Source: Rhodoferax sp.
GTDB taxonomy: Bacteria; Pseudomonadota; Gammaproteobacteria; Burkholderiales; Burkholderiaceae_C
NCBI RefSeq assembly: GCF_023700745.1
Contig: NZ_JAMPYG010000010.1
Span: 45,934 to 109,933, forward strand
Length of the DNA stretch: 64,000 bases
Reading direction: 5' to 3'
This document shows positions 1-64,000 of the stretch, one piece after another. The position numbers and the translations under genes were made by a program. Positions within the stretch are counted from its first letter, which is position 1; every line of letters begins with the position of its first letter. The notes beneath the pieces were generated by a model that did not search any database, was not told the DNA's origin, and saw only the letters and a list, made by a program, of their open reading frames with translations.

Positions 1-51
1 CCAGATGGCGACATGTTCCACGTAAGCGCGTGGTCGGGTGGTGCTGCTCAT
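1..51 (-). CDS. 5' end of a truncated CDS (MSSTTRPRAYVEHVAIW...), possibly a VOC/glyoxalase-family protein
   Basis: ATG on the minus strand at 49-51 overlaps the TGA of the upstream panE-like gene (ATGA overlap); the frame is open to the window edge; the HVAIW start resembles VOC proteins. Confidence 0.45.
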   Translation of the reverse strand, partial: MSSTTRPRAYVEHVAIW

Positions 52-998
52 GTGGCTTCCTTGCGTTGGGGGTGAGATTGGAGACCGTGCTCAATGCCCT
101 TGATGCAGGCCACCAGCGTCGCGTTGACAGGCGTGGGTACGCCCAGGGCCGCGCCGCGCTCGACCACCGCGCCGTTGATGTAGTCCACTTCGGTGATCGA
201 GCCCTTTTCCAGGCTTTGCAGCATCGAGGCCTTGAATTCAAAGGGCAGACCGGCCGCCGCCTTGTCCCAGGCCTCGTGCGGCTCCTGGATCGAAAGTTGA
301 ATACCGCTGGCACGTGCCACAGCCATGGCTTCAGCCACCGCAGCCAGCGCACAAGCCCGCACTTCAGGCACCTGGTACAGCGCACCATAAGGCAGACCGG
401 TGATGCCGCTGAGCGCACCGGTGGCCACGTTGATCAGCAGTTTGTCCCAGATGGTGGCGCGAATGTCGGTGCAGACGGTGGTGACCAGGCCGGCAGCGTT
501 GAAGAGTTCGGCGATGGCGTTGGCCCGGTCCGGGGTGTGCGAGCCGAGTTCGCCAATCAACGTCTCCTTACCCTGGGTGCCGGCCACCACCACGCCCGGG
601 CTCACCAGCAGACCGCCCACATAGGTCTTGCCCGCCAGAACACGTTCCGCACCCACCAAATCGGCCAGCACAGCCTCATGTCCCAAGCCATTCTGAAGGG
701 ACAGCACGACGGTGTGCTCACCCACCAAACACATGGCGCCTTGCATGGCCGCCAGCGTATCAAATGACTTGACCAGCACGATGATCAAATCCATCACCCC
801 CAGACCTGCGGCACTGGTGGCCGCCAATACCCTGACGCGTTGCTGGCCACCTGCGTCACGCAAGGTCAACCCATTGCGATTGATGGCATCAACGTACTCC
901 GGTCTGCGGTTGATCAGGGTTACGTCCGCGCCGGCCTTGGCCAAGGTACCGCCGATGGCACACCCCAAAGATCCCGCTCCCAGCACACAAATTTTCAT
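48..998 (-). CDS. 2-dehydropantoate 2-reductase family protein
   Basis: N-terminal Rossmann motif MKICVLGAGSLGCAIGGTLAKAG; KLLINVATGALSGITG; start placed at the internal Met of the 48..1433 ORF. Confidence 0.88.
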   Translation of the reverse strand: MKICVLGAGSLGCAIGGTLAKAGADVTLINRRPEYVDAINRNGLTLRDAGGQQRVRVLAATSAAGLGVMDLIIVLVKSFDTLAAMQGAMCLVGEHTVVLSLQNGLGHEAVLADLVGAERVLAGKTYVGGLLVSPGVVVAGTQGKETLIGELGSHTPDRANAIAELFNAAGLVTTVCTDIRATIWDKLLINVATGALSGITGLPYGALYQVPEVRACALAAVAEAMAVARASGIQLSIQEPHEAWDKAAAGLPFEFKASMLQSLEKGSITEVDYINGAVVERGAALGVPTPVNATLVACIKGIEHGLQSHPQRKEAT

Positions 999-1110
999 GA
1001 ACTCTCCATTCAGGCCAGCACACCATCGTGCCGTTGGACCCGAACGATAAAGATCCAAGATCATTGTGTCTATAAAATAGTGGCAATACAGCATATTGTG
1101 TGGAGCAATA

Positions 1111-2061
1111 ATGGATACGAACCAGACTGATGCCAACCTCCTTGATGTCAAACATCTCCGACTGTTCGACCTGCTGTATTCCACGCACAGCGTGACACGC
1201 TGCTCGGAGCTGTTGGGGCAATGCCAGCCCACCGTGAGCATCTGGTTGTCCAAACTTCGAAAAGAGCTTGGCGATCCACTTTTCATACGTACTGCAGATG
1301 GAATGCAGGCCACGCCCAGGGCTGACGAATTGATTGTTTCGGTGCGGGCCGCGTTGGACGCATTGCGACAACTCACGGTGCCGGAGCCTGCGTTCGATCC
1401 AGCCCAAAGCCATCGGCACTTTCGCATTTGCATGACCGATGCCAGTCATATCACGCTGCTGCCTCAATTGCTGGCCCATGTGCGTGCGCTGGCACCGGGA
1501 ACCACGCTGGAGGCCGCGCACATCGACGAAAAGTCTGCAGAAGCATTGCAATCCGGCGAAGCTGATCTGGCGATCGGGCTGGTGCCCTGGCTGGAATCCG
1601 GCTTTTATCAGCAGACCCTGTTTCCCCAGGATTGGGTGTGCTTGGTGAACCCACGTCATCCACGCATCGGCGAGACGCTGGACACACCCGCCTACCAGAA
1701 GGAGGGACATATTGAAATCGTCTCTGGCACCGGATCAGGCTTGCTGAAAGCGGCGCTGGAACAACATCACATCCGGCGCAAGATCGTGCTGGCACTCCCA
1801 GGATTTTTAGGACTGGCTACCGTAGTGGCCAGCACCGATCTGGTGGCGACCCTGCCGCGGCACATCGGCGAGACGCTGGCGCAAATCAATGGCTTGAGGG
1901 TATTCACATGCCCGGTGGCGATCCCTGGGTTTACCGTCAAACAACACTGGCACGCCAGATTTCACAACGACGCGGGCAATCTTTGGCTACGCGGCGTATG
2001 TGCCAGTCTCTTTATGGATCGCAAGGTGCGCGGTGCCGCGACAAAAGACAAACTGCCTTAA
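1111..2061 (+). CDS. LysR-family transcriptional regulator
   Basis: LRLFDLLYSTHSVTRCSELLGQCQPTVSIWLSKLRKELGDPLFIR HTH. Confidence 0.9.
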   Translation: MDTNQTDANLLDVKHLRLFDLLYSTHSVTRCSELLGQCQPTVSIWLSKLRKELGDPLFIRTADGMQATPRADELIVSVRAALDALRQLTVPEPAFDPAQSHRHFRICMTDASHITLLPQLLAHVRALAPGTTLEAAHIDEKSAEALQSGEADLAIGLVPWLESGFYQQTLFPQDWVCLVNPRHPRIGETLDTPAYQKEGHIEIVSGTGSGLLKAALEQHHIRRKIVLALPGFLGLATVVASTDLVATLPRHIGETLAQINGLRVFTCPVAIPGFTVKQHWHARFHNDAGNLWLRGVCASLFMDRKVRGAATKDKLP

Positions 2062-2160
2062 TCGGCGCCGACACCTATGGGCTGGACTACGCGGACCCCG
2101 GACCTTTCGCAGCCCGCTTGCCATGGCGCCTGACGTAGAGCAGACGGACGAAGCGCCAAT

Positions 2161-2286
2161 CTACTTAACCTGAAAACCGCACACAGGACCCATGTCGCAG
2201 GCATCTTCCACCAGGATGCGCAGCAGGAATCAGCACGGCACCATCGTCATCCACCACCACATCGCCCGCAAAAACGGTCACGCCGG
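2161..2286 (-). pseudogene. C-terminal fragment of an RraA-like (HMG aldolase / dimethylmenaquinone methyltransferase-like) gene, frameshifted
   Basis: Minus-strand translation GVTVFAGDVVVDDDGAVLIPAA, then in another frame LLRILVEDACDMGPVCGFQVK*; no intact ORF. Confidence 0.5.
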
Positions 2287-2430
2287 ATCAGTTCGTCCGG
2301 CAGAAACAAATCGCCAAGTTCACCCTCGTCACTGGCAATGCGAATTATTGTCAACCCTGTGACGCCACAGTCCAGATAGAAATCAACCATGCGCTAGGCA
2401 CTGATCAGGTACACGCCCGTGGCAGATGCA
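2286..2430 (-). pseudogene. N-terminal fragment of a DapA-family (DHDPS-like) gene
   Basis: Minus-strand translation DASATGVYLISA*RMVDFYLDCGVTGLTIIRIASDEGELGDLFLPDELIRR; contains a stop and leads into the RraA-like fragment. Confidence 0.45.
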
Positions 2431-2632
2431 TCCAGTTATTCAAACCAACCCTGTTTTGTGTCAAGTCAAAGAGATGGTGATCATTCCAGTGAATCCATCT
2501 TGGTTTGAATTTTTTCGAACCAACACAGGGCAATCCTTATTGACACACATAAAAAAAAGAACAAAATAAAACATGTCCAAAATTTCGGGCATGTGTTCGG
2601 TATAGTGGATTTAATCAACAAGGAGAAGGTAA

Positions 2633-3472
2633 ATGAAATTTCGACTTTTGGCTTTGGCAGCACTGTCTGCGATGACCGCATTGACCAGTACCGCACAGGC
2701 TGCGGGAACGAGCAAGCTCGACCAGGTGTTGGCGCGCGGCAAGCTCATCGTGGGAACAGGCAGTACCAATGCACCATGGCACTTCAAAAGTGCCGACAAC
2801 AAGCTGCAGGGATTCGACATCGACATATCGAAAGTTATCGCCAAGGCGCTGTTTGACAATCCGGAAAAAGTGGAATTCGTCAACCAGTCGTCAGACGCCC
2901 GCATTCCGAACATCACCACCGACAAGGTCGATATCACCTGCCAGTTCCTGACCGTGACCGGTGGCCGCGCACAGCAAGTTGCATTCACCATCCCCTACTA
3001 CCGGGAAGGTGTTGGCCTGATGACCAAGGCCGGCAGCGCACGTAGCACCTACGACGCCTTGAAAGCGGCCGGCACTTCAGTGACGGTGGCCGTGCTGCAA
3101 AACGTCTACGCCGAGGCCATGGTGCATGCTGCCTTGCCAAAGGCCAAGGTCGCCCAGTACGAATCTCCGGATCTGATGTACCAAGCACTGAATTCGGGTC
3201 GGGCCGATGCCGCTGCAACCGACCAGTCGTCGATCTCCTGGTTCATCAAGCAAAACCCGGGTAAATATAAAGATGCAGGGTATGGCTGGAATCCTCAGAC
3301 CTATGCGTGCGCCGTGAAGCGTGGCGATCAGGACTGGCTCAATTTCGTCAATACAGCACTGCATGAAGCAATGACCGGGGTGGAGTTTGATACGTATGCC
3401 GCATCCTACAAAACCTGGTTTGGGGTAGACCTCGCACCGCCAAAAATCGGATTCCCGGTTGAATTCAAGTAA
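2633..3472 (+). CDS. Amino-acid-type ABC transporter substrate-binding protein (family 3)
   Basis: Signal peptide; KLDQVLARGKLIVGTGSTNAPWHFKSADNKLQGFDIDISKVIAKALF. Confidence 0.9.
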   Translation: MKFRLLALAALSAMTALTSTAQAAGTSKLDQVLARGKLIVGTGSTNAPWHFKSADNKLQGFDIDISKVIAKALFDNPEKVEFVNQSSDARIPNITTDKVDITCQFLTVTGGRAQQVAFTIPYYREGVGLMTKAGSARSTYDALKAAGTSVTVAVLQNVYAEAMVHAALPKAKVAQYESPDLMYQALNSGRADAAATDQSSISWFIKQNPGKYKDAGYGWNPQTYACAVKRGDQDWLNFVNTALHEAMTGVEFDTYAASYKTWFGVDLAPPKIGFPVEFK

Positions 3473-3505
3473 GCCAGTGACGATCTAATTCGCAAAAACT
3501 GCGAT

Positions 3506-3549
3506 CTCCCCTCTACAGCAGGCGTCCGCAGCCTGGTCTGGAGGGGGAG
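3506..3549 (+). other. Intercistronic stem-loop between substrate-binding protein and permease genes
   Basis: CTCCCCTC...CAGGC-GTCCGCA-GCCTG...GAGGGGGAG nested inverted repeat. Confidence 0.55.
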
Positions 3550-3594
3550 CAGGCAAAGGCGATTGGCCTGTCATTCTGCCAAGGAAAAGGCGCC

Positions 3595-4257
3595 ATGGAT
3601 TATGTTTTGAATTTTTCTGTTGTGTGGCGAAGCTTCGAGCATCTGCTGGGTGGGCTGGGCCTCAGTCTGCTGATCGCCTTTGCTTCGATCCTGATCGGCA
3701 TCGTGATTGGGCTCGTGGTGAGCTTCGCGCTGATTTCCCCATCGGCTAGCGTGCGCCGATTGGCGAACACCTATGTCACGGTAATACGCAACACGCCGCT
3801 GCTGGTGCTGGTGTTATTTGCCTATTTCGCCCTGCCAGACCTCGGTGTGCGGCTGGGCAGTATCGAATCGTTCGTCGTCACCCTTGCCTTGTATTCCAGC
3901 TGCTATCTCGCAGAAGTATTTCGCGGCGGACTGCTGTCGGTTCCCAAGGGGCTGAGCGAAGCGGGACAAGCGATCGGGCTCACGAAGATGCAAATCCGTC
4001 TATCGATCGTCATGCCGATCATGTTCCGCAACGTGCTGCCTGCCCTCGGCAGTACGGTGATCTCGCTGTTCAAGGACACTTCGCTCGCTGCAGCGATTGC
4101 GGTGCCCGAGCTGACCTTCCAGGCACGCAAGATCAACGTCGAGAGTTTTCGCGTGGTGGAAACCTGGATCGTTGCCAGCCTTATTTATGTCTTGACTTGC
4201 ATCGTCCTCGCCATGCTGTTCCGGCATATCGAACGACGTCTTGCCATTCCACGGTGA
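3595..4257 (+). CDS. Amino-acid ABC transporter permease (HisM/GlnP type)
   Basis: YVTVIRNTPLLVLVLFAYFALP; EVFRGGLLSVPKGLSEAGQAIGLTKMQ EAA loop. Confidence 0.9.
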   Translation: MDYVLNFSVVWRSFEHLLGGLGLSLLIAFASILIGIVIGLVVSFALISPSASVRRLANTYVTVIRNTPLLVLVLFAYFALPDLGVRLGSIESFVVTLALYSSCYLAEVFRGGLLSVPKGLSEAGQAIGLTKMQIRLSIVMPIMFRNVLPALGSTVISLFKDTSLAAAIAVPELTFQARKINVESFRVVETWIVASLIYVLTCIVLAMLFRHIERRLAIPR

Positions 4258-4262
4258 ACAGC

Positions 4263-4931
4263 ATGGATTTCACATTGACTCAATTTCTGCACGAGCTTTG
4301 GATTGCCCGCACACCCATCGTCCACGGACTTGGCATCACCATGCTGGCATCGGCGTTGGCGATTGTGGCGGGGTCGCTGCTGGGCATCGGGGTGGGCCTG
4401 GCCCTGACCTATGGCGTGCCACCACTGCGCTGGCTGACCCGTGCCTACACTGATTTCATTCGGGGCACGCCCGTGCTGGTACTCGTGCTGGCAAGCTACT
4501 ACATCCTGGGTGCCATTGGGGTTCAACTCAGTCCATTTCAGGCAGGCGTCCTGGCCCTGGCTGTCTTCTGCAGTTCACATGTTGGTGAAATCGTGCGGGG
4601 GGCGTTGCAAGCCATCCCGCATGGCCAGATCGAAGCCGCCAAGGCTGTGGGACTGACCTTTACGCAGACTTTTCTCTATATCCTGATGCCGTTGGCCATA
4701 CGCCAGATCCTGCCAACCTGGGTCAACACCGCAACCGAGATGGTCAAGGCTTCAACACTGCTGTCCATCATCGGGGTGAGTGACTTGCTACTGAGCTCGC
4801 AAGAGGTGATTTCTCGCACCTTTATGAGTCTGCCGTTTTATTTTTTTGCCGGACTTCTCTATTTCACGGTCAATTTTGCCATCGAACAGTTCGGGCGATT
4901 CGTGGAACGGAAAACCAAAATTCCATCGTAG
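4263..4931 (+). CDS. Amino-acid ABC transporter permease
   Basis: YTDFIRGTPVLVLVLASYYILG; EIVRGALQAIPHGQIEAAKAVGLT. Confidence 0.9.
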   Translation: MDFTLTQFLHELWIARTPIVHGLGITMLASALAIVAGSLLGIGVGLALTYGVPPLRWLTRAYTDFIRGTPVLVLVLASYYILGAIGVQLSPFQAGVLALAVFCSSHVGEIVRGALQAIPHGQIEAAKAVGLTFTQTFLYILMPLAIRQILPTWVNTATEMVKASTLLSIIGVSDLLLSSQEVISRTFMSLPFYFFAGLLYFTVNFAIEQFGRFVERKTKIPS

Positions 4932-4943
4932 GGAGCATCGCTG

Positions 4944-5714
4944 ATGAGCAGCAACATTCTTGAAATAAAAAACCTGCACAAGCGCTTTGGTGCAGTCGAG
5001 GTGCTGAAAGGGGTTGACTTTGCCATGCAGCAGGGCGATGTGGTCTGCATCATCGGCTCTAGCGGTTCCGGCAAGACGACCTTGCTGCGCTGCATCAACA
5101 TGCTGGAAGACTTCAACGAAGGCGAGGTCTGGATTGATGGCCAGGGTATCGGCTATGAGACCCGCAACGGCGCCCGGCGGCGTAAAAGTGAAAAAGAAAT
5201 CGCCAGGCAACGTGCCCTCACCGGTATGGCATTCCAGCAATTCAATCTCTTCCCGCACATGACGGCGACAGAAAACGTCATGCTGGGGCTCGTCAAAGTC
5301 AAGAACATGAACAAGGACGAGGCACATGCCATTGCCAAAAAATGGCTCGACCGGGTTGGCCTGCTGGAACGCAGCGACCATTATCCGGGCCAGTTATCGG
5401 GCGGGCAGCAACAGCGGGTCGCAATCGCTCGTGCCATTGCGATGAGCCCGAAATTGATGCTGTTCGATGAAGTGACTTCTGCACTCGATCCCGAACTGGT
5501 AAATGAGGTGTTGCTGGTCATCAAGGATCTTGCCCGCGAAGGGATGACCATGCTGCTGGTGACCCATGAGATGCGTTTTGCCTTTGAAGTAGCGAACCGG
5601 GTGATTTTCATGAATGAAGGCCGGATCGGCGAAGCGGGTGATCCCAAAGAGATGTTTATCCATTCGAAAACCGAGCGATTGGCCGAGTTCCTGAAAAACT
5701 CCACGTTCAACTAA
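4944..5714 (+). CDS. Amino-acid ABC transporter ATP-binding protein
   Basis: Walker [12 protein letters not shown], signature [14 protein letters not shown], Walker [15 protein letters not shown]. Confidence 0.93.
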
Positions 5715-5733
5715 CCAAAAAGGAAAAACCAAA

Positions 5734-6135
5734 ATGACACTTGTACGATACGGTGCTGGTGAAATCGGCGCAGGCGGGCAGCCCCTGCCCTTTGCACGGG
5801 CTGTTGAAGCAGATGGCTGGTTGTATGTATCGGGCCAGGTCGCCTTGCAACAAGGTGAAATCGTGGGTGGCGGCATCATTGCCGAAACCCGCAAGGCCAT
5901 TGGCAATCTGATCACCATTCTGAGCGAGGCCGGCTACGGCGTCGAGGATGTCGTCAGAGTGGGCGTCTGGCTCGATGACCCGCGGGACTTCTGGACTTTC
6001 AACAAAATATACACGGAATATTTCGGCGAAAATCCGCCAGCACGGGCCTGCGTCCAATCCCGGATGATGGTCGACTGCAAAGTTGAGATCGATTGCATCG
6101 CCTTCAAACGTAAGCCTGCCAAGATGACTGGTTAA
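5734..6135 (+). CDS. RidA (YjgF/YER057c/UK114) family protein, copy 1
   Basis: GWLYVSGQVALQQGEIVGGGIIAETRKAIGNLITIL; PPARACVQSRMMVDCKVEIDCIAF. Confidence 0.9.
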   Translation: MTLVRYGAGEIGAGGQPLPFARAVEADGWLYVSGQVALQQGEIVGGGIIAETRKAIGNLITILSEAGYGVEDVVRVGVWLDDPRDFWTFNKIYTEYFGENPPARACVQSRMMVDCKVEIDCIAFKRKPAKMTG

Positions 6136-6185
6136 TGGTTAAGTTTGCCTGCGTGAATTCGGCTCGCCATTGACCCTATGATGAA

Positions 6186-6971
6186 ATGCAAGACATGACC
6201 GCTGTCGGACAAGACTCCCCCCTTCGGCGATCTCGCGGCCTGGATCGGGCGTTTGAAATTCTCGATTTTTTTCGTGTCCAGCGTCGACCGATGCGGCCGA
6301 ATGAAATCGCGGCGCACATTGGCGCGCCCCGTTCATCAGTCTATGAACTGGTGAATTTGCTGCTGAAGCACGGCGCCCTGGAATACCGGGGCGATGAAGG
6401 GCAAGTCTTTCTGGGCCGAAAACTGTATTTCCTGTACAACGCGTATGCCGAGCAGTTCGACCCCATGGGGGAATGTGAATCGTCACTGGCCCGCATTACG
6501 GAAACAACCCGGGAGACATCCCAGTTTTGCATGCTCGACGGCAATAAATACACCGTTGCGCTGATGAAAGAGGGCATCCGACCTTTCCGGATTTCTTCCA
6601 ATGTTGGCGAGGCATTGCCAATTCCGTGGACTGCATCGGGACGCCTGCTGGTGTCCCATATGACAGACCAGGAAATACTGGATTTCATTCCTGGGGAAGA
6701 CTTCAAATTACCCAATGGGGAATGGCTCTCGCCAGAGACCTTCATTCAACAAGCCCGAGAGGCCAGCATCGCGGGGTATTTCACCTTCGACAGCATCGTC
6801 GACAGTTTCACCCATTGCTTTGCCGTACCCGTCTACCAAAAGGACAAAAAATGCATGGCCACGCTTTGTCTGGTCGCCCCCAAGGATGATGGTCTTCGCA
6901 ACAAACAGGAATACCTCCGTTGCCTGATGGACGTCGCCAGTGAGTTGACGCAAAGGATAAAGTTTGTTTAA
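6186..6971 (+). CDS. IclR-family transcriptional regulator
   Basis: Winged HTH RPMRPNEIAAHIGAPRSSVYELVNLLLKHGALE plus IclR effector domain. Confidence 0.85.
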   Translation: MQDMTAVGQDSPLRRSRGLDRAFEILDFFRVQRRPMRPNEIAAHIGAPRSSVYELVNLLLKHGALEYRGDEGQVFLGRKLYFLYNAYAEQFDPMGECESSLARITETTRETSQFCMLDGNKYTVALMKEGIRPFRISSNVGEALPIPWTASGRLLVSHMTDQEILDFIPGEDFKLPNGEWLSPETFIQQAREASIAGYFTFDSIVDSFTHCFAVPVYQKDKKCMATLCLVAPKDDGLRNKQEYLRCLMDVASELTQRIKFV

Positions 6972-7014
6972 CCAAGTACTTTCCTCCGGAAACATCCCTG
7001 AAGGAAAAAAAGGC

Positions 7015-7524
7015 ATGACGGATCACCTGACGATCCATGGTGCAAGAAATGCTGATGTACCAACGGTACTCGCGTTCATCTTTGAACATGGCATAAACCC
7101 ATGGAATTATCTGCATCGACCAAGCCTTGTTGCCCATCTGGCGGATATCGAAACCGGCAAAACGCAAGCCTTGCTAGCGACGCTTAACGATGAACTGGCA
7201 GGCGTTGTGACTTTTATGGCGAGCACGGCCATGGCACAGTACCAGAAAGAGGCACATCGCGGTGATGCGCATGGCTACATCTCCGAAGCGGTCGTGCATG
7301 GTGCGCATAGCGGTTGTGGTATCGGTACCAGCTTGCTGCGCGCAGCCACTTCGCAATTGGCGGCGCAGGGCTTCAGGGAAATTTATATCGAACGACATGA
7401 AGAAAACCTGGCCTCGGCGGGCATGATGCGCAAGACAGGCTTTGTTGAAATCGATCTTTATAAAGATCCCGCACGTCGTGCGACCGGATTTCGCAGAACA
7501 AGCGTCAGTCGGTTACTGGTGTGA
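7015..7524 (+). CDS. GNAT-family N-acetyltransferase
   Basis: HGAHSGCGIGTSLLRAATSQLAAQGFREIYIERHEENLASAGMMRKTGF. Confidence 0.82.
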   Translation: MTDHLTIHGARNADVPTVLAFIFEHGINPWNYLHRPSLVAHLADIETGKTQALLATLNDELAGVVTFMASTAMAQYQKEAHRGDAHGYISEAVVHGAHSGCGIGTSLLRAATSQLAAQGFREIYIERHEENLASAGMMRKTGFVEIDLYKDPARRATGFRRTSVSRLLV

Positions 7525-7530
7525 TTGCAC

Positions 7531-9036
7531 TCAAACTGACAACAGGGTTTGCGTCATATCTGTCGCCGCCCCACCCGCCAACATACGACCCGCACGAGCC
7601 TGTACCCGGGCGTGGCTAATATCACCAGTGTCTGCGTCATACGCCAGTGCGCCATTGACGAAGACTTTTTCTATGCCTTCAGACAAGGCCTTCGGCGCCT
7701 CGTAGGTAGCAGCATCTCGCACCCGGTTGGGGTCCAGTACCACCACGTCCGCATACCAGCCCACCTGCAATTGCCCGCGCTGATGCAGCCGGAAATTGCG
7801 GGCCGACAAGCCGCTCATCTTGTAGATGGCCGTTTCCAGCGAAAAAAGCTGCTGCTCGCGCCAGTAGCGCGCCAGCACACGTGGAAATGCACCCCACAGC
7901 CGTGGGTGCGGATGCTGGTCATGCGGCAAACCGTCGGAACCGATCATGCTCAAGGGGTGGGCGATGACGCGCTTGACGTCGTCCTCGTGCATCTGGAAAT
8001 AGCAGGCACCGCCGGGCTGCAGGCGGCGGCAGACGGTTTTTTGGTCGACGCCCCATTCGGCCGCAATCGACGCCAGCGTGCGGCCCGTCATCTCGGGATG
8101 AGGCGTGGACCAGCTCACCAGCACATCGATCACGCCGTCCACCAGGTCCTCACGCAGCACCGTCGAGCCCGCCACATAGGGGTAGACATCCATGGCCACC
8201 GCCTGGCGGCTGGCCAGCGACTCGATCAGGGGCAGGGTTTCCAGCGTGCGGCCCCAGTTGGCCGGCCCGGCGCACTTGTGGTGCGAAATGATCAGGGGCA
8301 CACCGGCCCTGAAAGCGGTGTCGCCGGCCTCGTGCAGTGCCTCGATGATGGCCTGCATCTCGCTGCGCAGGTGCGTGCTGTAGACGCCCCCGAAACCCGC
8401 GACCACCTGGGCCAGGCGCACCACCTCCTCGGTCGGCGCGGCAAAGGCTTCTTCGTAAAAAAGTCCCGACGACAGGCCGGTGGCGCCCGCATGCATGCAC
8501 TGCGTGAGCAGCGCCGCCATCGCGTCGAGCTCGCTGGCATTGGCCGCACGGCTCAGGTCCGCCACACAGGCAAAACGCAGCGTGGTGTGGCCGATCAGCA
8601 CGGCCACGTTGACCGCTGGCTGTGCGGCCGCCAATGCGCGCGCATAACTCTCCACCGAATCGAAGCGGAACGAATCGCTCCCCAGCAGGTTCAGCGGCGG
8701 CAGCGACTGCTGCACCACAAACGGCGCCAGCGAAATGCCGCAATTGCCGGTGACGACGGTGGTAATGCCCTGCGACACCTTGGGCAGCATGTCGGGGTGC
8801 TTGAGCACAATGGCGTCGTCGTGCGTGTGCACATCGATGAAACCAGGCGTGATGGCCAGGCCCGTGCAGTCCACACGGTGCAGCGCATCCAGCGTGACGC
8901 CCTCCGGCAATTGCCGGGACAGGTCCCGGCCCACGGCGGCAATGCGGTCGCCCACCAGCAATACATCACCGATCCAGCCGCTGGCACCGGTACCGTCGAT
9001 CACCATACCATTCGCAAGCAAAGTAGCGCGTGTCAT
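7531..9036 (-). CDS. N-acyl-D-amino-acid deacylase (D-aminoacylase, amidohydrolase superfamily)
   Basis: ITPGFIDVHTHDDAIVLKHPDMLPKVSQGITTVVTGNCGISLAPF; MIGSDGLPHDQHPHPRLWGAFPRVLARYWRE. Confidence 0.9.
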   Translation of the reverse strand: MTRATLLANGMVIDGTGASGWIGDVLLVGDRIAAVGRDLSRQLPEGVTLDALHRVDCTGLAITPGFIDVHTHDDAIVLKHPDMLPKVSQGITTVVTGNCGISLAPFVVQQSLPPLNLLGSDSFRFDSVESYARALAAAQPAVNVAVLIGHTTLRFACVADLSRAANASELDAMAALLTQCMHAGATGLSSGLFYEEAFAAPTEEVVRLAQVVAGFGGVYSTHLRSEMQAIIEALHEAGDTAFRAGVPLIISHHKCAGPANWGRTLETLPLIESLASRQAVAMDVYPYVAGSTVLREDLVDGVIDVLVSWSTPHPEMTGRTLASIAAEWGVDQKTVCRRLQPGGACYFQMHEDDVKRVIAHPLSMIGSDGLPHDQHPHPRLWGAFPRVLARYWREQQLFSLETAIYKMSGLSARNFRLHQRGQLQVGWYADVVVLDPNRVRDAATYEAPKALSEGIEKVFVNGALAYDADTGDISHARVQARAGRMLAGGAATDMTQTLLSV

Positions 9037-9965
9037 GTCGGAGTGTTGTCCTTGAGTTTGAGTTTGTTGTCGCGAACCGCAGCCCCGGTGTCCCAATCCA
9101 GCCGCGGGTAATGCCGCATGTCCACACCGCGCGTGCTGAGCACCTCGCGCACGCCGCCCAGGCGTTTGACGGCCAGGTCGCCCAGCCGCTGCGCCACCAG
9201 CACCGTCAGGATCTCAATCACGGTGAGGTGAACCAGGTAGGCCTCGGTTCCCACATGCATGACCGGATCTTCCGGGACATGGATGCCCAGCACGATGTCG
9301 GCGTGCTGAGCCAGTGCGGTGCCCTGCTGGGTCAGGGCAATCACCGTGGCGCCTTGCGAGCGTGCAACGTCCACCGCCTCGATCAGCGAAGGCATGCCGC
9401 CCACGTGCGAAATGGCAAATACCACGCCCTGGGGGATCATGGTGGCTGCCGAAACCAGCTGCAGATGAATGTCCAGGTAGGCGTTGGAGACCAGCCCCAG
9501 CCGGAACAGCCGGGCCTGCATGTCGGACGCCATGAAACTGGAGGTCACGCCCACGCTGTAACAATCCACGCGACTGGCGCGAACAATGGCATCGGCCGCC
9601 GCCTCTACCGCCGCCACGCTGAGTTGCGCCTGCACACCGCTGACCGCGGTGGCCGCACCCTTGATGACTTTGGAGATGACTTCCGGCGTGTCATCCTGGA
9701 GCTGCACCCGACGATGCAGGGGCGAACCGCTGACGGCCATTTCCTGCGCCAGCGCCAGCTTGAACTCGCGCAACCCGGGGTAGCCCAGGTCACGGCAGGT
9801 ACGCATGACGGTGGGCACTGAGCTGCCCGCCCGCTGCGCCAGCTGCTCAAAACTCTCATCCAGTACACGCTGCGGGTCTTGCAGGATCAGCGCCAGCACA
9901 CTGCGCCTGGATGTAGACGCACTCACCATGGTCTCGGCAATTTTGACAAGAACTCTTGAAGTCAT
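9033..9965 (-). CDS. MurR/RpiR-family transcriptional regulator (HTH + SIS domain)
   Basis: SFEQLAQRAGSSVPTVMRTCRDLGYPGLREFKLALAQEMA; SIS-like segment VVFAISHVGGMPSLIEAVDVARSQGATVIALTQ. Confidence 0.88.
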   Translation of the reverse strand: MTSRVLVKIAETMVSASTSRRSVLALILQDPQRVLDESFEQLAQRAGSSVPTVMRTCRDLGYPGLREFKLALAQEMAVSGSPLHRRVQLQDDTPEVISKVIKGAATAVSGVQAQLSVAAVEAAADAIVRASRVDCYSVGVTSSFMASDMQARLFRLGLVSNAYLDIHLQLVSAATMIPQGVVFAISHVGGMPSLIEAVDVARSQGATVIALTQQGTALAQHADIVLGIHVPEDPVMHVGTEAYLVHLTVIEILTVLVAQRLGDLAVKRLGGVREVLSTRGVDMRHYPRLDWDTGAAVRDNKLKLKDNTPT

Positions 9966-10031
9966 AAAGGGATCACGAAGAGGTGTGGGTTGACGTAACG
10001 CAGCAAAGACCGTCAAGGCAACACGCGAAAA

Positions 10032-11330
10032 TCAGAAACAGGTCACCAGGGCATCGCAGACCACATAGTTTTCATCCACCACCGGCATCCAGCGCCATTT
10101 ATCAAACGTGGTACAGGGATGCGAAATTCCCAGCGCCACCACATCACCCACCTGTAGGGCGGCATGCTCGGGGCCGGTGCCGCGCAAATAAGCGTGCTGG
10201 TCGTTCAAGCCACTGATCTTCCAGTCGGCGGGCGCATCCGTCACAGCAGCGCTTCCCGGCTTGTAAAAAGACAGCGGGATGGGCAAGTCAAGATCGTAAG
10301 AAATATCGCGTTTGCCCACCGCCAGGATCACCAGCCCGGGCTCGGGGCAGGATTGCACCGAGGCCCAGACCTCCATGGCCGCCTGCAAACCGTCACTGCA
10401 ATGCAGACGCGAATTGACCGCACTGACCATGCGTTTGTAAAACCCGTGGTCGTGTGTGACGTAGCAACCCGATCGCAACAGGCCGCGTACCGGACGCGAC
10501 AGCTGAGGCTTGAGCCGGTTCGCCACCAAATCGAAAATCGCCGAACCGCCAGCCGTTAGGAGCACTTCCTCGTTGTCGAATAAATGCTGCTGGTCACAAA
10601 CCACGGCAATGTCACAAACACGCTGCATCAGCGCTGCAGCATAAGTCTCATCCGCCGCTGACTGGCCGGTCGCGCCCAGGCCTTCATAGCATTCGATGCC
10701 AACCAGACGGCAAGCTGGACTGCCATGGAGGCGGCGGGCCAATGCCTGCGCCTCATCCTGGCTGCGGCAACCGGTCCGTCCACCCGCAACACCGATTTCC
10801 AGCAGAACCTCAAAAGGCTGCACGTCTGCCTGGGAGTCGTTCTGGGACTGGTACCAGGCTTCAATCAAGCCAAGTTGTGCCAGCGAATCCACCAGAAACA
10901 CCACACGCAACCCGGCGTGCTCACGCTGCAGGTCCTGAATGCCGGCCAGATCGACCGCAGCGAAGACCTGGTTGGCGATCAGGCAACGGCGTGCACCCGC
11001 CAAGACACCGGCTCGCATCTGGACCACGGTGGCAAAGGTCAGACCCCAGGCCCCTTCATCGAGCTGGCGCCTGAACAACTGGGGCGACATGGTGGTCTTG
11101 CCATGCGGCGCCATGTCCAGGCCGTTGTCGACAGCGAAGCGCTGCATCCACGACAGGTTGTGCTGCAAGGCCTCTTGCTTGACCAGCGCCAGCGGCAGAG
11201 GCAGGTCACCGTCCAGCACGCACCAGCGCTGCGCGGCAATTTGCGAGCAGCGCAAGGGTGCGCTGGTGTGCGGAAAGCCCTTGAATGAATGGTCAATCTG
11301 CGGATCGAGAATGTCTTGCAACGTGGTCAT
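10032..11330 (-). CDS. DSD1-like PLP-dependent amino acid deaminase / D-threonine aldolase family (Alr-type fold)
   Basis: PLP-lysine motif DMAPHGKTTMSPQLFRRQLDEGAWGLTFAT; C-terminal ISHPCTTFDKWRWMPVVDENY. Confidence 0.82.
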   Translation of the reverse strand: MTTLQDILDPQIDHSFKGFPHTSAPLRCSQIAAQRWCVLDGDLPLPLALVKQEALQHNLSWMQRFAVDNGLDMAPHGKTTMSPQLFRRQLDEGAWGLTFATVVQMRAGVLAGARRCLIANQVFAAVDLAGIQDLQREHAGLRVVFLVDSLAQLGLIEAWYQSQNDSQADVQPFEVLLEIGVAGGRTGCRSQDEAQALARRLHGSPACRLVGIECYEGLGATGQSAADETYAAALMQRVCDIAVVCDQQHLFDNEEVLLTAGGSAIFDLVANRLKPQLSRPVRGLLRSGCYVTHDHGFYKRMVSAVNSRLHCSDGLQAAMEVWASVQSCPEPGLVILAVGKRDISYDLDLPIPLSFYKPGSAAVTDAPADWKISGLNDQHAYLRGTGPEHAALQVGDVVALGISHPCTTFDKWRWMPVVDENYVVCDALVTCF

Positions 11331-11347
11331 GGAAACTTCCTTTTTGG

Positions 11348-12316
11348 TTACGCTGTCAGCAGCGTGATGTCATCGCGGATACAGGCTTTGAAACGGCCCT
11401 GCCCCATGTCCCGCAATTCGGGACGGGTACTGGCACAGGCGTCTGTCGCATGCGGGCAGCGGGTTCGAAACACACAACCGGAAGGCGGATTGACAGGACT
11501 GGGGATATCGCCCTTGAGTGCAATATAGTCGTTTTTTTGCTCGGGATCGGGCTTGGGCGAAGCGGCCAGCAATGCCTGGGTATAAGGGTGCCAAGGCTGC
11601 GCAAACAGCTCCGCCGTTGGCGCCACTTCCATGACACGTCCCAGGTACAGCACCACCACACGGTCGCACAAGTACTCAACCACATCCAGGTCATGCGAAA
11701 TGAACAGCATGGTCAGCGACAGACGGTCGCGCAGATCGCACAGCAAGTTGACCACCTGCGCCTGAATCGACACATCCAGCGCGGACAAAGGCTCGTCGGC
11801 CACGATGAACTCGGGTTCGACCGCCAACGCCCGAGCCACCCCAATACGCTGGCGCTGGCCACCGGAAAACTCGTGCGGGTAGCGGCTCGCATGTTCGGCG
11901 CGCAATCCAACCAGTTCCAGCAATTCGGCGATACGCGCCTCCCGGGCTGCACGGCCCTTGGCCAAACCGTGCACCTGCAAGGCCTCCCCCAGAATATCCT
12001 TCACCCGCATTTTTGGATTCAGGCTGGCATAGGGGTCTTGGAAAATCATTTGCAGCTTGCTGCGCAAGCTTCGCATGCGGGCGCTGGAGGCCGCACCCAG
12101 GTCTTCACCCCGATACAGCACCTGGCCTGCGGTGCTTTCAATCAGGCGCAGCAGGGTGCGTCCAATAGTGCTTTTACCCGACCCAGATTCCCCGACCAGT
12201 CCCAGCGTTTCGCCGGCCTGAATCGAAAAGGACACATCGTCTACAGCCCGCACCGGTTTGACCCGTGAGCCGAAATAGCGGTGCAGTTGCTTGACTTCGA
12301 CCAACGGTGCGCTCAT
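11348..12316 (-). CDS. Peptide ABC transporter ATP-binding protein (DppF/OppF type)
   Basis: [39 protein letters not shown] oligopeptide-type C-terminus. Confidence 0.92.
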   Translation of the reverse strand: MSAPLVEVKQLHRYFGSRVKPVRAVDDVSFSIQAGETLGLVGESGSGKSTIGRTLLRLIESTAGQVLYRGEDLGAASSARMRSLRSKLQMIFQDPYASLNPKMRVKDILGEALQVHGLAKGRAAREARIAELLELVGLRAEHASRYPHEFSGGQRQRIGVARALAVEPEFIVADEPLSALDVSIQAQVVNLLCDLRDRLSLTMLFISHDLDVVEYLCDRVVVLYLGRVMEVAPTAELFAQPWHPYTQALLAASPKPDPEQKNDYIALKGDIPSPVNPPSGCVFRTRCPHATDACASTRPELRDMGQGRFKACIRDDITLLTA

Positions 12317-13374
12317 GCAATACTCCTGGGTGGCGTCGCAGCGCGTTCGGCTGGTGAAAGCATGCAACGTACGAAGCGCTGTGCATTTTCTTGCAGCAAG
12401 GCCGGCATGGCACTGCTGCAGCCAGCCTGAGCGTAGTCACAGCGCGGCTCGAACGCACAGCCCGGCGGTGGCGCCAGCGGGCTGGACACCTGGCCGCGAA
12501 TGGCATAGAGGCGCCGCGTGCCGCTGCCAGCCAACTCCCGCTTGCGCTGCTGTGCAGGCAGGCAAGCGAGCAAACCCTGCGTATAGGGGTGCCGGGGTGA
12601 AGCGAAGAGTTCTCGCACCGGGGCCGACTCGACAATGCGCCCGGCATACATCACCGCCACATCATCGGCGTGGTGGGCCACTACCCCCAGGTTGTGCGTG
12701 ATGAAAAGAATACTCATGCCGGTTTCAACCTGCAGGCGACGCATCAGCTCCAGAATCTGCGCCTGGATGGTCACATCGAGTGCCGTGGTCGGCTCGTCGG
12801 CAATCAACAGCGTCGGATTACAGGCCATGGCCAGCGCAATCATCACGCGCTGGCGCATGCCACCCGACAGCTGGTGCGGGTACTCACGCAGCCGTTGTGC
12901 CGCAGCTGGCATCTCGACCAGCTCCAGCATGCGCTGGGCGTGAGCCATGGCAGCCTGGCGGTCCAGCCCCATGTGCAGGCGCCCCGCCTCCGCAATCTGT
13001 TCGCCCACCGTGAAGACGGGGTTCAGGCTGGTCATGGGTTCCTGAAAAATCATCGCAATCTCATTGCCACGAACGTGGCGCATGGCCGGCTCGGGCAAGG
13101 CCAGCAAATCTACCGTCTGACCTTCGCGGTTGGTAAACAGCGCCTGGCCACTGACCTGTGTGGATGCGGTGCGCGACAACAGGCGCATCAGCGTCAGGCT
13201 GGTCACCGATTTTCCGGACCCAGACTCACCAACCAGGGCCGTGGTTTTCCCGGGGCGGATGCTGAAGCTGACATCGGCCACCGCGCGGATCAGCCCCTCG
13301 TCGGTGTCAAAGAAAGTACTCAGATTACGGACATCGAGCCGCAGCGGTTCAAGAGAAGCAGGAGGCAAGTTCAT
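12313..13374 (-). CDS. Peptide ABC transporter ATP-binding protein (DppD/OppD type)
   Basis: [63 protein letters not shown]. Confidence 0.93.
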
Positions 13375-13388
13375 GGGCTAGGACGGTC

Positions 13389-14228
13389 TCACATCGACTT
13401 TTTAAGCCGTGGATCAAGCAGGTCACGCACACCATCACCCAGCAGTTGCAAGGACAGCGCCGTCAGGATGATGGCAAACCCGGGAAACAAAACAATCCAG
13501 AGTGCCTGGTAGGCATACTGCTGACTACCAGCCACCATGGTGCCCCAGGTCGGAATCTCAGGCGGGACACCCACACCCAGAAAGGACAGCGCAGCCTCGG
13601 CCAGAATGGCATAGGCAAAGATGAACGAAGCCTGTACCAGAATGGGCGATATGAGATTGGGCAAGATGTGCCGCCACAGAATACGGGTGGTCGACACGCC
13701 CAGAGCTCGCGCCGCTTCAATAAAGAGCAGTTCACGCACCACCAGGGTCGAGGCACGCACCACCCGCGCCACGCGCGGCGTGTACACCAGCACCAGTGCC
13801 AGCACCACGTTGTACATCGACGGCTCCAGAATGGCCACCAACGCGATGGCCAGCAGAATGTCGGGGAAGGACATCATCGCGTCCACCACCCGCATGATGG
13901 GTGCATCGAGCCGGCGGAAAAAACCCGCCACCAGCCCAAACAGCGTTCCCAACGCAATGGCGCCCATAGCCGTCAACGCGGCAATGGTGAGCGAATAACG
14001 GCCACCAAAGGCAATCCGCGCAAACAGGTCGCGACCGAGTTCGTCTGTCCCCATGATGTGGCTGGCCGTAGGGGCCGCAAGGCGCTGGCTGATCGCCGTG
14101 TCATTGGGGTCAAAGCCGGTAATCACGTTGGCCAGCAACGCCATCACGACCACCATCAACAGGCAGATGGCGGCCAGCAGCACGATGCGCCGGCGGAACA
14201 GCTTTTTGAGAATCAGCGGGAATTTCAT
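13389..14228 (-). CDS. Peptide ABC transporter permease (DppC type)
   Basis: HIMGTDELGRDLFARIAFGGRYSL; AEAALSFLGVGVPPEIPTWGTM. Confidence 0.93.
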   Translation of the reverse strand: MKFPLILKKLFRRRIVLLAAICLLMVVVMALLANVITGFDPNDTAISQRLAAPTASHIMGTDELGRDLFARIAFGGRYSLTIAALTAMGAIALGTLFGLVAGFFRRLDAPIMRVVDAMMSFPDILLAIALVAILEPSMYNVVLALVLVYTPRVARVVRASTLVVRELLFIEAARALGVSTTRILWRHILPNLISPILVQASFIFAYAILAEAALSFLGVGVPPEIPTWGTMVAGSQQYAYQALWIVLFPGFAIILTALSLQLLGDGVRDLLDPRLKKSM

Positions 14229-14232
14229 GGGG

Positions 14233-15174
14233 CTAATACTTCACGCGTGGATCGACTGCCATGTACAGCAGGTCGGTCAGAAAATTGATCACCACATAAA
14301 TCATGGCAATCACCAGCAAGGCACCCTGGATCACCGGATAGTCACGCCGCAGCACGGCGCTCACCACCAGGTTGCCGACGCCGGGCAGACCAAACACGGT
14401 TTCCGTGACCACGGCCCCGCCGATCATCATCGCCACGGTCAGACCCAGTACGGTGATGATGGGCACCAGCGCATTGCGCAGCGTGTGCTTGAGCACCACC
14501 ACATGTTCAGACAACCCCTTGGCGCGGGCGGTGCGCACATAGTCTTCACCCAGCACATCCAGCATGGACGCGCGCGTAAACCGGATGATCAGGGCCGAGT
14601 TGAGCACGCCCAGGACCACCGATGGCAGCACCAGATAGTGAATGCGTTCCATCAGTGCAGCGCCGGGGTCGCCATAGCCCGACACCGGAAACCAGCCCAT
14701 GGACACCGCAAATATCTGCATCAGCACCAGCCCCATCCAGAAGCTCGGAATGCTGGCACCCAGCATGGCAAAGCCGGTAAGCAGCTGGTCAATGAATCTG
14801 CCTCGAAAAACCGCCGAAACAATACCGCAAGGCACACCGATTACCGTAGCAATAAAAACCGACATCAATGTCAACAAGGTGGTGGGTTCGGCCCGCTCCC
14901 ACAGCGCCTGTGTGACCGGACGCTGCAGAAAGATAGACTCACCCAGATTGCCGTGCAAAAGTTCTTTGACCCAGTAGCCGAACTGCACCGGCAGTGGCCT
15001 GTCCAGGCCATACTCCTTCTGCACACGGGCAATGTCTTGCGCCGTCGCCTGATCCCCCAGCAACACCGCGATGGGGTCGCCCGCAGCGGCGTGCGTCAGC
15101 ACAAAAACGATGACGGCAACCAGCGCCATGACCACCAACATGCCCATAGCGCGCGACAACAGATAGCGTGTCAT
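14233..15174 (-). CDS. Peptide ABC transporter permease (DppB type)
   Basis: GDPIAVLLGDQATAQDIARVQKEYGLDRPLPVQFGYWV; TETVFGLPGVGNLVVSAVLRRDYPVIQG. Confidence 0.93.
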   Translation of the reverse strand: MTRYLLSRAMGMLVVMALVAVIVFVLTHAAAGDPIAVLLGDQATAQDIARVQKEYGLDRPLPVQFGYWVKELLHGNLGESIFLQRPVTQALWERAEPTTLLTLMSVFIATVIGVPCGIVSAVFRGRFIDQLLTGFAMLGASIPSFWMGLVLMQIFAVSMGWFPVSGYGDPGAALMERIHYLVLPSVVLGVLNSALIIRFTRASMLDVLGEDYVRTARAKGLSEHVVVLKHTLRNALVPIITVLGLTVAMMIGGAVVTETVFGLPGVGNLVVSAVLRRDYPVIQGALLVIAMIYVVINFLTDLLYMAVDPRVKY

Positions 15175-15301
15175 GACGATCTTTCTTTAACACCCTAGGA
15201 ACACAGAACTGACGGGCGCCCACCCAGCCACCCCAAGTCACCACACTGCACCCCGCGATGCAGCGCCGTACGCAAAGCAACAAGCGCGAGGGGCCGGATC
15301 A

Positions 15302-16861
15302 TCAATTTTTCAAGCCGGTATTCCAGAAGAATGGCCAGGTCGAAGGAATGTAGCCCTGCAGCGCAGGCGATCTGGCCGACAGGCTGTTGAACTTACCCAC
15401 ATTGATATACGGCACTTCGTCATAAATCACCTGCTGGACCGCACCCCACAAGGCACCGCGCTTGGCAGGATTGGATTCCTGGTTCAGCTTGGCCAGTGCA
15501 GCCTGCTTGGCCGGCGAACTCCACCAGCCCGGGGCTCCCTCGCCAAGTTGCGGCGGCGACAGCATGGGTTCCGGGAACTGGCCCGAATGCGTGATGTAGA
15601 TGTCCCAGAGCCTGGAGTCGCTGCGGCGTTGCACCAGCGTGGCCCAATCAACCACATTCAACTCAGGTTTGAAGCCGGCGCGCTTGAGCTGCTCGGCCAT
15701 GATCAGCGCCATGTTGTAATGGAAGTCGTACTGACGGCTGGTCAGGATGCGGATGGGTTCACCCTTGTAGCCTGCCATAGCAGCCTGTTTTTTGGCCTTG
15801 GCTGCGTCACGTTCGTTGTATTTGTCTGCCCCTGCCGCCGAGTAAAACGGGGTGCCTTTGGGGAAATGGTTGGGTTCAGCCACAAAGAAACGCGTGTCAC
15901 CAAAACCGGCAGCCAGCATTTCACCTTCGCCAATGCTGGTTTGCACTGCCTGACGCAAGGCCTGCGAGGCCAGCACACCTTCTTTGGTGTTGAACACCAT
16001 GTACGGGAAACCAAAGGAAGGTGTCAGGATCGGAACGGTCTTGCCGCCTGATTTTTCCAGGCGACCCAGCGCCTCGGTCGGCAGCAGGTCGGCGAATTGG
16101 TATTGCCCGGCCAGCGAACCTTCCACGCGCGTGTTGGCGTTGGGCACGGGGATAAAACGCAGCTCATCGGCAATGGCAGTTTTTTTGCCACCATAGCCAC
16201 TGGGAGCCTCTTGGCGCGCAGAGTAATGATCGAATCGGGTCAACAGCACATACTGGTCAGGACGGCGCTCCTTGAATTTGTAAGGGCCGGTTCCAATGAA
16301 CTCCCTGAGTGGCGTGGCCATCGATTCCTTGGCCATGATGGCTGCCATGCCGGAAGGCATCGCCAGCTGCGACAGCAATGGTGCATAAGGTGTCTTGAGT
16401 GTGATCTCGATACCATGCTCACCCTTGGCTGAGAGGTCTGCCACGTCCTTGGACAATGCCTTGCCACGCGGTGACACATCCATCCAGCGCTTGAGACTGT
16501 CCACCACGTCTTCGGAATTCATTTCGCGACCATTGTGAAACTGCACCCCCTTGCGCAAGCTGATGCTGTAGTGTTTGCCATCGGCCGACACCTTGGGCAG
16601 GCCTTCAGCCAGCATCGGTGTGATCTTCCAGTTGGCATCAAAGGTGTAGAGCGGTTCATACACATGTTGCATGATGGTTGCCACAAGATCGATCGGGGAC
16701 GCCATGGGGTCCAGCGTTTGCGGCTCAGCCGTCATGGCCAGGTTGAGGGGGGCTTTTGACAGCGTTTGTGCCTGTACACCCATCGGCAACAGGGCCGTGC
16801 CACTCACCACCAGTGCTAAAGCCACCGCCTCGCGACGGTTGATCCAGAATTTTTTCAACAT
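15302..16861 (-). CDS. Peptide/solute ABC transporter substrate-binding protein (family 5)
   Basis: Signal peptide; LNLAMTAEPQTLDPMASPIDLVATIMQHVYEPLYTFDANWKITPMLAEGLPKVSADGKHYSISLRKGVQFHNGREMNSEDVVDSLKRW. Confidence 0.92.
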   Translation of the reverse strand: MLKKFWINRREAVALALVVSGTALLPMGVQAQTLSKAPLNLAMTAEPQTLDPMASPIDLVATIMQHVYEPLYTFDANWKITPMLAEGLPKVSADGKHYSISLRKGVQFHNGREMNSEDVVDSLKRWMDVSPRGKALSKDVADLSAKGEHGIEITLKTPYAPLLSQLAMPSGMAAIMAKESMATPLREFIGTGPYKFKERRPDQYVLLTRFDHYSARQEAPSGYGGKKTAIADELRFIPVPNANTRVEGSLAGQYQFADLLPTEALGRLEKSGGKTVPILTPSFGFPYMVFNTKEGVLASQALRQAVQTSIGEGEMLAAGFGDTRFFVAEPNHFPKGTPFYSAAGADKYNERDAAKAKKQAAMAGYKGEPIRILTSRQYDFHYNMALIMAEQLKRAGFKPELNVVDWATLVQRRSDSRLWDIYITHSGQFPEPMLSPPQLGEGAPGWWSSPAKQAALAKLNQESNPAKRGALWGAVQQVIYDEVPYINVGKFNSLSARSPALQGYIPSTWPFFWNTGLKN

Positions 16862-16879
16862 GCATAACTCCTTATGATA

Positions 16880-16894
16880 TGAAAGTATTTTTCA
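16880..16894. promoter_or_regulatory. Palindrome TGAAAGTATTTTTCA, candidate operator
   Basis: TGAAA-N5-TTTCA arms; upstream of dppA-like (-) and ridA (+). Confidence 0.45.
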
Positions 16895-16963
16895 AGATAT
16901 AAAGAATATTCCAGCAATAATCACAAAAAAATCAGTAAAAACCCTTGGATTGTGCATTTAATA

Positions 16964-16978
16964 TGAAAATATATTTCA
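16964..16978. promoter_or_regulatory. Palindrome TGAAAATATATTTCA, candidate operator (second copy)
   Basis: TGAAA-N5-TTTCA arms identical to the first site, 84 bp away. Confidence 0.45.
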
Positions 16979-17098
16979 CTTTGAAGCGCAAGGCGCATGA
17001 CGTTGGGGCATGGAGCCTTAACATACAGACCAGCCTGGATCGTTCGGGCTGGCACCCTTCATTTTTTATTTATTGTTCGCCTAACAGGAATCTTCACA

Positions 17099-17491
17099 AT
17101 GTCCGCACTTGAATACTTTGGTAACCCGCCCGTCGCCTCCGACCACCAGCCCCGTCCGTTTTCACCAGCCGTGCGCGCTGGCGACTTTGTCTATGTATCA
17201 GGCCAGGTTCCCGCTGACGAAAACGGTGAAATCGTGCTGGGTGGAATCGAAGCACAAACGCGGCAAGTCATGAAAAATCTTTCCGCAGCGTTAGCACTGG
17301 CCGGCTGCACACTGGACGACGTTTGCAAAACCACGGTATGGTTGCAGGACGCGCGCGACTTCGGCAGTTTCAATCGCGTCTACATGAGCTACTTTGGCGA
17401 CAAAAAGCCGGCCCGCTCCACCACTGAGGCACGTCTGATGGTGGAGGCCAGGGTTGAAATCGATGTCGTGGCTTACAAGCCCCGCGCTTAA
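17099..17491 (+). CDS. RidA family protein, copy 2
   Basis: VRAGDFVYVSGQVPADENGEIVLGGIEAQTRQVMKNLSAALALAGCTLDDVCKTTVWLQD. Confidence 0.92.
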   Translation: MSALEYFGNPPVASDHQPRPFSPAVRAGDFVYVSGQVPADENGEIVLGGIEAQTRQVMKNLSAALALAGCTLDDVCKTTVWLQDARDFGSFNRVYMSYFGDKKPARSTTEARLMVEARVEIDVVAYKPRA

Positions 17492-17582
17492 GACTGCACA
17501 CCCCCAATCCTTTCCTCGCCTGTACCCGGATAGCACCAGCCAGCAGGCGGTGCGTTGGGTTGATGACGGCCTATGGCTTGCC

Positions 17583-18539
17583 TTACCCAACCAACTGTTG
17601 CTCCAATTCATGCAGCACGCGGTAACACGGCAACACGCTGGCCACACTGCTGTTGGGCTGGCGACCCTCGCGGATGGCGGCAAAGAATTCGCGGTCTTGC
17701 AGTTCGATGCCGTTCATGCTCACCGCCACGCCTGACACGTCGATTTTTTCTTCCTTGCCGTTGAACAGGTCGTCATAACGCGCGATGTAGGTGGCCGTGT
17801 CGCCGATGTAGCGGAAAAATGTGCCCAGCGGGCCGTCGTTGTTGAAGCTCAGGCTCAGCGTGCAAATGGCGCCATTGGCGCTTTTTAGCTGGATGCTCAT
17901 GTCCATGGCAATGCCCAGGGTGGGGTGGATCGGCCCCTGGATGGCGTTGGCCTTGACCACCGGACTGCCGCATTGGTAAGCGAACAGGTCCACCGTGTGG
18001 GCGGCGTGGTGCCACAGCAAATGGTCGGTCCAGCTGCGCGGCTGGCCCAGCGCGTTCATGTTGGAGCGGCGAAAAAAGTAGGTTTGCACGTCCATCTGCT
18101 GGATGTTGAACCGGCCCGCCGTGATTTGCTGGTGCACATACTGGTGGCTCGGGTTGAAGCGGCGGGTGTGGCCACACATGGCGACCAGGCCTGAGGCCTC
18201 TGCCACCTGCGCCACCGCCTCACCATCCTTCAGCACATCGCACAGCGGAATCTCCACCTGCACATGCTTGCCCGCTTGCAGGCAGGCCAGCGTTTGCGCG
18301 GCGTGCATTTGCGTGGGTGTGCACAAAATGACCGCGTCCACCTCTTTCAGCGCTAGGCTGTCAGACAGTTCTGTGGTGACGTGGCCAATGCCGTATTTGG
18401 CAGCGATCTCTTTGGTTTTGCCGAGCTCGCGGCTCACCAGAGAGACGACTTCAACGCCTTCGATGTTCTTGATGCCGTCCAGGTGCTTGATGCCAAAGGC
18501 ACCGGCACCGGCCAGGGCGACCTTGATGGGTTTCGTCAT
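17583..18539 (-). CDS. ligC: Gfo/Idh/MocA oxidoreductase, likely 4-carboxy-2-hydroxymuconate-6-semialdehyde dehydrogenase
   Basis: KVALAGAGAFGIKHLDGIKNIEGVEVVSLVSR; MCGHTRRFNPSHQYVHQ; directly follows the ligAB-like genes. Confidence 0.87.
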   Translation of the reverse strand: MTKPIKVALAGAGAFGIKHLDGIKNIEGVEVVSLVSRELGKTKEIAAKYGIGHVTTELSDSLALKEVDAVILCTPTQMHAAQTLACLQAGKHVQVEIPLCDVLKDGEAVAQVAEASGLVAMCGHTRRFNPSHQYVHQQITAGRFNIQQMDVQTYFFRRSNMNALGQPRSWTDHLLWHHAAHTVDLFAYQCGSPVVKANAIQGPIHPTLGIAMDMSIQLKSANGAICTLSLSFNNDGPLGTFFRYIGDTATYIARYDDLFNGKEEKIDVSGVAVSMNGIELQDREFFAAIREGRQPNSSVASVLPCYRVLHELEQQLVG

Positions 18540-19851
<1,312 letters not shown>

Positions 19852-19854
19852 ACG

Positions 19855-20760
19855 TTAGCTCCAATAGAGTCGGTTGGGGTTGTCCACCAGCAGCTTGTGC
19901 TGCAGCGCTGCGCTGGGGGCGATGTGCGGAATGAAGTCGACCAGCAGGCCGTCGTCGGGCATGTGGTCCTTCAAATTGGGGTGCGGCCAGTCGGTGCCCC
20001 AGAGCACGCGATCCGGAAACTCTGCAACGATGGCCCTGGCAAATGGCACCACATCGCGGTAGGCATTTTGCTCGCCGTTCAGGGCTTTCGGGCCGGTCAG
20101 GCTCAAGCGCTCGGGGCAGCTCACCTTGCTCCAGACGTTGGCGTGCTCACGCATGAACTTCTGGAACAGGGCAAATTGCGGGCCGTCCACGGGCAGCGAC
20201 ACATCCGGGCGGCCCATGTGGTCGACCACCACGGTGGTGGGCAAGGCGGTAAAAAAGTCCCACAGCTCGGGCAGGTCCACGGCTTCGAAATAGATCACCA
20301 CATGCCAGCCCCAGGCCTTGATGCGCGCGGCAATTTCCAGCAGCTCGTCCTTGGGCGTGAAGTCCACCAGGCGTTTGACAAAATTGAAACGCACGCCGCG
20401 TACACCGGCGTCGTGCATGGCCTGCAGTTCAGCATCACGCACGCTGCGCTTCACGGTGGCCACGCCGCGTGCCCGGCCGTTTGAATGCAGCAGCGCATCG
20501 ACCAGGGCGCGGTTGTCGGCCCCATGGCAGGTGGCTTGCACGATCACATTTTTGTCGAACCCGAGCTGGTCGCGCAGGGCAAACAACTGGGCCTTGGAGG
20601 CATCACACGGCGTGTACTTGCGCTCAGGGGCATAGGGAAATTCGGCGCCCGGGCCGAACACATGGCAATGTGCATCGACCGCGCCAGCGGGCAATTTGAA
20701 AACGGGTCTGGACGGGCCGGCGTACCAGTCCAGCCAGCCGGGGGTTTTGATAAATTCCAT
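19855..20760 (-). CDS. ligI: 2-pyrone-4,6-dicarboxylate lactonase (amidohydrolase family)
   Basis: AGAVDAHCHVFGPGAEFPYAPERKYTPCDASKAQLFALRDQLGF; VLWGTDWPHPNLKDHMPDDGLLVDF. Confidence 0.9.
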   Translation of the reverse strand: MEFIKTPGWLDWYAGPSRPVFKLPAGAVDAHCHVFGPGAEFPYAPERKYTPCDASKAQLFALRDQLGFDKNVIVQATCHGADNRALVDALLHSNGRARGVATVKRSVRDAELQAMHDAGVRGVRFNFVKRLVDFTPKDELLEIAARIKAWGWHVVIYFEAVDLPELWDFFTALPTTVVVDHMGRPDVSLPVDGPQFALFQKFMREHANVWSKVSCPERLSLTGPKALNGEQNAYRDVVPFARAIVAEFPDRVLWGTDWPHPNLKDHMPDDGLLVDFIPHIAPSAALQHKLLVDNPNRLYWS

Positions 20761-20773
20761 TGTCTTTTTCCTG

Positions 20774-21457
20774 TCAGTCAATGTATTTCAGCCCGGCTTT
20801 CTCCAGCCCTTCACGCATCTTGTAGTAGTCCAGCCCGAGTACGCCCGAGGCAAAGATGGCACGTTTGGCGCCTTCGTTGGCTTCACGCGCCTCGGCTGCG
20901 TCGGCCACCTGCTGCGCGATGGCTGCGGGCACCACGACCACACCGTCGATGTCGGCAATGACCACATCGCCGGGGTTGACCTGGGCACCGGCGCACACCA
21001 CCGCAATATTGACCGAGCCCAGCGTGGCCTTGATCGTGCCTTTGGCATGGATGGCTTTGCTGAAGACAGGAAAATTCATTTCGGTCAAATCTTTCACATC
21101 GCGCACGCCGCCATCGATGACCAGGCCGACGGCACCACGCGCCTTGAACGACGTGGCCAGCAGGTCGCCAAAAAAACCGTCTGCGTTGTCGGTGGTACAG
21201 GCGGCCACCACCACGTCACCGGGCTGCAATTGCTCGGCGGCCACGTGCATCATCCAGTTGTCGCCGGGTTGCAGCAGCACCGTCACCGCCGTGCCACAAA
21301 TTCTGGCGTCGTTGTAGATCGGGCGCAGGGTGGGTTTCATGAGGCCGACGCGACCCATGGCCTCATGGATGGTGGCGACACCAAAGCGTGAAAGTTTTGC
21401 CACCGCTGCCTTGTCGGCGCGGCTGATGTTGCGTTTGACGATACCGAGCTGGTTCAT
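20774..21457 (-). CDS. ligK: 4-carboxy-4-hydroxy-2-oxoadipate aldolase / oxaloacetate decarboxylase (RraA-like fold)
   Basis: [87 protein letters not shown]. Confidence 0.9.
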
Positions 21458-21470
21458 GTTTTTCTCCGGT

Positions 21471-21998
21471 TCAGGTGGGGGACGGCGCCTGGGTGATGTG
21501 CCTCACATGCAGTGACAGGCCGAGCGCCGCCATGTGGTTGCTGTTGCGGCTGAGAATGGTCTCGGACAGGGGCAGAAACAGCGCCTCCTCGAAGGCAGCG
21601 TGGGCTTGGTAATCGTTCACCAGTTGCTGCATGGCGGCGAGGTCGATCGCCACCGATTGCCCTTTGGCCATTTTTTTCAGTTGCGGTTCCAGCTTGGCCC
21701 ACAGCGCTTCAATCTGCCGGTGCTCACGCGTCAGCCGGTCGGTGATGACCTTGACGTGGGCCAGCTCGGCACCCGGCTCGGCGCTGGCCAGAACGGCTTC
21801 AAACAGCACCCGCTCTTCTTCCTCGTGGTGATTGAAAATGACGTCACGAAAGAAGTTGCGCGTGCTCTCGGCGGCCTGGCGCGCCCGCTCGGCAGCCAGC
21901 GCCTGAGCCGGCAACGCTTCCATGGCCTTGAGCTGCCGCAGGATACCTTCGTGGCAATGCGAGAAGTTGGTGATCGGCGCGTTAGGGATGTTGGACAT
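21471..21998 (-). CDS. Hemerythrin-like (HHE cation-binding) domain protein
   Basis: [10 protein letters not shown]...[18 protein letters not shown]...[12 protein letters not shown]...[18 protein letters not shown]. Confidence 0.82.
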
Positions 21999-22012
21999 TA
22001 GAAAACTCCTGA

Positions 22013-23044
22013 CTAAGCGACTTGCCGGGCTTTGAGGAACGCGTCCAGCCGCGGAAACACGCGCCGCGCGTTGCCTTCATAAATCTGCTGGCGGTCGGCT
22101 GCGCTCAAAATTTTGCTGGCTTCGATGTAGCGCCTGGTGTCGTCATAGTAGTGGCCGGTTTCAGGGTCGATGCCGCGCACCGCGCCAATCATTTCACTGG
22201 CAAACAGCACGTTTTTCACCGGGATCACCGTGTTGAGCAGGTCAATGCCTGGCTGGTGGTAAACGCAGGTGTCAAAGAAGATGTTGTTGAGCAGGTGCTC
22301 TGACAACAGCGGCTTTTTCAACTCCTGCGCCAGCCCCCTGAAACGGCCCCAGTGGTAAGGCACGGCGCCGCCGCCATGCGGAATCAGGAACTTGAGCGTC
22401 GGAAAATCCTTGAACAAATCGCTGGTCAGGCACTGCATGAAGGCCGTGGTGTCGGCGTTCAGGTAGTGCGCGCCGGTGGTGTGAAAGCAGGCGTTGCAGC
22501 TGGTGCTGACGTGGATCATCGCCGGCAGCTCGTACTCCACCATCTTCTCGTAAATCGGGTACCAATGCCGGTCACTCAGTGGTGGCGAAGTCCAGTGGCC
22601 GCCGCTGGGGTCGGGGTTGAGGTTGATGCCGACCGCGCCATACTCCTTGACGCACTTTTCCAGCTCGGGGATGCAGCTGGCCGGGTCCACGCCGGGCGAC
22701 TGCGGCAGCATGGCCACGGGTACGAAGTTGTCCGGAAACAACTGGCTGACGCGCCAGCACAGTTCATTGCAGATAGCGGCCCAGGTGCTCGACACATGGA
22801 AGTCGCCGATGTGGTGCGCCATGAAGCTGGCGCGCGGCGAAAACAGCGTGAGGTCGGAACCCCGTTCGCGCATCAGGCGCAGCTGGTTGGCCTCGATCGA
22901 TTCACGCAGTTCGTCGTCGCTGATGCGCAGGTCGGTCGCCTTCGGGCTGAGAGCCGGGTCCTGGATACCGGCGATTTGCTGGTTGCGCCAGGTTTCCAGC
23001 GCTTTGGGGGCGGTGGTGTAGTGGCCGTGGCAGTCGATGATCAT
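22013..23044 (-). CDS. ligJ: 4-oxalomesaconate hydratase (amidohydrolase family)
   Basis: MIIDCHGHYTTAPKALETWRNQQIAGIQDP; FPTLKFLIPHGGGAVPYHWGRFRGLAQE; NVLFASEMIGAVRGIDPETGHYYDDTRRYIE. Confidence 0.9.
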   Translation of the reverse strand: MIIDCHGHYTTAPKALETWRNQQIAGIQDPALSPKATDLRISDDELRESIEANQLRLMRERGSDLTLFSPRASFMAHHIGDFHVSSTWAAICNELCWRVSQLFPDNFVPVAMLPQSPGVDPASCIPELEKCVKEYGAVGINLNPDPSGGHWTSPPLSDRHWYPIYEKMVEYELPAMIHVSTSCNACFHTTGAHYLNADTTAFMQCLTSDLFKDFPTLKFLIPHGGGAVPYHWGRFRGLAQELKKPLLSEHLLNNIFFDTCVYHQPGIDLLNTVIPVKNVLFASEMIGAVRGIDPETGHYYDDTRRYIEASKILSAADRQQIYEGNARRVFPRLDAFLKARQVA

Positions 23045-23073
23045 GGCAGTGCTTTCTAAATATCAGGAGTCCA

Positions 23074-25612
<2,539 letters not shown>

Positions 25613-25616
<4 letters not shown>

Positions 25617-26158
25617 GCCTGCACCCCGCTGTGGCTCATGCGCCAATGAAAACTCACCATGTAAAAACCTGCCAGTGCCAGCAACAGGAAGCCTGGCACC
25701 ATCAGCACCTGGGCAATCCAGACCGGCCAGCCCAGGATCATGCTGGTCTCGCCCGCCGCCTTGATGGCAAACGCACCCACGGCAGCCCGCCAGGTGATCA
25801 CCGCACCAAACAGCCCCACCAACAGGGAGCCAAAGGCATCCAGCCGATGCACCGTGGCCGGACTGGCCTTGGCGGTGAAGAAGTCGACCTTGACGTCGCC
25901 GCCATTCAAATGGCAATAAGCAAAAAAGCTGGCTGAAGCAAATGCGGCGGTCATCTGCAGCATTTCCACATCACCCGGCACCGGCGCAGCAAACAGCTTG
26001 CGCCCCACAATGCTGATGATGCTCATGAGCACGATGGCCACAAACATCAGGCCGCCCATGATGGCCGAGACCTTGGACGCGCGAAACAAAAGTTGCCCCA
26101 CGGGACCAAAGGCGCGCGATGCGGCACCAGGGTCGGCGCCGGGAATGGGCTCATGCAT
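25613..26158 (-). CDS. TRAP transporter small permease (DctQ)
   Basis: About 4 TM segments; RKLFAAPVPGDVEMLQMTAAFASASFFAYCHLNGGDVKVDFFTAKASP; 4-bp overlap with dctM. Confidence 0.85.
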
Positions 26159-26218
26159 GGACAGTTCTCCTCCGACGCTGCCAAACAAGACAACGTCAAA
26201 CCATTGACTTCAGGGGCA

Positions 26219-26244
26219 CCCGGTGTGACGCCTGTCACACCGGG
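26219..26244 (-). other. Perfect intercistronic hairpin between TRAP SBP and dctQ genes
   Basis: CCCGGTGTGAC-GCCT-GTCACACCGGG, 11-bp perfect stem; no U-tract downstream on the minus strand. Confidence 0.7.
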
Positions 26245-26251
26245 AAAACAT

Positions 26252-27286
26252 TTACTTGACCGCGTACTTGGCGATCAAAGCACGTGCGTTTTCCAGCAAC
26301 AACTTGCCATTGGCACCTTTGGCGGTGACGTCTGCCACCCAGTCATTGGTGATTTGCTCGCCGATTTTTTTCCAGCTCTGCAATTCAGCCGCCGGAATCA
26401 CGTTGTGGGTGTTCTTTTCGGTCAGCTTTTTGCCAATGCCATCGGCCGCCAGAAAAGCCTTGCCGATGGAGCCCGACAGGGCCTGGCCGCTGTTGGCATC
26501 GATCACTTTTTTCAGCTCGGGCGGCAGGCTTTCGTATTTCGCCTTGTTCATGGCAAAAGCGAAGGTGGAGGTGTAAATGGCAGGCTCGGACGGATCGGTC
26601 TCGGAGTGGAACTTGACCAGCTCCTGGATTTTGACCGAAGGCACCACCTCATAAGGCACCAGCGCACCGTCAATCACCGACTTGGCCAGAGCCTCGCTCA
26701 CCGCGGGCACTGGCATGGCCACCGGTGTGGCACCCAGCGCCGCCAGCAGCTTGTTGGTCTGGCGGGTCGGGGCGCGGACCTTCATGCCTTTCAGGTCGGC
26801 CATGGTCTTGATCGGCTGCTTGCTCATGTGAAACACGCCATCACCATGGACGTGCAGCGCCAGCAGCTTGACGTCCTTGAACTCGGCGGCCACATTCGGA
26901 TTGGTCTGGACAAAGTCCCACAGCGCCTTGCTGGTGCCCTCAGGGCTTTGCATCATGAAGGGAAGTTCGAACACCTCCGACAAGGGAAAACGGCCGGCCA
27001 TGTAGCCGGGCAACACCCAGGTCACATCGACCACGCCATCCTTGACCTGGTCGAACAACTGCGGCGGCGTGCCACCGAGCTGCATCGACGGGTAAATCTG
27101 GCATTTCATCTTGTCGCCGGATTCCAGTGCAATCTTGTCGCACCAGGGCTTGATAAACATGGTCTGCGCGGCTGAACCGGCGGGCAGGAAGTGGTGCACC
27201 TTGAGCGTGACCGTTTGCGCCGAGGCGCTGAAGGCGGCGCAAGCCAGCACCGAAAGTGCCGCGAGAGATTTGAGTGATGCTTTCAT
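26252..27286 (-). CDS. TRAP transporter substrate-binding protein (DctP)
   Basis: Signal peptide; TVTLKVHHFLPAGSAAQTMFIKPWCDKIALESGDKMKCQIYPSMQLGGTPPQLFDQVKDG. Confidence 0.92.
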   Translation of the reverse strand: MKASLKSLAALSVLACAAFSASAQTVTLKVHHFLPAGSAAQTMFIKPWCDKIALESGDKMKCQIYPSMQLGGTPPQLFDQVKDGVVDVTWVLPGYMAGRFPLSEVFELPFMMQSPEGTSKALWDFVQTNPNVAAEFKDVKLLALHVHGDGVFHMSKQPIKTMADLKGMKVRAPTRQTNKLLAALGATPVAMPVPAVSEALAKSVIDGALVPYEVVPSVKIQELVKFHSETDPSEPAIYTSTFAFAMNKAKYESLPPELKKVIDANSGQALSGSIGKAFLAADGIGKKLTEKNTHNVIPAAELQSWKKIGEQITNDWVADVTAKGANGKLLLENARALIAKYAVK

Positions 27287-27344
27287 GTAGTCTCCTGTTG
27301 TAAAAATAAAACCAAGTCTTACGGTTCAAATGGTAGCGGGGGTT

Positions 27345-28469
27345 TCAGCTCGCTAGGTCATGCGCCGGCCAGACCGCGGCAGGCACCATGACCTCACCCC
27401 GCATGATCAGCCGTGCCGTGCGCAATAGCGCCGCCCGGGTCACTTTCTGCGGGTCTTGCGGGTCCAGCCCCAGTGCCACACTGAATTCGCCGGTTGGGTG
27501 CTCGACCGATACCGTGGGCATATTGCCCGCCGGCATCACGGCCACACCGTCGCACACCGAGCCCTTGAGCACGCACGCGGTGCCCACCGTGACGGCGGCC
27601 AGCACGCCAATGGCGTCGTGACACACATGGGGAATGAAGCTGCGCGTGCTGATGCTGCCACCGGCGCTGGGCGGCGCAATCAACGTCATTTTGGGGTAAT
27701 TCTTTTGCGCCACATCGCCCAGGCCCATCCTGAGCGAAATCTGCAGGCGCAGCGCTTCGAGGCGACGCTTCAAATCGTCGTCGGCATTGAGTTCTGCCAC
27801 CGACTCGTAACCGTTACGGCCCAGGTCGCTGGCCTTGAACAGCACCAGCGGCATGCCGTTGTCGATGCAGGTCACGTCCAGCGTGAAGGGTGCAAAACCA
27901 TCGCCGGTTACAGTGATGCGGTCACGCACCTGGCCTGTGGGCAGCAAGCCGGAACACACCGAGCCTGCGGTATCCAGAAAATTGATGGTCACCGGCGCGG
28001 CGCTACCGGGCACGCCGTCAATGCGGGCGTTGCCGGTGTAACGCACCCGGCCGTCTGGCGTGGCCACGGTGATGTCGCACTGCATGCCGGTGTTGAGGGT
28101 CAGCACACGCGCCGTGGTGGTGTCGCCCTGCACCGCCACCAGGCCGCGTTCTATGGCAAAAGGCAGCACGGCCGCCAGCATGTTGCCGCAGTTGGGCGTG
28201 GTGTCCACCGTGTCGCGCTCGGGCTGCAGCTGGGCAAACAAAAAGTCCACCGCCACGCCGGGCGTCTGGCTCGGGCTGACGATGCCGACCTTGCTGGTCA
28301 ACGGATGCGCGCCACCCAAGCCGTCGATCTGGCGCCGGTCCGGCGAACCCATCACCGCCAGCAGCACGCGGTCACGCGTGGCCACATCTGAGGGCAGGTC
28401 CGAGGCCAGAAAAAATGGCCCGCGTGAGGTACCACCGCGCATGAAATGACAGGGAATAGGCGTTTGCAT
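27345..28469 (-). CDS. 4-oxalomesaconate tautomerase (GalD/LigU, PrpF-like fold)
   Basis: PCHFMRGGTSRGPFFLASDLP; MGSPDRRQIDGLGGAHPLTSKVGIV; TPNCGNMLAAVLPFAIERGLV. Confidence 0.88.
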   Translation of the reverse strand: MQTPIPCHFMRGGTSRGPFFLASDLPSDVATRDRVLLAVMGSPDRRQIDGLGGAHPLTSKVGIVSPSQTPGVAVDFLFAQLQPERDTVDTTPNCGNMLAAVLPFAIERGLVAVQGDTTTARVLTLNTGMQCDITVATPDGRVRYTGNARIDGVPGSAAPVTINFLDTAGSVCSGLLPTGQVRDRITVTGDGFAPFTLDVTCIDNGMPLVLFKASDLGRNGYESVAELNADDDLKRRLEALRLQISLRMGLGDVAQKNYPKMTLIAPPSAGGSISTRSFIPHVCHDAIGVLAAVTVGTACVLKGSVCDGVAVMPAGNMPTVSVEHPTGEFSVALGLDPQDPQKVTRAALLRTARLIMRGEVMVPAAVWPAHDLAS

Positions 28470-28527
28470 GCGCCGGATTCTGACGGCATTTACCGGTCTT
28501 CAAAAGCCAAAAAGGCCACTACCAGAT

Positions 28528-28559
28528 ATAACAACTTGGCATAATTGATGGCTTGTTAT
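28528..28559. promoter_or_regulatory. Inverted repeat ATAACAA-N18-TTGTTAT, candidate LysR-type operator
   Basis: Perfect 7-bp arms in the divergent tautomerase/LysR intergenic region. Confidence 0.45.
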
Positions 28560-28606
28560 GGTTAACCCTTAATCCCCCAACAGAGGTACGTCACAGTCTG
28601 CCGTCC

Positions 28607-29515
28607 ATGGACCTGAAACAACTCGAATACTTTGTGCGCGTGGCCGAACTGGGCAGTTTTACCCGTGCCGCCATCGCCCTCAACGTGGCACAACCGGCGC
28701 TCAGCCGCCAGGTGCGACTGCTGGAGGTGGAACTGCGGCAAAACCTGTTGACGCGCAATGGCCGCGGCGCTCTGCCCACCGAGGCCGGCAAGCTGCTGCT
28801 GGCGCATGGCCGCGGCATCTTGCACCAGGTGGCGCGTGCGCGCGAAGAGCTGGGCCGGGTGCGCGGCTCGCTGGCGGGCCGGGTGGCCGTGGGCCTGCCC
28901 ACCAGTCTGGCACGGCTGCTGACCGTGCCGCTGATCCGGGCCCATCAAACCGAACTGCCCGATGCCACGCTGGCCATCAGCGAAGGTTTGTCGTTGCCGA
29001 TGCAGGAGTCGCTCATGGCCGGACGGCTCGATATTGCCGTGCTCTACAACGCCCAGCCCGGTTCAGACATCGACATCACCCCGCTGCTCGAAGAAGACCT
29101 GCTGCTGGTGCAACGGCGCCCCCCCGGCCTGGCCGAAGAACCACCACCCGGCCCCATTACCCTGCGCGAACTGGCCAAATTGCCACTGGTGATCCCGACC
29201 CGGCCCAACGCCATCCGCATGCAGGTGGAGACCGAACTCACCAACCTGGGCTGCCGCCTGAACATGGCGCTGGAAATTGATGGGGTTTCAGCCATTCTGG
29301 ATCTGGTAGCCGACGGGGCCGGTAGCGCCGTGCTGTCACGCAACGCCGTAGCCAGCTCGATCCGGCCCTCTGCATTTACCGTGCGCACCATCACCGACCC
29401 GGTGCTGCGCACCAAAATCTGCATGGCCACCAGCGCGCTGCGCCCCACCACGCTGACGCAGCAGGCCACACTGGCGCTGCTGCAGCGCACGGTGCAGCAG
29501 GTGTTCAAGGTGTAA
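28607..29515 (+). CDS. LysR-family transcriptional regulator, likely regulator of the adjacent lig-type cluster
   Basis: MDLKQLEYFVRVAELGSFTRAAIALNVAQPALSRQVRLLEVELRQNLLTRNGRG. Confidence 0.92.
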   Translation: MDLKQLEYFVRVAELGSFTRAAIALNVAQPALSRQVRLLEVELRQNLLTRNGRGALPTEAGKLLLAHGRGILHQVARAREELGRVRGSLAGRVAVGLPTSLARLLTVPLIRAHQTELPDATLAISEGLSLPMQESLMAGRLDIAVLYNAQPGSDIDITPLLEEDLLLVQRRPPGLAEEPPPGPITLRELAKLPLVIPTRPNAIRMQVETELTNLGCRLNMALEIDGVSAILDLVADGAGSAVLSRNAVASSIRPSAFTVRTITDPVLRTKICMATSALRPTTLTQQATLALLQRTVQQVFKV

Positions 29516-29527
29516 AACCCGGGGCAG

Positions 29528-31900
29528 CTATTCAACCCGGGTGATCGAAGCGGGCTTGAAGCCCAGATCGGCCAGCTTGCCCTTGCGCGCCCGGGCCGCG
29601 CGGGCGTTGTTGAGGCTGCGGATTTCCAGGGTCTCCTCACGCACCTTGCCGCCACGGCCCATGCCTTCAATGCGCACACTGCGGGTGTAGGCGGCCGCGC
29701 CAGCCAGCGTGTCCCTGGTTTCCAGGTCCATCAGCATCAGCCCCCGGCCGCCATTGGCCATGGCCTTGAGTTCGCTGATCTCAAAGGTCAAAATACGCCC
29801 GCCTGTGGACGCACAGGCAACATGGGTGGCTGGCGCGACCGCGATGGCGGCATTGGCCACCAAGGACGGCTGGCACAGGGTTTCGCCCTCGTTCACGGTG
29901 ACAAAGGCTTTGCCCGCCTTCTGGCGTGAAACCATGTTGGCCACGGTCGCGGTGAACCCGTAGGCCGCCGAACTGCTCAGCAACAATGTGGCCTCCATTG
30001 GCCCGGCAAAGTAGGACAGCAACTGGGTACCCGCCTCCAGCTCGATCAGGCTGGTGATCGGCTGGCCGTCGCCTCGGCCGCCAGGCAGCAGCGCCACCGC
30101 GACCGAATAGACGCGGCCATTGGCGCCAAAGGCCAGCAGGGTATCGACCGAGCGGCACTCAAATGCGCCATACAGCGCATCGCCCGCCTTGAAGTTGTAT
30201 TCGGGCGCCGCCGTGCCATTGAGCCGGTCACGCGCCCAGCCCTTTTGCGTCCTAACCCAGCCCTTTTGGCTCACCACCACGGTCACGGGCTCATCCACCA
30301 CCTTCACCTCAAGCACCACTTTTTTCTCGGCCTGGATCAGGGTGCGGCGGTCATCGGCAAAGGTTTTGGCGTCCACCTCGATTTCCTTGATCATCAGGCG
30401 GCGCAGCGCCGCCGGGTTGCCCAGAATTTCTTCCAGCTTCTGCTGTTCCTCACGCAGACCGGCCAGTTCCTGCTCGATCTTGATGGCCTCCAGCCGCGCC
30501 AACTGGCGCAGCCGGATTTCCAGAATGTCTTCGGCCTGCCGTTCCGAGAGATGGAAGCGTGCAATCAGAGCCGCCTTGGGCTCGTCGGCTTGGCGGATGA
30601 TGGCGATCACCTCGTCAATATTGAGCAGCACCAGCGCCCGGCCCTCCAGGATGTGAATGCGGTCCAGCACCTTGTTCAGACGGTGCCGCGTGCGCCGCTC
30701 GATGGTGGTCTGGCGGAACGCAATCCACTCGGTGACCATCTGGCGCAGCGACTTGAGCGTGGGCCGGCCGTCGAGCCCAATCATGGTCAGGTTGATCGGG
30801 CTGGAGGTTTCCAGGCTGGTGTGCGCCAGCAGCGTGTTGATGAGTTCCTGCTGGCCAATCTTGCTGGTTTTGGGCTCGCACACCAGGCGCACGGCGGCGT
30901 CCTTGCTGGACTCGTCACGCACGCCGTCCAGCACCGACAGCACGGTGGCCTTGAGCTGGTTTTGCTCCAGCGACAGGGCTTTTTTGCCGGCCTTGATCTT
31001 GGGGTTGGTCAGCTCTTCAATTTCTTCCAGCACACGCTGGGTGCTGACACCGGGCGGCAGCTCGGTGACCACCAGCTGCCACTGACCACGCGCCAGTTCC
31101 TCGATCTTCCAGCGCGCCCGGCATTTCAAGGAACCGCGACCACTGCGGTAAGCCTCGGCGATTTCCGCGGCGCTGCTGATGATCTGGCCACCGCCAGGAA
31201 AGTCCGGGCCTGGCAGCAAGGCAAACAATTCATCGTCCGGCAGGTTGGGCGTCCTGATCAGCGCCACGCAGGCATCGGCCACCTCGCGCAGGTTGTGGCT
31301 CGGGATCTCGGTGGCCAGACCCACGGCAATGCCGCTGGCGCCGTTGAGCAGGGCAAACGGCAGGCGCGCCGGCAACTGGTTGGGTTCTTCGGTGGAGCCG
31401 TCGTAGTTGGGTGAGAAGTCAACCGTGCCCTCGTCGATTTCGTCGAGCAGCAGGCTGGTGATTTTGGCCAGTCGCGCCTCGGTGTACCGCATGGCGGCAG
31501 CGCCGTCACCATCGCGACTGCCAAAGTTGCCCTGGCCGTCAATCAGCGGGTAGCGTTGCGAAAAGTCCTGCGCCATGCGCACCAGCGCGTCGTAGGCCGC
31601 GCTGTCGCCGTGCGGGTGGTAACGGCCCAGCACGTCCCCCACCACGCGCGCGCATTTGACCGGTTTGGCCCCGGTGTTGCCGTTGGCACCGCCAAAGCCC
31701 AGGCCCATGCGGCTCATGGCGTACAAAATGCGCCGCTGCACCGGTTTCTGGCCGTCACACACGTCTGGCAAGGCGCGTCCCTTGACCACGCTCAGGGCGT
31801 ATTCCAGGTAGGCCTGCTGGGCATAGGTAGCCAGGTTCAGCGCGTCGTCACCCTCGGGTTGGGACGGGGCCGGGGGGTTAATAATGAGTTGGTCAGTCAT
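29528..31900 (-). CDS. parC: DNA topoisomerase IV subunit A
   Basis: [83 protein letters not shown]. Confidence 0.95.
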
Positions 31901-31959
31901 GGCAAAACAGTTTCAAAAATTCAAAATTCAAGTAGCAATAGCGTTGCGTCAGGTAACCC

Positions 31960-32035
31960 GCGAGGCAGGCCCTGTGGGCGGCTTCCTCATACTGGAGTAC
32001 CAGAAATCGTCAGCCCCCCACAGGGCCTACCTCGC
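31960..32035. repeat. Nested palindrome unit A (24-bp stem arms, 28-nt loop)
   Basis: GCGAGGCAGGCCCTGTGGGCGGCT / AGCCCCCCACAGGGCCTACCTCGC; 22/24 complementary; loop contains CTCATACTGGAGTACCAGAAATCG. Confidence 0.75.
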
Positions 32036-32127
32036 TGGTCGCATTGGGGGTGCAAACCTGGTCAAACAATACACCGCTTGAATTCCGGTTTCCGGTTTTC
32101 AAACGTAAGTGAAGCACCCAACTATCA

Positions 32128-32203
32128 GCGCTGTGACTGGCTTGGGTGGTCACCGATTTCTGGTACCCCAGTATGAGGTGGCCGCCCAAGCCAGTCACGG
32201 CGC
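32128..32203. repeat. Nested palindrome unit B (26-bp stem arms, 24-nt loop), opposite orientation
   Basis: GCGCTGTGACTGGCTTGGGTGGTCAC / GTGGCCGCCCAAGCCAGTCACGGCGC; loop is the reverse complement of the unit A loop core (23/24). Confidence 0.75.
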
Positions 32204-32241
32204 AGCGCGCAACCAACCAATCTACAAAACCCAAAAATCCC

Positions 32242-32273
32242 TGGATTGCCACGTCGCTACGCTCCTCGCAATG
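32242..32273. repeat. TGGATTGCCACGTCGCTACGCTCCTCGCAATGAC-type dispersed palindromic repeat
   Basis: GATTGCC...TCGCAATGAC; shares TCATTGCGA with the repeats at 40671 and 40802. Confidence 0.5.
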
Positions 32274-32305
32274 ACAAATTTAGAGGCTGAGGAAATTTCG
32301 GATGC

Positions 32306-34276
32306 CTAAACATCAATCTCCACCGAATCCCCATGCAGTTCCATCAGCTCGCGCCGCGCCGCGGCTTCCCCCTTGCCCATCAGCTTGCTCATGAGTTCGG
32401 AAGTTTGCAGCACACTCTGGCTCCCCAGATGCACCGGCAACAAGCGGCGCGTGTCGGGGTTCAGCGTGGTGTCCCACAACTGCTCGGCATTCATTTCGCC
32501 CAAACCCTTGAAGCGACTGATGGTCCAGGCGCCTTCGCGCACGCCTTCCTTGCGCAGCTTGTCCAGGATCGCGGTGAGTTCACCTTCGTCGAGGGCATAG
32601 GCCTTGGACGCCGGCTTTTTGCCGCGCGCCGGCGCGTCCACACGAAACAGCGGTGGTCGGGCCACAAAGACATGGCCGGCGTCAATCAGCTTGGGAAAGT
32701 GCTTGAAAAACAAGGTCAGCAGCAGTACCTGGATGTGCGAGCCGTCGACGTCGGCATCACTCAGAATGCAAATCTTGCCGTAGCGCAGACCGCTTAGATC
32801 GGGGCTGTCATCCACGCCGTGCGGATCAACGCCAATGGCCACGGCAATGTCGTGGATTTCGTTATTGGCAAAGAGTCGGTCACGCTCGACCTCCCAAGTG
32901 TTCAGCACCTTGCCGCGCAGCGGCAACACCGCCTGGCTTTCCTTGTTGCGGCCCATCTTGGCGCTGCCGCCGGCCGAGTCGCCTTCGACCAGAAACACCT
33001 CGTTCTCGGCAATGTCGCGGCTCTCGCAGTCGGTGAGTTTGCCCGGCAACACCGCCACCCCCGAGCCCTTGCGCTTTTCGACCTTCTGGCCGGCTTTCTG
33101 GCGTGATTGCGCCGCTTTGATGGCGATTTCGGCCAGTTTCTTGCCGTATTCCACATTCTGGTTCAGCCACAGCTCCAGCGCTGGCCGGACAAAGTTGGAC
33201 ACCAGGCGCACCGCATCGCGCGAATTCAGGCGCTCCTTGATCTGGCCCTGAAACTGCGGGTCCAGCACCTTGGTGGACAGCACAAAACTGGCACGCGCAA
33301 ACACGTCGTCGGGCAGCAGCTTGACGCCCTTGGGCAGCAGCGAATGCAGTTCCACAAAACTCTTGACGGCGGTGTACAGGCCATCGCGCAGGCCCGACTC
33401 GTGGGTGCCGCCGGCCGGGGTCGGGATCAGGTTGACATAACTCTCGCGCACCGGCTGGCCGTCTTCGGTGAAGGCCACGCACCAGGCCGCGCCCTCACCT
33501 TCGGCAAAATTGTCGTTGTTGGCGTCGGCAAAACCCTCGCCTTCAAACAGCGGAATGACGGGTTCGCCGGTCAGGGTTTGGGTCAAATAATCACGCAGGC
33601 CGCCCTTGAACAGCCAGGTCTGGGTCTCCTTGTTCTTCTCCTGCACCAAAGTCACCGAAACACCCGGCATCAGCACCGCCTTGCTGCGCAGCAGGTGCTC
33701 CAGATGCGCCATCGGCCAGGTCAGGGACTCAAAATATTTGCCGTCGGGCCAGACCCGCACCGTGGTGCCTGATTTGCGGTCGCCCTCGCCGGCCTGGCGC
33801 ACGCTCAGGGGCTCGATCACGTCGCCACCGGCAAACACCAGGCGCGCCACCTGGCCTTCGCGGTAGGTCGTGGCCTCCAGTTTGAGCGACAGCGCATTGG
33901 TCACGCTCACACCCACGCCATGCAGGCCGCCGGAAAAGCTGTAGGCACCGCCCTGGCCCTTGTCAAACTTGCCACCGGCGTGCAACTGGGTAAACACCAG
34001 TTCGATCACCGGAGCGTGCTCGGTGGGGTGCATGCCGAACGGAATGCCGCGGCCATCGTCTTCCACCGTGATCGAGCCATCGGCGTGCACAATGGTCTTG
34101 ATCTTTTTGCCGTGCCCGGCAAGCGCTTCGTCGGCCGCGTTGTCGAGCACTTCCTGGATGATGTGCATCGGGCTGTCGGTGCGGGTGTACATGCCCGGAC
34201 GCTGTTTGACCGGCTCCAGCCCTTTCAGGACACGGATCGAGTTTTCGGAATATTCGGGATTGGGTTTGCTTGCCAT
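32306..34276 (-). CDS. parE: DNA topoisomerase IV subunit B
   Basis: GLEPVKQRPGMYTRTDSPMHIIQEVLDNAADEALAGHG; FLVEGDSAGGSAKMGRNKESQAVLPLRGKVLNTWEVE. Confidence 0.95.
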   Translation of the reverse strand: MASKPNPEYSENSIRVLKGLEPVKQRPGMYTRTDSPMHIIQEVLDNAADEALAGHGKKIKTIVHADGSITVEDDGRGIPFGMHPTEHAPVIELVFTQLHAGGKFDKGQGGAYSFSGGLHGVGVSVTNALSLKLEATTYREGQVARLVFAGGDVIEPLSVRQAGEGDRKSGTTVRVWPDGKYFESLTWPMAHLEHLLRSKAVLMPGVSVTLVQEKNKETQTWLFKGGLRDYLTQTLTGEPVIPLFEGEGFADANNDNFAEGEGAAWCVAFTEDGQPVRESYVNLIPTPAGGTHESGLRDGLYTAVKSFVELHSLLPKGVKLLPDDVFARASFVLSTKVLDPQFQGQIKERLNSRDAVRLVSNFVRPALELWLNQNVEYGKKLAEIAIKAAQSRQKAGQKVEKRKGSGVAVLPGKLTDCESRDIAENEVFLVEGDSAGGSAKMGRNKESQAVLPLRGKVLNTWEVERDRLFANNEIHDIAVAIGVDPHGVDDSPDLSGLRYGKICILSDADVDGSHIQVLLLTLFFKHFPKLIDAGHVFVARPPLFRVDAPARGKKPASKAYALDEGELTAILDKLRKEGVREGAWTISRFKGLGEMNAEQLWDTTLNPDTRRLLPVHLGSQSVLQTSELMSKLMGKGEAAARRELMELHGDSVEIDV

Positions 34277-34373
34277 GGCGCGCATTGTATGAATACCCAG
34301 TTTTCAAAGGCACTCCACAACCCGTGGCTTACGAACTTTTGAACTTGCGCCGCATAATTGGCAGCACACGTTC

Positions 34374-35378
34374 ATGAATACACAAATAACCGTCGACAGC
34401 AACATGCTACTGAGCCCTTCCATCCCCAACTTGCCCAGGTTGCTTGAAGTGTGCATTGAGCACATGAACGATGCCATCGTGATCACCGAGGCGGAGCCCA
34501 TCGATCATCCCGGCCCCCGAATCGTCTGGGTCAACAAGATTTTTTATGAGCGCCACGGCTACCGCCCGGATGAGGTGATCGGCAACACCCCGCGCATATT
34601 GCAAGGGCCAGATACCGATCGCGCCACGCTCGACCGGGTGCGCGAGGCGCTTTCCAAATGGCAGCCTGTCCGCGCAGAACTGCTGAATTACCGCAAGGAT
34701 GGAACGTCTTACTGGAACGAGTTTGAGATTGTCCCCGTGGCCAATGACCAAGGCTGGTTTACGCACTGGGTGTCGGTGCAACGCGACACCACCGAGCGCA
34801 AGCAGATGGAAGAACAGGTGCATCAACTCGCCTTCTATGACTCGCTCACCAACCTGCCCAACCGTCGCCTGCTCTGTGACCGCTTGAACCAGGCCCTGGC
34901 GGCCAGCAAACGCAGCAGCCACTACGGCGCCCTGATGTTCCTGGATCTTGACAATTTCAAACGGGTGAATGACACCCATGGCCACGGGGTGGGTGATGCA
35001 CTGTTGTACAAGGTCGCCAAGCAACTGAAAAAATGTGTGCGTGAGACTGACACCGTGTCACGCTTCGGCGGTGACGAATTTGTGGTGCTGCTAAGTGACT
35101 TGTTTGTCGATCTGGCCACCTCCATCAAACGCGCTTCCATCATCGCCGAAAAAATTCGCGCCACGCTCACTCAACCCTACCATCTGGCCGTCAGCCAGGA
35201 CGGCCAAGCCGAACACCAGATCGAATACCGCTGCTCCGCCAGCTTGGGCGTGGTCATGTTCGCCGGCCAGCAGGCCTCTGGGAGCGACCTGCTGAAGTGG
35301 GCCGATACCGCGATGTACCAGGCCAAAAATGCCGGCCGCAATGCAATCCGGTTTTATCAACCCACAGAACACGCCTGA
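34374..35378 (+). CDS. PAS-GGDEF protein (putative diguanylate cyclase)
   Basis: PAS segment IVWVNKIFYERHGYRPDEVIGNTPRILQGPDTD; RFGGDEFVVLLSDL. Confidence 0.92.
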   Translation: MNTQITVDSNMLLSPSIPNLPRLLEVCIEHMNDAIVITEAEPIDHPGPRIVWVNKIFYERHGYRPDEVIGNTPRILQGPDTDRATLDRVREALSKWQPVRAELLNYRKDGTSYWNEFEIVPVANDQGWFTHWVSVQRDTTERKQMEEQVHQLAFYDSLTNLPNRRLLCDRLNQALAASKRSSHYGALMFLDLDNFKRVNDTHGHGVGDALLYKVAKQLKKCVRETDTVSRFGGDEFVVLLSDLFVDLATSIKRASIIAEKIRATLTQPYHLAVSQDGQAEHQIEYRCSASLGVVMFAGQQASGSDLLKWADTAMYQAKNAGRNAIRFYQPTEHA

Positions 35379-35486
35379 AACGCGAGGTGCGTTGGCATGG
35401 CATCAGTCAAGCACGGGGTAACATCGGCACATCAGGGAAAACCCCGATATTGCTTTGTTTTTCATTTGAACCCCGGACCTTTGACC

Positions 35487-36635
35487 ATGAAACTTACTCC
35501 TACCCATTCCGTTTCACTTCGTCTCACCACTGTTGCCGTGTTGGGGCTTGCCACTGCCTTCGCCTATGCTCAGGACGTGCAAACCGTGCGTATCGCACAC
35601 GCCGGCCCGACTTCGGGTGGCATTGCCCACATCGGCAAAGATACAGAAAACGGCGTGCGCATGGCCATCGACGAACTGAACACCCAGGCCATTGTCATTG
35701 GCGGCAAGAAAATCAAATTTGAACTGGCGGCCGAGGATGATGCAGGCGACCCGCGTCAGGCAACCGCAGTGGCACAAAAACTGTGTGACTCCAAAGTGGC
35801 TGGCGTGGTCGGCCACTTGCAGTCGGGCACCACCATCCCGGCTTCTTCTGTGTACAACAAATGCGACCTGCCCCACATCACCGTTGCGGCGACCAACCCC
35901 GACGTGACCAAGCGCGGCTACGCCACCACCTTCCGTCTGATTGCCGACGACAACGCACTGGGTGCGGCGCTGGCCGTCTATGCCAGCGACAAACTCAAAC
36001 TCAAAACAGTCGCCGTCATTGACGACCGCACAGCCTATGGCCAGGGCTTGGCCAATGTCTTCAAGGCCACCGCCAAACAAAAGGGCATGCAGATCCTGGC
36101 CGAAGAGTTCACCACGGACAAGGCCACCGATTTCATGGCCATCCTGACCAATATCAAGAGCAAGAAACCAGATGCCATCTTTTACGGCGGTCTCGACTCC
36201 CAGGCCGGCCCCATGCTGCGCCAGATGGACCAGTTGGGCCTGAGCAATGTCAAGTTCTTTGGCGGTGACGGCATGTGCACCGAGAAACTGGGAGAGCTTG
36301 CCAGCAAGGCGGCTGCACTCAAGGGCGTAACCTGCGCCACGGGCGGTGCCTCCGTGCAAAAAATGCAGGGCGGCGCGGCCTGGAAGAAAAAATACGATGC
36401 CCGTTTTCCTGGCCAGTTCCAGATTTACAGCCCCTACGCCTACGATGCCACCTACGTTTTAGTGGATGCCATGAAACGCGCCCAATCCGTCGAGCCCGCG
36501 GTCTACACCCCGTTCATCGGCAAAACCAAGCTCAAGGGCATCACCGCCAACATCGCCTTCACCCCGAAAAACGAGTTGACCGTACCCGCCGTGACACTGT
36601 ACTCGTACAAGGACAACGTGCGCGCAGAGCATTAA
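35487..36635 (+). CDS. Branched-chain amino acid-type ABC transporter substrate-binding protein (orphan LivK-like)
   Basis: VRIAHAGPTSGGIAHIGKDTENGVRMAIDELNTQAIVIGGKKIKFELAAEDDAGDPRQATAVAQKL. Confidence 0.92.
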   Translation: MKLTPTHSVSLRLTTVAVLGLATAFAYAQDVQTVRIAHAGPTSGGIAHIGKDTENGVRMAIDELNTQAIVIGGKKIKFELAAEDDAGDPRQATAVAQKLCDSKVAGVVGHLQSGTTIPASSVYNKCDLPHITVAATNPDVTKRGYATTFRLIADDNALGAALAVYASDKLKLKTVAVIDDRTAYGQGLANVFKATAKQKGMQILAEEFTTDKATDFMAILTNIKSKKPDAIFYGGLDSQAGPMLRQMDQLGLSNVKFFGGDGMCTEKLGELASKAAALKGVTCATGGASVQKMQGGAAWKKKYDARFPGQFQIYSPYAYDATYVLVDAMKRAQSVEPAVYTPFIGKTKLKGITANIAFTPKNELTVPAVTLYSYKDNVRAEH

Positions 36636-36687
36636 GGGTTAAAGGCCTGGCGGGTGCAGGGTAGGCATAGTTCGGTATATTCCAGAC

Positions 36688-37908
36688 ATGTCGCATCCTG
36701 CCAAAACACTTTCCATGAACCAGGTCCTGCTGTGCGGGGCCGTCATTGTCACGCTCTCCATGGGCATCCGCCACGGCTTTGGGCTGTGGCTGCAACCCAT
36801 GACGCAAGACCTGAACTGGAGCCGTGAAACCTTTGCCTTTGCCCTGGCCATTCAAAATCTGGTGTGGGGGTTTACCGGCATTTTTGCCGGTATGCTGGCC
36901 GACCGATTTGGCGCTTTTCGCGTCATTGTGGGCGGTGCCCTGCTGTACGCCCTGGGGCTGCTGGGCATGGCCCATGCCACCACCGCGCTGATGCTGTCGC
37001 TGAGTGCCGGGGTGCTGATTGGCATGGCGCAAGCGGGCACCACCTACGCCATCATTTATGGTGTGATCGGGCGCAACATCAGCGCCAGCAGGCGCTCCTG
37101 GGCCATGGGCGTGGCAGCGGCGGCAGGCTCCTTTGGCCAGTTCCTGATGGTACCGACCGAAGGTTTCCTGATTGACAGCCTGGGCTGGCAGCAGGCTTTG
37201 GTGGCGCTGGCGCTGTCGGCGTTGCTGATCATGCCACTGGCCTGGGGCTTGCGCGAGCCGGGTTTCAGGGGCGGCGCCGGGCATTTTCGCGAGCAATCCA
37301 TCATGCAGGCGCTGCGCGAGGCCTTCCAATACCGCAGTTTCCAGTTGCTGATGGCCGGTTATTTTGTCTGCGGTTTCCAGGTGGTGTTTATTGGCGTGCA
37401 CATGCCGAGCTACCTGAAAGACCAGGGACTTGCATCCAACGTGGCCAGCATCTCACTGGCGCTGATTGGCCTGTTCAATGTGTTTGGCACTTACGCGGCA
37501 GGCGTGCTGGGCCAGCGCATGCAGAAGAAAAACATCCTGGCCTTCATTTACCTTTCACGCGCTGTCATCATCAGCATCTTTTTGCTGGTGCCGCTGTCAC
37601 CCATGAGCGTTTACGTATTTTCGGCCGTGATGGGCCTGCTGTGGCTGTCCACCGTGCCGCCAACCAACGCCACCGTGGCTCAGATTTTTGGCGTGGCGCA
37701 TCTGTCGATGCTCGGCGGCTTTGTATTTTTCAGCCACCAGATCGGCTCGTTCATGGGGGTTTGGCTGGGCGGCTATCTGTTTGACCGTACCGGCAGTTAC
37801 GACATTGTCTGGTACATCGCGATTGCTCTGGGCGTGCTGGCAGCGCTGGTCAACCTACCGATCAAGGAAGCCGCCATTGTGCGCACGCCCGTGCCACAGG
37901 GGGCATGA
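36688..37908 (+). CDS. MFS transporter
   Basis: 12-TM pattern; SMGIRHGFGLWLQPMTQDLNWSRETFAFALAIQNLVWG. Confidence 0.9.
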   Translation: MSHPAKTLSMNQVLLCGAVIVTLSMGIRHGFGLWLQPMTQDLNWSRETFAFALAIQNLVWGFTGIFAGMLADRFGAFRVIVGGALLYALGLLGMAHATTALMLSLSAGVLIGMAQAGTTYAIIYGVIGRNISASRRSWAMGVAAAAGSFGQFLMVPTEGFLIDSLGWQQALVALALSALLIMPLAWGLREPGFRGGAGHFREQSIMQALREAFQYRSFQLLMAGYFVCGFQVVFIGVHMPSYLKDQGLASNVASISLALIGLFNVFGTYAAGVLGQRMQKKNILAFIYLSRAVIISIFLLVPLSPMSVYVFSAVMGLLWLSTVPPTNATVAQIFGVAHLSMLGGFVFFSHQIGSFMGVWLGGYLFDRTGSYDIVWYIAIALGVLAALVNLPIKEAAIVRTPVPQGA

Positions 37909-37912
37909 GGCC

Positions 37913-38038
37913 ATGAAACCGGTTCAGAAAGTCCTGCTCTACACCGGCCTGCTGCTGGTGCTGGGGTTGGTGTTTGCCATGTACACCCGGCCCGATTTCG
38001 TCATGACGCTGGCCAACCAGGTGTGGGGTTGCTTTTAG
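37913..38038 (+). CDS. Small single-TM protein (41 aa), MKPVQKVLLYTGLLLVLGLVFAMYTRPDFVMTLANQVWGCF
   Basis: Starts 2 nt after the MFS stop and its TAG overlaps the GTG of the methyltransferase; not listed separately in the ORF track. Confidence 0.65.
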   Translation: MKPVQKVLLYTGLLLVLGLVFAMYTRPDFVMTLANQVWGCF

Positions 38039-38613
38039 TGACTGAACACCATGTGAGCGAACCCTCTGACTGGGTGCGACGTTGGCAGCATTTGATTAGC
38101 CCAGGTGCGCGCGTGCTGGACGTGGCCTGCGGCTCGGGTCGCCACATGGCATGGCTGGCCCAACGGGCTTGTTTCTGCACCGGCATCGACCGATCGGCGC
38201 AAGCGCTAACGGAAGCCGGACGCTATGGCAACACGGTTCTGGCGGATATTGAAAACGGGCCCTGGCCTCTGATCCAAAATGGTCTGCCACAGCAATTTGA
38301 CGTGGTGCTGGTGACCAATTACCTGTGGCGGGAGCTGTTTCCGGTGCTGCGGCAAAGCCTGGCACCGGATGGCTTGTTGCTTTATGAAACCTTTGCACAA
38401 GGGAATGAGGCCGTAGGCAAACCGTCCCGGCCCGATTTCTTGCTGCAAACCGGCGAATTGCTGCGCTTGTGCCAAAGCCTGCGCATTGTGGCGTTTGAGG
38501 ATGGTTTTTTACCGCATCCCGAGCGCTTTGTGCAACGCATTGTGGCGTTCAGGCAGTCGCATGCCCCTGAAGACGGGCGGCCACCCACGCGTTACCCACT
38601 CTCGCTAGAATGA
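38038..38613 (+). CDS. Class I SAM-dependent methyltransferase
   Basis: GARVLDVACGSGRHMAWLAQRACFCTGIDRSAQAL. Confidence 0.88.
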   Translation: MTEHHVSEPSDWVRRWQHLISPGARVLDVACGSGRHMAWLAQRACFCTGIDRSAQALTEAGRYGNTVLADIENGPWPLIQNGLPQQFDVVLVTNYLWRELFPVLRQSLAPDGLLLYETFAQGNEAVGKPSRPDFLLQTGELLRLCQSLRIVAFEDGFLPHPERFVQRIVAFRQSHAPEDGRPPTRYPLSLE

Positions 38614-38639
38614 GCGGCTAATCTATTTACCTGCACAAG

Positions 38640-39533
38640 ATGTCACATTCAAAGCCTACTCTCACCGGCAGTATTGTTGCCCTGGTCACCCCCATGCACC
38701 CTGACGGCAGCGTGGACTACCCGGCGCTACGCAAACTGATCGACTGGCACATTGCCGAGGAAACGGATTGCATCGGTGTGGTTGGCACCACCGGCGAGTC
38801 ACCCACCGTCAGCGTGGAAGAACACCGTGAAATCATCCGTGTGGCGGTAGAACAAGCCGCCGGGCGCGTGCCCATCATGGCTGGCTGCGGTTCCAACTCC
38901 ACCCTGGAGGCCATTGAACTGGCCAAGTTCGCCAAGAAAGTGGGCGCCGATTGCCAATTGCAGGTGGTGCCTTACTACAACAAGCCCACCCAGGAAGGCC
39001 AGTACCAGCACTTCAAGACCATTGCCGAAGCGGTTGACCTGCCCATGGTGCTGTACAACGTGCCCGGGCGCACGGTCGCGGACATGGCACTCGACACCGT
39101 GCTGCGCCTGACCCAGGTGCCCGGTATCGTGGGCATCAAGGAAGCCACCGGCAACATCGACCGTGCCCAATGGCTGATTCGCGAAGTCCCCAAGCACTTT
39201 GCCATTTATTCAGGTGATGATCCCACTGCAGTAGCGTTGATGCTGTGCGGCGGTCATGGCAACATCAGCGTCACGGCCAATGTGGCCCCGCGCCTGATGC
39301 ACGCGTTGTGCATGGCCGCCCTCGCCGGTGATGTCAAACGCGCCATGGAAATTCAGTTCAAATTGATGCCATTGCATAAAAACCTGTTTGTCGAAGCCAA
39401 CCCGATCCCTGTGAAGTGGGCCGTGGCACGCATGAACCTGTGTGGCGGTACGCTGCGTTTGCCCATGACAGAGCTGACCCCCGCCTACGTGCCGGTGGTA
39501 GAAGCCGCCTTGCGCGACGTTGGCCTGATTTGA
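38640..39533 (+). CDS. dapA: 4-hydroxy-tetrahydrodipicolinate synthase
   Basis: [64 protein letters not shown]. Confidence 0.95.
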
Positions 39534-39574
39534 CGCCAGGTTGCCCCACTGAACCGATATCCGAAGGAACCTTT

Positions 39575-40657
39575 GTGAACCCTATTTCCAGAATTGCACT
39601 CCTTGGCCTGACACTGACACTGGGCGCGTGCTCGGTGCTCGAGACCGACAAGGTGGACTACAAAAGTGCCGGCAAGGCGCCGACACTTGAAGTGCCGCCT
39701 GACCTGACCCAGTTGTCGCGCGAAACACGTTATGCCGTCCCCGGCGCAGCAGTCACCGCTTCCAGTTTTCAAATTGGCCAGCTTGCCACCCAGACCACGC
39801 CGACAGCGGCAACATCCTTGGGTGATGTGCGCATTGAGCGCGCCGGCACCCAGCGCTGGCTGGTGATCAGCCGCCCGGCCGACAAATTGTGGGAGCCAGT
39901 CAAAGATTTTTGGCTGGAAAACGGTTTCTTATTGGTGATGGACCAGGCCAACCTGGGCATCATGGAAACCGACTGGGCAGAAAACCGGGCCAAAATTCCA
40001 CAGGACATCATCCGCAGCACCATTGGCAAGGTGTTTGATTCGCTATATTCCACCGGCGAACGCGACAAGTTTCGCACCCGTCTGGAACGCAACGTCAGTG
40101 GCGGCACCGATATCTTCATCAGCCACCGCGGCATGATCGAGGTCTATAGCAGCACCGCCAAAGACCAGACCGTGTGGCAGCCCCGCGCCGCCGACCCCGA
40201 GCTCGAAACCGAGTTTTTGCGCCGCCTGATGGTCAAGCTTGGCATCTCCGAGGTACAGTCCAAAGCCCTGGTCGCCGCCGCGCCGGGCAGCACCGGCGCC
40301 CGGATGGACACCGCCAACGGCCAGCCTGTGGTGCGCCTGAATGACGAATTTGACCGCGCCTGGCGCCGGGTGGGTCTGGCGCTGGACCGCACCAATTTCA
40401 CCGTGGAAGACCGTGACCGCAGCAAAGGTATTTACTTTGTGCGTTACGTGGCGCCCAACGCAGACAAGACCGAACCGGGCTTCTTCGGCAAACTCTTCGG
40501 TTCTTCCAAGCCCGACAGTACACCGCAAAAATTCACCATCTCGGTGCAAAGCCAAGGCAACATCAGCACGGTATCAGTGCAAAACGCGGATGGCAGTCAA
40601 GCAGCGACGGCTGACGCACAGCGCATCGTGAAAGTGCTGGCTGACGACCTCAAATAG
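39575..40657 (+). CDS. bamC: Outer membrane protein assembly factor BamC (lipoprotein)
   Basis: Lipobox LTLGACS; RWLVISRPADKLWEPVKDFWLENGFLL; position after dapA. Confidence 0.88.
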   Translation: MNPISRIALLGLTLTLGACSVLETDKVDYKSAGKAPTLEVPPDLTQLSRETRYAVPGAAVTASSFQIGQLATQTTPTAATSLGDVRIERAGTQRWLVISRPADKLWEPVKDFWLENGFLLVMDQANLGIMETDWAENRAKIPQDIIRSTIGKVFDSLYSTGERDKFRTRLERNVSGGTDIFISHRGMIEVYSSTAKDQTVWQPRAADPELETEFLRRLMVKLGISEVQSKALVAAAPGSTGARMDTANGQPVVRLNDEFDRAWRRVGLALDRTNFTVEDRDRSKGIYFVRYVAPNADKTEPGFFGKLFGSSKPDSTPQKFTISVQSQGNISTVSVQNADGSQAATADAQRIVKVLADDLK

Positions 40658-40670
40658 CGCAAAAGAGTAC

Positions 40671-40802
40671 TGTCATTGCGAGCCAGCAGTCCGTGGCTTT
40701 GCAGGAGGCCCGCCCTCGGGCCAAAAACAGTTCGGGTGCAATCGCGGCGAGGGCGCCGCTCCCACAGGGGCTGACGTTATTTTTAGCGCGTTCGCAATGA
40801 CA
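40671..40802. repeat. Composite REP/BIME-like island flanked by an 11-bp inverted repeat TGTCATTGCGA...TCGCAATGACA
   Basis: Contains GCAGGAGGCCCGCCCTCGGGCC (40701-40722) and inverted ATCGCGGCGAGGGCGCCGCTCCCACA (40741-40766). Confidence 0.75.
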
Positions 40803-40810
40803 TCTCTGAT

Positions 40811-41464
40811 TCAGTCCAGCCAGTGGGTGAACCCTGACACCGCCACGCGCGGGGTGTGAAAGCTGTTGACCGTCGCCTCGTCCGCATAGCCCAGCGCCAT
40901 GCCGCACACCAGCATTTCATCGGCACCCGCGCCAATGTGCGGCAGAATGATGCTGGCATAGCCGTTCCACGCCGCCTGCGGGCAGGTATGCAAGCCGCGG
41001 GCGCGCGCCGCCACCATGATGTTCTGCAAAAACATGCCGTAATCGAGCAAGGAGCCACGCCCCATGACACTGTCGATGGTAAACATCAGGCCCACGGGTG
41101 CGTCAAAAAATCTGTAGTTGCGCTGGTGCTGCGCATGCATTTTGTCCTTGTCCCCCTTGCCAATGCCGAGCAGGCTGTACAGGCCCCAGCCATTTTCGCG
41201 GCGCCGGTCAATGTAGGGGCTGACCCACTTTTCAGGGTAATAGTCATAGGCTTCGCGGTACTCGGCGGCCAGCGCCGGATCAGCACGCAGCGCGTCGTGG
41301 GCGGCGCAGACCTTTTCCACCAGCCTGTTGCGGCTATTGCCTTGCAACACATAGACCTTCCAGGGCTGGCAGTTGGTGCCCGACGGAGCCCGGCTCGCCA
41401 CCTGGAGGATGTCGTGCAGGGTTTGCTGCGGGACGGCCTGCTGGGTAAAGGCGCGAGTGGACAT
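40811..41464 (-). CDS. Nitroreductase family protein
   Basis: MSTRAFTQQAVPQQTLHDILQVASRAPSGTNCQPWKVYVLQG. Confidence 0.9.
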   Translation of the reverse strand: MSTRAFTQQAVPQQTLHDILQVASRAPSGTNCQPWKVYVLQGNSRNRLVEKVCAAHDALRADPALAAEYREAYDYYPEKWVSPYIDRRRENGWGLYSLLGIGKGDKDKMHAQHQRNYRFFDAPVGLMFTIDSVMGRGSLLDYGMFLQNIMVAARARGLHTCPQAAWNGYASIILPHIGAGADEMLVCGMALGYADEATVNSFHTPRVAVSGFTHWLD

Positions 41465-41529
41465 GCGCGAAATGATGGCGGTGTCCACGGTGGCAACGTG
41501 GAGGTCTGAATCAGGCAATTTTTCAGGAA

Positions 41530-41961
41530 TCAAACGAGTTTCTCCAGAACAGTTTTCAGAGGAAGGGATAAGGGGGTTGGCCGGCGCGTTGGGCGGTCCA
41601 CATACACATGGATGAAGTGGCCCTTGGCGGCCGTCAGTAATGCACCCTGCGCAAACAGCCCTATCTCGTAGCGCACGCTGGAATTGCCCAGGCGTGCCAC
41701 GCGAATGCCGGCCTCGACGGTTTGTGGAAACGCCAGCGGCTCGAAGTAATTGCACTGGGTTTCAATCACCAGCCCAATAGTTTGGCCCTGTTCGACGTCA
41801 AGCACACCCTGCTCGATCAAGTAGGCGTTCACAGCCGTGTCAAACCAGCTGTAGTAAACGACATTGTTGACGTGCCCGTAGGCATCGTTGTCCATCCAGC
41901 GGGTGCTGATGGAACGAAACACCTTGTAGGCGCTGCGCGGTTCAGGTTGTGGCTTGTGCAT
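41530..41961 (-). CDS. Acyl-CoA thioesterase (4HBT/YbgC-like)
   Basis: ISTRWMDNDAYGHVNNVVYYSWFDTAVNAYLIEQG. Confidence 0.88.
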   Translation of the reverse strand: MHKPQPEPRSAYKVFRSISTRWMDNDAYGHVNNVVYYSWFDTAVNAYLIEQGVLDVEQGQTIGLVIETQCNYFEPLAFPQTVEAGIRVARLGNSSVRYEIGLFAQGALLTAAKGHFIHVYVDRPTRRPTPLSLPLKTVLEKLV

Positions 41962-41964
41962 GGG

Positions 41965-43404
41965 TCAGGATTTTCGGTCCTTTTCCTTGAGCAAGTCACG
42001 CAGACGCCTGGGAGCGGGCACCAGCGGCGTGCGACTGCGCGTCCAAGCGCCCTGATCCGTGGGCGACAGGGCGCGACCCCGGCTCATGAACCACGATGCC
42101 AGCTTGTACAGCCCGGTGCGGCCATACACCTGCGCCCAGACATTCCAGACCGCGCTGCTGGCCACGGTACGCCCGGCGCCGCTGCCACGCAGCGTGGCCT
42201 CTTCGCTGTCAGGCTTGGCCTGCGATTCGTTGCGCAGGCGCACCAGGATGTCGGTGATCGGTATCTTCACCGGGCACACTTCGACACAGGCGCCGCACAG
42301 GGTGGAGGCAAAGGCCAGCGGGTAGGTGGCATCCAGACCCAGCATGTGCGGCGAGATGATGGCGCCGATCGGTCCCGGGTAAGTGGTGCCGTAGGCATGG
42401 CCACCAATGCGCGCATACACCGGACAGTGGTTCATGCAGGCGCCGCAGCGAATGCACTTGAGGGTTTCGCGCAGTTCTTCGTCGGCATAGGCCTGGGTGC
42501 GGCCGTTGTCGAGCAGGATCAGGTGGACTTCTTCGGGACCGTCTTTTTCACCCGGTTTTCTTGGTCCGCTGATCAGGTTGAAATAAGTGGTGACCGCCTG
42601 ACCCGTGGCCGAGCGCGACAGCAGGCTGTACAGCGGCGGGACATGCTCCAGCTTTTCCACCACTTTCTCAATACCGGTGATGGCAATGTGCACCTTGGGT
42701 ACGGTGGTGCACATGCGGCCGTTGCCTTCGTTCTCCACCAGGCACAGGGTGCCGGTTTCGGCCACACAAAAGTTCACCCCTGAGAGGCCAATGTCGGCAT
42801 CGGCAAACTTGCGCCGCAGCACCTTGCGGCCGATCCTGATCAGCGCATCGACGTCTTCGGTGTAGGCCACGCCCGGAATTTCTTCGGCAAAGAGCTGGGC
42901 AATGGCCTGCTTGGTCTTGTGAATGGCCGGCATGATGATGTGCGACGGCGCCTCGCCAGCCAACTGCACGATGTACTCGCCCATGTCGGATTCCAGCGCC
43001 TCGATGCCGGCCGCTTCCAGGGCGTGGTTGAAACCCACTTCTTCGCTGACCATCGACTTGCCCTTGATGACGCGCTTGGCGTTGACCCGGTTGGCAATGG
43101 CCAGGGCAATGGCGTTGGCCTCCTCGGGGTTCTGCGCCCAGTGCACCTGGATACCGTTGGCGCTGAGTTTGGCTTCCAGTTGCTCCAGCAAGCGTGGCAG
43201 GTTGGCCAAACTGTAGCGGCGAATCTGCGAACCCAGTTCGCGCAGACCTTGCAACTCGTCCTGGTCCGGGAACTGGGCACGGCGTTTGGCCTGCAGGAAG
43301 TCCATGGCACCGCGAAAATTCTTGCGCTGACCCGGATCGTTGAGCACGTCGCGACTGCGCTCCTTGAAATCTTCCATCGGATGGATTTTGATGACCTGGC
43401 TCAT
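41965..43404 (-). CDS. LutB/LldF-like iron-sulfur lactate-utilization protein
   Basis: CIRCGACMNHCPVYARIGGHAYGTTYPGPIGAI; LCGACVEVCPVKIPI. Confidence 0.92.
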   Translation of the reverse strand: MSQVIKIHPMEDFKERSRDVLNDPGQRKNFRGAMDFLQAKRRAQFPDQDELQGLRELGSQIRRYSLANLPRLLEQLEAKLSANGIQVHWAQNPEEANAIALAIANRVNAKRVIKGKSMVSEEVGFNHALEAAGIEALESDMGEYIVQLAGEAPSHIIMPAIHKTKQAIAQLFAEEIPGVAYTEDVDALIRIGRKVLRRKFADADIGLSGVNFCVAETGTLCLVENEGNGRMCTTVPKVHIAITGIEKVVEKLEHVPPLYSLLSRSATGQAVTTYFNLISGPRKPGEKDGPEEVHLILLDNGRTQAYADEELRETLKCIRCGACMNHCPVYARIGGHAYGTTYPGPIGAIISPHMLGLDATYPLAFASTLCGACVEVCPVKIPITDILVRLRNESQAKPDSEEATLRGSGAGRTVASSAVWNVWAQVYGRTGLYKLASWFMSRGRALSPTDQGAWTRSRTPLVPAPRRLRDLLKEKDRKS

Positions 43405-44123
43405 GCGGCTGCTCCTGTTTGGGCGGGGTCGGCGTGACGCAGCAGCACCACCAGTTCGCGTGGGCCGTGGGCGCCGTAGGCCAGTGTTTGCTGGATGTCG
43501 GCGGTCTTGGACGGGCCGCAAATCAGCAGCGCGTTGGTCGGCAGGCGGTCCTTCCAGCCTTCGTCGGTCATGGCCGAATAAAAGTCGGCATGGATGGTGG
43601 CCACATCCAGCAACACAAAGTGCACCGGGGGCACCAGCGACATCAACCGGGGTTCGGCCGGGGTGGGCCACAGGATCAGGCTGCCCACTTCGGCAATGGC
43701 GCTTTTGGCCAAGGTCAACGAGGCATCCACTTCGTCAAACAGCACATCGCGCCAGGAATCGATGGACTCGGCATAACGCTTGATTTCCAGATTGGCAGGC
43801 TGGCGTGCCTCCAGCTCGGCACCATGCGGCGTGTCGCTGCCGATGAGCAGATTGCGCAAGCCTTTGGCCTCCACCAGGCGCAACAGGAGGTCAGGCCACC
43901 CGGCGGCCGTGGTGTCATGTACCTCGGTCTTGACGGCTTCCAGCGCGGCGCGCAGGCGGCTGACGCGCTGGGCGCTGTTCTCGTGGCGCTGGTGCGCCGC
44001 AAACCAGGCACTGACATCCGGCAGCGGTAGCGGCGCTGGCGTGGCCGGGGCACGCAGGCGCGCAAAAATGCTGCTGCGCGCCTTGGCTTCTGCTGCCGCT
44101 GTGGGCGTGGGGTTGGCGTTCAT
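43401..44123 (-). CDS. LutC-like (LUD domain) protein
   Basis: LLICGPSKTADIQQTLAYGAHGPRELVVLL; adjacent to lutB/lutA-like genes. Confidence 0.88.
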   Translation of the reverse strand: MNANPTPTAAAEAKARSSIFARLRAPATPAPLPLPDVSAWFAAHQRHENSAQRVSRLRAALEAVKTEVHDTTAAGWPDLLLRLVEAKGLRNLLIGSDTPHGAELEARQPANLEIKRYAESIDSWRDVLFDEVDASLTLAKSAIAEVGSLILWPTPAEPRLMSLVPPVHFVLLDVATIHADFYSAMTDEGWKDRLPTNALLICGPSKTADIQQTLAYGAHGPRELVVLLRHADPAQTGAAA

Positions 44124-44938
44124 GCGGCGTCTCCCAAAGTGGTTTGTGTGGTCGTGCGGCGCCACAGGAAGCTCGCCAGATGTTCACCCGGCAACGTGGC
44201 TTGCGGCAATCCCGCCAACTCATCCTGCTTGGCGGCACGGCCGGTGATGTTGAGCAGGCAGCCGCAGTCGGCACTGACCACCGACGCCGCCCCGGTATCG
44301 CGGATGGCAGCCACCTTGTCACTGACGATGGCCTCGGAAATGTCGGGGTAGCGCATGGCAAAGGTGCCACCAAAGCCGCAACATTCCTCAATGCGCGCCT
44401 GCACCACCACGTTCACCTGCGACAGGCTGTCGAGCAGCGCCACGCTGGTTTCGTGCACGCCCATCTCGCGGCGCGCATGGCACGAGGTGTGCAGCGCAAC
44501 AGTGCACGGCGCGCCCAGGTCGGGCTGGCTGAAATTGACCACATGGACCAGGAACTCACTGAGTTCATAGACCCGCTCGGACAGGTCCACAGCCTTGGCA
44601 TGCAGCACCGGATCGTCGGCAAACAGGTGCGGGTAATGCTTACGGATCATGCCGCCGCAGGAGCCCGACGGGATCACCACCGGCCAGGGCTCGACAAACA
44701 GGTTCAATTGCTGCAAGGCCACGGCGCGGGCCTCATCCGGAAAGCCGCTGCTGTGGGCGGGCTGACCGCAGCAGGTCTGCTGCTCCAGATAGTGCACCCG
44801 GATGCCTTCGCGTTCCAGCAAACGCACCGTGTCAAGCCCCGCCTCGGGCGTGAACTGGTCAATCAGACAGGTGGCAAACAGATAGACATCGGTCGGTTTT
44901 TCCGGGTAGCTTCGCGCTTCAAAAGTGGTCATCGCCAT
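44120..44938 (-). CDS. LutA-like (CCG domain) Fe-S oxidoreductase
   Basis: CLIDQFTPEAGLDTVRLLEREGIRVHYLEQQTCCGQPAHSSGF; ECCGFGGTFAMRYPDIS. Confidence 0.92.
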   Translation of the reverse strand: MAMTTFEARSYPEKPTDVYLFATCLIDQFTPEAGLDTVRLLEREGIRVHYLEQQTCCGQPAHSSGFPDEARAVALQQLNLFVEPWPVVIPSGSCGGMIRKHYPHLFADDPVLHAKAVDLSERVYELSEFLVHVVNFSQPDLGAPCTVALHTSCHARREMGVHETSVALLDSLSQVNVVVQARIEECCGFGGTFAMRYPDISEAIVSDKVAAIRDTGAASVVSADCGCLLNITGRAAKQDELAGLPQATLPGEHLASFLWRRTTTQTTLGDAA

Positions 44939-45044
44939 GGATCAGTCTCCTCGTTATTGCATACGTTTGGCCTGCATGGCTGGATTGTGGAACATTTGAC
45001 TGTCTTGTTCTTGTGATATTCACATGCCTGACTTTTCAATAATT

Positions 45045-45995
45045 TCAAAAATCCAAACCGACCTGTTGACCTGGCTTGTCCTGCCAGCACTGTGAATAGG
45101 ACAGTCCCAGACGGAAAGTACGGCTTTGAATCCGGACGGTCTCCTCAATCTGTCGGCCATAGCCACCCGCCATCACGAACGCAATCGGAATCCGGCGTTC
45201 ATGACACCAGTCAAACACCCGCCGGTCCCGCGCCTCCAACCCGTCCTCGGTCAAAGCCAGGCGGCCCAGGCGGTCACCCTGGTAGGGATCGGCGCCGGCC
45301 AGATACAGCACCAGCCGGGGCTCAAAGCGCTGGCTCAGTTCAAGCAGCGCCTGTTCCAGTGCGACCAGATAATCCGCATCGCCACAACCATCGGCAAGCG
45401 CCACGTCCAGGTCACTGGCCTCCTTGCGAAACGGAAAATTCTTGTCGCCATGCAGTGACAACGTGAACACGCTGTCGTCTCTTTGAAAAATGTGCGCCGT
45501 GCCATTGCCCTGATGAACGTCCAGGTCGATCACCGCCACGTTCAAGGGCCCGCGGTTTTGCCGCTGCCACTCTGCTTGTGCCAGACGTGCAGCCACCGCC
45601 ACATCATTGAAAACACAAAATCCACCGCCCTTGTCGGCGTAAGCGTGGTGCGTGCCCCCTGCCAGATTGGCGGCCACACCGGTTTGCAGTGCCGCGCGCA
45701 CCGCCGCGACCGTGGCCCCCACCGAACGCCGCGCCCGCTCCACCATAAGTTCACTCCAGGGGAAACCAATCTCGCGCATGGCTACGGCACTCATCTGGCC
45801 ACTCACCAGACTTTCGATGTAGCCCGGCGTGTGCGCCAGGGCCAATTGACCGTCACTGGCAGCGGGCGCCTCCAACAGCGCTATATCAGGCAACTGCTGT
45901 GCGATGGATTCACGCAGCATGGCGTATTTGGCCATTGGGAACCGGTGCCCTGGCGGCAAGGGCAAGACGAAATGGTCTGAATAAAAAGCCTGCAT
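45045..45995 (-). CDS. Histone deacetylase-like / acetoin utilization family hydrolase
   Basis: GGTHHAYADKGGGFCVFNDVAVAARL; VAVIDLDVHQGNGTAHIFQRDDSVFTLSLHG. Confidence 0.9.
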   Translation of the reverse strand: MQAFYSDHFVLPLPPGHRFPMAKYAMLRESIAQQLPDIALLEAPAASDGQLALAHTPGYIESLVSGQMSAVAMREIGFPWSELMVERARRSVGATVAAVRAALQTGVAANLAGGTHHAYADKGGGFCVFNDVAVAARLAQAEWQRQNRGPLNVAVIDLDVHQGNGTAHIFQRDDSVFTLSLHGDKNFPFRKEASDLDVALADGCGDADYLVALEQALLELSQRFEPRLVLYLAGADPYQGDRLGRLALTEDGLEARDRRVFDWCHERRIPIAFVMAGGYGRQIEETVRIQSRTFRLGLSYSQCWQDKPGQQVGLDF

Positions 45996-46048
45996 CGTTC
46001 TATTTTGTCCTGATGACAAAGTTGAATTTATAGAAATGCGTCTCTAAA

Positions 46049-46064
46049 TTGCTGCGATGCAACA
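46049..46064. promoter_or_regulatory. TTGCTGCGATGCAACA, candidate PhaR-type operator (distal)
   Basis: Near-identical to the second copy at 46108-46123; upstream of the phasin gene. Confidence 0.55.
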
Positions 46065-46072
46065 AAAAAGAC

Positions 46073-46100
46073 TTGCGCTGACTCGGGATAACCCTATAAT
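46073..46100 (+). promoter_or_regulatory. Candidate sigma70 promoter for phasin (TTGCGC-N16-TATAAT)
   Basis: Exact TATAAT at 46095-46100 with a weak -35, lying between the two operator-like repeats. Confidence 0.55.
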
Positions 46101-46107
46101 TCAAACC

Positions 46108-46123
46108 ATGCTGCACTGCAACA
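46108..46123. promoter_or_regulatory. ATGCTGCACTGCAACA, candidate PhaR-type operator (proximal)
   Basis: Second copy of WTGCTGCRMTGCAACA just downstream of the -10. Confidence 0.55.
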
Positions 46124-46187
46124 TAGACCGGGTTCTCACTCAGTTTCGGCGCAGATACTTTTTTACTAACCTTCTGGAGAATTGAAT

Positions 46188-46724
46188 ATGCTGACCGTAG
46201 AACAAGTGATGGCCTCACAAAAAGCCAACGTTGAAACCCTGTTGGGCCTGACTTCCAAAGCCTTTGAAGGCGTGGAAAAGATTGTCGAACTCAACCTGAG
46301 CGCCTCCAAAGCCGCTTTGGCTGAAACCGGTGACGCCGCCAAGGCCATGTTGAGCGTCAAAGATGCCCAGGAATTGCTGGCACTGCAATCCGGCCTGCTG
46401 CAACCCCTGGCTGAAAAGACCGCTGCCTACAGCCGTCACCTGTACGAAATCGCCACCGGCGCTTCCAGCGAATTCACCAAGGCTTTTGAAAACCAGGCTG
46501 CTGAAGCCCAGCAACAATTTGCCGGTCTGGTTGAAGCGGCTGCCAAAAACGCACCTGCCGGCTCGGAAACCGCCGTGGCGGTGATGAAGAATTCGGTGGC
46601 TGCTGCGACCAGTGCCCTTGAGTCCGTGCAAAAAGCGGTCAAGCAAGCCACAGATGTCGCCGAAGCCAACTTCAATGCCGTGGCTTCCACTGCGACTGCC
46701 AAGCCTGCTGCCAAAAAGCGTTAA
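46188..46724 (+). CDS. Phasin family protein
   Basis: [46 protein letters not shown]; polyA/K/Q-rich, C-terminal AAKKR. Confidence 0.92.
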
Positions 46725-46888
46725 TGTTTGCGTTCTGCAAGTCAAAAATCAAATTAATTTAAGGATTTGACATTAAAACCAAGGGGAAACCCTGACTTGC
46801 TTGGTATCATTAAGTATCTTGAAAACGAAAGTTTTCTAACAGTTGTCTCCTCGGGTCCTTTCGAAACCTTCAGGTTCAGGGACTCCTT

Positions 46889-46920
46889 AAGGGTTGGTCG
46901 CAAGATCAACCCTTTTTTTT
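46889..46920 (+). terminator. Rho-independent terminator with GNRA (GCAA) tetraloop
   Basis: AAGGGTTGGTC-GCAA-GATCAACCCTT followed by a T run. Confidence 0.88.
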
Positions 46921-46932
46921 GCCTTGTTCGGA

Positions 46933-47868
46933 TCAGGTCGGTGCATCCGTCATGGTTCCCGTCAGGGTACCACCGAGCAATTCAGGCAGGCGATCCATTG
47001 GTATTTTGAAACCACTGGCCTGGGCATGACCGCCTCCTCCCATGCTGGCCGCCAGCGGGATGCAATTGAAATCAGACCTGGAGCGCAGACCGCACTTGAC
47101 CCTCATTGTTTTGTCGACACTCCAGAGCAGGGCAAAGGTGCCGGATTTCTGACACAGCAAATCACCCACCAGACTGTGAAACACCCCGGGTGCATTGACC
47201 ATCAGGCCCGCAACACCGTTGAAGACCACAGGGCTCGCCGCATCCGCGATCAATTCGGCCAGTTTGGTAAATTTTTCGTCCATGGCGTGGCCACGTTCGA
47301 TAAAAGCCGCCAGTTGCACGGCATCCATTTGTGCAATGTGCTGCCAGCGTGCGAAGTCAAACGGTTCCATATCAAGGGCCGCCAGAAAACTGGCGCTTTC
47401 AGGGTATTGCCAGACCCAGATGTCACGGTCTTCGACGAACCGGACCAGATCCGGCACTGGATGTGCTGGATGAAAAAACTCCCAGGCCAGTCGGGCACCC
47501 GATTTCTTCATGTCGAAATGCACCACACCACAGCGGCAAACAAAACCGGTCAATTTTTCAGCCGCACTCAGATGGTGGTCCAGCATGACCAGTTTGGCGG
47601 CACGCTCTTCGATGGCGCGCAAAATCGGTTCGCCAAAGGAAAAGTCCAGGATGTACACAGCGCGCCCGGCCAGCGCCGGCAAGTCATCCACCGACCGGAC
47701 ATCCCCATGGTCCAGGGCCAAAAATTCGGCTTTGCCCTGGTAATACGTCCAGGCCGCCAGCGCTGCCGCAAAGCCATCCGGGCAGGTATGGCCATGGTAG
47801 ATGATGAGGGGCTTGGGGTCGTTTGGGTCGGGCTTGACCAGCAAGCTCAGTGGCAATATGGATTTCAT
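46933..47868 (-). CDS. DHH/DHHA1 family phosphoesterase-like protein
   Basis: LIIYHGHTCPDGFAAALAAW; VMLDHHLSAAEKL; AASMGGGGHAQASGFKI. Confidence 0.85.
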   Translation of the reverse strand: MKSILPLSLLVKPDPNDPKPLIIYHGHTCPDGFAAALAAWTYYQGKAEFLALDHGDVRSVDDLPALAGRAVYILDFSFGEPILRAIEERAAKLVMLDHHLSAAEKLTGFVCRCGVVHFDMKKSGARLAWEFFHPAHPVPDLVRFVEDRDIWVWQYPESASFLAALDMEPFDFARWQHIAQMDAVQLAAFIERGHAMDEKFTKLAELIADAASPVVFNGVAGLMVNAPGVFHSLVGDLLCQKSGTFALLWSVDKTMRVKCGLRSRSDFNCIPLAASMGGGGHAQASGFKIPMDRLPELLGGTLTGTMTDAPT

Positions 47869-47888
47869 TGGCTAAATATAATTAATCG

Positions 47889-48185
47889 ATGAGTGTAGAC
47901 AAGAACCCGACGATTTTCACTGGCTTTGCCGAGCCCGACGCGCGACAGTTTGACGCCTGGTCGCACCAACCACTGCTGATGTCAATGGAACAAGGTGGTA
48001 TCGACTGGCCAAGCTCCTGCCGCAACGGCACCTGCCGCACTTGTTTCAGCAAGCTGGAGAGTGGCCAGGTGCGCTACGAGATCGAATGGCCGGGCTTGAG
48101 TGCCGAAGAAAAAGAGGACGGCTACGTGCTGCCCTGTGTGGCCTACCCCTGCTCGGACGTCAGGCTGGATTACGCGGGTTTTTGA
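47889..48185 (+). CDS. 2Fe-2S ferredoxin-like protein
   Basis: SSCRNGTCRTCFSKLESGQ...YVLPCVAYPCSDVRLDY cysteine pattern. Confidence 0.85.
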   Translation: MSVDKNPTIFTGFAEPDARQFDAWSHQPLLMSMEQGGIDWPSSCRNGTCRTCFSKLESGQVRYEIEWPGLSAEEKEDGYVLPCVAYPCSDVRLDYAGF

Positions 48186-49113
48186 TCTGCTTGAAGCGGA
48201 TCTTTCGGTCCAGCTCAATGGCATCCTTTTTCACTTGGCGCTGGGCGTCCAGCGTCTTCCCCACTGCCAGCCATTGGGCAAATTCCTCGGGCGTTTCCAG
48301 CGTCATGCGACCGATCACGCCTGAACGAAAGTCGTAAATCGCGATCTCGGCGGCTTTTTGCAAATTCACCTTTTTGCCGCCCTGCAAAGCGCCGCGCTGG
48401 CGACCAATCGCTTCCAGCAATATTTCATCCGTCATGGCGGCCACGCCTGCGAGCTTGAAGCGGGCCTCCAGCAGCGCCGGGTAATGCGTTTTCAAGTAAT
48501 CCAGCAACTCCAACGCCACTTCTTCTTCATTGAAGGCGTTGCGGCCAATGGCGCCGCTGGCGGCCAGGTTGTAGCCGCTCTTGGCCACAATGATGCGCGG
48601 CCACAGCATGCCCGGCGTGTCGTACAGATAAAAGTCGTCGGCCAGGCTGATGCGCTGCTCCATCTTGGTGATGCCTGCCTCGTCACCGGTTTTGGCAGCA
48701 CGCTTGGCGGTAAGCGTATTGATCAGGGTCGATTTGCCAACATTCGGAATGCCGCAGATCAGCACGCGCATCGGCTTGACCATGCCACCACGGTTGGGCG
48801 CCAGCTCAAAACAGGCCTTGATGAGCGCCTTGGCGGGTGCCGCCATGCTGGCATCCAGGCCCATGGCACGGGTGCCGCTCTGGCTGTTGTAATGCGCCAG
48901 CCACTGCGCCGTTCGCACCGGGTCGGCCAGGTCCTGCTTGTTCAGTACCTTGAGTGTCGGCTTGCCCTGCGTCAATTCGGCCAGCATCGGGTTGGCGCTG
49001 GAGCCAGGCAGGCGGGCATCGAGCAATTCGATCACCACATCAATGTTTTTGATGCGTTCGGCAATCGCCTTTTGCGTCAGGTGCATGTGGCCGGGAAACC
49101 ATTGAATTGCCAT
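48160..49113 (-). CDS. Ribosome biogenesis GTPase YlqF/RbgA family
   Basis: QWFPGHMHLTQKAIAERIKNIDVVIELLDARLPGSSANP; GIPNVGKSTLINTL. Confidence 0.92.
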   Translation of the reverse strand: MAIQWFPGHMHLTQKAIAERIKNIDVVIELLDARLPGSSANPMLAELTQGKPTLKVLNKQDLADPVRTAQWLAHYNSQSGTRAMGLDASMAAPAKALIKACFELAPNRGGMVKPMRVLICGIPNVGKSTLINTLTAKRAAKTGDEAGITKMEQRISLADDFYLYDTPGMLWPRIIVAKSGYNLAASGAIGRNAFNEEEVALELLDYLKTHYPALLEARFKLAGVAAMTDEILLEAIGRQRGALQGGKKVNLQKAAEIAIYDFRSGVIGRMTLETPEEFAQWLAVGKTLDAQRQVKKDAIELDRKIRFKQIKNPRNPA

Positions 49114-49144
49114 GTTTTATCAATCCGGTTCGAACCTTAGTCCA

Positions 49145-49555
49145 TCAATGCTCATGCTGTACCCGGGCACGCGTGGCCTTGACCTGAGAGCGCTCTGTCT
49201 TGGCCTGGCGCACCCGCTTGACCGAAGCCCGTGTTGGTTTGGTGGGTTTGCGCGCTTTGGGCGGCTGCGACACACTGTTGACCAGTTCGTGCAGGCGAAG
49301 CAAGGCGTCAAAGCGGTTCATCTCCTGCGTGCGGTGCTGTTGCGCCTTGAGCACCAGAATGCCGTCCTTGGTAATGCGGCTGTCATGCAGCGCCAGCAAA
49401 CGCTCCTTGACATCGTCGGGCAGGCTTGATGCAGCAATGTCGAAGCGCAAATGGATTGCGCTGGACACCTTGTTGACGTTCTGGCCGCCCGCGCCCTGCG
49501 CCCGGATGGCGCTGAGCTCAACCTCAGCTTCTGGTATGTGCAGGGGCTCGGTCAT
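49145..49555 (-). CDS. arfB: Alternative ribosome-rescue factor / peptidyl-tRNA hydrolase ArfB (YaeJ)
   Basis: IRAQGAGGQNVNKVSSAIHLRFDI GGQ motif; basic C-terminal tail. Confidence 0.92.
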   Translation of the reverse strand: MTEPLHIPEAEVELSAIRAQGAGGQNVNKVSSAIHLRFDIAASSLPDDVKERLLALHDSRITKDGILVLKAQQHRTQEMNRFDALLRLHELVNSVSQPPKARKPTKPTRASVKRVRQAKTERSQVKATRARVQHEH

Positions 49556-49571
49556 GGCCAGACATCCATCG

Positions 49572-49636
49572 GCCCGAGAGCGGGCCTCCTACAAAGGCAT
49601 CGGGATTCCTGTGGGAGTGGCGCCCTCGCCGCGATG
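49572..49636. repeat. REP/BIME-like pair, same two modules as at 40701-40766 in permuted order
   Basis: GGCCCGAGAGCGGGCCTCCTAC (49572-49593) and TGTGGGAGTGGCGCCCTCGCCGCGAT (49611-49636). Confidence 0.75.
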
Positions 49637-49673
49637 GCGTTGGACTCATGGACCGCTGCGACAGACAAGAACA

Positions 49674-51074
49674 TCACGCCAACAGGCCTTCAGAAGAGGC
49701 CTCTGGCGCATGCACATAACGCGCCACAAACGCGCCCACGGCGCGCTCGGGCAGGGGCAGCCACACGGTGTGTCCACTGCCCGGCGCCACCGTCACGGCG
49801 CTACCGTCAGCGCTTTCCATGCGGCTGATCTGCACATCAAAATTGCCATCCGGGTGGATGATCTCGAGCCAGTCATCCAAAGCAAAGCGGTTCTTGACCC
49901 GCACCTCGACCAAGCCGCGCACCGCCTCAAACGACAGAGCATCGCCCACATACAGGCTGCGACCCGATTCAGAATAACCGCGCAGGTAATTTTGCGTGGC
50001 TTCGGGTGTGTGGCGCTGGAAAAAACCCGAGGTATAGCCGCGATTGGCGAGGCCTTCGAGCTGCCCGAGCAAGGCTGGGTCCAGTTCGCGCCCGGCCACC
50101 GCGTCGTCGATGGCGCGGCGGTAGCTTTGCACCGTGCGCGCCACGTAATACGGGCTCTTGGTGCGGCCCTCGATCTTGAGGGAATCGACGCCAATTTCGA
50201 CCAGCCGTTTGACATGCTCGATGGCGCGCAGGTCTTTGGAGTTCATCACGTAAGTGCCGTGCTCGTCTTCCTCGATCGGCATGTAACTGCCCTCGCGCTG
50301 GCTTTCCTCAAGCATGTAGACCTGATCGGCTTCCGGGGAGCGTTCGACGTCACCCCCGTCAGACAACACGCCGCCGCCGGTTCGTTCGTCGTGTTCACGT
50401 TCGCGCGCCATGGCCGCCTGGCGTGTCAGTACATCACCCGACGCATCGACCACGCCCTTTTGCGTCTTGTAGTCCCAGCGGCAGGAATTGGTGCAACTGC
50501 CCTGGTTGGCATCGCGGTGGTTGAAGTAGCCCGACAACAGGCAGCGGCCCGAATAGGCAATGCACAACGCGCCGTGCACGAACACTTCAAGCTCGGTGTC
50601 AGGGCAGTCCTGGCGGATCTGCGCGACCTGGTCCAGCGACAACTCGCGCGACAAAATCACGCGGCTGATGCCAACGGTTTTCCAGAACCTGACGGCGGCG
50701 GAATTCACCGTATTGGCCTGCACCGACAGATGGATTTCCATGTCGGGCCAGGTTTCGCGCACCATCATAATGAGACCAGGGTCCGACATGATCATGGCGT
50801 CGGGCTTGAGCGCGATCACCGGCGCCATGTTGTCGATGTAGTGCCTGATCTTGTTGCCGTGCGGGAAAATGTTGGACACCAGAAAAAATTTGGCGCCCTT
50901 GGCGTGGGCCGTGTCAATGCCTTGCTTCAACACGGCTATGTCGCCAAAATCGTTGTTGCGCACACGCAGGGAATAACGCGGCTGGCCGGCATAAATGGCC
51001 GTGGCGCCAAAGGCCAGCGCCGTTTCCAGCATGGCCAGTGAACCGGCCGGAGCCAGCAGTTCAGGGATCTTCAT
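49674..51074 (-). CDS. Peptidase U32 family protein (YegQ/RlhA-like)
   Basis: ELLAPAGSLAMLETALAFGATAIYAGQPRYSLR; HGALCIAYSGRCLLSGYFNHRDANQGSCTNSCRW. Confidence 0.9.
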   Translation of the reverse strand: MKIPELLAPAGSLAMLETALAFGATAIYAGQPRYSLRVRNNDFGDIAVLKQGIDTAHAKGAKFFLVSNIFPHGNKIRHYIDNMAPVIALKPDAMIMSDPGLIMMVRETWPDMEIHLSVQANTVNSAAVRFWKTVGISRVILSRELSLDQVAQIRQDCPDTELEVFVHGALCIAYSGRCLLSGYFNHRDANQGSCTNSCRWDYKTQKGVVDASGDVLTRQAAMAREREHDERTGGGVLSDGGDVERSPEADQVYMLEESQREGSYMPIEEDEHGTYVMNSKDLRAIEHVKRLVEIGVDSLKIEGRTKSPYYVARTVQSYRRAIDDAVAGRELDPALLGQLEGLANRGYTSGFFQRHTPEATQNYLRGYSESGRSLYVGDALSFEAVRGLVEVRVKNRFALDDWLEIIHPDGNFDVQISRMESADGSAVTVAPGSGHTVWLPLPERAVGAFVARYVHAPEASSEGLLA

Positions 51075-51081
51075 GACCGGC

Positions 51082-52176
51082 TCAGGCTTGCGCAGGAATG
51101 GGTGCCAGCCCAGGATGCACGTCGCCGCACTGGGCACGTTGGCGCAAGGCATGCTCCATCACCACCAGCGCCAGCATGGCTTCCAGAATCGGGGTCGCAC
51201 GAATGCCCACGCAGGGGTCGTGGCGGCCTTTGGTAACGACTTCAGTGGGCTGGCCCGCCATGTCGATCGAGGCGCGCGGCGTCAGGATCGAGCTGGTCGG
51301 CTTGATGGCCACCGACACTTCCAGGTCCTGCCCACTCGTGATGCCGCCGAGCACGCCACCCGCGTTGTTGCCCATGAAGCCCTGGGGGGTCAGCGAATCA
51401 CCATGGGTGCTACCGCGCTGCGCCACGCTGGCAAAACCAGCGCCAATTTCCACACCCTTGACGGCGTTGACGCCCATCATGGCGTAGGCAATGTCGGCGT
51501 CCATCTTGTCAAACAGCGGTTCACCCAGGCCCACCGGCACGTTCGATGCCGACACGCGCAGGCGCGCACCACAGGAGTCGCCGCCCTTGCGCAACTCGCT
51601 CATGTAGGTTTCCAGCTTGGACACGTCGGCCACTGGCGCAAAAAATGGGTTCTGCGACACGTAGTCCCACGACTCAAAAGCTATCGGCAGCTCGCCAATT
51701 TGCGTCATGCAGCCGCGAAACACCGTGCCATATTGCTCAAACAGCCATTTCCTGGCCACCGCGCCAGCCGCCACCATGGGCGCCGTCAAGCGGGCGCTGG
51801 AGCGGCCACCGCCGCGCGGGTCACGAATGCCGTATTTCTGGAAATAGCTGTAGTCGGCGTGGCCCGGACGAAAGGTTTGAACGATGTTGCCGTAGTCTTT
51901 ACTGCGCTGGTCGGTGTTTCTGATCAGCAGGCAAATCGGCGTGCCGGTGGTTTTGCCCTCAAATACACCCGACAAAATTTCGACCGTGTCAGGCTCGTTA
52001 CGCTGGGTGACGTACTTGCTGGTGCCCGGCCGGCGCCGGTCCAGATCGGGCTGAATATCAGCCTCGGACAGCGCGAGCCCTGGCGGGCAGCCGTCAATCA
52101 CGCAGCCAATGGCCGGACCGTGGGATTCACCAAAGTTGGTGACTGCGAATAAATTTCCAAAGGTATTGCCGCTCAT
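51082..52176 (-). CDS. aroC: Chorismate synthase
   Basis: [59 protein letters not shown]-like end. Confidence 0.96.
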
Positions 52177-52225
52177 GGGGCGCGATTATCCCAGAGCGGA
52201 CCGCCCAGTGGGCGAAGCCCTGAAA

Positions 52226-52690
52226 CTAGAGCTTGGGCGCGTCTGCCGGTTCCTGGCCTTCGGGCCAGTCATGGATGTAGGCCTTGAGCATCTTGTTCTC
52301 AAAGTTCTGGCTGTCCACCACGGCACGGGCCACGTCGTGAAAGCTGATCACGCCCATCAGCACTTTTTTGTTCATGACCGGCATGTAACGCGCATGGCGC
52401 TCCAGCATCATGCGTCGCACCTCGTCCATGTCGGTCTCGGTGGTGCAGGTCAGCGGCGAATCGTCCATGGCCGTGCGCACAACGGTGCTGCTGATGCTGC
52501 CACCAGTTTTGACCAGTACCTTGGTGAGCTCGCGAACCGTGAGCATGCCCACCAATTCACCCTGCTCCATGACGACCAGTGAACCAATATCGCGGTCATC
52601 CATCAACTTGAGTGCGTTTATCAGAAGCTCGTCGGGTGAGACTGTAAACAGCGTGCCGCCTTTGATGCGCAAAATATCACTGACTTTCAT
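52226..52690 (-). CDS. CBS-domain protein (two CBS motifs)
   Basis: LINALKLMDDRDIGSLVVMEQGELVGMLTVRELTKVL; ERHARYMPVMNKKVLMGVISFHDVARAVVD. Confidence 0.88.
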   Translation of the reverse strand: MKVSDILRIKGGTLFTVSPDELLINALKLMDDRDIGSLVVMEQGELVGMLTVRELTKVLVKTGGSISSTVVRTAMDDSPLTCTTETDMDEVRRMMLERHARYMPVMNKKVLMGVISFHDVARAVVDSQNFENKMLKAYIHDWPEGQEPADAPKL

Positions 52691-52845
52691 GGTGCTCCTC
52701 GTGATGAACAGGTCACAGATGACCGAATAAGTAATCCGAAATATAGCCCACAATCAGGGCGTCTTGGTCAGTGATTTCCATCAGCTTGCGGCTAATTGTT
52801 TAAAAATATTGATCCCAAGCAGTTTGATTACCTCGAAAGGCAACC

Positions 52846-54144
52846 ATGCCCGGCTATTCCGACCCAGGTTTTGACACCCTCGCCCTGCACGCAGGCGCGG
52901 CACCTGACCCCGCCACCGGCGCCCGCGCGCTGCCGATTTACCTCACCACCTCGTTTGTCTTCGAGTCCAGCGACCACGCCCAGTCGCTGTTCAACCTGGA
53001 GCGCGCCGGCCATGTCTACAGCCGCATCAGCAACCCCACCAACGCCGTGCTGGAGCAGCGCATCAGCGCGCTCGAAGGCGGCATAGGCGCGATTGCGGTG
53101 GCCAGCGGCCAGGCCGCGCTGCACCTGAGCATTGCCACGCTGATGGGCGCCGGCAGCCACATCGTGGCCAGCACGGCGCTCTATGGCGGCAGCCAGAACC
53201 TGCTGCACTACACGCTGCGCCGCTTTGGCATCGAAACCACCTTTGTCAAGCCCGGCGACATCGACGGCTGGCGTGCTGCGGTGCGGCCCAACACCCGGCT
53301 CTTTTTTGGCGAAACCGTGGGCAACCCCGGCCTCGACGTGCTCGACATTCCCACGGTAAGCAGCATCGCCCATGAAGCCGGCGTGCCGCTGCTGGTGGAC
53401 TCGACCCTGACCACACCCTGGCTGATGAAGCCGTTTGAACACGGCGCCGATCTGGTCTACCACTCGGCCACCAAGTTCCTCAGCGGCCACGGTACGGTGA
53501 TTGGCGGGCTGGTGGTGGATGGCGGCAGTTTTGACTGGGAGGCATCAAGCCGGTTCCCGGAGCTGTGCCAGCCCTACGACGGGTTTCACAACATGGTGTT
53601 CTCCGAAGAATCCACCGTTGGTGCATTTTTGCTGCGCGCTCGCCGTGAAGGCCTGCGCGACTTTGGCGCCTGCCTGTCATCGCACTCGGCCTGGCTCATT
53701 TTGCAGGGCATGGAAACCCTGCCGCTGCGTATGGCGCGGCATATGGGCAACACGCAGAAAGTGGTCGAATTCCTGGCCAGCCAAGCCTTTGTGGCGCGTG
53801 TCGGTCACCCCATGCTGGACAGCCACCCCAGCCACGCGCTTGCCGCAAAGTTGCTGCCGCGCGGCGCGGGCTCGGTGTTCAGTTTTGATTTGAAGGGCAG
53901 CAGGAACCAGGGCAAGGCCTTTGTCGAGGGGCTCAAGCTGTTCAGCCACCTGGCCAACGTGGGCGACTGCCGCAGCCTGGTCATTCACCCGGCCAGCACC
54001 ACACACTTCCGCATGGATGATGCGGCCCTGGCCGCGGCCGGCATCACGCAGGGGACGATCCGCCTGAGCATCGGGCTGGAAGACCCCGATGATCTGATCG
54101 ACGACCTGAAACGGGCCCTCAAAGCCGCGGAGAAAGCAGCATGA
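52846..54144 (+). CDS. metY: O-acetylhomoserine aminocarboxypropyltransferase / O-succinylhomoserine sulfhydrylase family
   Basis: FDTLALHAGAAPDPATGARALPIYLTTSFVFESSDHAQSLFNLERAGHVYSRISNPTNAVLEQRISALEGG; HSATKFLSGHGT. Confidence 0.88.
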   Translation: MPGYSDPGFDTLALHAGAAPDPATGARALPIYLTTSFVFESSDHAQSLFNLERAGHVYSRISNPTNAVLEQRISALEGGIGAIAVASGQAALHLSIATLMGAGSHIVASTALYGGSQNLLHYTLRRFGIETTFVKPGDIDGWRAAVRPNTRLFFGETVGNPGLDVLDIPTVSSIAHEAGVPLLVDSTLTTPWLMKPFEHGADLVYHSATKFLSGHGTVIGGLVVDGGSFDWEASSRFPELCQPYDGFHNMVFSEESTVGAFLLRARREGLRDFGACLSSHSAWLILQGMETLPLRMARHMGNTQKVVEFLASQAFVARVGHPMLDSHPSHALAAKLLPRGAGSVFSFDLKGSRNQGKAFVEGLKLFSHLANVGDCRSLVIHPASTTHFRMDDAALAAAGITQGTIRLSIGLEDPDDLIDDLKRALKAAEKAA

Positions 54145-54962
54145 TCCTTACCGTCAACGGCCACCCCAGCTACTGCTACACCGGCGGCAAAGCCTTTGAT
54201 GCCACCCAACCGACCGCCATCTTCATCCACGGCGTGCTCAATGACCACAGCGTCTGGATTCTGCAGACACGCTACCTGGCGCACCATGGCTGGAACGTGC
54301 TGGCGGTGGACCTGCCCGGCCACTGCCGCAGCGGCGGCGAGCCACCGGCCAGCGTTGAAGACGCGGCCGACTTTGTGCTGGCCCTGATGGACGCAACGGG
54401 TCTGGAAAAAGCCGCGCTCATCGGCCACAGCCTGGGCTCGTTGATTGCACTGGAAGCTGCCGCCAGAGCGCCCAGTCGCGTAAGCCAACTGGTGCTTGTC
54501 GGCATTGCCTTCCCGATGCGCGTATCCCCTGCCCTGCTGGAGACTTCAGTCAGCGCGCCGATGAAGGCATTGGAAATGGTCAATGTGTTTTCCCGCGCCA
54601 CGCTGGCCCCACCACCCTCCGCCCTCGGACCGGGCACCTGGGTTTATGGCGCGTCGATGGCGCTGGGGCGCCGGGTCATGGCCAGCAACACAACAGTGAA
54701 TGTTTTTTATACCGGCTTCAAGGCCTGTGACAGCTACCAGAACGGTCTGGAGGCCATGGCCCAAGTGACCTGCCCGGTGCTGTTTGTACTGGGCAAAATG
54801 GACCAGATGACGCCACCCAAGGCCGCCCAGGAACTGGTCAAACTCGCCAAAGATGGCCGGGTGGTCTATTTGCCTGGCGGGCACCAGCAGATGAATGAAA
54901 CGCCTGAGGAGATGCTGGCGGCATTGAACGGGTTTTTGACGGTTAAAAAGCGGGAAGAGTGA
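54141..54962 (+). CDS. Alpha/beta hydrolase
   Basis: FIHGVLNDHSVW; AALIGHSLGSLIALEAAAR; VVYLPGGHQQMNE; 4-bp overlap with metY. Confidence 0.9.
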   Translation: MILTVNGHPSYCYTGGKAFDATQPTAIFIHGVLNDHSVWILQTRYLAHHGWNVLAVDLPGHCRSGGEPPASVEDAADFVLALMDATGLEKAALIGHSLGSLIALEAAARAPSRVSQLVLVGIAFPMRVSPALLETSVSAPMKALEMVNVFSRATLAPPPSALGPGTWVYGASMALGRRVMASNTTVNVFYTGFKACDSYQNGLEAMAQVTCPVLFVLGKMDQMTPPKAAQELVKLAKDGRVVYLPGGHQQMNETPEEMLAALNGFLTVKKREE

Positions 54963-55046
54963 CTGAATCAATGTCTCGTAAAGTCTGATTGCGTTTAGTC
55001 GATGCGATATTTCGTGCGGTCACTTCCGACCCAAAGCGGACGACGC

Positions 55047-56003
55047 TCAGCCGCATCCAAAGGTTCTTCTCCATTCGCTGGGACTGACTTGGTTTCTGCG
55101 TTTGAAGTGCTGACGCAGTGAGGTAGGGGTTTGAAACCCGACCAAGTCAGAGATGGTCTCCACAGGCAAAGAGGTGCTCTCCAGTAACTCTCGTGTGCGT
55201 TGCAGGCGTTCGTTGATTAACCAGTCTTTAAATGACATGCCGGTAGCCTTGCTAAAGTGGCGCGTGAACGTGCGCCGGCTCATAGCGGCGCGTTGTGCCA
55301 GCGCATCGACGGAGTGGGTCTGGTTCAGATGCTCCCGCAAATAGTCCAGCAACGGATTGATCCTGGCGTCTTGCGTTGATGGGGCAACAGGTTGCTCAAT
55401 AAACTGCGCTTGCCCACCTTCTCGGTGAGGCGGTACAACCATCATCCGGGCGACTTTGTTCGCCGTTTTTTGGCCGTAAAACTTGCGCACGATGTAGAGA
55501 CAGCAGTCCAAGCTGGCCCCTGTACCGGCAGATGTGATCAGGCCGTCATCATCTACATACAGCGCATTCATATCTAACTGCACTTGCGGAAAGCGAAGCT
55601 TGAAATCTTGCTCCGCCATCCAGTGTGTGGAAGCGCGTTTGCCATCAAGCAAGCCTGCATAGGCCAGTGCATACGCGCCGTAGCACAGACCCACTATATG
55701 GGCTCCTCGCTGGCGTGCCTGGAGCAAGGCGGCTATCAACTTTGGCTCAGGACTTTCGTCCAGATCATGCCAACCGGGAATCACGACGATGTTCGCCTGG
55801 GCAAGCAACTCCAGCCCGCCATCGGGTTGAACAAGCAATGCGCGCTCGGCAGGCAGTGCTGTGCCTCCCGGCGTGACGATCTTCAGGTCGAACAGAGCAT
55901 GCTCGGGCACATGGGAGCTGAAAATCAAGTACGGCACGCCAAAGTGAAACGGGCTGAAATGCGGGTAGGTAACGAGGGCTACGAGGGGAAGTGGCTTTGA
56001 CAT
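55047..56003 (-). CDS. GlxA-family AraC-type regulator (DJ-1/PfpI domain + AraC HTH)
   Basis: IVGLCYGAYALAYAGLLDGKRASTHW; RAAMSRRTFTRHFSKATGMSFKDWLINERLQRTRELLESTSLPVETISDLVGFQTPTSLRQHFKR. Confidence 0.9.
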   Translation of the reverse strand: MSKPLPLVALVTYPHFSPFHFGVPYLIFSSHVPEHALFDLKIVTPGGTALPAERALLVQPDGGLELLAQANIVVIPGWHDLDESPEPKLIAALLQARQRGAHIVGLCYGAYALAYAGLLDGKRASTHWMAEQDFKLRFPQVQLDMNALYVDDDGLITSAGTGASLDCCLYIVRKFYGQKTANKVARMMVVPPHREGGQAQFIEQPVAPSTQDARINPLLDYLREHLNQTHSVDALAQRAAMSRRTFTRHFSKATGMSFKDWLINERLQRTRELLESTSLPVETISDLVGFQTPTSLRQHFKRRNQVSPSEWRRTFGCG

Positions 56004-56120
56004 GGCGTTAAAAAGCGAAGTGGCCCGAATCTTTCGAAGATTGACTTAAAGGTCAATTCTACAAAGAAGCTTGAGGTACCACAATAGAGGCTTCTTCAAA
56101 TTCAATTCTGGTGGTTATGT

Positions 56121-57008
56121 ATGTACTCGCTGAAAACCTTTGCTCCCTTGATGGTGTCGCTGTCGCTTGGAACCTTTGCGGCTACCGCTTGGTCATCCCC
56201 TGAAACTGCCACCGACACCTCAGTCGAGGTGCAGCTGATCCGTAACGCAACGGTCAAGATCGACTTTTCTGGTACGACCTTTTTGGTAGATCCTATGTTG
56301 TCGGCTAAAGGGGAATGGCCAGGCTTCCCGGATACTTACCGCAGTGAACTGAGAAACCCTTTGGTAGACCTGCCTTTTTCAGCTAAAGATGTGCTCGACA
56401 GCGTGGAAGCGGTGGTCGTGACCCACACCCATACGGACCACTGGGATGAGGCCGCGCAAAAAACGATTCCCAAGAGTCTGCCTGTATTCACGCAGAACGA
56501 AGCTGATGCAAAGATGATTCGTAGTCAAGGCTTCAAAGATGTACGCGTACTCGAAGGCTCCACTACATTTATGGGCGTCAAGCTGAGCAAGACCGGCGGT
56601 CAGCATGGCACTGATTTGTGGTTTGCGGACCCCGTGCGTTCTAAGGCGATGGGCCCAGTCATGGGCGTCGTGTTTTCTGCTCCTAAGGCCAAAACGGTCT
56701 ACGTGGCCGGCGACACTGTGTGGCGTCCAGAAGTGGATCAGGCGCTGGAGCAGCACAAGCCAGACGTGGTGATTCTTAACACTGGGAGCGCGCTCATGAG
56801 TGGTTTTGAGCAGCATCCCATCATCATGGGCAAGCAGGACACACTACAAGCTACAAAGGCCGCACCCAATGCGGCAATCGTGGCCGTGCATATGGATTCT
56901 GTGAACCACATGTCACTTAGCCGGAAAGAGCTGAGTGAATTTGTGAAAGACCAAAAAATTGAGAAAAGTGTGATGATACCTGCGGATGGTGAGAGCATGA
57001 AGTTCTGA
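56121..57008 (+). CDS. Secreted MBL-fold (UlaG-like) metal-dependent hydrolase
   Basis: Signal peptide; VVVTHTHTDHWDEAAQKTIPKSLPVF; TVYVAGDTVW. Confidence 0.87.
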   Translation: MYSLKTFAPLMVSLSLGTFAATAWSSPETATDTSVEVQLIRNATVKIDFSGTTFLVDPMLSAKGEWPGFPDTYRSELRNPLVDLPFSAKDVLDSVEAVVVTHTHTDHWDEAAQKTIPKSLPVFTQNEADAKMIRSQGFKDVRVLEGSTTFMGVKLSKTGGQHGTDLWFADPVRSKAMGPVMGVVFSAPKAKTVYVAGDTVWRPEVDQALEQHKPDVVILNTGSALMSGFEQHPIIMGKQDTLQATKAAPNAAIVAVHMDSVNHMSLSRKELSEFVKDQKIEKSVMIPADGESMKF

Positions 57009-57066
57009 TGAAATAAAGCCGCCTAAAAGTTTAGGCGGTCTCTCTAACACTAGAAAAGGAAACCCA

Positions 57067-57555
57067 ATGAAAAAGGCACTAATCGTTATCGATATTCAGA
57101 ATGATTACTTTCCTGGCGGCGCATTCACACTGGAAAATGCCAACGAAGCTTGCAAAGGGGCCGTTGAGGCCATTGAACAAGCGAAGCGCGATGGATGGCT
57201 GGTTGTTGGGGTGCAGCATGTCAATTCTGCCGATGCCCCGGCTTTCAAGCCCGACACCGAAGGCGTGAAAATCCACAATACCATTGCTGCCGCATTGGGT
57301 GACGCGCCCATCGTTGTAAAAAGTGAAGCCGACAGTTTCTTCAAAACAAATTTGGTGCAAATCGTGCGCGACGCTAGCATCACCGACCTTTATCTCACCG
57401 GCATGATGACTCAGCACTGTGTAACCCATACCGCACTGTCTCCACAAGCGAGCGACATGAAAGTCCATATCATCGCCAAAGGCTGTGCCGCACCCGCCAA
57501 AGCCTTGAGTGACTTGGCCCTGCAAGGTCTGAGCGCTCGATGCGACGTTGTATAG
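57067..57555 (+). CDS. Isochorismatase-family cysteine hydrolase
   Basis: KKALIVIDIQNDYFPGGAFTLENA; LTGMMTQHCVTHTALSPQASDMKVHIIAKGCAAPAKAL. Confidence 0.9.
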   Translation: MKKALIVIDIQNDYFPGGAFTLENANEACKGAVEAIEQAKRDGWLVVGVQHVNSADAPAFKPDTEGVKIHNTIAAALGDAPIVVKSEADSFFKTNLVQIVRDASITDLYLTGMMTQHCVTHTALSPQASDMKVHIIAKGCAAPAKALSDLALQGLSARCDVV

Positions 57556-57901
57556 AACCATCACTGCGCGCTATTAAGTTCGAGCAAGCCCTGCGCAACG
57601 GCCCCAGTGCACGCAGGGCAATCTTCCAAAAAACAGCCTAGAAAGTCGAAGGCAAATTGGCGCAAATAGATATATTTGGTATATGTCTGGACATGAAAAA
57701 AATGACTTTATCGTCCCAACATTTCAAGGCTGCTTTCATTCTTCGACGGCATCACCACTTCCCACCGGTTATTGTTATCTCTCGGGTTCGGCATTGATTT
57801 TAAAAGTGACAAGGCACGATGAACCCAAAAGTCCGTTTTTGGCGATACTGGAGGTCACGCAGGAAGGTCCGATTATGGCCGATGGCCGACCTTCAATTTA
57901 C

Positions 57902-58051
57902 TCAGAGTCGGGAAAGCAGTTTCAAGCCATCCGGGCGCAACTCCCCCTTGGGTGACACATGCCGGTACAGCGTCTGCCGGGTAATGTTCATCTCAGCACA
58001 CAGATCACCCACCTTGGTTTCGGGCTGGCCCATCAACTGCCAGACGAAGGC
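57902..58051 (-). pseudogene. C-terminal HTH remnant of a serine recombinase (resolvase/invertase)
   Basis: Minus-strand translation AFVWQLMGQPETKVGDLCAEMNITRQTLYRHVSPKGELRPDGLKLLSRL*. Confidence 0.82.
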
Positions 58052-58679
58052 CAAACCCGATTAGCAGAGCGGCGAATGTCCAACGCTGGATGACTTGAAT
58101 AGTTGGATTGTGCTCCATCCAATAGCCCAGGGCTGCGCCTGTCAACGCATAACAAACATCAAAAAGAAAGCCGAGCGCCACGAGCACAATGCCCAGCAGC
58201 AAGAATTGTCCCGCCACGTTACCAGCGTCTGCATGAACGAACTGGGGCAGCAATACCGAACAGAATAGCAGTGCCTTAGGATTAATGACATTGGTCAATA
58301 TGCCTCGCAACACTGCTGTGCGATGCGTCGATGCCAAGGTCGCTGAGGGTGAGGGCGAGAGTTTAGGAACCAGCGAAGACGTGCGTACAATCTTGATGCC
58401 TAGCCATATCAGATAGGCAGCACCAATGATGCGCATCGCCTCAAAGGCCCAAGGTACTGTTTTTAGAAGCGTGGCTAGGCCTACTGCGGCGAGCGTTACG
58501 TGCATTGCGCGTGCAATGCACAGACCCATCGCGGTCAATAAGGCCGTTTTGCGGCCCTGCGAGCTGGAAGTCTGCAGGACCAGCAACATGTCAGGGCCAG
58601 GTACCAAGTAAACCGCGACCAGTGCGCCAATGAACAATCCCAATTCCGCCATGATTTTCGCTTCCAAATGTGTTTCCAT
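58005..58679 (-). CDS. LysE/RhtB-family exporter
   Basis: AVYLVPGPDMLLVLQTSSSQGRKTALLTAMGLCIARAMHV; ILTNVINPKALLFCSVLLPQF. Confidence 0.9.
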   Translation of the reverse strand: METHLEAKIMAELGLFIGALVAVYLVPGPDMLLVLQTSSSQGRKTALLTAMGLCIARAMHVTLAAVGLATLLKTVPWAFEAMRIIGAAYLIWLGIKIVRTSSLVPKLSPSPSATLASTHRTAVLRGILTNVINPKALLFCSVLLPQFVHADAGNVAGQFLLLGIVLVALGFLFDVCYALTGAALGYWMEHNPTIQVIQRWTFAALLIGFGLRLAVDGPARNQGG

Positions 58680-58694
58680 GGCTATAAAGTTTAT

Positions 58695-58749
58695 CCAATA
58701 ATGTATCCGATTGGATTGCGAAATATTATAAAAATTAGTACATTATTGG
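58695..58749. promoter_or_regulatory. Perfect 11-bp inverted repeat CCAATAATGTA-N33-TACATTATTGG, candidate Lrp-family operator
   Basis: Lies between divergent lysE-like and lrp-like genes. Confidence 0.6.
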
Positions 58750-58786
58750 CATATTTATCTATTTTCATATTGTTTTATTGAAATTT

Positions 58787-59266
58787 ATGCCAATCCTTAA
58801 GCTTGATTCGATTGACCACCGAATTCTGACTGCTCTCCAGCGTGACGCCCGACTCACCAATGTGCAACTTGCCGAGGAAGTCAGCTTGTCGCCATCGCCT
58901 TGCTTGCGTCGTGTACGCCTGCTTGAAGAAGCGGGGTTCATTCGTGGTTACCATGCTTCGCTGGATAGAGCGGGAGTTGGGCTAGGGTTAACGGTGTTCG
59001 TAGGAGTCAAGGTCGAGCGGCATCAAGATGAGACCTCTACTGCTTTTCGCAATGCCGTAGTTCTATTGCCAGAGGTCATCTCCGCTCACCTAGTATCGGG
59101 TGAATCCGATTTTCTGCTGCAGGTCGTCGTACCGGATTTACCTGCTTACGAGAAATTTCTGTTAGGTGCACTGCTCAAACTGCCGGGTGTCAGCGATATC
59201 CGCAGCAACTTTGCGATTGCCACTGTCAAGGCACAGACCCCATTGCCACTCACGCAGTTGGCTTAA
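58787..59266 (+). CDS. Lrp/AsnC-family transcriptional regulator
   Basis: LDSIDHRILTALQRDARLTNVQLAEEVSLSPSPCLRRVRLLEEAGFIRGYHASLD. Confidence 0.93.
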   Translation: MPILKLDSIDHRILTALQRDARLTNVQLAEEVSLSPSPCLRRVRLLEEAGFIRGYHASLDRAGVGLGLTVFVGVKVERHQDETSTAFRNAVVLLPEVISAHLVSGESDFLLQVVVPDLPAYEKFLLGALLKLPGVSDIRSNFAIATVKAQTPLPLTQLA

Positions 59267-59445
59267 TGTCGATGAGTCAGACCAAGCCGCTCACGCATAC
59301 GACGTTGTGAAAGCTTGTCATACCTACTTCCGCCTCGCTGCGGTGACGGAGAATGGTGCCTTGGGATTAAGTACGGCTGCTTCTGGCCCGAAACGGCCGT
59401 TTGAGCTTTTCCGATGAGCGACCGCCTCAGCTAAAAAGAGTCAGG

Positions 59446-59480
59446 CAGTTGCAGTACCGATTCAACTGCATTTTTTATTT
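59446..59480 (+). terminator. Candidate Rho-independent terminator
   Basis: GCAGTTG-N11-CAACTGC-ATTTTTTATTT. Confidence 0.6.
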
Positions 59481-59723
59481 ATAAAACGCCTCCACCCTGC
59501 CCTTGAGCTTGATCAGCAGCGGGTTGCCCTTGCGGTCGCGGGTTTTACCGGCGGGCACTTTGACCCAGCCTTCGCTGACGCAGTATTCCTCGACGTTGAA
59601 GAGCTCCTTGTCGTTGAGCCGGATGCCGATGTCGTGTTCAAACACAGCCGCAACATGGTGCGGGCTGCGCGCGTCGGTCGACAGGTGGTCGGGGAGTTCG
59701 GGCTTTTGTGGGGTGTCGGTCAT
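59475..59723 (-). CDS. DUF3297-type small conserved protein
   Basis: PPHHVAAVFEHDIGIRLNDKELFNVEEYCVSEGWVKVPAGKTRDRKGNPLLIKLKGRVEAFY-type sequence. Confidence 0.8.
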   Translation of the reverse strand: MTDTPQKPELPDHLSTDARSPHHVAAVFEHDIGIRLNDKELFNVEEYCVSEGWVKVPAGKTRDRKGNPLLIKLKGRVEAFYK

Positions 59724-59795
59724 GAGGTTTTTCGTGTGAATACAGATAAAAGTGGTCTATTTTCCAACATTCGGCCGCAGCAATTTGCAGACCCG

Positions 59796-61034
59796 TCAAA
59801 GCGCTTGGCGCAGCGTCAACTCCTGCCAGCGTCCGTTTTCCCACAAATGCAGGGTGCTGGGCTCGTAGGGCAAGAGCAGCGTGTGCAACAAGGCCCGCAA
59901 AGGCGTGGTGTCGGGGTCGGCCAGCAACACGTAACGCGCTTCGCCGTCGGCACGCTCTTCCTGCAACTGGCCGACCCAGTCCAGCGCCACCAGCGTCTCC
60001 ATGACAGGCTCCAGCTGCAGGGCATCCACCCGGAGCGCCTGCGTCAACGCGGCCATGGTCAAGCCTCTATCAGAGCGAATGCGCAGCGGCGCCAACTGCT
60101 GCAACACCTCAATGGCCAGCAAAAACTGCCAGCCCTGGGGGGAGGCGCGGCGCTGAACACCACTGAGCAGGCTCGGCAAATAGGCGGCAATCACGGCGCC
60201 CAACAGCACAATCACCCAGCCCACATAAATCCAGATCAGCATGATGGGCAGCGTGGCAAAAGCGCCGTACAACACCGAATACGTCGGCACCTTGCCCAAA
60301 TAGATCACAAGCAGTTTTTTGGCTATCTCAAAACCGACCGAAACGAACAGCCCCCCGACCCAGGCATGGGCCCAGCGCACCCGCGTGTTGGGCACATAAC
60401 GGTAGAGCGCAGCCATACCCCAAGCCAGCAGCACAAATTGCAGGATTTCCAGCAACAACTCGACACCGCCCGGCAAGCCGCCCACCAGTCCTTTGGAGGC
60501 AGACAGTGCGTAAGACGTCACACTCAGGCTAAGTGCCAGCAATATGGGGCCAAGCGTCATCACCGCCCAGTACACCAGCACCCGTTGCCCCAGGGGGCGC
60601 GGTTTGCGCACGCGCCAGACGGCGTTCAAGGTGCGGTCGATCGTCAAAATCAAGGCCTGTGCAGTGATCAACAATACAGCAAAACCAACACCGCCGAGCT
60701 TGCTCGCCTTGCCGGCAAACTGCGTCAGGTAGCCCAGCACCTGGCGCGCAATATTGTCCGGAATCAGGCTCTGGATCAGCCACTGCTGCAGCACCCCCTG
60801 AAACTTGGCAAACATCGGGAACGCGGTGAACACCGCCAGCAGCACGGTGACCAGCGGCACCAGCGCAATGGTGGTGGTGAAGGTCAGGCTGCTGGCGGTG
60901 AGCCCCAGACGGTCTTCACGGAAGCGCTCACGCAGGGTATGGGCGGTATTTTTCCAGGGAAAATGGGACAGATCATTCAAAAAGACATCCAGCCTCCGGG
61001 ACCAGGGCATACGTACTGTGGGTAATGAGCTCAT
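59796..61034 (-). CDS. YihY/BrkB-family inner membrane protein
   Basis: ALVPLVTVLLAVFTAFPMFAKFQGVLQQWLIQSLIPDNIARQVLGYLTQFAGKASKLG; LIWIYVGWVIVLLGAVIAAYLP. Confidence 0.9.
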   Translation of the reverse strand: MSSLPTVRMPWSRRLDVFLNDLSHFPWKNTAHTLRERFREDRLGLTASSLTFTTTIALVPLVTVLLAVFTAFPMFAKFQGVLQQWLIQSLIPDNIARQVLGYLTQFAGKASKLGGVGFAVLLITAQALILTIDRTLNAVWRVRKPRPLGQRVLVYWAVMTLGPILLALSLSVTSYALSASKGLVGGLPGGVELLLEILQFVLLAWGMAALYRYVPNTRVRWAHAWVGGLFVSVGFEIAKKLLVIYLGKVPTYSVLYGAFATLPIMLIWIYVGWVIVLLGAVIAAYLPSLLSGVQRRASPQGWQFLLAIEVLQQLAPLRIRSDRGLTMAALTQALRVDALQLEPVMETLVALDWVGQLQEERADGEARYVLLADPDTTPLRALLHTLLLPYEPSTLHLWENGRWQELTLRQAL

Positions 61035-61055
61035 GGCCGCTATGATGCCACCGTC

Positions 61056-61508
61056 ATGAACACTTTTCGCACCTCTTCCCCTACCCCGGCCACAACAAGC
61101 GTGGCTTTGACCCGAATTCTGGCGGTTGGCAGCCTGCTGGGCCTGATTGTGCTGGGCCTGGCCTGGGAGCTGCTGCTGGCGCCACTGCGCCCGGGCGGCT
61201 CCTGGCTGGCGCTCAAGGTGTTGCCGCTGTGCCTGCCGCTGGCGGGCTTGCTGAAAAACCGCATGTACACCTACCGCTGGGTGAGTTTGCTGGTGTGGTT
61301 GTACTTTACCGAAGGCGCGGTGCGCGCCTACAGCGACGCCGCACCTGGCAACTATCTGGCCATGGTGGAAGTTGTCCTGTGCCTGACCTTGTTTACCGCC
61401 TGCGCGCTGCATGTGCGGCTGCGACTCAAGAACGCCGCCAAGGCAGTTGATCCGGCCATTGAACCCACAACGCCTCCTGCGACCAGCCATGCAAAACCTG
61501 CTCACTGA
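61056..61508 (+). CDS. DUF2069-type membrane protein
   Basis: LPLCLPLAGLLKNRMYTYRWVSLLVWLYFTEGAVRAYSD. Confidence 0.85.
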   Translation: MNTFRTSSPTPATTSVALTRILAVGSLLGLIVLGLAWELLLAPLRPGGSWLALKVLPLCLPLAGLLKNRMYTYRWVSLLVWLYFTEGAVRAYSDAAPGNYLAMVEVVLCLTLFTACALHVRLRLKNAAKAVDPAIEPTTPPATSHAKPAH

Positions 61509-62928
61509 ACTCAATGCCATCGTCGGCAGCGCCCATGTATTGACCGAAGGCGACCTGAGCGCCTGGACCCAGGACTGGCGCAAGCGCAGCCACGGCAAGG
61601 CGCTGGCCGTGGTGCGCCCGGCCAGCACGCATGAGGTCGCGCAAGTGGTCAAAGCCTGCGCCAACTACCTGATGCAGCACCCTGACAGCGGTTTGAGCAT
61701 CGTGCCGCAAGGCGGCAACACCGGCCTGGTGGTGGGTTCGACACCCGACGAGACGGGCCAGCAAATCGTGCTCAGCCTGCAGCGCATGAACGCGGTGCGC
61801 AACATTGATGCGGCCAACCTGACGATGACGGTGGAGGCCGGCTGCATCTTGCAAACCGTGCAGGAAAGCGCCGAATCAAAAGGCTTTTTGTTCCCGCTGA
61901 GTCTGGCGGCCGAGGGCTCGTGCACCATTGGCGGCAATCTGGGCACCAATGCCGGCGGCACGCAGGTGCTGCGTTTTGGCAATGCGCGTGACCTTTGCCT
62001 GGGGCTGGAAGTGGTGACGCCGCAAGGTGGTGTCTGGCAGGGTTTGAGCGGTCTGCGCAAGGACAACACCGGTTACGACCTGAAAAACCTCTACATTGGT
62101 GCAGAAGGCACACTGGGCATCATCACCGCGGCCACACTCAAGCTGTATCCACAGCCCAAGGCGCAACTCACCGCATGGGCCGCCGTGCCCTCCATGGAGG
62201 CGGCAGTGCAACTGCTCGGTTTGGCGCACCAACACCTGGGGGCTAGCCTGACAGGTTTCGAGATGATGGGCCAGTTTGCCCTGAGACTGGTGGCCAGCCA
62301 CTTTGAGACATTGCGCGTACCGCTGTACCAAGACACGCCCTTTTGCGTGCTGTTGGAAAGCGCCGATGCCGAGTCAGAGCCCCATGCCAGAAGCCAGCTG
62401 GAAAGCCTGTTGGAAGCAGCGCTGGAAGATGGCTGCGTAACCGACGCCGTGGTGGCAGAGAACCTGACGCAGGCGCAATCCCTGTGGCAGATTCGCGAGA
62501 GTATTCCGCTGGCACAAGCACTGGAGGGGCTCAACATCAAGCACGATATTTCGGTGCCGGTGTCCGCTTTCGCCGCGTTTGTGAGCAGCACCGATTCCCT
62601 GCTGGCACAAGCCATTCCTGGCGTGCGCCTGGTCAACTTCGGCCATTTGGGCGACGGCAACCTGCACTACAACGTGCAGGCACCTGTCGGCATGGATGCT
62701 GCGATCTTTTTGCAGGAGCAGGAAGCGCGCGTGAACCAGATCGTGTTTGACGCGGTGCTGGCGCATGGCGGCTCCATTTCTGCCGAACATGGCGTGGGCA
62801 GCCTCAAGGTGGACCACCTCACCCACTACAAATCGCCGGTGGCCTTGCAAACCATGCGCGCCATCAAGCAAGCGCTGGACCCGCACAAGCTGATGAACCC
62901 GGGGCGGGTGGTGCGCCTCAGCGCCTAG
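61489..62928 (+). CDS. FAD-binding oxidase, GlcD / D-2-hydroxyglutarate dehydrogenase-like
   Basis: GLSIVPQGGNTGLVVGSTPD; LVNFGHLGDGNLHYNVQAP; ISAEHGVGSLKVDHL. Confidence 0.92.
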   Translation: MQNLLTELNAIVGSAHVLTEGDLSAWTQDWRKRSHGKALAVVRPASTHEVAQVVKACANYLMQHPDSGLSIVPQGGNTGLVVGSTPDETGQQIVLSLQRMNAVRNIDAANLTMTVEAGCILQTVQESAESKGFLFPLSLAAEGSCTIGGNLGTNAGGTQVLRFGNARDLCLGLEVVTPQGGVWQGLSGLRKDNTGYDLKNLYIGAEGTLGIITAATLKLYPQPKAQLTAWAAVPSMEAAVQLLGLAHQHLGASLTGFEMMGQFALRLVASHFETLRVPLYQDTPFCVLLESADAESEPHARSQLESLLEAALEDGCVTDAVVAENLTQAQSLWQIRESIPLAQALEGLNIKHDISVPVSAFAAFVSSTDSLLAQAIPGVRLVNFGHLGDGNLHYNVQAPVGMDAAIFLQEQEARVNQIVFDAVLAHGGSISAEHGVGSLKVDHLTHYKSPVALQTMRAIKQALDPHKLMNPGRVVRLSA

Positions 62929-62950
62929 CCCGGTCGGGCCGCTTGCACGC

Positions 62951-63976
62951 TTAATTCCTGCGTTCGCGCGCCAGTGTCATGGCGGTGTCTTCGATCATGT
63001 CTTCCTGGCCGCCGACCATGCCGCGCCGTCCCATCTCGACCAGAATGTCGCGTGCCGCTACGCCGTACTTCTTCTCGGCCCGCTTGGCAAACAGCAGGAA
63101 AGAGCCATAAACCCCGGCATAACCCAGTGTGAGCGCGTCACGGTCAATGCGAATCGGGAAATCCATGATCGGCACCACCAGGTCTTCGGCCACGTCCTGG
63201 ATCTTGTACACATCCACCCCGGTGTTGACTTTCATCAGGTCCAGCACCGACACCAGCACCTCCATCGGTGTGTTGCCGGCCCCCGCACCCAGACCGGCGG
63301 CGGCAGCGTCAATGCGGGTGGCACCCACTTCAATCGCAGCAATCGAGTTGGCCACGCCCATGGCCAGGTTGTGGTGGCCGTGAAAGCCCAGCTCGGTCTC
63401 GGGCTTCAAGGCCGCACGCACCGCGCTGAGTTTGGTTTTCACATCACCGGGCAGCATGTGGCCGGCCGAGTCAGTCACATAGATGCAGTTGGCGCCATAG
63501 CCTTCCATCAGCTTGGCCTGGCTCACCAGCTTCTCGGCGCTGGCCATGTGCGCCATCATCAGGAAACCGACGGTGTCCAACCCCAAAGCGCGGGCCTTGG
63601 TGATGTGCTGCTCGGACACATCGGCCTCGGTGCAGTGGGTGGCCACACGGATGGTGGCCACCCCCAGGTCTTTGGCCATCAGCAGGTGGTCCACGGTGCC
63701 GATGCCCGGGATCAGCAGGGCCGAGACCTTGGCTTGTTTCATCAGCGGGATGACGGTGCTCAGGTATTCTTCGTCGGTGTGCGCCGGAAAGCCGTAGTTG
63801 ACCGAGGAGCCGCCCAGGCCGTCGCCGTGGGTGACTTCGATCAGCGGGATGCCGGCGTCATCCAGACCGCAGGCGATGTTTTTCATCTGCTCCAGCGTCA
63901 TGAGGTGGCGCTTGGGGTGCATGCCGTCACGCAGGGTCATGTCGTGCAGGGTGATGGTTTGGGTGTGGGGTGTCAT
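62951..63976 (-). CDS. 4-hydroxy-2-oxovalerate aldolase
   Basis: [74 protein letters not shown]. Confidence 0.94.
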
Positions 63977-64000
63977 GGTGTTCTCCTTGGGGTTCAGGCC

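Follow-up and report, generated by a model that had tools for sequence, protein, structure and literature searches.

Two palindromes between parE and parC of a Rhodoferax belong to an undescribed family of repeated hairpins with a fixed internal loop and free arms

Palindromic repeats of bacteria are usually recognized by a shared sequence. REP palindromes are short, with a stem of 5-13 bp (PMC3733652). As REPINs and BIMEs they occur with a RAYT (TnpAREP) as dispersed, mostly extragenic palindromes in inverted pairs. TnpAREP recognizes the single-stranded REP and leaves the complementary strand unbound; in E. coli, the stem has to be irregular (PMC8266576). The name TIRtron is used for ends of the GGGGWSAS type that surround RAYT-like genes, and the Rickettsia palindromic elements (RPE), which carry a CGTC tag, are found in frame in genes (PMC3733652). 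The Betaproteobacterial repeat element (BRE) is ~90 bp long, G+C-rich, mostly intergenic and occurs in Rhodoferax and Polaromonas, among others (PMC3110155). Here we describe two palindromes in a 64,000-nucleotide stretch of contig NZ_JAMPYG010000010.1 of Rhodoferax sp. (the window) that stand near some of these systems by kind.

The palindromes lie in the gap between parE and parC (Table 1). As a first-pass annotation of the same DNA had described, unit A (31960-32035) and the oppositely oriented unit B (32128-32203) form near-perfect hairpins, and their loops share one 24-mer that differs at a single R position (31986-32009 on the plus strand and 32154-32177 on the minus strand), a match found in 0 shuffles of the window. 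The strand reading CGATTT...TATGAG, here called the Y strand, is the minus strand in unit A and the plus strand in unit B. All three departures from pairing in the unit B stem are G.U on the plus strand, again as annotated, and those of unit A are mostly G.U on the minus strand. Both units fold at -54 to -67 kcal/mol (z -7.8 to -10.1), which 0 shuffles equalled. The stems had been called unrelated. Their sequences do differ, but GGGYGGY adjoins the loop in both, and a 46-nt stretch of the two units is 83% complementary. Further repeat-like sequence (CTGGATTGCCACGTCGC...CTCGCAATGAC) is located beside unit B at 32240-32276 and is also present in the relative L090. Rfam gave sub-threshold microRNA matches only in the window and no gathering-threshold match in 11 unit loci, and a literature search by loop sequence found no description.

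Table 1. Hairpin pair and neighbouring genes in the window. Units A and B are both in the R1 training set, so their R1 bits are not independent evidence.
Feature	Position	Strand	Evidence
Unit A hairpin	31957..32038	-	R1 match 88.8 bits; fold z -9.6 on - strand
Unit A outer stem arm, 26 nt, 3' arm of Y strand	31960..31985	-	sequence
Unit A internal loop 3' side TATGAG, invariant core, Y at first base	31986..31991	-	
Unit A apical mini-hairpin CTGG-TACT-CCAG, variable across family	31992..32003	-	
Unit A internal loop 5' side CGATTT, invariant core	32004..32009	-	278/303 scan matches
Unit A inner stem arm, 5' arm of Y strand	32010..32035	-	sequence
Spacer between units A and B, 92 nt	32036..32127	.	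sequence
Unit B hairpin	32125..32206	+	R1 match 91.5 bits; fold z -10.1
Unit B inner stem arm, 5' arm	32128..32153	+	
Unit B internal loop 5' side CGATTT	32154..32159	+	
Unit B apical mini-hairpin CTGG-TACC-CCAG	32160..32171	+	
Unit B internal loop 3' side TATGAG	32172..32177	+	
Unit B outer stem arm, 3' arm	32178..32203	+	
parC, downstream neighbour	29528..31900	-	TIGR01062 parC_Gneg, 715 bits, over cut-off
parE, upstream neighbour	32306..34285	-	TIGR01055 parE_Gneg, 701 bits, slightly under 723 cut-off

Units A and B are part of a hitherto undescribed repeat family of hairpins in which a 12-base internal loop is fixed and the arms are free. A search with the loop alone found copies throughout the genome and the genus, flanked by long locus-specific inverted repeats. 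This bears out the annotation's view of the element as the reverse of an ordinary REP, its copies being defined by the loop and its stems by the locus. The host genome has 12 matches to the 24-base loop, often arranged in inverted pairs ~150 bp apart, and the loop is present in 24 of 61 relatives, all 24 from the same genus; named genomes carrying it belong to Rhodoferax, Polaromonas, Limnohabitans and Curvibacter. As hairpins, 17 dispersed copies were counted in the host genome, and more than 200 were read across Rhodoferax, Polaromonas, Limnohabitans and relatives. A family-wide covariance-model search matched 31 of 141 sampled genera (about a fifth), in one bacterial family. Since this model was built from these copies, the scores of training members are not independent; those of apical variants and distant genera are.

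In the distant copies, both helices vary, and what is retained is the 6x6 internal loop that separates them, 5'-CGAUUU/YAUGAG-3'. Throughout 40 of the matched regions, which were read, CGATTT/YATGAG was kept and the apical hairpin was replaced by many others, several of these replacements being compensatory (CTG/CAG, GTG/CAC, CGC/GCG, GGC/GCC). Copies with other tips (CTGGGCGTCTGACAG and CGCAAAGCGAAGCGCG) were found in the host genome by the covariance model. The first-pass annotation had taken the whole 24-base loop as the conserved part. This loop is indeed shared, but only its internal-loop portion is fixed; likewise, the CTGG mini-hairpin is present in units A and B, but other hairpins replace CTGG-TACY-CCAG in relatives. 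The pattern CGATTT-N6-36-TATGAG had 18 matches in the host genome, 15 of them units by tip and position, compared to 0 for a reversed control. Outside the host's family, the loop pattern had 0 matches in a 399-genome sample of the order, and model R2, with its reduced sensitivity, had 0 among 369 class-wide genomes. A phage or plasmid origin was rejected, with 0 matches in viral contigs, plasmids and phages. One contig labelled Singulisphaera (L118) carries a Limnohabitans-type unit and is probably misbinned.

Evolution has preserved the folded single strand of these units rather than their sequence, and selection acts on the Y strand, in place. The stem is 24-31 bp long and free in sequence. 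Over the first 30 arm positions of 232 copies, typically 22-27 Watson-Crick pairs are formed, compared to ~11 after swapping arms between copies. An ungapped alignment of 77 diverse copies has 93.6% of its cells paired and double-sided changes in 26 of 26 stem pairs. Covariation reached 0.845 in these 77 units (0.187 shuffled, 0.12-0.15 in slid structures) and 0.922 in 120 distinct rows (~0.19 in shuffles), with slid controls at 0.12-0.17 over both sets. Because the family is visible only through its structure, ordinary repeat searches would miss it.

The remaining departures from pairing are strand-specific. Read on the Y strand, 190 units contain 309 G.U and 35 A.C cells, about 9:1, and the 109 units with other apical hairpins contain 195 and 41; such cells share ancestry and are thus not independent, and we judge the asymmetry to be far beyond what relatedness alone would give. 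For pair units between tandem neighbours, the G.U:A.C counts were 73:6 with Y in sense and 76:8 with Y in antisense orientation, and antisense singles gave 32:2. The bias is unchanged by the direction of the neighbours, and therefore the Y strand is not maintained simply by read-through from adjacent genes.

At orthologous sites, matched by both flanks (85-92% identity, 77 comparisons), we counted 122 double Watson-Crick changes, 81 exchanges between G.U and Watson-Crick pairs and 5 changes involving A.C. This paired drift indicates that stems are maintained in place. The annotation had suggested that the element picks up or creates its flanking inverted repeats, for example by hairpin-templated or template-switch insertion. 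This is not supported: orthologous stems are inherited and drift by paired substitutions, and the copies of one Polaromonas genome visibly derive from one pair plus spacer, pair and homologous spacer having been copied together. An extension of the same idea is that one arm is copied onto the other, by hairpin-templated repair or template switching, and that complementarity is thereby maintained with little selection. Transversion-type pairs, which make up half or more of the double changes in the orthologue set (59/122 and 86/114), and neighbouring pairs that change as blocks (L019 versus L173; L156 versus L160) would agree with such copying. However, it explains neither the 9:1 strand bias nor the invariance of the internal loop, and 31 'same GU' cells persist in place among orthologues, so that we regard it as improbable as the main cause. 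Arm-to-arm copying may still act as a helper: a G.U intermediate does not explain the transversion-type pairs, to which about half of the double changes belong. Blocks of adjacent paired changes were unusually frequent among the orthologues, a hint in the same direction.

The arrangement of the units bears on whether the Y strand works as RNA or as single-stranded DNA (ssDNA). All 54 isolated pairs are yY, with the Y strands pointing outward, compared to 0 isolated Yy pairs; 72 units are single. According to the gene calls of our own simple scorer, 47 pairs lie in tandem, 10 in convergent and 4 in divergent gaps, while unit-free gaps are 120 tandem, 18 convergent and 65 divergent. RNA is the main rival to ssDNA and nearly as likely, with a sizeable minority chance of being correct. 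The Y hairpin would then form the folded exit for transcripts running out of the repeat in either direction and would define or protect RNA 3' ends, for example at a Rho-type termination boundary, while a protein occupies the internal loop. Tolerance of G.U, avoidance of A.C and in-place compensation are typical of RNA. Moreover, pairs avoid divergent gaps (4/61 versus 65/203 unit-free, p=2.4e-5), stop codons are ~15-90 nt away from the units, the sequence 3' of the stem on Y is rich in A/C and poor in T/G whatever the orientation, unlike unit-free gaps, and the yY layout places a Y hairpin at the exit side for either direction of transcription. Against this stands the strand bias, which is equally strong in units antisense to both neighbours; in addition, Y is antisense to the coding strand in several copies inside genes. 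A Y RNA would therefore need antisense transcription. No T-run follows the hairpin, as looked for in a test for intrinsic terminators, and the Y 3' flank is T-poor. The equal bias of antisense and sense units fits better to a strand-specific reader of ssDNA than to mRNA read-through. An orientation relative to the replication strand looked strong in one complete genome and vanished in the wider set (23 versus 21).

Some copies are found in frame within genes, namely uvrA, a formate dehydrogenase gene and a helicase gene; the copy in uvrA falls within a ~63-residue stretch that is missing from a solved UvrA. In the in-frame units of L392, L394, L396 and L153 (formate dehydrogenase, DUF3418 helicase and uvrA-type genes) the X strand codes, and two of them encode the identical peptide PGSSCGEPKSSPG. 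RPE are likewise palindromic and in frame, but their sequence is another one, and they are not defined by an internal loop. BRE was found by >70% identity, the Bordetella repeat being the reference, and often forms tandem arrays; as described, it would differ from the present family in these points.

The first-pass annotation had also proposed to look for a linked RAYT. None was found beside window-type pairs, but in Limnohabitans there is a link between units and RAYT/TIRYT-type ends. Most singles of this genus lie in GGGGTCAGATCAACATTAATTT-unit-AAATTAATGTTGATCTGACCCC dimers (GGGGTCAGATCAACATTAATTT and its complement). The same dimers are mostly 130-146 bp long with the unit and mostly 48-86 bp without it. 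Each Limnohabitans-type genome searched has a single Y1_Tnp gene, bordered by this same AAATTAATGTTGATCTGACCCC or a near variant of it, except for one genome with no such gene. The Y1_Tnp genes of this analysis bear GGGGTCAG ends, which fit GGGGWSAS as in TIRYT/TIRtron repeats (PMC3733652). Ends of this type, shared with the tyrosine transposase gene, surround most Limnohabitans singles and one host copy (L212, with Rhodoferax-type ends), but not the window pair. GGGGTCAGA ends are missing from window-type pairs, and target duplications were not observed. TTGGAATCTGACCCC occurs next to Rhodoferax units at ~7 independent loci, which by our own estimate is not clearly above the intergenic background. 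The hairpin unit itself does not belong to the TIRs described for TIRYT/TIRtron repeats and occurs without those ends in Rhodoferax and Polaromonas. Two further observations concern these elements: a different Y1_Tnp gene (G016, at L291:1425) is located near a perfect palindrome, GGTGCCCCGTTGGGGC, possibly its own REP, and a TIR dimer at L070:4058 has a bare-palindrome tip (AATCACAGGGGCTAAGCTTAGCCCCTGTGATT), apparently a unit minus its loop.

Could the family be an ordinary GTAG- or CGTC-type REP/BIME whose stem has drifted? The intergenic location, inverted dimers, intragenic copies and strand specificity would all agree with this (PMC3733652, PMC8266576), and inverted dimers predominate as in GTAG REPs and REPINs. 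But the flank profile of 226 units contains no fixed tetranucleotide at the stem foot, neither GTAG nor CGTC being dominant; the sequence-free stems are 2-5x longer than the published ones; the variable stem is combined with an invariant 6x6 internal loop; and a Y1_Tnp (RAYT) gene flanked by units was absent from the 26 genomes with matches that were inspected. The ssDNA hairpin of REPINs and BIMEs is recognized strand-specifically, whereas the counterpart in our units is a strand-specific covariation bias only. We consider a drifted REP very unlikely. Given the missing tag, the stem length and the lack of a flanked RAYT, we do not file the family as a REP, although it stands near REPINs and TIR dimers.

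The parE-parC gap itself varies among relatives. In the closest one it measures 78 nt and had offered itself as an empty site, which we rejected: the first half of arm A is still present, so that the gap is a deletion and not a virgin site. In L090 (5420-7430), the gap contains a BglII-type restriction endonuclease gene and an N6/N4 methylase gene within the unit A loop. What remains on the left is a hybrid of the outer arm of A, the loop and an outer arm of B type, while a repeat of CCAGAAATCG stands on the right. This insert would suit a recombination site at whose loop incoming DNA recombines, but it is a single case, and other neighbouring units span ordinary chromosomal genes, which makes such a role highly improbable. 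An autonomous element with a gene between units was rejected, too: between units we found only ordinary chromosomal genes, this one restriction-modification pair and one unidentified small ORF. At L115:3016-4096, a 120-aa gene between two inverted units resembles a BrnA-type antitoxin by eye.

The explanation we favour, with slightly less than even confidence, is a mobile palindrome similar to REPINs, with a single-strand-specific protein reading its internal loop, most likely on ssDNA. The working part would be one folded strand, Y, with a free stem of 24-31 bp, the fixed 5'-CGAUUU/YAUGAG-3' and a free apical hairpin, and a strand-specific nucleic-acid-binding protein would read the internal loop. 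The repeat would move, or have moved, as a non-autonomous element through an ssDNA hairpin. Its copies settle downstream of genes or in frame within them. ssDNA together with an HUH-type or similar protein is preferred because it explains the independence of orientation. For Limnohabitans, the resident Y1 (HUH) transposase is the candidate for this enzyme; its gene shares terminal repeats with unit-bearing elements. In-place compensation in stationary copies counts against this explanation and suggests that each copy is used, beyond the need of a parasite. So do the absence of units beside Y1_Tnp genes in the 26 inspected genomes, the missing GGGGTCAGA ends of window-type pairs, the lack of observed target duplications and the vanished replication-strand bias. 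More tentatively, the units may represent a new class of folded nucleic-acid signal: a family-wide protein would read the 12-nt CGAUUU/YAUGAG in tens of scattered hairpins per genome, each copy being kept functional in place by selection on one strand.

The family supplies a clean strand-specific covariation signal, and its 200+ natural variants pin down the bases that a hairpin-binding protein could read. It also connects long hairpin repeats with TIRYT-type HUH transposases, a link that is testable with a single purified protein.
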